Source of the DNA: a virus
IMG/VR virus record: IMGVR_UViG_3300018432_000035
Location: 1 to 30,296 of that record
Reading direction: 5' to 3' (one strand)
DNA: 30,296 bases
In this document: piece by piece, positions 1 to 30,296 of the stretch
Layout of the letters: each line of letters starts with the position of its first letter
How positions within the stretch are numbered: the stretch's first letter is position 1
The notes under the pieces: model-generated
The model's database searches: none
The model's input: the letters and a program-made list of their open reading frames with translations, nothing else
What the model was told of the DNA's origin: nothing
Program-made: the position numbers and the translations under genes

Positions 1-2234
1 GCGTTCGTCGACGGCGTCGCCGACAGACCGCGAATGGTGATGCCGCGCGAGCTAGAGACCGTAACGCCGCCCGTGAGAACTACGCCCCACTTGTTGGCAG
101 CCTGAATGGTAACGTTCTTTTTACGGGCAACGGTAAAGCCAGCGTATGAACCGTTGGCGCACTCAATGACCGCGCCCTCGGGAGCCGTCGAGAGAACAGA
201 TGAGAACGTGGCGGGTGTAGCCGAGAGGGTCGCAACGTCTTTGATATAGGGAGCGGCCTCAAAAGGCAGCCCGGTCGCACCCCAACGCAGGACGTCGCCG
301 GTAGGAGCAGCAACGGCACTCGTCGCGTTCGACGTGACCGTGGTTCCGGCGCCGGCACTATTCGACGGTGTCGCCTTGGCGCGGAAAGTATAACCGACGT
401 CGCCAGTCTGAGCCACGTAAGATAGACTGGTTGCGCCACTGATGTTCGTGTAGGCGCCGCCGTTTGACCGCTCCCACTGGACCGCAACAGAGCCCGAATC
501 CGGGGTTCCGGCCGTGAAGTTGATCGTAGCGGTCACCGTCGAACCAACGGTCAGCCCGGTTGTCGGAGCGACCACATTCGAAGTCACGACTGGAACCGTC
601 GCGGCACCCTCGGTCACGTCAGTCACCCGAACGATCATTTCCAGATCGGCCGAGTTGCCAGCCGTATCCGTGTAGCGAATGACCACTGGGTAGTCGTTGC
701 CCGGAGCCCCACCCGGTGTCTCGAAATCCTTCGTGACGTTGCCAGCCCAACGCAGAAGCGTTGTGTTGAACAACTCGAATTGGGCGGCACTCGCTCCACC
801 GACGATGCTCGGGATGAAGGACTCGTTAGCCGTCAGCACGATGCCGAGGGTCTGCCCCTCCGGGACGGTGTAGAGAGCGAGGTTGCCAGGCACAGGAGGC
901 GTGGTGTCGGCAACCGTCGTCGAAGTATCGAGGATTTCGATGGTCGCTGCAGGAGTGCGCAGCGTCCCAACCGACAGGTTCGTAGCAGTCTGGGTTACGA
1001 ACTGCTGACCCTCGGTCAGTGCGTCTGCCGTCAAAGTGCGGGAGATCCGGAACGGATTCGGTGCCAGGTCGGTGAGCGTGATGGCGCGCGTTGTCGAGAC
1101 GAGCGAGCCCCAACCAGGATGGGTGACGTCAAGTTCAGCCGCCAGATCAGACAGCTGCTGCGTCATGTTGACGGTGAAATCAGTTGCTTCGGCGCCGGTC
1201 GGAATAGCGTTGAACGAGACCGTCTGGCCAGATTCCAGGGCGTATCCCGAGAACAGATAATCCCACCAGACGACAGACCCTTCCGCAGCCGCGGGCGTAG
1301 AGGCGAGGACGTCGAGGATCAAGTCGGCAATCGTTCCCACGCTCATCGTTGCAGTCGACGTCGTAACGACCGCTGCTGCAAGCGGCTTGGGCGAGGTGAA
1401 CCCGACAATAGCAGTAGACTGTGTTATTGCATTCCCGACAAGACGACGAGCGACTGTGACAGCAGCCAGGGTCGACGTCGTCGCTGAAGACGATCCCACA
1501 AAGACGTTTGCGTGAGACAGGACGCCGGTTGCTGTCGCAGTCGAGGTAATCGCAGCTTGGAACAATCTACGAACAATGAGGTTGCCCGTCGTTGTTGACG
1601 TCGCTGAAACTGCCACGTCAAGGGAACGGCCCACTGTGATGGTGGCTGAGGTCAGAGCGACACACGACCTGGTCGCGGACAGAGCCCGCGCAACGGTGAT
1701 ATCGGCTTCAGCTGAGCTGGTCGGCCGAACAACCGCGTCGAAACCGGCAGCGATCGACAGGACGCTTCGGGCCTCACTCTGAGCGAGGGTGGTTGCAGCG
1801 AGAGCCTTATTAGTCGTGATGGCGCCAGTCGCCAAGCTCGTCGTGTTGACGGCAGCCGCAGCAGCTAGACCGACTGCCATGTTAGCAGTCGCATTGCTTA
1901 GGGATGCGGTCGAGCCGATCAGGAACTTGATGACGCGCAGGTCACCAACCGCCTCCGACGTCGCATGTGTGCTGCCATCGAGTTGGTTAGCGATGGTCAG
2001 AACACCGGTCGCCCCTGACGTTGTTTCAACAGAGGCGACCAGTTCTTTAGGCGGAATAGCCATCGTCGTCTCAGCGAACGACGATGTGAAGACAGCAGCC
2101 GATAGAGCGAAGCCGACCGTAATCGAGGCAAGTATGTTCGATGAACCCGACGCAGACGCACTCAGTTCCTTAAGCTCCCGCGGAGGATGCAGGGCGTAAG
2201 TCGCCAGAGACAGACCGATCGGTCCACCGAACAT
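1..2234 (-). CDS. Large repeat-stalk beta-helix tailspike/fibre (3' end outside window)
   Basis: I translated this frame by hand; it is open from an ATG at 2234 to the left edge, at least 744 codons, so the C-terminus is missing. The start (MFGGPIGLSL) has GGAG 7 nt upstream. Residues about 20-300 are degenerate Thr/Ala/Val-rich repeats of about 20-22 residues. Residues about 440-540 resemble a cadherin-like domain (VPEGQTLGIVLTANE, then RYTDTAGNSADL). Residues about 555-645 resemble the Ig-like domain common in phage and bacterial adhesins (QWERSNGG, then SGATSLSYVAQTGDVGYTF). From about residue 690 the pattern (GSYAGFTVARKKNVTIQAAN, then ITIRGL) matches the opening coils of a right-handed parallel beta-helix and resembles the spike at 6250-7959. 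The likely role is host-surface binding or polysaccharide processing at the tail tip. The enzymatic core, if any, lies outside the window, so activity cannot be judged. Confidence 0.8.
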   Translation of the reverse strand, partial: MFGGPIGLSLATYALHPPRELKELSASASGSSNILASITVGFALSAAVFTSSFAETTMAIPPKELVASVETTSGATGVLTIANQLDGSTHATSEAVGDLRVIKFLIGSTASLSNATANMAVGLAAAAAVNTTSLATGAITTNKALAATTLAQSEARSVLSIAAGFDAVVRPTSSAEADITVARALSATRSCVALTSATITVGRSLDVAVSATSTTTGNLIVRRLFQAAITSTATATGVLSHANVFVGSSSATTSTLAAVTVARRLVGNAITQSTAIVGFTSPKPLAAAVVTTSTATMSVGTIADLILDVLASTPAAAEGSVVWWDYLFSGYALESGQTVSFNAIPTGAEATDFTVNMTQQLSDLAAELDVTHPGWGSLVSTTRAITLTDLAPNPFRISRTLTADALTEGQQFVTQTATNLSVGTLRTPAATIEILDTSTTVADTTPPVPGNLALYTVPEGQTLGIVLTANESFIPSIVGGASAAQFELFNTTLLRWAGNVTKDFETPGGAPGNDYPVVIRYTDTAGNSADLEMIVRVTDVTEGAATVPVVTSNVVAPTTGLTVGSTVTATINFTAGTPDSGSVAVQWERSNGGAYTNISGATSLSYVAQTGDVGYTFRAKATPSNSAGAGTTVTSNATSAVAAPTGDVLRWGATGLPFEAAPYIKDVATLSATPATFSSVLSTAPEGAVIECANGSYAGFTVARKKNVTIQAANKWGVVLTGGVTVSSSRGITIRGLSATPSTN
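1340..2177 (-). repeat. Degenerate ~20-22 aa repeat array in the left-edge tailspike
   Basis: The protein shows roughly a dozen degenerate units in which a Thr/Ser/Ala-rich strand alternates with a short segment often containing VAR or VGR (for example ITVARALSA, TITVGRSLDV, VTVARRLVGN). Spacing is about 20-22 residues. DNA identity between units is low, so this is an old or selected protein repeat rather than a recent DNA duplication. Similar arrays occur in the genes at 3605-5509 and 25474-26820. Confidence 0.6.
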
Positions 2235-2267
2235 ACTATAGCTCCGAAATAGACGGCTTCAGCAAGT

Positions 2268-2660
2268 TTAGTCGGACGTCACCGACAAGGCGCCGATCGC
2301 GAACGACACCGGGTCACCCGTGGTCACGGCCTTGGCAGCCGAGAGGGCACCGGAGAACAGTTTGTTACCACCGGTCGGAGCATCGAAGGCGGCAAAGTGT
2401 GAAACGGTCGCACCGCCAGCCGCGTTGCCGTAGTCGATGAGGGCGGAGTTCGACATCGAACCACCCGACGCGGCGCCGAAAGTGGCAGCCACTCGACCCG
2501 CAGCGCGGACGGTAGTCGTCACCTCGGTGCCACCCGTGTTAGCATCCGTGGGGTCGGACGAGAACAGGCCGATGTGGATTCCGGATGGAGCAGACGGCAT
2601 GGCCGTTCCGCGCATCCAGTTCAGGACGGCATTTTCGACATAGTCACCAAAACCAGCCAT
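2268..2660 (-). CDS. Small phage virion/tail fibre-associated protein
   Basis: This 130-residue protein matches a family I recognise from many tailed phages. Its members open with a short helix (here GDYVENAVLNWMRGT), continue with a strand such as IHIGLFSSDPTDANTGGTEV, and finish with a HFAAFDAPTGGNKLF-type motif and a beta-strand tail. They are usually annotated as tail fibre or hypothetical structural proteins and lie among receptor-binding genes, as here. The ATG at 2660 has a good ribosome site (AGAGGAG, about 9 nt upstream). The gene sits 33 bp upstream of the large spike and probably decorates or connects fibre components. The exact function of the family is not established. A related architecture is seen in the 125-residue protein at 5710-6087. 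Confidence 0.75.
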   Translation of the reverse strand: MAGFGDYVENAVLNWMRGTAMPSAPSGIHIGLFSSDPTDANTGGTEVTTTVRAAGRVAATFGAASGGSMSNSALIDYGNAAGGATVSHFAAFDAPTGGNKLFSGALSAAKAVTTGDPVSFAIGALSVTSD

Positions 2661-2707
2661 AGATGCATTCTCCTCTGTTGGCTGCTGAGAGACCGCACTT
2701 TAGGCGG

Positions 2708-3136
2708 TTACGGAGCCGTCATTCCCACAATGGTCCAGACGGCAGACGTCTTATTCACGTTTTTGGTCACGCGAAACATGACCTCGTCGAAACGCTCGAG
2801 GATTCGAGTATGGTGTTCCCGTGAGGCGGCGACTTCAATCGAAGATCCGGCCCCGGCCAGCCATATTACGTCTCCACCCCCGTCTCGACGAACAACGCAG
2901 CTGTGCCCCGGCAACCAAGTGGCCGGCAGCGTGATGGTAACGACACCGGGCGAGTTGACGTTGAGATAGGCGCCCTTGTCGTTGTCATTGAGAATGTGGT
3001 CTTCAGTAACGCTGTTCGTCGGCGCCCGGGCGTCGCGGAAGATGTTACCCTGGAAGTCGTTCGGGCCGTCTCTCCGAGCATACTCCTGCATATGCTCTAC
3101 GAGGACGGCATCGCTGAGCTTGCGTGTTCCTACCAT
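2708..3136 (-). CDS. Putative tail fibre/tip structural protein
   Basis: This 142-residue protein has a short charged N-terminus (SDAVLVEHMQEYARRDGPND) followed by a beta-rich domain with the pattern NVNSPGVVTITLPATWLPGH, a Gly-rich turn (RRDGGGDVIW) and GAGSSIEVAAS. This resembles small beta-sandwich domains at the ends of phage fibres, in which TVTLP and GAG turns recur. It starts at an ATG 4 bp after the stop of the upstream gene, with GAGG about 12 nt upstream inside that gene. Its place between the Ig-like protein and other fibre proteins supports a virion role. I cannot assign a specific family. Confidence 0.65.
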   Translation of the reverse strand: MVGTRKLSDAVLVEHMQEYARRDGPNDFQGNIFRDARAPTNSVTEDHILNDNDKGAYLNVNSPGVVTITLPATWLPGHSCVVRRDGGGDVIWLAGAGSSIEVAASREHHTRILERFDEVMFRVTKNVNKTSAVWTIVGMTAP

Positions 3137-3140
3137 GGGT

Positions 3141-3608
3141 CTATTCTTCCTCTACCTGCTGGACCAAGTATTCGCCAGTGATATCGTCGACAATATACGT
3201 GCCATCTTCATCAACGACGTAGGCGTAGCCATCAGGTGCAGGCGGAATGGCTGTGACGTGCAGACTGCTGTCGACTTTGAATGGACCGATCACCTGGACG
3301 CTCTCGCGATCATCCGGCATCACGACTTTCAACTCGTGCCAATGTCGACCGGGCTGAACGCCGGCATCGAACTGCATCTCAGGCGTGATATCCATGGCGA
3401 CGATACCGTTTGTCGGGGTGTTCGCCGTCAGACCATCGCCAAGAGTCCACTCCTGCACCAGGACTCGACCTTCACGCGTTTCCCGAGACAGGCGCCAAGT
3501 TACAGTCGCACCGCCTAAGGGAAGGGCATTTCCCTCATCATCCTTGGTTGGGAAATCGACGCCCCAGGTCTCGCCCAGGTGGAACGCCAGAGGGCGCTTA
3601 ACGCTCAT
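3141..3608 (-). CDS. Ig-like fold phage tail protein, BppU-N-like (tentative)
   Basis: This 155-residue protein begins MSVKRPLAFHLGETWGVDFP and continues with a GNALPLGGATVTWRLSRET stretch. That arrangement resembles the N-terminal Ig-like domain of phage upper baseplate or fibre-anchoring proteins, which bind the baseplate and present a receptor-binding part. Further strands follow (PGRHWHELKVVMPDDRESVQ). The C-terminal 35 residues are acidic and Tyr-rich (GYAYVVDEDGTYIVDDITGE). The start overlaps the stop of the 634-residue repeat protein by 4 bp (ATGA), so translation is probably coupled. Family assignment is by pattern only, and a stand-alone accessory tail protein is equally possible. 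Confidence 0.65.
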   Translation of the reverse strand: MSVKRPLAFHLGETWGVDFPTKDDEGNALPLGGATVTWRLSRETREGRVLVQEWTLGDGLTANTPTNGIVAMDITPEMQFDAGVQPGRHWHELKVVMPDDRESVQVIGPFKVDSSLHVTAIPPAPDGYAYVVDEDGTYIVDDITGEYLVQQVEEE

Positions 3609-5509
3609 GTATCCTCACGGCTTTTCATGTTCCCGACAATAGTCGGTCGGTTCATGTGACCCGGGGCGGTTAGACGACGGATGGCAGCTCCTGTAACCGA
3701 AGTCACCTGCCAGACAAACTGACTGACCAGAGCACTGGCTGAACTGACGACGTCGAGCACGAAGCTCTTGGTGATCCGTTTGCGGGCAGTGACGAGAGCC
3801 GCAACGGGAACAGCAATCGCCTTAGTAAGTGCCCGGCGCATCGAAACGGTGCCCGAGACCACGATTTCGACTGCCAGAGTATAGACGTGAGCTAGTTGGG
3901 TGCCAGCAGAGACCGTCGAACTGGCCACTGCCGCGGCAAACTTGCCAGCCTGGCGTCGAGCCGCTACGGTGACCCCAGTAGGGACCTGCAGAAGCCGGCC
4001 GACGCTTTTTCTCACGAAGGCGTTGGCCGTGCTCTCCACCGCCAGCCCGGTTGTCATCGCCTTGCGGGCCGTGACCGTGGCTGCAGCTAATACTGTCAAC
4101 GTCAGAAGAAAGGCCCGGGTAGCCCCCGCGGTGACTGTCGAAGTCGCTGTGGCCGCTATATTTCGAAGGATCGACTTGGCGCCCGAGACCGTCCCGGTGA
4201 CCGTGGCTAGTGTTCTCTTGCCAACCGAAATGGCCGCGGTAGCGATGGTAGAAACGGGCGGAGACTGTCGAATCCCCACTGACTTCCTGGGTGTGACTAC
4301 CGAGGTGGCCAGGACGCTAAGCGCCAGGAGGAAGGCCCGGGTCGCGTTGATTACGGTTGTCGACGTGGCCGTGACCGGCAGAGCCTTGGCAATCGCCCGG
4401 CGAGCCGAGACAGTCGAGGAGGCCAGGGCAGAGGCCACCTTGCCCGCTTGGACCCTCGCTGCCACTGTCGAGGCCACCGTCGTGACCGTCAGAGACTTCA
4501 GGAAGGCTTTCGACGCTGTCGCAGCTACAGTAACAGCGCTCGTAAGCGAAAAGGCGCGGGAGACCCCTTTCCGGGCCGTGACGGTGGATGTGCCTGTAAG
4601 AGGGATGGATTTGGCCAGCTGCTTAAGGAACGACACCACAGTCGTGGCCGTAACCGCGAATGGTTTAGCGGTCCGCTTTGTCGCTACGGTTGTGGTGGTC
4701 GACGTAAGTGGAAGTGCCTTTGCAATCTGCTTAAGAGCGACGACGGTGGCCAGGGCCGTGATGAGAAGCACTTTGGCCGGAAGCTTGAGTGCCGAGACCG
4801 TGGTCGTCGCCGTGACGTTGACGGCCTGCGGGGTCTCTACTGGACCGCCACCCGCCTCCTCAAAGACGACGATGAGTTCTGAGTGGGTCGTGCCACTTGA
4901 AAGTGTCGTCGGGTTGTAGGTAACCGTTCCGGCCGACCCGAGGGTCCGAATACCATTAACCGACCGGCGTCTGGCGGAGCCGGAACTATCGACCGTTTCC
5001 GTCCAGTTAGCCGGCGGCGTCCAGGCGTTCGTGGCGTCGTGGGTCGAAAAGGCCAAGGCCCCGAGGAGGAAGGCGCCTGCCGCGACCGAGCCGGTGGTCG
5101 AGATGGTCGGGGTGTTGTTGTTGCCCGCGACACTGTCTGAAAGAGTGGCGTTGTAGGTGCCGGCCGCGTCGAGTTGGTAGACAGCGACAAGCGGAAAGGC
5201 GGCAGCATCCACATTACCCGTGGTCTGGAAGGTGACCGTAACGGTGCCGCTGCTCGCAATCGCTGACGGGTTTTCGACATAACAGACAGAAGCGTTGGAC
5301 GCGCCGCCCGTGCCAATCTTTTCACCCTGCGTATAGGTGTTGCTGGCGCTGTCCGTAACGACTGTGTTGGCAGCAGAGGCCGTCGAGCGCCACGTGGCAA
5401 CGACGAGTATTGGCTTACTGGCGACTGCCCCGGCTGGTAGCGTGACCGCAAGAGAGGTAACGCCCGAGTTGGTGGAGTTTTCGGCGAGTAGTGCGCCGCC
5501 AAGGGGCAT
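3605..5509 (-). CDS. Putative tail fibre: beta-sandwich domain plus long Val/Thr/Lys repeat stalk
   Basis: This 634-residue protein has two parts. Residues 1-215 look like a jelly-roll or Ig-like beta-sandwich, rich in Thr/Ser/Gly and ending in an SELIVVFEEAG strand. After a short Pro-containing linker (GGGPVETPQ), residues about 229-600 are about 20 degenerate repeats of 18-20 residues, with units such as TSTTTTVATKRTAKPFAV and TGTSTVTARKGVSRAFSL. Each unit pairs a Thr/Val strand with an Ala/Lys/Arg segment. The last 25 residues are basic and non-repetitive. A period of 18-20 residues would suit a beta-solenoid coil, which suggests an elongated fibre; this is inference. The gene starts 3 bp after the small gene at 5513-5701 and overlaps the next gene by 4 bp. 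Confidence 0.75.
   Translation of the reverse strand: MPLGGALLAENSTNSGVTSLAVTLPAGAVASKPILVVATWRSTASAANTVVTDSASNTYTQGEKIGTGGASNASVCYVENPSAIASSGTVTVTFQTTGNVDAAAFPLVAVYQLDAAGTYNATLSDSVAGNNNTPTISTTGSVAAGAFLLGALAFSTHDATNAWTPPANWTETVDSSGSARRRSVNGIRTLGSAGTVTYNPTTLSSGTTHSELIVVFEEAGGGPVETPQAVNVTATTTVSALKLPAKVLLITALATVVALKQIAKALPLTSTTTTVATKRTAKPFAVTATTVVSFLKQLAKSIPLTGTSTVTARKGVSRAFSLTSAVTVAATASKAFLKSLTVTTVASTVAARVQAGKVASALASSTVSARRAIAKALPVTATSTTVINATRAFLLALSVLATSVVTPRKSVGIRQSPPVSTIATAAISVGKRTLATVTGTVSGAKSILRNIAATATSTVTAGATRAFLLTLTVLAAATVTARKAMTTGLAVESTANAFVRKSVGRLLQVPTGVTVAARRQAGKFAAAVASSTVSAGTQLAHVYTLAVEIVVSGTVSMRRALTKAIAVPVAALVTARKRITKSFVLDVVSSASALVSQFVWQVTSVTGAAIRRLTAPGHMNRPTIVGNMKSREDT
3708..4825 (-). 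repeat. ~20-unit degenerate 18-20 aa repeat array in the 634-aa protein
   Basis: Successive units align on a Thr/Ser-Val-Thr strand followed by ARKxxxKAxxV-like residues, for example TGTSTVTARKGVSRAFSL and PVAALVTARKRITKSFVL. Most units are 18 residues (54 nt); some are 20. Identity between units is low at the DNA level. The regular Lys/Arg positions distinguish this array from the Gly-rich array at 25474-26820. Confidence 0.7.
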
Positions 5510-5512
5510 GGA

Positions 5513-5701
5513 TTAGGCCCACGGGTTCCGAACTTCGCGACGGTCGACATAAGCGAGCGTGTAGGAATCCGTGATCTTAATGTCTTTCTCTTTGTCATCA
5601 ACAAAACCGGCAGTCAGGTTGTTGACGACCTTTTCCCACGCAAGGACCTGTCTGCCATCAGCAAACATCAGAGCTACGCGGACGTAGTGAGTCTTCTTCA
5701 T
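5513..5701 (-). CDS. Small hypothetical phage protein (62 aa)
   Basis: I place the start at the ATG at 5701 (MKKTHYVRVALMFADGRQ), which has GAGG 6 nt upstream. A GTG at 5713 would add four residues and lacks an equally good ribosome site. The protein is short, charged and probably a single alpha/beta domain, ending DSYTLAYVDRREVRNPWA. It lies between two fibre-associated genes in the same orientation. I do not recognise a family and assign no function. Confidence 0.6.
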   Translation of the reverse strand: MKKTHYVRVALMFADGRQVLAWEKVVNNLTAGFVDDKEKDIKITDSYTLAYVDRREVRNPWA

Positions 5702-5709
5702 GACTAGCC

Positions 5710-6087
5710 TCACGCGAACTTGGTGTCAACGGTAAAGGCGATCGAGTCCGCCGACGCCAAGGTGATGACGCCGAAGTCAGCGTAGATATTCATGTTGCCG
5801 CCCGTCGGTGGCGAACCCGACCCGGCCGCATCGAAAGCGCCAATCTCCGTGATGGACCTGGCACCAGCCGCCGTGATCGTGCCGGTCAGCCGCATCGTGT
5901 CGTTAGTGACGGTCGTCGTCTGTTGAGACGTCGTCGCCGCGACACGAGCCTCTGTCGTCGTCGTAGTAGTGACGACGTTGGCTGAGGCTGCAGCAGCCGA
6001 ACCGGTGCCCCATTGCAGATGCCAAGCGGCAGCCGCGAGGAGCGTGGTGATGCGGGCGAGCCCGTTATTCTGAACGCGTGCGACCAC
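5710..6087 (-). CDS. Small Thr-rich virion/tail fibre-associated protein
   Basis: This 125-residue protein starts at a GTG at 6087, supported by AAGGAG 7 nt upstream, and overlaps the end of the preceding small gene by 23 bp. A short helix (NNGLARITTLLAAAAWHLQWG) is followed by a Thr/Val-rich strand region and a C-terminal pattern EIGAFDAAGSGSPPTGGNMN with final strands. The layout, with an AFDA...TGGN motif near the C-terminus, parallels the 130-residue protein at 2268-2660, so the two may be diverged members of one fold. A virion role is inferred from context. Confidence 0.7.
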   Translation of the reverse strand: MVARVQNNGLARITTLLAAAAWHLQWGTGSAAAASANVVTTTTTTEARVAATTSQQTTTVTNDTMRLTGTITAAGARSITEIGAFDAAGSGSPPTGGNMNIYADFGVITLASADSIAFTVDTKFA

Positions 6088-6253
6088 GGAAGGTCTCCTT
6101 GGCTTTGATGAACGCCTGACCCACAGCGTTAATCACGGGGTTTCGGTGATAGAATGCGATGACGCCGAGGTCTTCGACCCGACCGTCAGCTCGAGTGACG
6201 ACAGCACGAACTGTAGAGTGCTTGGCGTTGCCCGCGACTCGCACAGAACTCAT
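6065..6253 (-). CDS. Small conserved-looking phage protein (62 aa)
   Basis: The frame is open further upstream, but that extension only runs antiparallel-free over the beta-helix gene. The real start is most likely the ATG at 6253, which overlaps the spike stop by 4 bp (ATGA). The 62-residue product contains STVRAVVTRADGRVEDLGVI and FYHRNPVINAVGQAFIKA. I associate the DGxVEDLGxxxxYHRNP pattern with small proteins found among tail genes of other phages, but their function is unknown to me. It probably has a beta-hairpin followed by a basic helix. It overlaps the following gene by 23 bp. Confidence 0.7.
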   Translation of the reverse strand: MSSVRVAGNAKHSTVRAVVTRADGRVEDLGVIAFYHRNPVINAVGQAFIKAKETFRGRTRSE

Positions 6254-7959
6254 GTCCCACCTGCCTGTAATTCGCGCAGACGAGCCTGGGCGCCGTAGGG
6301 CGAGCCGAAATCGATCGGGCTGCCGGCCTTGGGAAGCAGACCGCGCCAGCTGCGTTCCCATGGCTGGAAAACAGCATCGTTGTTGCTGTGCCAGTAGTTG
6401 TCCCGGACAGTTGCGCCGTTGTTCGGCGCCCCTGTTGGCGCGGGATAGCCCACGCTCGACGCGACGTTCTTTTCGCAGACCAACCCCGTGCAGTTCTTCA
6501 CGATACGAATCTGGGCGCCGCCTCCAGACGGCTTCCAAGACCGCACCGAATTGCGACCAATGTAACAACCGGCGCGGCCATCCGAAATAAAGATGCCGTT
6601 TGAGTGGCCGTTGAGGAGTAGGTTTTCGTGGATAACGATGCCGGTGTAACCGTCCGGGCCTGCGTCATCGAGGAAGATACCCTGCATTCCCATCTCAAGA
6701 GGAATGCCCGTCGCCGGATCATCGACGAGGAAGTTGCCGCGGATCTCGATGTCCTTTGGCGTGATGTTGTTGACCCCGAGCATCTGGATGCCATCGGGGT
6801 GATCACCAGAGACCGGAGACACATCGATAAAGCTGTTGTTTTGGATCAGCCCGCCGTAGGACGTGCCCGAAATCCGATAAAGATCCGACCCGCCCTTCCG
6901 GACTAGGTTCCTGCGGTGGATGAAGTTCGTGACGTGGTTGTTCACGAACACGATGCCACCACTGGAGATGTCGTTGTCCTCGACCGTGATCTGGTCCGAG
7001 TGCATCGTGTAGGCACCACCTGCCGCCAGATTGTTGCGGAAGGTGATCTTTTTGCTTTGATTGTCGGCGCGCATCTGAGCAGTGAGATGCAGCCCGTCGA
7101 CGATGATGTTCTCGCAACCTGACAGAGTGATGCCCGCCATGATGGCGCCGTGCTTGGTGGCCGCCTCGATGGTCACCGGGCTCGTGAACCGCTTGCCCGA
7201 AAGAGTCAACTTTGCGTAAGATCCGGAGGCCAGAATGATCCGCTTGCCCCCGGAGCCTGCTGCTGAGAGAGCTGCAGTCAATTCAGCGCTAGTGCGAACC
7301 GTTGCCGAAGTCTCTGGACCAGGGGACGGAGGAGGCTCAACTGGTGGAGGAGGCTCGACCGGAGGTTCCTCGACAGCAACTCCTGGAGTGACCCAGATAC
7401 TAACGTCCGTCGTCCCTAGAAGAGTGCCACCTCCGCTAAGGCTCGAGAACCACTCGACTTTAATATCGTGCGGCCCCGCCGTCAAGCTCCCGATATTGAA
7501 GTTGGGAGCGGTGTCCCCGAACAAAGCCCAAGGTCGATTGTTCTCGGTCCGGACGAGGACATCGTCTAGATAGAACTTCACGCTGGCCGGAACTGGTGCC
7601 ACTGCATGTGGTTGGGCAACGACGTTGATTGCCAAACCGCCAACCGCGTAAGTGCCGCCCTCGGCGAGCTTGGAAATGGTGGCGCCGCTAGGAGCCTGAA
7701 TCAAGAGGAGGTCACCTAGGACCAGGGGCAAAGGCGGGTCAGGCTCAGGTTCCGGGTCAGGCTCGCCCGTGCCGCCATCAGCTTCGAGTTCGGCGATTCT
7801 CGCATTCTTTGTGGCGATGTCTGCTTCAAGAGCCGCAATACGGGCCTTGTCTGCGATACCCTCTGTGAGAGCCACAGTAAGAGATTGCGAGGTCACACCG
7901 AGCAGGTTCAAAGCCTCATCGTATTCAGCAATCAGCGTTCGCATCACTTCGATAGTCAT
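6250..7959 (-). CDS. Tailspike with coiled coil, Ig-like domain and right-handed beta-helix
   Basis: This 569-residue protein has four regions. Residues about 35-60 form a short coiled coil (IAALEADIATKNARIAELEA), probably for trimerisation. Pro/Glu/Asp linkers lie at about 65-78 and 196-216. Between them, residues about 85-190 look like an Ig-like domain (SVKFYLDDVLVRTE, PHDIKVEWFSS). Residues about 235-530 match right-handed parallel beta-helix proteins, with repeated N-ladder strands such as ENIIVDGLHL, ITFRNNLA, ITVEDNDIS and IEIRGNFLV. Such spikes bind and often cleave capsule, LPS or exopolysaccharide. HPDGIQMLG and IFLDDAGPDG contribute candidate acidic residues, but no catalytic set can be assigned by eye. 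The start overlaps the DUF4376 gene by 4 bp. Confidence 0.85.
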   Translation of the reverse strand: MTIEVMRTLIAEYDEALNLLGVTSQSLTVALTEGIADKARIAALEADIATKNARIAELEADGGTGEPDPEPEPDPPLPLVLGDLLLIQAPSGATISKLAEGGTYAVGGLAINVVAQPHAVAPVPASVKFYLDDVLVRTENNRPWALFGDTAPNFNIGSLTAGPHDIKVEWFSSLSGGGTLLGTTDVSIWVTPGVAVEEPPVEPPPPVEPPPSPGPETSATVRTSAELTAALSAAGSGGKRIILASGSYAKLTLSGKRFTSPVTIEAATKHGAIMAGITLSGCENIIVDGLHLTAQMRADNQSKKITFRNNLAAGGAYTMHSDQITVEDNDISSGGIVFVNNHVTNFIHRRNLVRKGGSDLYRISGTSYGGLIQNNSFIDVSPVSGDHPDGIQMLGVNNITPKDIEIRGNFLVDDPATGIPLEMGMQGIFLDDAGPDGYTGIVIHENLLLNGHSNGIFISDGRAGCYIGRNSVRSWKPSGGGAQIRIVKNCTGLVCEKNVASSVGYPAPTGAPNNGATVRDNYWHSNNDAVFQPWERSWRGLLPKAGSPIDFGSPYGAQARLRELQAGGT

Positions 7960-8504
7960 GACGATTTTCTCCCCTTCGTAGCAGTCTTCTTAGCTAATTG
8001 CGGCTCTGCCTGTTGCGGGCTGGCGGAGAACAGAGTATCAATCTGCTCCTTGCTCGTGATTGTTCCATTGTCGATTGCTTCGTGGGCTTCAGCCTCTTTT
8101 GCAAAACAAGACTGGACGTGGGCACCGACTGCCATAGCAATAGCCGTCACAGCCGCGGCGTCGAGATCGACAAATCCTGATGCTACTTTGAACTTGAGAA
8201 CGATCGACGGATCAGTGGTGACCATGTTGAAGGCGCCGTTGATGAGCGCTTTGCTACGGTCGTCAGTAGCGACCACCATGCCCCCAATCTCGACACCTCC
8301 GATTTCCTTCTCAAGACGAAGATTGGAGGCGTAGTCCAGAAGTAGCTCTGAACTGTCGCGCCAGGCAGACGCATTAGTGTCCCAGATCTGTCGTCCGTCG
8401 CGAGGAGGCGCGTTGCGTTCGATCGCACCAGGAGGAGCTTTTGCCCCATCCCCAAAAGCCCCCAGATATTTGCCGTTTGCGTCGACGTAATATTTAGCGC
8501 TCAT
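7956..8504 (-). CDS. DUF4376-domain tail fibre-associated protein
   Basis: I place the start at the ATG at 8504 (MSAKYYVDANGKYLGAFGDG), which overlaps the preceding stop as ATGA; an upstream in-frame ATG at 8531 lies inside that gene. The product is 182 residues. Its N-terminus resembles the beta-rich start of tail fibre assembly-type proteins. Residues about 55-155 (YASNLRLEKEIGGVEIGG, VATDDRSKALINGA) match DUF4376, a domain found in phage fibre-accessory proteins. The basic C-terminal tail (KKTATKGRKSS) is probably flexible. Its place directly before the beta-helix spike suggests a role in spike assembly or attachment, which is inference. Confidence 0.75.
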   Translation of the reverse strand: MSAKYYVDANGKYLGAFGDGAKAPPGAIERNAPPRDGRQIWDTNASAWRDSSELLLDYASNLRLEKEIGGVEIGGMVVATDDRSKALINGAFNMVTTDPSIVLKFKVASGFVDLDAAAVTAIAMAVGAHVQSCFAKEAEAHEAIDNGTITSKEQIDTLFSASPQQAEPQLAKKTATKGRKSS

Positions 8505-9190
8505 GTCCAGGCCCTTACGACGAGACGCCAACTCGTGTTCGTGATTTGGAAGGCGCCGCCCGTTGTTTTATTCATGACACCGAAAGCCTGCGTTGTTGCA
8601 GAATTGCTAAACCGTATCGTGATGTTCGTGGCGTCAGGCACTAGCGACATACCCCGCCCACCATTGCCAGCCGGATCGTTTTGAGCCGGGTTAACAATAA
8701 CACGATCCCCTGGAACGTAGCCGCTCTGCGCCGTGATATTGAGCAAGTGTGGCTGGATAAGTTTAGGAATGGCCCCGAGACCATGGGCTAAGACGAGCTG
8801 CCCCGCAAAAGTAATGACCTGTGGAGTGCTCTCGTAGAACGTCGGCAATTTTCCGATCGCTGTCTTGGCAAAAGCAGTCGTCGCCAGCCGGGTTGTATTG
8901 TTTCCGGCTGTCTGCGTTACAGCTGTTGGGTTGCCGGTAAAGGCGGCTGCCGTCTTAATGGCATCCAGCGCCGCTTGCACGTTGGTCGGATTTCCGGCCA
9001 GACCGACCATCGAATTGTCAAACGGAATATCGCCAGCGTCATCCCCATTCGCCAGCCCGCCCAATTGCAGGAGGCTGAGAATCTGTCCGACCGTAACCTG
9101 GAAAGTGTCCCCGACCTCATTCATGCCGGGGATCGAAAAGCCTCTATTCGGGGTCACCGTTACAGGAAGCTGGCTGATTTTGACGGTCAT
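8501..9190 (-). CDS. Tail fibre protein, paralogue 2 of tandem pair
   Basis: This 229-residue protein is a clear paralogue of its upstream neighbour. Shared segments include FTGNPTA, RLATTAFA, FYEST, LAHGLGAIPKLIQPHL and a WRLVVRAW C-terminus. The FTGNPTAVTQ...TRLATTAF motif is widespread in phage tail fibre proteins. The C-terminal 100 residues form a beta-rich domain that is probably the receptor-facing part. The start overlaps the paralogue's stop by 4 bp. N-terminal residues 1-60 (VTVTPNRGFSIPGMNEVGDT, VTVGQILSLL) may be the attachment domain. The pair differ most in residues 1-60 and in loops of the C-terminal domain. Confidence 0.8.
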   Translation of the reverse strand: MTVKISQLPVTVTPNRGFSIPGMNEVGDTFQVTVGQILSLLQLGGLANGDDAGDIPFDNSMVGLAGNPTNVQAALDAIKTAAAFTGNPTAVTQTAGNNTTRLATTAFAKTAIGKLPTFYESTPQVITFAGQLVLAHGLGAIPKLIQPHLLNITAQSGYVPGDRVIVNPAQNDPAGNGGRGMSLVPDATNITIRFSNSATTQAFGVMNKTTGGAFQITNTSWRLVVRAWT

Positions 9191-9870
9191 GCCCAGGCCC
9201 TTATGACAAGGTTCCAGTTCGTATTGACGATCTGGTGGTTACCGCCCGTCGTCTTGTGGTTGATGCCGATCGAGTTTGTCGCCGTGCTATTAAACCGGAT
9301 GCCGATGTTCGTAGCGTCGAAGAATATCGCTAGACCCCGACCACCAGAACCGCCGGGATCGTTATGTCCAGGGTTGATGACAACCTTGTCACCAATCGAG
9401 TAACCGCCTTCAGCCGTGAGGTTGACCAAGTGTGGCTGGATGAGCTTCGGTGCTGTCGCCAGACCATGAGCGAGTGTTAGGCCTCCGGCTGCCGTAATAG
9501 TCTGCGCTGTGCTTTCGTAGAACACTTTGAGACTGCCAGCGATAGCTTGAACGAAAGCGGTCGTAGCCAGGCGGGTGGAGTTTTCTGTCGTTAGTTGCGT
9601 CGGCGCAGTGGGGTTGCCGGTGAAGGCTGGTGAGCCGAGGAACGCCTCGATCGCTGCCTGCACGTTCGACGGGCTGCCTGGTAATAGAGCAACCGTGTTG
9701 CTAAAAGCTACGTCGCCGGCATCGTCGGCAGACGCGAGATCCCCGACTGCTGCGAGGCCCAGAATCTGAGCAACAGTCAGCTTGACCGTAGCACCAGCCT
9801 GAACTGCCGGGACGACAATGGCCGTCGTCGGTGTAACGACGGCCGGGAGGGCGTCTATGCGAACAGCCAT
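9187..9870 (-). CDS. Tail fibre protein, paralogue 1 of tandem pair
   Basis: This 227-residue protein has an N-terminal segment (MAVRIDALPAVVTPTTAIVV), then VKLTVAQILGLAAVGDLAS, a fibre motif (FTGNPTAPTQ, STRLATTAFVQ), and a C-terminal beta domain (GLTLAHGLATAPKLIQPHLV ... NWNLVIRAW). It is collinear with the next gene over its whole length, so the two arose by tandem duplication. They may form a mixed fibre or alternative receptor-binding tips. The gene starts 2 bp after the upstream fibre gene, inside the same transcription unit. Confidence 0.8.
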   Translation of the reverse strand: MAVRIDALPAVVTPTTAIVVPAVQAGATVKLTVAQILGLAAVGDLASADDAGDVAFSNTVALLPGSPSNVQAAIEAFLGSPAFTGNPTAPTQLTTENSTRLATTAFVQAIAGSLKVFYESTAQTITAAGGLTLAHGLATAPKLIQPHLVNLTAEGGYSIGDKVVINPGHNDPGGSGGRGLAIFFDATNIGIRFNSTATNSIGINHKTTGGNHQIVNTNWNLVIRAWA

Positions 9871-9872
9871 TG

Positions 9873-10835
9873 TTACGCTGCCGCATTTACAAGGATCTGC
9901 ATGGCAGTCGGCGATGTGAAGTCATCGTTGATCGTGAAGGCGACCCGATAACGGTCCGCAGGTAGGTAGCTGCGGTCGTAGGCACCAGGCGTCGGATACG
10001 TCCCCAGTTCGTATACCCAAATATCGAAATCGTCCTGCTGAGAGATACCCTGCGTTGACTTGGCGAGGTATTGCCAATTGCGGTTTTTGGGGGTCCGCGA
10101 CCAATTGAGCGGCGCAATGACGTCGTAACGAGCACTGTTCGTGACCACGCCCTGGACGTTCGTCGGAACCACGCCCTGCGACGACCACAGGCGGTCCTTG
10201 TTTACCAATGGGACGATTGTCGCGATATTTGACGAATTGGTCGTGACCTTGGCGAGGATCGCGTTGTCATAGCTCGAGTCGAACGTCGTGTTAGTCTCGA
10301 CCACGGCTCCAGCATTGTAGGCGACGTCGGCCAGGTCTTTAAGGGACGGTGTTCCAGTGCCTAGCATGTCCATGCGGAGGTGGTAGGTTTTATTGGCAAC
10401 AGTGGCGAAGTCGGTCTGCACGGTCGTAATGTCGTAGATACCGCGGTGGCGGATCGTGGCTCCAGCCGGAAGACGGACCGTGCCTGCTCCTTGAGGCGTC
10501 GGTGTAATGACGCCGTTTACGTCAGACATGACCTCGGGGTAGTGCAGCATCTTAGCGCGCAGCTGAGACATGAGGATGTAGTCTTCAGCCGGACCGCCAC
10601 CCGTCGAGGCATTGATCAGCGCCAGAATAGCGTCGAGGAGGCCCCGCATGTTGGCATCGGTGTGAGCGATGCCGGCCTCATCCATGACACTCTTGATCTC
10701 GGCTTCTGGCCGATAGATCAGCCCGTTAAACAGAGCACGCGCTGCCGGTCCGCACGGGAATCCGTTCGTCTTTTCTGTTGGCGACGGATATCGCTTCTCA
10801 GAATCCCGAGCGAAAGGAATGTCAAAATCTGCCAT
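9873..10835 (-). CDS. Tail fibre / baseplate-attached fibre protein
   Basis: This 320-residue protein begins MADFDIPFARDSEKRYPSPT followed by EKTNGFPCGPAARALFNGL. That N-terminal pattern is familiar from phage fibre proteins attached to the baseplate. A helical segment (residues about 40-75) is followed by beta-rich domains, including RLPAGATIRHRGIYDITTV and a long C-terminal region ending in AFTINDDFTSPTAMQILVNA. It starts just downstream of the DUF2612 baseplate gene with AGAGG 5 nt upstream of the ATG, so it is probably the first gene of the receptor-binding module and may dock the fibres to the baseplate. The docking role is inferred from gene order. Confidence 0.75.
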   Translation of the reverse strand: MADFDIPFARDSEKRYPSPTEKTNGFPCGPAARALFNGLIYRPEAEIKSVMDEAGIAHTDANMRGLLDAILALINASTGGGPAEDYILMSQLRAKMLHYPEVMSDVNGVITPTPQGAGTVRLPAGATIRHRGIYDITTVQTDFATVANKTYHLRMDMLGTGTPSLKDLADVAYNAGAVVETNTTFDSSYDNAILAKVTTNSSNIATIVPLVNKDRLWSSQGVVPTNVQGVVTNSARYDVIAPLNWSRTPKNRNWQYLAKSTQGISQQDDFDIWVYELGTYPTPGAYDRSYLPADRYRVAFTINDDFTSPTAMQILVNAAA

Positions 10836-10844
10836 CTCTACCTC

Positions 10845-11651
10845 TTAAGCGGCGCAGTCGTAGGGTTTGACGTCAATTTCACACATCCACTCTGCGTCGG
10901 TTCCTTGAGGTCCAGTCGAAATCTCAACAGAACCCTCAGTAATCAATTCCTCAAGCTCTCCAGTCTGGAGATTATGCTCGACAGCGTCTTCACAAAACTC
11001 GCCCCAGCCCTCACCAAACCCAAACACTCTGATGTCGCCAAAATGGAAGCGAACGCGGAGGCCCGGAGCGATCGGCAACACTCGTGGGTAGAGTTGGAGG
11101 AGCAAATTCTCATGCGCCTCAAGCGGCCTGCCAGGTGCGATGACAACGCGCCCGTAACCAGCATCGAGGACCATGGCTGTGTCACCCCAGAAGGTGCGGA
11201 CAGCCTGCGTCAGACTCTCCAGGTCGTAAAGCGCGAGGAACTGGTAACGACGAACCTTGAGGAACGAACGGTAGACCTCGTCGTCGTTGATACACAACTC
11301 CGATGAGCCGAAGGGACCGCAGTCCTCCCAGGTCACTGCCTCGTCGCAGAAGCCCCCAAGCAAGTTTTCCGACGGAACTCCTTCACACTCAAATCCAAAG
11401 ACAGGCGTGATATTGCAGACGCAGTGACACCGGCCCCAGCCCATGCGCCGGCCGATGAAAGTGAGTTGCTCCCCGACTGCCGTGTCCAGATCGAAGAATG
11501 ACGGCAGCGAACACAGCGCCTCCGTAATCTGGCCCGCCTCTCTCGCATAGGTGCGAATGAGGTGGAGAAACTGCGGTGCCTCCCGATACTGGGTGGCGAT
11601 ATTGTCGAGCCGCGCGTCGATCGCAGCTTCGATGTCGTAGCAGTCGGCCAT
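10845..11651 (-). CDS. DUF2612-type baseplate protein, Cys-rich
   Basis: This 268-residue protein has the DUF2612 baseplate pattern: an N-terminal helical part (residues about 10-45), the FDLDTAVGEQLTFIGRRMGW motif and a C-terminal beta/alpha part (YRSFLKVRRYQFLALYDLES). It probably sits at the wedge periphery and links to fibres. It contains 12 cysteines, several clustered at residues about 75-120 (RCHCVCN, FECEG, GFCDE, EDCGP, ELCIND), which is high for a phage structural protein and suggests a bound metal or disulphides. The gene overlaps the J-like gene by 1 bp (TAATG). Function is by family and gene order. Confidence 0.8.
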   Translation of the reverse strand: MADCYDIEAAIDARLDNIATQYREAPQFLHLIRTYAREAGQITEALCSLPSFFDLDTAVGEQLTFIGRRMGWGRCHCVCNITPVFGFECEGVPSENLLGGFCDEAVTWEDCGPFGSSELCINDDEVYRSFLKVRRYQFLALYDLESLTQAVRTFWGDTAMVLDAGYGRVVIAPGRPLEAHENLLLQLYPRVLPIAPGLRVRFHFGDIRVFGFGEGWGEFCEDAVEHNLQTGELEELITEGSVEISTGPQGTDAEWMCEIDVKPYDCAA

Positions 11652-12562
11652 TAGACCACGTCCACGGTCACAGTCGCTGACGTCAATGAAGCGATCTCAA
11701 TGAAGGCGATACTAGCGAACTCAGGAGGGTCGGCTTCCTCCGGGTAGTCTTCTCTGATCGCGGTGAACGACAGCACCTCGACGTTCGGAAACCGGCTCTC
11801 AATTACCGACCGAACACGGAAATACGTGATGTCGTGGCCGTTCAACAGCGCCATCCGACCGTTGTAGGCAAAGTCTTCGAGAAGAGCGTCCCGAATGGCT
11901 GTCGGCGCCGGTGGAGGACATCCGAAGATATCTTTCGTCACCCGGACATTGATAGTGAGCGTAACCGGCACCAGGATTGGTCGAAGAATAGCGATCGACC
12001 GGCAGAAGCCCTCGATGACCGTTGAAACGTAGACGTTTCCGAAAGTCGAGATCCCTGGCACGATGTAGCGGCGCATCTCAGCCGCGATCTCCTCGTCGTC
12101 GCCACCCAGAGCTGCAATGCAGATCGTGCCGGGGGGCAGCTGGTTTTCGTCGGGAGCTGTGGACTCATTAAGAAAGATCTGGGCGTAGGTAATACCAGCC
12201 ACGTTCTTAATAGCCCGGGCGATGTCCTGCAGGTCAACCCGGGCCTGTCCGAAATTAGTGATGGCCTGGCGATAGAGTTCGTTGCTCTCCTCGGTGGTCC
12301 GGCTAATGAGCCGGATCTTGCCGAGCCGGTCGAGGCCGCGATCCTCGGCCTGGTTCGGGTCGTAGGATTGATAGTCGTCCTCGGCATACTCCCACTGCTC
12401 GCGGAGAATGTCGGCAAAGACGCGGTTCAGCTGTCCCTGAGGAGACTGCGGAGTCTGGATGAGCCCCGGAACCTCGGTCAGCAGCGCCGCCTCGATGTCG
12501 GCGATGATCTGCTCGAGCGGCTTTCGATTGAAGCCCTCTGGCGTGACGCCGTAAACAGCCAT
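11651..12562 (-). CDS. Baseplate wedge protein, gpJ-like
   Basis: This 303-residue protein matches the baseplate J-like family (P2 gpJ, Mu gp47, T4 gp6 relatives). It opens YGVTPEGFNRKPLEQIIADI and continues to SPQGQLNRVFADILREQWEY. The next part, DRLGKIRLISRTTEES, is the usual position where successive family members carry a hydrophobic AxxxGxxR-like segment. The central VAGITYAQIFLNEST and ICIAALGGDDEEIAAEM stretches are typical. The protein builds the wedge ring around the hub. It lies 2 bp after the gp25-like gene, the standard wedge order in myoviruses. Confidence 0.9.
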   Translation of the reverse strand: MAVYGVTPEGFNRKPLEQIIADIEAALLTEVPGLIQTPQSPQGQLNRVFADILREQWEYAEDDYQSYDPNQAEDRGLDRLGKIRLISRTTEESNELYRQAITNFGQARVDLQDIARAIKNVAGITYAQIFLNESTAPDENQLPPGTICIAALGGDDEEIAAEMRRYIVPGISTFGNVYVSTVIEGFCRSIAILRPILVPVTLTINVRVTKDIFGCPPPAPTAIRDALLEDFAYNGRMALLNGHDITYFRVRSVIESRFPNVEVLSFTAIREDYPEEADPPEFASIAFIEIASLTSATVTVDVV

Positions 12563-12564
12563 GC

Positions 12565-12945
12565 TCAGATGACCCTTGTTCCGTTGCTGTCGGCGTCGTC
12601 ATAGACCGTCGTGACCACCAGGCGATCGATGATCAGGCCGCGGCTCTTGCGATCGTAGCGGGCCTCGAACTCAGTGATCGCGGTGACCTCAGGGGTGGCG
12701 AGGACCTCGCGCTTGATCATCGATTCCGCAATCGCCTGTTCCTGAGGAGGGCGCCCGAGAACGTAGGTCGTCCAAGCGACGCCATCAGTCTCGCCGTTGA
12801 ACCAAGCAGCTTCATTCGCCCAGAACTTGAGCCGCTGGCGAACGTGTTGGCCAACTGCTTCGGCGTCGTAAACGAAAACCCGGCTGCCAGTGCCGTCAAC
12901 GTGGATGTCGTTATGAGGGAGAATGGAGAGTCCGACGGCTGCCAT
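12565..12945 (-). CDS. Baseplate wedge protein, gp25/gpW-like
   Basis: I choose the ATG at 12945, which overlaps the spike-gene stop as TAATG; a GTG at 12957 lies inside the upstream gene and adds only four residues. The 126-residue product has a helical centre (QHVRQRLKFWANEAAWFNGE, TYVLGRPPQEQAIAESMIKR) and a C-terminal strand pair (ITEFEARYDRKSRGLIIDRL, VVTTVYDD). This matches the small gp25-like wedge protein that initiates sheath attachment to the baseplate. Position between the spike and J-like genes supports the call. Similarity is by pattern and order rather than by a definitive motif. Confidence 0.7.
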   Translation of the reverse strand: MAAVGLSILPHNDIHVDGTGSRVFVYDAEAVGQHVRQRLKFWANEAAWFNGETDGVAWTTYVLGRPPQEQAIAESMIKREVLATPEVTAITEFEARYDRKSRGLIIDRLVVTTVYDDADSNGTRVI

Positions 12946-13625
12946 TAATCTGCCCACAGGATATTGCTAGGTCCGTCTTCAGTGACAACACGGCTGCCTC
13001 CCTCGTCGCCGCCCTGAGTAACATCAACTCGACTACCCCGTTGGCGAACCCGGCTGCCGCTGCCGACCTTGGTGTCGATCTCGCTGCCGTCAGCCTTCAT
13101 GAATACAGTCGACGTGCCACGCTTCACAGTAACAGATCCGTCCTTTCCGAGGAATATACCCTGCTGGCCACTCTCGCTGCCAAGCCAGGTGCCATTCTGC
13201 GGCACATCGGCGGTCTTGCGCTTTTCGTTATGACCGGTCGGGTAGGCAACTGCATCAGACAGGTCGTTCATACGACCGGGAGCGCCGTCCATGCTCTCAC
13301 CGTCAACTTGGTAAGGGTCGCTCGAGCGGTCCATGAAAAACAGGTCAACTTCATCCCCAACCTCAAGTTCTTTATGGATGACGAACCCTCCGAACCGCTG
13401 AAAACGAACTGGGACCTCCTCGAGATCAGGAGCCTCAACCTCTTTGTCGGCGAATTTCTGCTTCAAGAGTGGTTTGATTTTCGCGATCGGGTTGCCGCCG
13501 TTGAAGTCGTAAGAAACGATCTTGCCCTTGAGGTGAATACGCATGTCGCGGCGCTCAGCCTCGATAGCGGCAGAGATAGCTTCGTGGATGACCTTGCGGA
13601 TCGAATTACCAAAATAGCCAGCCAT
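12945..13625 (-). CDS. Baseplate central spike, phage phi92 gp138-like
   Basis: The start is most likely the ATG at 13625 (TGATG overlap), because AAGG lies 7 nt upstream; an alternative GTG at 13628 adds one Met. The 226-residue product has an N-terminal helix (NSIRKVIHEAISAAIEAERR) then an OB-fold-like region (MRIHLKGKIVSYDFNGGNPI, FVIHKELEVGDEVDLFFMDR). That matches the Gp138 N-terminal domain of membrane-piercing spikes. The C-terminal part (VKRGTSTVFMKADGSEIDTK, SRVRQRGSRVDVTQGG) has short strands compatible with a trimeric beta-helix needle. It follows the hub gene, as expected for a spike bound under the hub. Confidence 0.85.
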   Translation of the reverse strand: MAGYFGNSIRKVIHEAISAAIEAERRDMRIHLKGKIVSYDFNGGNPIAKIKPLLKQKFADKEVEAPDLEEVPVRFQRFGGFVIHKELEVGDEVDLFFMDRSSDPYQVDGESMDGAPGRMNDLSDAVAYPTGHNEKRKTADVPQNGTWLGSESGQQGIFLGKDGSVTVKRGTSTVFMKADGSEIDTKVGSGSRVRQRGSRVDVTQGGDEGGSRVVTEDGPSNILWAD

Positions 13626-14506
13626 CACTTAACCTTCTTGCCTTGCAACCGGTGCGCTTCGAATGCGACCTGGAACTCATTATCCCGATTGGAGCCACTA
13701 TAAGTGCAGGTCGAGACCCGGAACAAGCCACCCCCGGCGTCACTCTGGCGCTTGTCGCGGCCTGAGCCTTCGTCGAGAAACTCGGAGCGAACGTCGACGG
13801 TGACGCCTGGCAGCAGGTCCGGCTCCATGAGAACGACGGCCGAGACGCCCTTGTCGGTAACCTTGGGAACGCCGATCATGCCGGTCTCTTTGGAGACGAT
13901 AATCGTGCGCGGCAGAGCCTCATCGTTCTTGAGTGCCTGAAAACGACCGTTCTGGATACTCCAATAAAACCCGAACGTGCGACCTAGTTCGTCCAGCTCA
14001 CGGTGCGTCCAGCCCCAGACCGACAACGGTCGCTTGGTTTCTGGCAGATCATCGAGGCCACGGATCTGGCCCTTCTGGACACCGGGCAGCCCCTTGACGA
14101 GCTTTTCGACAATCTCCTTCGGCTTGGTGCCCTTCTTGAAGGTCTCGCTCACGGAGCCTTTGTTGACGCCCTCGTCGCCGTCACCACACTCAATGGTGGT
14201 CTTTATCTCCGGTCCCTCGATGTCGTTCTCGAAGTCGCGGATATTACCGTCGAAGATGACCGCCCGGGTGCCATCGCGATAGCCGGCCTGAATAGTAACC
14301 TTGTCAAACTCCTTGCCGAGTTTATTCCGCGTCGACAGCGCCAGGTTATAGATCGTGACGCTGGCTGTGTTCTGTTTCGAACCGAGTGTCTTAGTAGCGG
14401 TGAAATCGATCTTCAACCCGTCGTCGGTCCCCTGGCTACCCAACTCCTTACTGCCCGCGCTGCCCCCGAGGGTGACGAGCAGAGTGCGCATCCATTTGAT
14501 GCTCAA
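13625..14506 (-). CDS. Baseplate hub protein, gp27/gpD-like
   Basis: This 293-residue protein shows hub features: beta-rich N-terminal domain (LKIDFTATKTLGSKQNTASV, TIYNLALSTRNKL), QAGYRDGTRAVIFDGNIRDF, a middle domain (KPKEIVEKLVKGLPGVQKG), and FGFYWSIQNGRFQALKND. This pattern is shared with phage late control protein D and gp27-type hubs, which trimerise to connect tail tube and spike. The annotated start at 14506 is a TTG overlapping the upstream stop by 4 bp; an ATG five codons in, at 14491, is a possible alternative. Order plug-hub-spike-wedge-J supports the assignment. Confidence 0.8.
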   Translation of the reverse strand: MSIKWMRTLLVTLGGSAGSKELGSQGTDDGLKIDFTATKTLGSKQNTASVTIYNLALSTRNKLGKEFDKVTIQAGYRDGTRAVIFDGNIRDFENDIEGPEIKTTIECGDGDEGVNKGSVSETFKKGTKPKEIVEKLVKGLPGVQKGQIRGLDDLPETKRPLSVWGWTHRELDELGRTFGFYWSIQNGRFQALKNDEALPRTIIVSKETGMIGVPKVTDKGVSAVVLMEPDLLPGVTVDVRSEFLDEGSGRDKRQSDAGGGLFRVSTCTYSGSNRDNEFQVAFEAHRLQGKKVK

Positions 14507-14811
14507 GGGAGAACCGCCACGAACCTGAACTCTCCAGAAGGAAGCTCAGTTAGCCCCGGGACTGAGGTTACTTTACCACCCCAGTTGATGAGGCGGATTT
14601 CGCCGATACCAAAACCAAAACCTGCGACCAGGTCCGACATCGGCACCATGCGTTGGCCTTGAAGCCGCATGTCGCCGTCAATCTCCAGGTCGAACGACCA
14701 TCGATTGATCAAGCGCGAATACTTCACGGTGAACCGGCATTCATGGTCGCCGAGTGTGATCGTAAAGTCCTGCCACTTCGCGGCAATGATCGGCATCTCA
14801 TAGACGGGCAT
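14503..14811 (-). CDS. Baseplate plug protein, Pam3 gp18-like
   Basis: This 102-residue protein contains YEMPIIAAKWQDFTITLGDH, then CRFTVKYSRLINRWSFDLEI and LVAGFGFGIGEIRLINWGG. It matches the small baseplate plug family described for cyanophage Pam3 gp18, also seen as a DUF6983-type protein in many myoviruses. The protein is an all-beta domain that plugs or lines the hub-spike junction. It lies 2 bp after the Dit-like gene and overlaps the hub gene by 4 bp, the same order as in related phages. Confidence 0.8.
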   Translation of the reverse strand: MPVYEMPIIAAKWQDFTITLGDHECRFTVKYSRLINRWSFDLEIDGDMRLQGQRMVPMSDLVAGFGFGIGEIRLINWGGKVTSVPGLTELPSGEFRFVAVLP

Positions 14812-14813
14812 TG

Positions 14814-15293
14814 TCAGCCACCGATCGATGACAGAAGCGAGGCCTGCGCAGAGTTAGTCGGGGTCAGCTGACGTCCCTGGATTTGACCCCGGCTGGTGGT
14901 CGCGCCTTGAGCACCGCCGATGGTCTGCGTCGAAACCCGGATGACCTCGCGGCAAGTCGCTGAAAAATACAAAATGCTCGACCGGTTGACGTCGCGCGAA
15001 GCCTCGAGCGACTTGATGAGCATGTCTTCATAGACGCGCAGACCAGTAATGATAGGGAACGGTTCAGCGATCCGCTGAACCTGGAGGAGGGCCTCCCAGG
15101 AAGCGATGTGCGCCGGCGACACGACAATCGCCTCCAGCACGACAATACGTGGCAGACGCCAAGCATGATCGCTGATCTTGGCATCGCGCTCAACTGGATG
15201 TTCAGCGATCTCCATTTCCGAAGTATGGGTCTCGGTGACGACGACATCTAAAAAGACGCCACCAAGCGAACGGGTGAGAAGAACGCAGCTCAT
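14814..15293 (-). CDS. Dit-like baseplate/distal tail protein
   Basis: This 159-residue protein contains GGVFLDVVVTETHTSEMEIA, EHPVERDAKISDHAWRLPR and IVVLEAIVVSP. The V-E-T-H-T ... E-H-P-V-E ... I-S-D-H pattern is characteristic of the Dit-like N-terminal domain found directly after the tape measure in many myoviruses. The protein forms the ring joining tube and hub. The C-terminal region (ATCREVIRVSTQTIGG and following) is Gln/Thr-rich and probably extended. The start overlaps the tape measure stop by 4 bp (ATGA). Confidence 0.85.
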   Translation of the reverse strand: MSCVLLTRSLGGVFLDVVVTETHTSEMEIAEHPVERDAKISDHAWRLPRIVVLEAIVVSPAHIASWEALLQVQRIAEPFPIITGLRVYEDMLIKSLEASRDVNRSSILYFSATCREVIRVSTQTIGGAQGATTSRGQIQGRQLTPTNSAQASLLSSIGG

Positions 15294-17185
15294 GGGGCGC
15301 CCGTTGACGTCGAGAACGATCCGAGGTTGCCATTCTTAGCCAGATCGGTCGCGCCGTTCACCTTGCCAGCGATACCGCTCATGATCGAACCGACAGAGGC
15401 GGCCGTCTCGGACGCCTTCTTCCTGAGTGCTTCGAGAGCAGCAATCGCCGCGTCGGTATTGACCGTGATGGGTTGGCTAATGCCGCCGATGGCCCCGACG
15501 GCAGCAGTAGCCGCGCCCTGAACCTCGCCTAGGGCGGCTTTGACGTTTGCGGCGTCACCGATCACCTTGTCGAAATTGAAGCTAGCCGCTCCTCCGAGAG
15601 TTGGCGCGATACCAGCCGCAGAGGCGCCCATCGATCCGATGCCGGCCTTAGCCGCATCCATACCAATGTTCCTCGACGCCGCCGGCATCTGAGTGAATTG
15701 CGGAACGTTAGGCTGCCGAGATCCTGGTAACAACCCGTGCAGAGGTTTGCCAAGCCAACCCCCAACCACAGCCGCTGCACCCGGAATACCGCGCTTCTGA
15801 TTTGCGCCTTCGATCAGCTCCGTCAGGCCCCGGATAAAACCGCGAGCCGGCCCGGACTCGCCCGCCTCGCCGAAGCGTGTCTCCGTAGCCGCCCGCAATC
15901 TGTTCAGCTCCTCTTGGGCCAAATCCTGGGTGCGAGAATAACGATTATCGATTTCGCTGCCGGCTCCAGCTACGGCCTTTGACCTTGTTTCGCGGTAGAA
16001 TTTTCGCTCCCGGAGGAGAGCATTCATCATCTCGCCAGCCCCGGCCTGGCCCATAATTTCGGAGGTGCGAAAGATATTTCCGCCCGTCTTTGTCTGAACT
16101 ACGTCGAGGAACGCGTCTGATAGCGTCTCCCCCGGCTTTAGCTTCTTGGCAAGCGTTTCCAGGTTAACGCCCAATTCTTTCTGCAGCGCCTTACGGGTCG
16201 CGGGAGAATTGAGGGTGCGGATGTAGTCACTGACCCAATCAGCGGCAGTGTCAGCCGATCCAGTGATCTTGCCTGCAACCTGGAGCATGGAACCAATATC
16301 GGCGGCACCCGATACCCCTCGTAGACCAAGGCCAGAAGCACCAGACGCAGCCACCTTCGGCATCACCCTCGCCATCTCTTTGAAATTAACCTTACCTTCA
16401 TCAGCTGCGACAGAAAGAGCACCAAACGCCGGCGTCATATCTTCTGCCGACACTTTCAGATTGTCTGAGAGTGCAACGCCGACCTTGGCCGTCTCATTCA
16501 TGTCGGAAAAGGTTGCCTTCGCTGCCCGAATCGTCGGGATCAGGGCAGCCATGGCCTTTTTCTCGTCACCGAGAGCGCCGACGTAAGCATTGGCAATAGC
16601 AAGTTGCTCTTCTGGTGTAACGCCAAGAGCGGTTGCCTGGCCCCGCATCGTTGCTAAGTGCTCCTCGCCCCTAATGTTTGATATGCCACCAGTCAAAGCG
16701 AGTTCGCGAGCCGAGGACTGATTCCGCGCGCCCGTGGTGACGGCTCGCCTGACCCCGGCAATGACCCCCGCGGCGCCAGCTACCGCAGCGACTTGTCGTC
16801 CCGCGCCGCCCGCGACTACAGTGCCACCCCGAGCGACACCCGCTTGGGAGCCTCTACCAACTGCTGCAACAGCCCCACGAACACTGTTACCAGCCTGTCG
16901 AGCCGTCGCTGCAAGACGACTAAAAGCGCCTGCTGTAGCGATCGTCTGACGCTGAAGGTTGCGCACAGCCCCAACCGCAGCGGTGCTCGACTTGGCCGCT
17001 TGAGAAAACCCTGCGCTGACAGCCGTGAAACCGGACATCGAACCGGTGACGGTGCCTCGAATTGCCCCGGCAAAACCTCTAACGTTCTTCTTGGTGCTGT
17101 CAAGAGCCTTGTCTGCCTGCTTGAGCTTATCAAGGCCGGTGACTTCAAACCCCAGTCTGGCGATGAGGTTCTCGACTACCGCCAT
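15290..17185 (-). CDS. Tail tape measure protein
   Basis: This 631-residue protein is the longest in the tail block and follows the frameshifted chaperone, the standard position for a tape measure. It is Ala/Gly-rich with long predicted helices (LDKLKQADKALDSTKKNVRG near the N-terminus) and a Gly/Ala/Val-rich, membrane-compatible stretch at about residues 120-150. A central domain (GVTPEEQLAIANAYVGAL, SAEDMTPAFGALSVAADEG) resembles the conserved core of phage tail tape measures. The ATG at 17185 has AGGAGG 7 nt upstream, inside the chaperone frame. At about 0.15 nm per residue it would predict a tail near 95 nm, a rule-of-thumb estimate. Confidence 0.9.
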   Translation of the reverse strand: MAVVENLIARLGFEVTGLDKLKQADKALDSTKKNVRGFAGAIRGTVTGSMSGFTAVSAGFSQAAKSSTAAVGAVRNLQRQTIATAGAFSRLAATARQAGNSVRGAVAAVGRGSQAGVARGGTVVAGGAGRQVAAVAGAAGVIAGVRRAVTTGARNQSSARELALTGGISNIRGEEHLATMRGQATALGVTPEEQLAIANAYVGALGDEKKAMAALIPTIRAAKATFSDMNETAKVGVALSDNLKVSAEDMTPAFGALSVAADEGKVNFKEMARVMPKVAASGASGLGLRGVSGAADIGSMLQVAGKITGSADTAADWVSDYIRTLNSPATRKALQKELGVNLETLAKKLKPGETLSDAFLDVVQTKTGGNIFRTSEIMGQAGAGEMMNALLRERKFYRETRSKAVAGAGSEIDNRYSRTQDLAQEELNRLRAATETRFGEAGESGPARGFIRGLTELIEGANQKRGIPGAAAVVGGWLGKPLHGLLPGSRQPNVPQFTQMPAASRNIGMDAAKAGIGSMGASAAGIAPTLGGAASFNFDKVIGDAANVKAALGEVQGAATAAVGAIGGISQPITVNTDAAIAALEALRKKASETAASVGSIMSGIAGKVNGATDLAKNGNLGSFSTSTGAP

Positions 17186-17819
17186 TTCTTAACCTCCTGA
17201 ACAGCGCGCTCAGTTTCGCGCAGATTTTTTATTCTATCAAAAACAGCCTGCCGTAGGTCCAGGATCTCATGGAAGTCGGCTAAATCGTCGAGCGTATAAA
17301 CGGAACGCAGCTCGTGGAGTTCGCATAGGTGGGGGTCAGCGAAACCACGACACGGACGCAATAAATACATCTTGTCGTGGATGTTGGGTGCGATGTCTTT
17401 GATCTGAGCGTCGCTTAGGCCGAGGGCTCGCCCTGCGGAGGCGGCGCCGTGTAGAACGTCCCCACGGCGCTGTCGGCCAAAAAATCCCGAAATTGCACCT
17501 CCAAGCAGTATTGTGCCACCTGGAGAAGTTCGGTCAGGGTAAGAATACCGATGACGACTGGCTGATTCCCCTCGGTGCGACAATGCGAAGCGGCGTCGAT
17601 CACCAGTGCATGAACCTGCGCAGCGTCCATGTCCTTAACGAAACGAAAGAATCCCGCCAGAACCTCCTCGTCCGTGCCGCCACCGCTAAGAACGAACATG
17701 AGCAGGTCTTTCGCCGGCTCAAGGACCTTGGACGTGCGGAGGAAAAAGGCGAGGCCCTGGTCCGCTGGTAGTTTCTCGCAGGTATAGACGGTATTGTTGA
17801 TCGTTCGATTGCTGGCCAA
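17176..17819 (-). CDS. Tail assembly chaperone, long form made by -1 frameshift
   Basis: The long product joins codons 1-114 of the short chaperone (17819-17478) to a second frame (17478-17176), giving about 214 residues. The second frame, ALGLSDAQIKDIAPNIHDKM ... AVFDRIKNLRETERAVQEV, has no convincing start of its own upstream of the overlap. Its sequence looks protein-like, and its stop overlaps the tape measure start by 10 bp. The switch lies at T TTT TTG (17484-17478). In lambda G/GT and many other phages, such frameshift pairs chaperone the tape measure and recruit tube subunits. Placement directly before the tape measure makes this the expected location. Confidence 0.8.
17415..17819 (-). 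CDS. Tail assembly chaperone, short form
   Basis: This 134-residue protein starts at a TTG at 17819; the start is well supported by GGGAGG 5-6 nt upstream. It has a mixed alpha/beta N-terminal part (TINNTVYTCEKLPADQGLAF) followed by helices (LTELLQVAQYCLEVQFRDFL) and a Pro-rich end (TAPPPQGEPSA). It corresponds in position and organisation to lambda gpG-type chaperones. It lies 19 bp after the tail tube gene. Translation of the slippery site near codon 113 yields the longer form in a minority of cases, by analogy. Confidence 0.8.
   Translation of the reverse strand: MASNRTINNTVYTCEKLPADQGLAFFLRTSKVLEPAKDLLMFVLSGGGTDEEVLAGFFRFVKDMDAAQVHALVIDAASHCRTEGNQPVVIGILTLTELLQVAQYCLEVQFRDFLADSAVGTFYTAPPPQGEPSA
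17444..17484 (-). promoter_or_regulatory. Programmed -1 ribosomal frameshift signal
   Basis: On the coding strand the site reads T TTT TTG in the zero frame at 17484-17478, a canonical X XXY YYZ heptamer. A 7-nt spacer follows (17477-17471). Then comes a perfect 8-bp GC-rich stem, GCGCCGTG (17470-17463) pairing with CACGGCGC (17451-17444), with an 11-nt loop. Slippage by -1 enters the open second frame. Spacing and stem strength match known -1 frameshift sites. Confidence 0.85.
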
Positions 17820-17838
17820 ATCGCCCTCCCAGGCTTAA

Positions 17839-18294
17839 TTACGCAGCAACCGGTGCATATTGAATGTCGTTCGGTTGCCAGCAGTTACAAAAGATAACCC
17901 ATTCACGGACCGAAATCGAGGTTCCAAAAGCGACACTCGGTTCACGGATGATGATAGCCGCCGTGCAACCCCCACCTTCACCACTGGTCGAATCACGAAC
18001 GGCAACCTGAAGGTAGCGTTGCGAGCCCATACGAAGCAGCTTGACGCGCTGCTCGAGGTATTGGTTCATCGCTGAATTGGGCTGCAGCCGAAGCGTCAAA
18101 GTAGCTGATTGGTCGGCCGTAACTGACACCGCATTGGCCCCATCGGCGCCGCGCGTGACGGTGCCAACGTCGGTCTCTCGGGCGATTGACACGACATCGT
18201 CGCCTTCCCAAAACCCGACCACCTCACGGTTGTCGATCGTCATTTCGACGTTCTCGAAAGAATAAACTGTAAGTGGAGGGCACTGGACGGTCAT
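17839..18294 (-). CDS. Tail tube protein, DUF3277 family
   Basis: This 151-residue protein contains VYSFENVEMTIDNREVVGFW, a GDDVVSIARE segment and TDVGTVTRGADGANAVS, then QSATLTLRLQPNSAMNQYLE. It matches DUF3277, the inner tail tube family paired with DUF3383 sheath proteins. Tube proteins stack as hexamers inside the sheath. The ATG at 18294 has AAGGA about 7 nt upstream. It lies 39 bp after the sheath gene and 19 bp before the chaperone, in the canonical sheath-tube-chaperone-tape order. Confidence 0.9.
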   Translation of the reverse strand: MTVQCPPLTVYSFENVEMTIDNREVVGFWEGDDVVSIARETDVGTVTRGADGANAVSVTADQSATLTLRLQPNSAMNQYLEQRVKLLRMGSQRYLQVAVRDSTSGEGGGCTAAIIIREPSVAFGTSISVREWVIFCNCWQPNDIQYAPVAA

Positions 18295-18333
18295 GCCGGG
18301 GTCCTTTCAGCGAGGGCTCGGAGGTTACAAGGA

Positions 18334-19509
18334 TTAGAAACGCATGATCAGGCTGGCACTGAGCCAATGGAAGGCGCCCGAATAACGGAAATCGATCTTG
18401 ATATCAGGCGCGATACGGTTACGCCTGATCGTGGGCGGAACGTTTTCGACCCGGTCATGGGTGATCGTGTATTCAGGAATAAAGATCTCCTCCCCACCGG
18501 ACAGCTCAATGTCGCCAGCGATGATTCCTGCCGCCACCGCGCGCCGCATGACGCCGTCAATAGCGTTGGTGAGAATGGCAACGCCGGGGTTGGTATAAGG
18601 AATACGGGCATTGTTAGCGAGGGTCGAAAGCAGCGCCTCACGGGTGCGCGCTACAATCCAATCGCCGGCATGAACTTCGTCGATGAAGGCGCGAGAGCCA
18701 ACCGTGCCCTCCACCACCATGTCGAGACCGCCGATGTTGACATAAGCGTTGGCCGAGTGACCCGACGCTGCCTGAACACCGATGCCCGGGATGAAGCCGC
18801 TGATCGCCTGGACGACCGCCGAACCCTTGTTAAGGGCCGTGATGCCGATGAGCTTCTTGAACTTAGCCGTGTAGGCGTTGCCCGAGTTGATATCACCACG
18901 CATGGCAGCACGCAGGTTGCCACGATCGAGATCCCGCGTGGCCAGGAAACCCGTGAGCGCTGCTGCCGGAAACTCACTCGCCGACGTAGTGTAAAACACG
19001 AACGTGCGATCGTAGTTCTTCGACTCGATATATTCCGCTGTTGAAGCAGCGGCGAGAGTGCTAAACGTCTCAGTATCGACGTCAGCCGACTCCAGTCCGA
19101 ATAAGACCGACTTCGATTCCGCCCAATCGGCAAGGTCTCTCTGGCCCTGAACGTCTCGAAGCTCGACGGTATGCAGCCCCCAATACCAGTCGGGGTCATA
19201 TTCGTAGATGGCGTTCATTTCGTCGGCGATCGGATTGGCTGTATTACGATAAGCGATCTTCAGCTGCCTTGGTCGCGGATTCTGCGAGAACACGGCGTTG
19301 GCGACCTTGTAGGCCTCCGTCGTCGACAGCCAGTCGACCGCTATCTCGGTCATGTCCGAGTAGACCTTGGTGCGCTTGGTGGCGTCGAGTTGTCCCGACA
19401 CCGTGCTGGTCTGAAGGATGAGAGGAACAGAGAAGCCGGAAGCCGCCGCATAGCGGTCTTCCCGGATTAGGCTAACGTCGACGACGCGAGAATAAGGAAG
19501 ACGGGGCAT
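18334..19509 (-). CDS. Contractile tail sheath protein, DUF3383 family
   Basis: This 391-residue protein opens MPRLPYSRVVDVSLIREDRY and contains VSGQLDATKRTKVYSDMTEI, a DWYWGLHTVELRDVQGQRDL segment and the C-terminal TITHDRVENVPPTIRRNRIA with DIKIDFRYSGAFHWL. These match the DUF3383 sheath family. The protein forms the contractile outer cylinder, which shows that the phage is a myovirus. The ATG at 19509 has AAAGG about 10 nt upstream. The C-terminal strand region is where sheath subunits interlock. Confidence 0.92.
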   Translation of the reverse strand: MPRLPYSRVVDVSLIREDRYAAASGFSVPLILQTSTVSGQLDATKRTKVYSDMTEIAVDWLSTTEAYKVANAVFSQNPRPRQLKIAYRNTANPIADEMNAIYEYDPDWYWGLHTVELRDVQGQRDLADWAESKSVLFGLESADVDTETFSTLAAASTAEYIESKNYDRTFVFYTTSASEFPAAALTGFLATRDLDRGNLRAAMRGDINSGNAYTAKFKKLIGITALNKGSAVVQAISGFIPGIGVQAASGHSANAYVNIGGLDMVVEGTVGSRAFIDEVHAGDWIVARTREALLSTLANNARIPYTNPGVAILTNAIDGVMRRAVAAGIIAGDIELSGGEEIFIPEYTITHDRVENVPPTIRRNRIAPDIKIDFRYSGAFHWLSASLIMRF

Positions 19510-19514
19510 GGGGC

Positions 19515-20096
19515 TTAGACCTTTTGCTTAGGGGCAGAGTGGAGGTCACTCCTCGGGATAAAACCGGGACGATTCGAAGCGTTCGTGATAGTTGGGATTT
19601 GCTCGATGACATCCACGATCATTGAATCGCTTTGAATGCTTGCGAGTTCGAACTCGAATAGAGCCCGACCTTCCCACCGCTCCTGGCGCATCTGAGGCGT
19701 TCGCTGCACATCCTGGACACGGCGAACCGCGCACGGGTAGAGATCGATTTGTGAATGTTCCGATCGTAGTCCTGATTGGAACAGCTTGCAGTATTCGGTC
19801 GCATTACTGGCGAAAACATCGAGCCGGGCCAACCACTCCACCGAGCGCGACTTAGTCATGACGACCACTTTAGTATTCTCGACTACGATGTCTGTGTAAA
19901 CGTCGCAGTTGACCTCTTTCGTATCCCGATCGCCAAGCAGGTAAAGCACAGCGTAAGGGCCTTGTGGGCGCGGGCCGCTCTGATGAGCGCGGATGATATC
20001 GGTCAGCGCGACCCGAGCCGGCTGCAGAAGAGTGGCATCCCGATCCAGCTGGATAAAGTAGCCCCGAACCTTGTCAAACAGTTCGTCCTCGGTCAC
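19515..20096 (-). CDS. Neck/tail terminator protein, gp12-like
   Basis: This 193-residue protein starts at a GTG at 20096 with GGAG 8 nt upstream, and overlaps the preceding gene by 23 bp. The sequence DIIRAHQSGPRPQGPYAVLY followed by LLGDRDTKEVN, and the later RWEGRALFEFELASIQSD, resemble the phage neck terminator gp12-like family. That protein caps the tail tube at the neck and joins it to the head. The C-terminal 30 residues are flexible. Position just before the sheath gene is as expected. Confidence 0.75.
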   Translation of the reverse strand: MTEDELFDKVRGYFIQLDRDATLLQPARVALTDIIRAHQSGPRPQGPYAVLYLLGDRDTKEVNCDVYTDIVVENTKVVVMTKSRSVEWLARLDVFASNATEYCKLFQSGLRSEHSQIDLYPCAVRRVQDVQRTPQMRQERWEGRALFEFELASIQSDSMIVDVIEQIPTITNASNRPGFIPRSDLHSAPKQKV

Positions 20097-20481
20097 CGAT
20101 TAGTCTCCCATAGGCTTTTGTATAGACGCCCTCAGAGCGCGGCGAGAGAACTGTAATCCGGTATCGACGTCCGTCTTGTTCGATTTCATCTGCAGCAGTG
20201 CCGAGAATTTCGTCCGAAGTCCGCAGAGCAAACCGCGTGTAGATGACAACCTCCGCATCGATATGCTCCGCTTCTGGCTCTGCCTTTAGTTCGATGATGT
20301 TCCGCATGGCAGACGGAGGCTGAACGCAGGCTGTGATCGCTATCTTCGAAGCGCCATTTAGCCAAGCCTCGTTAGCATCCGGATCGTAGGTGCCGTTATC
20401 GAGCCATGCCGGCTCGTCCCAACGATAGACAGTCGCTGGACGAGACAAGACATCAATGGCGATACCAGCTATTGCGAGCAT
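20074..20481 (-). CDS. Neck/head-closure protein (hypothetical)
   Basis: This 135-residue protein contains ATVYRWDEPAWLDNGTYDPD, a segment KIAITACVQPPSAM and VVIYTRFALRTSDE followed by DGRRYRITVLSPRSEGVYTK. The layout resembles small beta-barrel head-closure or stopper proteins that lie between the connector and the tail terminator. I recognise the neighbourhood and the fold-like pattern but not a named family. Its start follows the upstream stop with no gap (TAAATG on the coding strand). Confidence 0.65.
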   Translation of the reverse strand: MLAIAGIAIDVLSRPATVYRWDEPAWLDNGTYDPDANEAWLNGASKIAITACVQPPSAMRNIIELKAEPEAEHIDAEVVIYTRFALRTSDEILGTAADEIEQDGRRYRITVLSPRSEGVYTKAYGRLIGDRGRTV

Positions 20482-20940
20482 TTATTCCCAGTCCCAGGTG
20501 ACACTTTGGCGAAGACGACCAGTGTCGATAAGGGTTCCACTCGAGCCCTTCTGCTGCACGGTCGAAGGCGCGTTTGGTGGTGGCATGCTCGACGCAATTT
20601 GGTCCTGGATTAGGCCCGTAGCATACGCCCCGAGCTTTGCCAGCCCGCTCTCGAGTGACGTCCCGGAGCGAATGGCACCGAAAGCGATGGTTTTCATATG
20701 GGCTTGGAGTTTGCTCCGATTTTTGTAGATCGCCACCGTGATGAATGGACGAGCTGGAGTGCCCCGGCTGGTCCCGTAGTGGTTCCAGATAGCGTATTGG
20801 AGAACGTCACCCGAAACCTTACTACCGGGCAGCCCTACTTGGATCGCCTTGCGACCCTCGATAGCCCGCTTAATACGATTAATAACAGAATCAAGATCTC
20901 CTGTCTCAGAGATTTTAGCCGTTAGCCGGATCTGCACCAC
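20482..20940 (-). CDS. Tail completion/neck protein, HK97 gp10-like
   Basis: The protein contains KAIQVGLPGSKVSGDVLQYA, then IWNHYGTSRGTPARPFITVA and a C-terminal SGTLIDTGRLRQSVTWDW. The WNxYGT...PARPF and L-I-D-T-G-R-L motifs are typical of HK97 gp10-like and related virion morphogenesis proteins that complete the neck. Several GTG starts exist; I choose the GTG at 20940 because AAGG lies 8 nt upstream. The longest reading (GTG at 20973) adds 11 residues inside the preceding gene. Length about 152 residues is usual for the family. Confidence 0.8.
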   Translation of the reverse strand: MVQIRLTAKISETGDLDSVINRIKRAIEGRKAIQVGLPGSKVSGDVLQYAIWNHYGTSRGTPARPFITVAIYKNRSKLQAHMKTIAFGAIRSGTSLESGLAKLGAYATGLIQDQIASSMPPPNAPSTVQQKGSSGTLIDTGRLRQSVTWDWE

Positions 20941-21151
20941 TGGTCTTGCCTTTCGCACGACGCGGGGCGTCACCCTCTTCGACCAACTGGAGAGGCGGAT
21001 CGCTGACCTCGACGATCTGGGATGTCACCCATCCGGCGATGCGATCCATGCCTGCCACATGGTCCTCGACGCTGGTCTTGCCATTGGCCGGAAGAACTCG
21101 GCCGCCTGGCAGAGGAAGCGGTTGATCGTGCTTACTGGTGAGGATCTTCAT
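20915..21151 (-). CDS. Small hypothetical virion-region protein (78 aa)
   Basis: I choose the ATG at 21151 (MKILTSKHDQPLPLPGGR), with GGAG 9 nt upstream. An ATG at 21193 would add 14 residues but lies inside the terminator stem. The protein has PLPLPGGRVLPANGKTSVED, a helix (HVAGMDRIAGWVTSQIV) and a charged C-terminal tail (EEGDAPRRAKGKTSGADPAN). Small proteins with a PGGR...P.NG segment occur near head-neck genes in other phages, but I do not know their role. It is the first gene after the terminator. Confidence 0.65.
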   Translation of the reverse strand: MKILTSKHDQPLPLPGGRVLPANGKTSVEDHVAGMDRIAGWVTSQIVEVSDPPLQLVEEGDAPRRAKGKTSGADPANG

Positions 21152-21174
21152 TACCAACGTCTCCACAAAATTCG

Positions 21175-21217
21175 AAAAAAGCGTTTCCACCACGGTTCCG
21201 GCTCCAGAGGTGGAAAC
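21175..21217 (-). terminator. Intrinsic terminator after the head gene cluster
   Basis: On the coding strand a perfect 9-bp stem, GTTTCCACC (21217-21209) with GGTGGAAAC (21191-21183), encloses a 17-nt loop. It is followed by GC and six T residues (21180-21175). It sits 34 bp after the DUF4054 stop and just before the start of the next gene. It should reduce transcription from head genes into neck and tail genes. Confidence 0.85.
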
Positions 21218-21251
21218 CGGATTGGGGGGTTTGGGTAGGGCCAGTCAGTCT

Positions 21252-21701
21252 TCACCCGCGCACCAGCTGGCCAGTGAACGGCATGTTCCGGCTCCGGATC
21301 TCAAGGAATCGCTGGCCGTAGGTCGTCTTGACGTAGCCGCCACCGGTCTGGCCGCTACTAGACGAACCGCCGCCCGAGCCGCCTCCGCCGAACTTCACAT
21401 CAACATCGCCGACCTTGACGGAAGCTAGACCACCTGCGGTCTGGTAGGTGATCCCGCCGACCGTAATCTCGCCCTGTTCAACCGAAGCACCCCCGCCACC
21501 GCCGGCAAGGACGCCGGCCAAGACCAGGAGATGGGCCGTGAGGTATAGAATAGCTGGCTGGTAGTCGTTTTCATTCCAGGTGATCGGCACCTCGCCCGCC
21601 GCTTCCACCAGAGCCATTGTCGCCCGTTGGTCGCTTACCCCGTCGAATGTCGGGGCGAATTGGAGTTTGAACAACTCCGGGGTCGGGACGACGTAAGGCA
21701 T
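21252..21701 (-). CDS. Head-tail connector, DUF4054-like
   Basis: I place the start at the ATG at 21701 (MPYVVPTPELFKLQFAPTFD), which has GGAG 6 nt upstream; an in-frame codon at 21755 gives an unlikely 18-residue extension. The N-terminal part through ATMALVEAAGEVPITWNEND and YQPAILYLTAHLLVLAGVLA matches DUF4054, a helical head-completion connector (HK97 gp6-like role). A Gly/Ser-rich stretch (residues about 75-130) separates this from the C-terminal YVKTTYGQRFLEIRSRNMPF. In DUF4054 relatives, a YxxTxYGxxF segment also follows the helices. The connector binds under the portal. Confidence 0.8.
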   Translation of the reverse strand: MPYVVPTPELFKLQFAPTFDGVSDQRATMALVEAAGEVPITWNENDYQPAILYLTAHLLVLAGVLAGGGGGASVEQGEITVGGITYQTAGGLASVKVGDVDVKFGGGGSGGGSSSSGQTGGGYVKTTYGQRFLEIRSRNMPFTGQLVRG

Positions 21702-21858
21702 CGATTGCTCCACCCTGCGGAGGTTCGGGTTCCGGAATGACGACCCGGAACCCAAGACCTTCCATGATCGCGACGGAGTTGGGGTGGATATCCGCCCGTT
21801 CTCCGTCGCGCTCCATTGGGATCAACGCGGCATAAAGATCGTCTGCCGCGTCGCTCAT
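21571..21858 (-). CDS. Small head-region ORF overlapping the connector gene
   Basis: This 95-residue frame starts at an ATG overlapping the upstream stop by 4 bp (ATGA), which supports translation. Residues 1-50 (MSDAADDLYAALIPMERDGE, HPNSVAIMEGLGFRVVIPEP) look like a normal protein. The rest, from about residue 53, runs for 131 bp over the connector gene in another frame. It becomes Arg/Pro/Gly-rich (TPIRPDIRRGKRPTGDNG), as expected of an out-of-frame reading. The overlap may be real, since phage genes overlap, or a sequence change may have destroyed an earlier stop. Function is unknown. Confidence 0.55.
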   Translation of the reverse strand: MSDAADDLYAALIPMERDGERADIHPNSVAIMEGLGFRVVIPEPEPPQGGAIDALRRPDPGVVQTPIRPDIRRGKRPTGDNGSGGSGGRGADHLE

Positions 21859-22472
21859 GATGCGTCTGCAAGGCTCCAGCCGGCGCGCAGATAGTCACCG
21901 ACCATTTCCTTGTGAACCATCGTATAGATGGGGGTGGGGCTGTCCGGAGTGACGCGCTGCAGACGCTCAGTCGGATCGCCCGAAATGCCCGGTGCAAGCT
22001 TCGGGTTCTCGGGATCGTTGCCGAACTTCTGAGCGTAATGATCACCGGCCGACATGACCGGGCTCACGAGCGCTGCCGCAAGAGCCTTGGCATCAGCAGT
22101 GGTCTCACCACCGCTGGCCTCGGTATACTCGCGACGAGCCTGGGCAGCCTCGGCCTCGAGGTCTGCTACCTTCTGGTCAGCCTTGCGGGCCTTCCGCTGA
22201 GCATCGGAGAGGTTCTCCTCTTCGACCTCGGCGCGGGCCTTCTCAGCTTCGGCGCGGGCCTTCGAGACCGAATCCGAGGCTTTGTCAAACTCGCCCCGAG
22301 CCTTGTCCTGGGCCTTGCCGCGCTCACGGAGCTGCTTTTCGCGCTCCTTGAGGTCTTCCGCCATGTTGGTGGCGCTGCCGGAAACGGGCAAAGCCGAATC
22401 GACAGTAGGACCAGTGCGCGAAAAATCCTCGGAGCGCTGGTCGGGCTTCTGAGTAGTGGCTTCCTTCGCCAT
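21855..22472 (-). CDS. Coiled-coil head-region protein
   Basis: This 205-residue protein has a disordered N-terminus (residues 1-35), a long charged coiled coil at residues about 38-118 (AEDLKEREKQLRERGKAQDK, KARAEAEKARAEVEEENLSD), and a compact C-terminal segment (PIYTMVHKEMVGDYLRAGWS). The ATG at 22472 has GGAG 8 nt upstream. The gene directly follows the coat protein gene. The coiled coil would fit an internal head or assembly protein, but the scaffold candidate is upstream at 23784-24587. I do not recognise a family. Confidence 0.7.
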   Translation of the reverse strand: MAKEATTQKPDQRSEDFSRTGPTVDSALPVSGSATNMAEDLKEREKQLRERGKAQDKARGEFDKASDSVSKARAEAEKARAEVEEENLSDAQRKARKADQKVADLEAEAAQARREYTEASGGETTADAKALAAALVSPVMSAGDHYAQKFGNDPENPKLAPGISGDPTERLQRVTPDSPTPIYTMVHKEMVGDYLRAGWSLADAS

Positions 22473-22518
22473 ATCTGGCTCTCCTAGTTTCGAGTTGAAC
22501 GATCGTCAAGCAGGCTGC

Positions 22519-23685
22519 TTAGCCGATCAGGATGGCGATGTTGTCCGACTTCACGGCGCCGACGCCCCAGGCAAGGCCGATCTCGTATTTGATCTGCCTA
22601 TACTGACGGTAGAGCGCGACTTCGAACGAGATCCCGGAATAGGGAGCCGTTACGATGGTGCGGTCATCCGCCATGTCCATTGCGACACCGGTCGCGTCGA
22701 CAGGAACGGCCGGAGTGCGGGTCGCCAGGACAATCGCGTCACTGGAGAACAGCAGGTTCGGCGTGTAGCTGTTGCCGACCGTCATGGCGACGCCCGAGGC
22801 GAGCGAAGCCCGGAGACCAGGACCACCGAGGGTGATGGTGCCAGGAGCCGCAACACCAGCCACAACAACGTATTTGTTGGTGTCGCCAGCGAACGTGACG
22901 ATGTCACCGGCCAGGACCGTGCCTGTGCCTGTGACGAGCGGGATCGAGGTCGTGCCGACCGCGAACGGTCCGCCGCCGCCCGTGACGTAGGCCGCGCCTG
23001 TGCCCTTGGTTACGGGTCGAACACCCGGAGAGTTGTGGATGCTCGCGCCTTCGAGCCGACCGATGGTGCCTTCGCGGAGTAACTCGTCCGTGCCGGCTTC
23101 GTTGGCCTTGAAGAGAACGCTCTGCTTGCCGCGGATGTTGGCCATCGCCGCCGAGCCGAGCACAAGCTCGCGCATCATGGGCGCACCGTTGTCGTCGAGG
23201 ATCTGCATAGGACCTGCGATATCCGACAGATCACCAGCAGTGCCGAACGGCGCCGTGCCCGCAGTGCCATAAGCGCGGGAAGCCGCCTTATAGCCCTTGA
23301 GAGCGATGTCCATTTCGACTTCATTGATCAGGGTCCGGAAACCCTGAGCGAACTGTTGCTGAAGGACCGACTGAGCACCAGGACCGCCGTTATTGAGCGA
23401 CAGCTGCTCCTCGCCGTTCCAGCGGATCGGGACATACCGAGACTTGTCGATCGTGAGATCGATGCCCGACATGACCTGGTCACCGTCGTTCGGCGCCGTG
23501 ACGCCAGGGGTGATGTCAGCGGCAGTTGCAACCGGAGTCACGAAGCTGCGGACAGTCTGGCCCTTGGCGGCGCGGGCCACGTCCGGGTCACGCGACACGG
23601 ACGGAATAAAACCGATCAACTCTCGCTGAACGGTGTTGAGGGCTGCATAGATGATCGGGATCAGCCCCGTCAGTGTATTAGCCAT
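22519..23685 (-). CDS. Major capsid protein, P22 coat (gp5)-like
   Basis: This 388-residue protein opens MANTLTGLIPIIYAALNTVQ with RELIGFIPSVSRDPDVARAA, the recognisable start of P22-type coat proteins (HK97 fold). The segments PVATAADITPGVTAPNDGDQ, YVPIRWNGEEQLSLNNGG and the C-terminal PYSGISFEVALYRQYRQIKY agree. Residues about 225-310 are a Gly/Thr/Val-rich beta insertion comparable in position to the P22 I-domain. The ATG at 23685 has AAGGA 8 nt upstream. The mature shell is built with the help of a scaffold, probably the gene immediately upstream. Confidence 0.92.
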   Translation of the reverse strand: MANTLTGLIPIIYAALNTVQRELIGFIPSVSRDPDVARAAKGQTVRSFVTPVATAADITPGVTAPNDGDQVMSGIDLTIDKSRYVPIRWNGEEQLSLNNGGPGAQSVLQQQFAQGFRTLINEVEMDIALKGYKAASRAYGTAGTAPFGTAGDLSDIAGPMQILDDNGAPMMRELVLGSAAMANIRGKQSVLFKANEAGTDELLREGTIGRLEGASIHNSPGVRPVTKGTGAAYVTGGGGPFAVGTTSIPLVTGTGTVLAGDIVTFAGDTNKYVVVAGVAAPGTITLGGPGLRASLASGVAMTVGNSYTPNLLFSSDAIVLATRTPAVPVDATGVAMDMADDRTIVTAPYSGISFEVALYRQYRQIKYEIGLAWGVGAVKSDNIAILIG

Positions 23686-23783
23686 TGCTTAAGTCCTTTC
23701 CAGATGGACGATAGGGTTCAGAAAAGTTCGACCATCCGGTCGAGAGCGCCAGTTACCCATCCAGGCCCGGCTGTTGTAGGCGT
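23686..23783 (-). promoter_or_regulatory. Coat-gene leader with GGAT-loop hairpin
   Basis: The 98-bp gap before the coat gene holds a 6-bp perfect hairpin, TCGACC-GGAT-GGTCGA on the coding strand (23743-23728), followed by AC and four T residues, then a normal ribosome site (AAGGA) further down. The T-tract is too short for a convincing terminator. The GGAT loop is the same as in the two hairpins before the scaffold gene, which suggests a shared RNA-binding or processing role; this is inference. No promoter is evident. Confidence 0.5.
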
Positions 23784-24587
23784 TTAGTCGACGAGGATGT
23801 AACCCTCGCTCATTTTGGCGTTCTTCTGCAGAGTAGGCAGAGCTTCAAACTCCCTGCGAGCGATGGTCTTTTTACCGGAGCCATTGGTGTTGACATTCCG
23901 GGCAGCGCCGTCGCCGCGATTACCAGTCCCTTTCAGGATTTGGTCCTTGGAGGGGTATTGATCGATAAGGATTTCCATAGCCTCGTCGAAATCGGCCAGG
24001 TCACCGGGTCGAACACGGGAGAAGATCTTGTTCCCGTCGGAGCCGTAGCCGACGAGCTTTCCGCCCTCCTCGATCTTGAATGCCGCCCCGAAACGAGCCT
24101 GCACCATATCGTGAGGAATAGCGACCTTCTCAGCGATGACCTTGGAGCCCTTGAAGGCACCAGCGATCTTTTCGCTGTTATACAGATTGCGAATATCGTC
24201 CCGCTCCACTTCGGCCCTTTTCAGAGCCTCTGTCGCGGCTTTGTTGGCTGCTGCAACCTGTTCCTCCGCGGACCGCTTGGCTGCGGCCTTGATCTCCTCG
24301 ACCTGCCCTGCTTTGATGAGGTCGCCGTCCTTGATGTTCTTCGCCAGCTCGAGAGCCTTGCGCGCGGCTTCAGCGTCTTCAATACCGGCAAAATCTTTCA
24401 ACTTTGCTTCGGCTGCTTCTTTCGCCTCGCGATGCCCTTGGGCCTCGCGATTAAGCTGCGCGATCTTGCCGACCGTGCCGACAGCGTCGAACTCGTGGTC
24501 CTTGCCGTCGTCATGAGTGTAAACGGGCTTGCCGTCTTTCACTTCAGCGTAAACAACGCCGTCCTTTTCAATGGTCTTGAGCTTCAT
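23784..24587 (-). CDS. Capsid scaffold-like protein (DUF6651-like)
   Basis: This 267-residue protein lies directly upstream of the coat gene. It opens MKLKTIEKDGVVYAEVKDGK, then TVGKIAQLNREAQGHREAKE, and has a long Lys/Glu/Ala-rich helical middle (residues about 40-145) and a C-terminal part ending QKNAKMSEGYILVD. This resembles the DUF6651 group of phage proteins encoded beside P22-like coats and fits a helical assembly scaffold. Scaffolds bind coat subunits inside the procapsid and are released or recycled. The start codon lacks a close ribosome site in the linear sequence; a hairpin appears to bring one near (see leader). Scaffold function is inferred from position and composition. Confidence 0.8.
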   Translation of the reverse strand: MKLKTIEKDGVVYAEVKDGKPVYTHDDGKDHEFDAVGTVGKIAQLNREAQGHREAKEAAEAKLKDFAGIEDAEAARKALELAKNIKDGDLIKAGQVEEIKAAAKRSAEEQVAAANKAATEALKRAEVERDDIRNLYNSEKIAGAFKGSKVIAEKVAIPHDMVQARFGAAFKIEEGGKLVGYGSDGNKIFSRVRPGDLADFDEAMEILIDQYPSKDQILKGTGNRGDGAARNVNTNGSGKKTIARREFEALPTLQKNAKMSEGYILVD

Positions 24588-24634
24588 CTGCTTACTCGGG
24601 CATCCGCCCGCTCCTTGTAAGGGGCATCCGCCCC
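24588..24634 (-). promoter_or_regulatory. Scaffold-gene leader: two GGAT-loop hairpins, bridged ribosome site and mini-ORF
   Basis: On the coding strand, hairpin B (GGGGC-GGAT-GCCCC, 24634-24621) is followed by TTAC, then AAGGAG (24616-24611). Directly abutting it is hairpin A (CGGGC-GGAT-GCCCG, 24610-24597), then 9 nt and the scaffold ATG (24587). With hairpin A folded, AAGGAG sits 9 nt from the ATG; unfolded, it is 23 nt away. When unfolded, AAGGAG is instead 7 nt from an ATG inside hairpin A that reads Met-Pro-Glu-stop (24603-24592), ending 4 nt before the scaffold start. The same frame is also open from an ATG in hairpin B (11 codons). Confidence 0.6.
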
Positions 24635-24670
24635 GGGCACCTGCTCCAGATCCCTGGTAGCAGGCAATTC

Positions 24671-25477
24671 TTAAAACTCAACTATAGGTCTCGCTGTGCA
24701 GCGACACTGGATCTCTTCACCGGGCTTCGGACCGGAATCGCTCCAATTGTAGGTGACGCCTTCACGAACCCTGTGTTCTGACCGAACACGCTCGTCCAAT
24801 GACGTTGACCACTGGTATTTGTCGATGCCAGCCTCAGTCTGGCGCACTCGATTAAGAGTGCCGTTGAACTTGGCTGCCTGGTCCCGGGCGATGAGCCGTG
24901 CCCGCGACTTGCCGAACTCGAAACTCTCCGAAATGGTCTTCTCGATTGACCGGTTCGTAGATCCGGCCGTGATTTCTTGCAGCAGGGTGTTCTCGAGCCG
25001 ACGAGCGACGTCATCGGAAAGATTTTTGACCAGGGCCACGTTGCGCCTCGTCGCCAACTGGATGTGCGGTTGCACCTCTGGCTGTGCGACGAGGGCCTTT
25101 AGGTCGACCCCGAGTGCTTTACGGGCCGTAGCAGTAAATTCCTCACGGTGACGTTCCTCCTCATCGCGGAAGGCGTCGTTGAATCGCTTCGCCACGGGGA
25201 CGAGCAGCCCGCCCCATACTCGACGCAAGCGTCCTACTGCCGTGCTCGTCAAACTGCCGGGTTCCGCTCCTGCCGCGCGCCACAGATCGCTCTTATCGAT
25301 CTTGGCAGCTCGTGCCAGGCGTTCAGCCTCTTCTACCTGCCCGGCCCGTAGCAACCCAATGATGATCTGACGCAGCTCCACTTCGACTGCGATACTCGGC
25401 GTAACCTCGTTCAGGACGATGCGTCGATCTCGGAATAGACCTCGATCCGGCACCATCTGGTGAATGTCATAGGTCAT
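24671..25477 (-). CDS. Mu gpF / SPP1 gp7-type head morphogenesis protein
   Basis: This 268-residue protein has an N-terminal helical part and, from about residue 165, the MuF domain: ARLIARDQAAKFNGTLNRVR, TEAGIDKYQWSTSLDERVRS, EHRVREGVTYNW, then PGEEIQCRCTARPIV. The E-H-R and the C-R-C near the C-terminus are the conserved His/Cys positions of this family. Such minor head proteins associate with the portal and procapsid and may be injected. The start overlaps the 448-residue repeat gene by 4 bp (ATGA). In most phages the MuF gene follows the portal directly; here four genes intervene. Confidence 0.88.
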   Translation of the reverse strand: MTYDIHQMVPDRGLFRDRRIVLNEVTPSIAVEVELRQIIIGLLRAGQVEEAERLARAAKIDKSDLWRAAGAEPGSLTSTAVGRLRRVWGGLLVPVAKRFNDAFRDEEERHREEFTATARKALGVDLKALVAQPEVQPHIQLATRRNVALVKNLSDDVARRLENTLLQEITAGSTNRSIEKTISESFEFGKSRARLIARDQAAKFNGTLNRVRQTEAGIDKYQWSTSLDERVRSEHRVREGVTYNWSDSGPKPGEEIQCRCTARPIVEF

Positions 25478-26820
25478 GCTGCCAGGGCCAAGATCAGTTG
25501 ATTATCATATTCGACCGCCCAATCGGGGTCGTGATTACCGTCTACCGCGGCCCCCAACGTGATCTGGCCCCGGGCTTGGCCTGTAACGCCGGCCCTGACC
25601 TGGACCGCCGACGACAACTGAAGGACTGCCGCACCGAGACCCTCGACTGCAGGAGGCAGGACGATCGCCGGCTGCTCAACTCGCCCTGTGGCCTGCGCCG
25701 CAAAGGAAATGACGGCGCCGACTGAACCCTGGACGAGCTGCAGCGGAGCTGCTTCGACGGCGCCCCGGGCTGACCCGGCAAACGATAGGCGCCCTGTTGC
25801 TTCGCCACTTCTGGTAGCTGGCCTGGTGACCCCACGGGCACTGGCCGAGAAACTGATGACGCCGATCGAGGCCCCGAGCCGAGGAGCGATCGTCTCGCCA
25901 AATGCCGCCCCGACAAACCCTGTCGAAACCTGGGCCGTGCCCCCTGAACCATGCGCCCCGAGAGCCCGGGCACGGAACGTGATCTCAGCTGCGGCCTGGA
26001 CCGTGATCCTGCGGAAAGCCTGACCGTAAGCAGCCCCGGTGAGACTGATCTCCCCGTAAGCCTTACCTGAGACCACCCGCAGCGGAGCCCGGAATCCGCC
26101 CGACAAGGACGTCGGGACTGGTGCCGGGGGTTGTTCAGGCTCCTCTTCACCACCCTCGGCCGTGCCAAAAGCGAGCCCAAGGAGGGCCATCTGGCCCGAG
26201 ACGCTACCAGCGTATCCAACGACACCCGAAGCGGCGCCGGAAAGCCTCGGAGACCCCGTCGCGGTGCCTTCGACTGGTCCTTCCATGATGCCGACGGCGG
26301 CACCAGTAAGGGAGATAGTGCCTGCGGCCGACGCATAAATCCCGAGCGAGGCTGTTGCCGAACCCGAAATGGATAGTGTGGCAGTCGCGGTGCCCGTTAT
26401 GGTCTCGACGACCGTCCCGGTGGCCGTACCGCTGTAGGAAAGCGTCCCGGAGCCCGTGCCGACCTGGACCCGAACACCAGTTGCGGCGCCCGAAGCCGCC
26501 AGAGTGGCGCTTGCTGTTCCCGTAACCGGCCCGGTGAATGTGCCGCTGGCCGTTCCAGATAGTGTTAGTGTCCCGGCGCCCGTTGCACCATAACCGACAG
26601 CGCCTGTCGCTGTTCCTGTGAGACTGGACGTGGCTGCCGCGGTGCCAGTTTGAACCCGAACGCCGGTTGCGGCGCCCGTAAAGGCTGTCTGACCCGCTGC
26701 AGTGCCGAAATAAGCCGGCGTGAAAGTGGCAGTCGCAGTGCCCGTAAGTGAGAGCGTCCCGACGCCGGTTCCTGTGACCTCAGCTGGTAGACCCGCTCCA
26801 GCAGCAAGAAGGAGACCCAT
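25474..26820 (-). CDS. Gly/Thr/Ala-rich repeat virion protein
   Basis: This 448-residue protein is built from about 18 degenerate repeats of 20-22 residues. Block 1 (residues about 17-220) has units such as GTGSGTLSYSGTATGTV and GAGTLTLSGTASGTFTGPVT. A Glu/Pro linker follows (GGEEEPEQPPAPVPT, about 223-237). Block 2 (about 250-430) is more diverged, with units such as GKAYGEISLTGAAYGQAF and GEATGRLSFAGSARGAV. The end is a non-repeat cap (PDWAVEYDNQLILALAA). The N-terminus is weakly hydrophobic but not a clear signal peptide. Its place between portal and MuF genes suggests a virion component. A beta-solenoid fibre or head decoration is possible; no named family is recognised. Confidence 0.75.
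   Translation of the reverse strand: MGLLLAAGAGLPAEVTGTGVGTLSLTGTATATFTPAYFGTAAGQTAFTGAATGVRVQTGTAAATSSLTGTATGAVGYGATGAGTLTLSGTASGTFTGPVTGTASATLAASGAATGVRVQVGTGSGTLSYSGTATGTVVETITGTATATLSISGSATASLGIYASAAGTISLTGAAVGIMEGPVEGTATGSPRLSGAASGVVGYAGSVSGQMALLGLAFGTAEGGEEEPEQPPAPVPTSLSGGFRAPLRVVSGKAYGEISLTGAAYGQAFRRITVQAAAEITFRARALGAHGSGGTAQVSTGFVGAAFGETIAPRLGASIGVISFSASARGVTRPATRSGEATGRLSFAGSARGAVEAAPLQLVQGSVGAVISFAAQATGRVEQPAIVLPPAVEGLGAAVLQLSSAVQVRAGVTGQARGQITLGAAVDGNHDPDWAVEYDNQLILALAA
25530..26772 (-). repeat. ~18-unit degenerate 20-22 aa repeat array in the 448-aa protein
   Basis: Units share a G-x-[AG]-x-[GA]-x-[IL]-[ST]-[LF]-[ST]-G-x-A-x-G core and begin with GT, GA or GS. In block 1, unit starts fall at about residues 17, 39, 59, 80, 101, 121, 143, 164, 185 and 205, so spacing is 20-22. 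The nucleotide repeat is degenerate. Two blocks are separated by an acidic Pro-rich hinge at about 26115-26155. Confidence 0.7.
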
Positions 26821-27471
26821 TTACGAGAACGCTGCTGCCTCGTGCCAATCGACGTTGACGCCTAGCTGCCAGGTACCGGCCGCGTCCATCGCCACGGGGT
26901 TACGGATGGCGAGAACCTGGCCCGGCTCTAGAACAACCGGTGAGTTCTCGGTGGCATGAAACTCCCAGATCACCTCACGGAATCCGCCCGCGGCGCCAAC
27001 GTGGGTCAGCGTCATCTGTCGAAGTGGGTCAGTCTCAAAGGTCAGGCCGACTACTGTGAGAGCGGCTGTCGTCGAGACGCGAATGTCGCCACCGTTGGCC
27101 GTGTCCATCTCGGACGTGCCGCCAAAGTTGGTGTGTTTCTTCTGCGCCGTCGTAATCGCGGTGCCACCAGCCGCCGCTGCGCCGCTTCCACGAAAGAGAG
27201 CGAGACGCCTCGCAGCTGTAACCGGAGTAGTAAAGGCCACGATGGTCGTATATTCGAGCCGAATACGCTCGATGAAGGCGCGAACGGCAGCACCAGGGTC
27301 GAGACGCATCGCAAAGACTGGTGAGTTCGCAGCGAGGGCCGCGCCAATCGTTCCAGTCACGGTGGAGACGCAAAACGGAGTGCCTCGGCCGACATTGATG
27401 GCGCGCACAGCGCGAACCGACGCTTCGACCTCGGCATCGACCCCGGAATAGCCAGTCTGCTTGAAGCCCAT
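26821..27471 (-). CDS. Beta-rich virion protein (hypothetical)
   Basis: This 216-residue protein begins MGFKQTGYSGVDAEVEASVR, contains MRLDPGAAVRAFIERIRLEY, then FREVIWEFHATENSPVVLEP and GQVLAIRNPVAMDAAGTW. The VLEPGQVLAIRNP and INVDWHE-like C-terminal strands are typical of phage-encoded jelly-roll or beta-sandwich virion proteins found in arrays near the portal. No enzymatic motif is visible. It abuts the repeat gene with no gap. A fibre, decoration or head-spike component is plausible from context. Confidence 0.7.
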   Translation of the reverse strand: MGFKQTGYSGVDAEVEASVRAVRAINVGRGTPFCVSTVTGTIGAALAANSPVFAMRLDPGAAVRAFIERIRLEYTTIVAFTTPVTAARRLALFRGSGAAAAGGTAITTAQKKHTNFGGTSEMDTANGGDIRVSTTAALTVVGLTFETDPLRQMTLTHVGAAGGFREVIWEFHATENSPVVLEPGQVLAIRNPVAMDAAGTWQLGVNVDWHEAAAFS

Positions 27472-27472
27472 G

Positions 27473-27766
27473 TTAGCTACCTGTGCTCCAAACCCACTGC
27501 ACGTTCAATGTCCCGGTCACGCCGCCATCGTGGCTGACCCCGTAAATCGTAAAGCCCGTGCCGGCGACGATCGCCCCGCAAACGAGCTGAACCATCGCGG
27601 CTGCCATTACGTGTGCGTCGGCGGCATTATCAGCTGATGCCTCGGCCATGAAGTAGGCGTCGATGTCAGATCCCGCCACAATTCCTGTCTGGCCAGTGAC
27701 CACAACTGTCGCGAGATCTGATCCCGTAGCCCCGAAATCCAGAACAGCGACGCCCTGTGTGGCCAT
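27473..27766 (-). CDS. Small hypothetical virion-region protein (97 aa)
   Basis: This 97-residue protein contains AVLDFGATGSDLATVVVTGQ, TGIVAGSDIDAYFMAEASAD and FTIYGVSHDGGVTGTLNVQW. The V-L-D-F-G and F-x-I-Y-x-x-x-x-G-G-x-x-G strands suggest a compact beta-barrel. Proteins of this style occur next to the 140-residue neighbour type in other phages. Function is unknown; a structural role is inferred from its place between portal and MuF genes. It is separated by 1 bp from both neighbours. Confidence 0.65.
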   Translation of the reverse strand: MATQGVAVLDFGATGSDLATVVVTGQTGIVAGSDIDAYFMAEASADNAADAHVMAAAMVQLVCGAIVAGTGFTIYGVSHDGGVTGTLNVQWVWSTGS

Positions 27767-27767
27767 G

Positions 27768-28190
27768 TTAGAACGTCATAGTCGCCGGAATGGTGATCGT
27801 AAACGATGTGATTCGCACAGGTCCACCCGTGGCGATCGTCGTCGTGTTCAGGTTGACCAGGGCACCGGACGTGCCGACGTCGCCATCGAAGACTGCGTTG
27901 CCGTCGGAATCCAAGATCCTGGCGAAGGTCGCTGTTGCCGCAGCGTCTGCTGCACTGTCCTCAGTGATAGTCGAGAACGTCAGAGTGCCAGCAGCGGCAG
28001 CCGGTGCGGCCGGATCAGCGAAGGTCAGCGTCGCCAAGAGCGTGTTGCCCGAGAGGGCCGTGTCACCAGTCGCCGGCTGAGTGCCGGAATACAACTTGAG
28101 AGTGCCGGCACCTGCACCCAGGTTAATCCGCGCGTTGAGTGCGTCCAACATGGCATTTCGAGCAGTGGCAGTGATGCGAAGGTTAGCCAT
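27768..28190 (-). CDS. Small phage structural protein (140 aa)
   Basis: This 140-residue protein matches a widespread phage family that I recognise by its layout: an N-terminal helix (RITATARNAMLDALNARINL), GTLKLYSGTQPATGD, LLATLTFADPA, then FARILDSDGNAVFDGDVGTS and a C-terminal TTTIATGGPVRITSFTITIP. Members are usually annotated as hypothetical or virion proteins beside the portal gene. Start and portal stop overlap by 1 bp (TGATG). A role in head or head-fibre structure is likely but not established. Confidence 0.75.
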   Translation of the reverse strand: MANLRITATARNAMLDALNARINLGAGAGTLKLYSGTQPATGDTALSGNTLLATLTFADPAAPAAAAGTLTFSTITEDSAADAAATATFARILDSDGNAVFDGDVGTSGALVNLNTTTIATGGPVRITSFTITIPATMTF

Positions 28191-29716
28191 CAGGTTGATT
28201 CCTTAACGATCCTGGAAATTCGGCCGCCTTCGTCATGCTCCACCTTCATACTCTCGCGGACTGGTCTCGCCAGGGGGTCGTCCTGCAAGGCCGTCATATC
28301 AAGTTCAGCTGTCGCATCAGCCTCCTCCTGGAGGCGCTTTTCTTCGTCATCTGGGTCGAACTGCGGACCAAGCTTGCCGCGACGAGCCAACTCGTCCCAG
28401 TAGGTTTCGCGACTAATCTCGCCAGCAACCCGGGCCTTGGTGAGTTCGGCCATGTCCTGGCCGCCGTCAATGTCGACGCCGAAGTCGGTGTGAACCGAGA
28501 CCTCGACAGTGGGTTGAATCTTCAGCCACTCGCAGGTGTAGACGAAAGCCTGCTCGAGCACGTCCTTAAGGTCATTGGCCCAGGCCTCGATAGCCGAGTG
28601 AGATTTGGCGCCGTGGATAGCTTCGCCGGTCGCCGTGACTGACCCCGAGGTCGGGGACGAGGGCTGCAGTGATAGACGCCGAAAATCCCTGAGCAGACCA
28701 TCCAAGTCGTCGCGAATTTCCTTAATGTTCGCAGCGTCTGGCTGCACGAAATCCCAGTCTGTCGCCTTGCCGTCTGCCCCGGCCGGGGCGTAGAGCACGA
28801 TGTTCGGACCAATGATCGGGAGAACCACGTTGCCCTCAGCGTCGACCCGCATCGACTGGCCAACTGCCTTGAGCATCGGAAAGCCGGCGTAGGTGAGGAC
28901 CTGGTCCTTGCGGGATAGTGCCCGGTATACCTCCATCTGCATCTCGGCGAGATCGATGAGAGGAGGTCTGACTCGATACGCTCCGGTGCGTTCTCCAGTG
29001 AAATACAACACAATCGGCAGCGAAGTCGGTCCGATCAACTGGACCACGCTGCCCGAACTCCAGTCCCCGGCCTCGTTCTTCTCATAAAGCTGAGAGGTAG
29101 GAATACCTTCAGGCGTCAATTCCAGGACGCGCACTCGCTCGACGAGCTTCTCGTCCCACCCGTCGCGGACGATCGCATCTTCACGAATCCGCATGTGCTC
29201 GATGACCTCGCGACCAGCCACCACCTTGGTGTATAGAGCAAGGATGTCGGATGCCATGATGTGCACCCAGTAAGGCCGAACTCCGCTCTCGGCTTCGGCC
29301 GCTACCGTGCGCAGCTCCTCACCTGGGTCGGGGAACGCGACATAAATGGCGTGAAGCCCCATCGACACGCCCGAGGCGAAAGCCTCGCGAGCGAAGACGT
29401 GAAGATTGTGTCCTTTGCCGTCAACATCCTCGGCCAGGGCCTTGATTCGCTCGTCAGTGTCTCCTTGCAGCATCACCGGCTTAGTAAAAGGCTTGGCGAT
29501 GATACTGCGCAGCGCGTCTTCAAACTCCGGGCGCCATGGCGCCGACTTCAGTCGATTCTCGTAAACCTCGTCAGCCTCGGCTTCGTGCCTTGGCAGGTAA
29601 AGTTCGCCCTGATCCCTGACAGCCTGAACCCCGGCCCGGATGTGCCGGATCATGGCCCACGAGTCGATCATCTCAAGATAATCGGCCGAAGTCGTTGACG
29701 GGTCTAGCTCAGCCAT
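28190..29716 (-). CDS. Portal protein, DUF4055-type
   Basis: This 508-residue protein lies directly after the terminase. It contains YLEMIDSWAMIRHIRAGVQA, VRDQGELYLPRHEAEADEVY and FEDALRSIIAKPFTKPVMLQ near the N-terminus, IGPTSLPIVLYFTGERTGAY in the middle, and GSVTATGEAIHGAKSHSAIE towards the C-terminus. This matches the DUF4055 portal group used by many siphoviruses and myoviruses. The portal is the dodecameric ring at one capsid vertex through which DNA is packaged and released. The C-terminal 50 residues are acidic (DPDDEEKRLQEEADATAEL). Confidence 0.9.
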   Translation of the reverse strand: MAELDPSTTSADYLEMIDSWAMIRHIRAGVQAVRDQGELYLPRHEAEADEVYENRLKSAPWRPEFEDALRSIIAKPFTKPVMLQGDTDERIKALAEDVDGKGHNLHVFAREAFASGVSMGLHAIYVAFPDPGEELRTVAAEAESGVRPYWVHIMASDILALYTKVVAGREVIEHMRIREDAIVRDGWDEKLVERVRVLELTPEGIPTSQLYEKNEAGDWSSGSVVQLIGPTSLPIVLYFTGERTGAYRVRPPLIDLAEMQMEVYRALSRKDQVLTYAGFPMLKAVGQSMRVDAEGNVVLPIIGPNIVLYAPAGADGKATDWDFVQPDAANIKEIRDDLDGLLRDFRRLSLQPSSPTSGSVTATGEAIHGAKSHSAIEAWANDLKDVLEQAFVYTCEWLKIQPTVEVSVHTDFGVDIDGGQDMAELTKARVAGEISRETYWDELARRGKLGPQFDPDDEEKRLQEEADATAELDMTALQDDPLARPVRESMKVEHDEGGRISRIVKEST

Positions 29717-29717
29717 A

Positions 29718-30296
29718 TCAGCGCGCTACCCGGTAATAGCCAGTCTGGGCAACGGGAGTCGTGCCGAGAACAATCTCGTTAAAAGCATCGGCCGCGGCGT
29801 CGATCTGATCGTCATGTGCACCTGAAGGAAACATTGCAGACTCCTCCAGGAATGCGTTATTCCAAGGACCGCGGACCAGCTTGACGTTGCCGGCTTCAGC
29901 TTGGGAGGCCAGAGGCGTTGCCCGGACCACCTTAGAACCGGTCGGTAACCGAATCCGGGCATTGAAACCAGGGAGCTGGCGCACTAGGTATCGGGCCTGG
30001 GATTTTCCCGCTTGTCCCGGGTCTTGAGGCAAAGTCAGGGTAATGTTCGGTCCGTCTTGCGTCGCCGTGTTCTTTACTGTGGTCTCGACCGTCTCTGGGC
30101 TACCTCGAAAGCGAACCATGTCCTCGATGTAGTAAAACCCGTTGGGTGCCCTGGTCATCTTGCAACCGGCCGTCCAGTCAGGGTCTTTGCCTGCCGCTGC
30201 GTCGGTAGCGGCCAGATCCCAGGCTCGAACCGTGGTGCCTCCTGCAGGCACGGCATTGACGACTTCGAACCAATCCTTCTGAAATAACCCACCCCC
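29718..30296 (-). CDS. Terminase large subunit, C-terminal nuclease part (5' end outside window)
   Basis: The frame is open to the right edge, giving 192 residues. A GTG at 30251 is only an internal codon: the upstream 15 codons (GGGLFQKDWFEVVNA) match the usual terminase sequence just before the nuclease domain. VRAWDLAAT (Asp at about residue 27) is the first acidic motif of the RNase H-like nuclease, and GAHDDQIDAAADAF (Asp at about 162, 163 and 166) is the last. The nuclease cuts concatemeric DNA during packaging. The ATPase half lies outside the window. The portal start is 1 bp beyond its stop. Confidence 0.93.
   Translation of the reverse strand, partial: GGGLFQKDWFEVVNAVPAGGTTVRAWDLAATDAAAGKDPDWTAGCKMTRAPNGFYYIEDMVRFRGSPETVETTVKNTATQDGPNITLTLPQDPGQAGKSQARYLVRQLPGFNARIRLPTGSKVVRATPLASQAEAGNVKLVRGPWNNAFLEESAMFPSGAHDDQIDAAADAFNEIVLGTTPVAQTGYYRVAR

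Follow-up and report, generated by a model that had tools for sequence, protein, structure and literature searches.

The scaffold gene of this phage is preceded by a tandem array of three short hairpins, each exposing a GGAU tetraloop, and the leader of the major capsid gene carries a two-hairpin version, hairpins 1 and 2. The comparison of related leaders makes it almost certain that this GGAU hairpin array is a real conserved RNA element, a judgement that rests on base covariation and on the constancy of the loop. To judge by its placement and conservation, it seems to be an undescribed RNA element that controls capsid building.

The window, that is, the whole stretch of DNA analysed here, is a complete IMG/VR virus record of 30,296 bases. 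On its minus strand, the scaffold gene is followed by the major capsid gene, and the parts discussed below are the following:

23784-24587, minus strand: scaffold gene, 267 aa, matching Pfam DUF6651 and phrog_784, with a weaker match to phrog_206 head scaffolding protein
22519-23685, minus strand: major capsid protein gene, 388 aa, phrog_283, P22-coat-like
24639-24665, minus strand: hairpin 1 of the scaffold leader, GCCUGCU-A-CCAG-GGAU-CUGG-AGCAGGU, from the fold, alignment A3 and RNAalifold
24621-24634, minus strand: hairpin 2 of the scaffold leader, GGGGC-GGAU-GCCCC, from covariation (helix 4)
24597-24610, minus strand: hairpin 3 of the scaffold leader, CGGGC-GGAU-GCCCG, 5 bp (helix 5), the hairpin of an earlier note on this DNA
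24611-24616, minus strand: AAGGAG in the linker between hairpins 2 and 3, the strongest SD-like word in the window's scaffold leader
24592-24603, minus strand: mini-ORF ATG-CCC-GAG-TAA, beginning in the loop of hairpin 3
23748-23771, minus strand: hairpin 1 of the capsid leader, GCC...CCU-GGAU-GGG...GGC, matched by covariance model R1
23728-23743, minus strand: hairpin 2 of the capsid leader, UCGACC-GGAU-GGUCGA
23700-23707, minus strand: CCAUCUGG, directly upstream of the capsid-gene SD, pairing with CCGGAUGG in the minimum-energy fold

Elsewhere in the window, a glycine/alanine/threonine-rich repetitive ORF of 448 aa (25474-26820) lies upstream of a Mu-F-like gene and has no PHROG match.

Architecture and conservation of the GGAU hairpins

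In scaffold leaders, hairpins 2 and 3 are simple, whereas hairpin 1 is a compound structure whose outer stem reads GCC...GGYGC. Hairpin 1 of the window is also compound, has its GGAU loop at 24653-24650 and is equivalent to the conserved GCC...GGYGC outer stem of the relatives. Neighbouring loops are spaced by 17-27 nt, and the final loop lies mostly 18-25 nt upstream of the ATG. The ribosome site is usually located directly 3' of hairpin 3, and in some phages that have no SD-like word after this hairpin its GGAU is the sole candidate ribosome site. In the capsid-gene leaders the hairpins stand farther from the start codon, with hairpin 2 tens of nt upstream. Covariance model R1 matches the scaffold leader of the window at 24596-24667 with 59 bits, the window itself being part of the source alignment of R1, and the capsid leader at 23719-23773 with 23.9 bits (E 0.003). 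In phages of gamma- and betaproteobacteria, a terminator-like hairpin followed by a T run is often found amid the genes of the head cluster, immediately 5' of hairpin 1 (L093:2398-2419), and in HK639 the hairpin upstream of hairpin 1 is annotated as a terminator.

Relatives of the scaffold were collected from viral contigs, bacterial genomes and named phages, yielding 225 loci with 190 distinct leaders. When tetraloop hairpins with a 4-bp stem were counted over the window and 83 related loci, GGAT led the coding-strand loops by a wide margin (104, the next loop reaching 44), and GGAT-loop hairpins number 22 on the reverse strand. Across the 190 distinct scaffold leaders the loop counts are 299 for GGAT, 32 for GGAA and 29 for the next loop outside the GGA type. 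A test anchored on GGAT alone, in which no stem was demanded, found the second pair out to be Watson-Crick in 92% of cases over 92 non-redundant leaders, against 32% (maximum 40%) when the partners were shuffled; within the coding region, pairing around GGAT stays at background level.

Covariation points in the same direction. When given an alignment of 55 leaders, RNAalifold unprompted predicted three hairpins, with double changes in 13 of 15 pairs. With the structure specified as the three hairpins, the outer stem of the first included, 90.3% of the cells are paired and 180 cells show double changes, against 57 in shuffles. The covariation score of 0.516 compares with 0.179 for shuffled data and was reached by none of 500 shuffles, and it falls to 0.05-0.09 when the partners are slid by 1-3 columns. 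Hairpin 2 (helix 4) is 98.1% paired, with double changes in 5/5 of its pairs. The leaders in this alignment had been preselected for at least two GGAU-type hairpins, and the unselected loop-anchored test is therefore the cleaner of the two. An unchanging loop carried on freely changing stems is what identifies this as a conserved RNA element. The array is kept in relatives from alpha-, beta- and gammaproteobacteria and from planctomycetes, with a constant loop and compensated stem changes, and diverged relatives (L006, L008, L067) have stem-loops in the same place with loops such as GGGAA, AGGAA, AGTAA and AGGA.

Two simple readings of the motif are discarded on this evidence. A DNA site read by a protein is ruled out by the compensated variation of the arms and by clusters that lie strictly on the coding strand, and mimicry of the SD is ruled out by the loops, which are GGAU, GGAA and GGAC, with no GGAG seen.

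At gathering scores, Rfam 15 has no family match in the window. At relaxed E-values the element was likewise unmatched by Rfam 15, RF01731 (TwoAYGGAY) included, in the leader region of the window and in six loci; the element thus adds a structured RNA family absent from Rfam 15. In the open-access literature we found a description of neither the GGAU hairpin element nor DUF6651.

Distribution of the element and its association with the scaffold

Within 2.17 Mb, 208 tandem clusters were found, 137 of them in scaffold leaders, 64 in capsid-gene leaders and seven elsewhere, three of these seven also preceding a capsid gene; the opposite strand of the same 2.17 Mb has none. Fifteen diverse phage records, two of which are missing 0.7-0.9 kb at one end, contain no tandem GGAN-loop hairpins beyond the scaffold and capsid genes. 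As expected of an autogenous operator, the element is confined to the assembly genes of its presumed regulator. The sole clear case outside scaffold and capsid genes is a copy before an ORF resembling the terminase small subunit (L028:721-795).

A covariance model was also scanned, with a coarse first filter and without conditioning on the scaffold, over 294 + 395 + 397 genomes from three orders (1,086). Strong matches in the three orders occur only beside DUF6651 scaffold or capsid genes, and they include three genomes (G446, G702 and G711) outside the hosts reached by protein search. Two marginal matches of 31 bits, L271 and L272, fall within open reading frames of bacteria; in the second, an ABC-transporter permease ORF of a Phyllobacterium-order bacterial genome, a short tandem repeat of GGCCGGATGGCC mimics two hairpins (L272:1525-1560). 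The scan of a fourth order, that of Comamonas, gave zero matches, even in a genome that carries a diverged element. The element is present in HK639, a lambdoid E. coli phage, and some DUF6651 phages (L056, L075) are without it.

Among capsid-gene relatives gathered independently of the scaffold, the element occurs in 32 of 46 loci with a DUF6651 scaffold and in 0 of 28 without one (Fisher p = 5e-10, a test that is confounded by phage relatedness). In these relatives the portal gene is present both with and without the element. When the proteins of four reference phages were compared with the 15 records, the scaffold was found in 15/15, the portal in 14 and the phrog_283 capsid protein in 10. 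Since most of the records had been found through the scaffold, its universality is by construction, and the informative part of the comparison is that no protein besides the scaffold is universal. On this sequence evidence, the element tracks the scaffold and not the capsid protein. The capsid protein is an unlikely partner, because the same scaffold and element accompany two capsid families, phrog_283 and phrog_247.

The predicted structure of the scaffold (mean pLDDT 82.4, pTM 0.43) combines a small domain of strands at its N-terminus with long helices; the model shows no recognised RNA-binding fold, and its comparison with solved structures returned no match. The N-terminal 218 residues are similar among the scaffolds, and the C-termini appear divergent in phages with the other capsid family (A1 columns 220-285), as would befit a modular coat-binding end.

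A putative protein-read operator

As the loop is invariant while the stems vary freely, something would seem to read the loop sequence on a helix, and this reader is probably a protein. The scaffold is the candidate ligand, with a likelihood that we put a little below even. A similar, slightly less than even, standing is given to the fuller reading of the array as a protein-read mRNA operator, most likely bound by free scaffold and exerting post-transcriptional feedback. We infer all three of its parts, namely binding by a protein, the scaffold as that protein and repression as the effect. Free scaffold protein would bind the leader hairpins and, since hairpin 3 abuts the ribosome site in most relatives or carries it in its loop, a protein sitting on hairpin 3 would block initiation. 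Unassembled scaffold would repress translation of the scaffold and perhaps also that of the capsid protein, and ongoing assembly would draw scaffold into procapsids, so that supply would track demand. Such an arrangement may represent a new loop-specific RNA-protein pair.

The P22 scaffolding protein represses its own synthesis post-transcriptionally. The matching of scaffold supply to capsid assembly is a phenomenon long known from P22, for which, to our knowledge, no RNA target has been established; a compact RNA element, found also in HK639, makes this question testable. The present system resembles P22 in having the scaffold gene beside the coat gene and in the proposal made here that unassembled scaffold feeds back on its own production. 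It differs in that P22 gene 8 begins 13 nt after gene 1, without such a leader or hairpins (no GGA-loop hairpin was found in the gene 8 leader), and in that the P22 scaffold family is distinct from DUF6651, as far as can be told from sequence. The coat-protein operators of RNA phages (MS2 type) are small start-site hairpins in which the loop sequence matters. The GGAU element shares with them a small hairpin at the start site, a loop whose sequence matters and a structural protein as presumed repressor, and is distinguished by its setting in a dsDNA tailed phage, its tandem hairpins, its different loop and its still putative ligand.

The reader might instead be a host RNA-binding factor other than CsrA (e.g., S1, an RNA chaperone or a nuclease) that sets the translation or stability of the capsid mRNAs. 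A factor shared by every host group would suffice, given that the element is kept in planctomycetes and in three classes of proteobacteria, and the 17-27 nt spacing of the loops resembles multivalent binding. However, host targets would then be expected, yet the strong matches in the 1,086 genomes, scanned with the coarse first filter, lie only beside a phage scaffold or capsid gene, and the restriction of the element to DUF6651 phages would be left unexplained; we regard this alternative as having a modest chance, well below that of the scaffold. Among nucleases, T4 RegB recognises GGA; a search for a RegB-like nuclease gave no match in 25 records, and its positive control was likewise silent.

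Turning back to the scaffold as the proposed reader, simple occlusion is unfit for the capsid-gene leaders because of the distance, tens of nt, between hairpin 2 and the start codon. In these leaders, CCAUC segments and hairpins with complementary loops hint that an extra RNA layer might exist. In the minimum-energy fold of the window's capsid leader, CCGGAUGG (23739-23732, in hairpin 2) pairs with CCAUCUGG (23707-23700) just before the SD. Of the 46 non-redundant capsid leaders, 16 contain CCATC on the 3' side of hairpin 2, where shuffles that preserve base composition only give 3.9. In addition, five capsid leaders (L086, L193, L199, L226 and L246) have a hairpin with an AUCC or GUCC loop and complementarity to hairpin 1, and the capsid proteins of this group are 323-328 aa long and belong to phrog_247 where tested. 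It is possible that the CCAUC(C) segments or the AUCC/GUCC-loop hairpins constitute an RNA switch upstream of the capsid-gene ribosome site. The most inclusive scheme, in which the scaffold would be a sequence-specific reader of tandem GGAU tetraloops in scaffold and capsid leaders alike, with a competing CCAUCC/AUCC-loop RNA switch in the capsid leaders, across a widespread group of tailed dsDNA phages, is put forward tentatively and is rather unlikely to hold in full.

The same enrichment of CCATC and the same five leaders, from the other capsid family, could also favour a function of RNA only, by which the hairpins would shield the mRNA, set the structure around the start or operate via loop-loop pairing. 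Stability alone, however, would leave the loop sequence unfixed, the complementarity of the segments to their own hairpins is only slightly greater than that to the hairpins of other leaders (mean for hairpin 1, 7.39 against 6.85), and a counterpart of CCAUC was not seen in scaffold leaders, all of which makes this reading improbable.

Less likely accounts: ribosome-site bridging and CsrA

Hairpin 3 had been interpreted in the earlier note as a bridge that brings AAGGAG close to the scaffold ATG when folded and, when open, switches the ribosome to a Met-Pro-Glu mini-ORF. The hairpin was correctly described there but is only one third of the array: hairpin 2 (24634-24621), although within the region that the note covered, hairpin 1 (24665-24639) and the capsid-leader pair (23771-23728) were absent from it. 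The geometry is borne out on the minus strand. AAGGAG at 24616-24611 lies 23 nt from the scaffold ATG (24587-24585) and abuts the 5-bp GGAT-loop hairpin at 24610-24597, and removal of the 14 nt of the hairpin leaves a spacing of 9 nt. The ATG inside the hairpin (24603-24601) is 7 nt from AAGGAG and opens Met-Pro-Glu-stop, whose TAA (24594-24592) ends 4 nt before the scaffold ATG. Bridging is thus exact in spacing in the window phage, and T4 genes 25 and 38 were rightly cited as precedents for it (PMC3014915).

The comparison of relatives' leaders that the note had suggested does reveal compensatory stem changes. The hairpin is real and under selection, it belongs to the scaffold gene, and it may plausibly be linked with control of the scaffold supply at the post-transcriptional level. 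The purpose assigned to the stem is not supported. Of 67 leaders, four have an SD-like word in the linker between hairpins 2 and 3, against 43 that have one downstream of hairpin 3, ahead of the ATG. Preservation of the stem therefore does not serve to shorten the distance between AAGGAG and the ATG. The window phage, with its AAGGAG upstream of hairpin 3, is unlike most relatives in this respect: it alone shares with T4 genes 25 and 38 a distant SD with a hairpin in between, whereas its relatives retain the hairpin without the upstream SD, and joint conservation of the two is limited to the same 4/67 leaders. Neither AAGGAG nor the mini-ORF is conserved, and the relatives keep the stem with the ribosome site 3' of hairpin 3. 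The loop ATG is supplied by the conserved CGGAUG; in 47 of 53 leaders its frame continues beyond the point where the scaffold gene starts, and Met-Pro-Glu-stop is the shortest frame in the set; the mini-ORF is therefore regarded as a by-product. Bridging would also leave hairpins 1 and 2, the invariant loop and the capsid-gene copy unexplained. As an account of the element it is very improbable, and a bridge or mini-ORF switch, if there is any, is at best peculiar to the window phage.

Another feature of this leader is of the same local kind. The stems of hairpins 2 and 3 are alike in the window phage and can therefore cross-pair, in competition with hairpin 3: the minimum lies at -38.7 kcal/mol, compared with -38.0 when both hairpins are enforced, and the folding model assigns 17% to the state with both. 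This cross-pairing is a peculiarity of the window phage.

CsrA targets are short hairpins with GGA in the loop (PMC7366521), which makes host CsrA the obvious candidate for a CsrA/RsmA operator. The GGAU element resembles CsrA/RsmA target hairpins, the mimic sRNAs (CsrB, RsmZ) and TwoAYGGAY (RF01731) in its several short GGA-exposing hairpins, about 20 nt apart and near the ribosome site, where its sites are in tandem. It differs from them in presenting a GGAU tetraloop on a C-G pair: the base preceding GGA is paired in most hairpins, mostly as C-G, and the usual unpaired ANGGA context is therefore missing. It also differs in being limited to two phage genes, in occurring in hosts without detectable CsrA and in having no Rfam match. 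Of 29 host genomes, 17 gave no match to Pfam CsrA (PF02599), among them every one of the 12 alphaproteobacteria and five betaproteobacteria, four of these genomes being MAGs that are possibly incomplete, and the prophages of these CsrA-negative hosts bear the element or its diverged form. Host CsrA is thereby ruled out as a general partner, and a phage-encoded CsrA was found in only one of 39 element-bearing phage records. Binding of these hairpins by host or phage CsrA is accordingly the least probable reading of all, with a very small chance of being correct. The single phage-encoded case is Pseudomonas phage D14P, whose CsrA-family gene lies at 34738-34890 of BK061589.1, and in P. aeruginosa PA7 a CsrA-family gene (2428618-2428770) is located ~17 kb from a DUF6651 scaffold.
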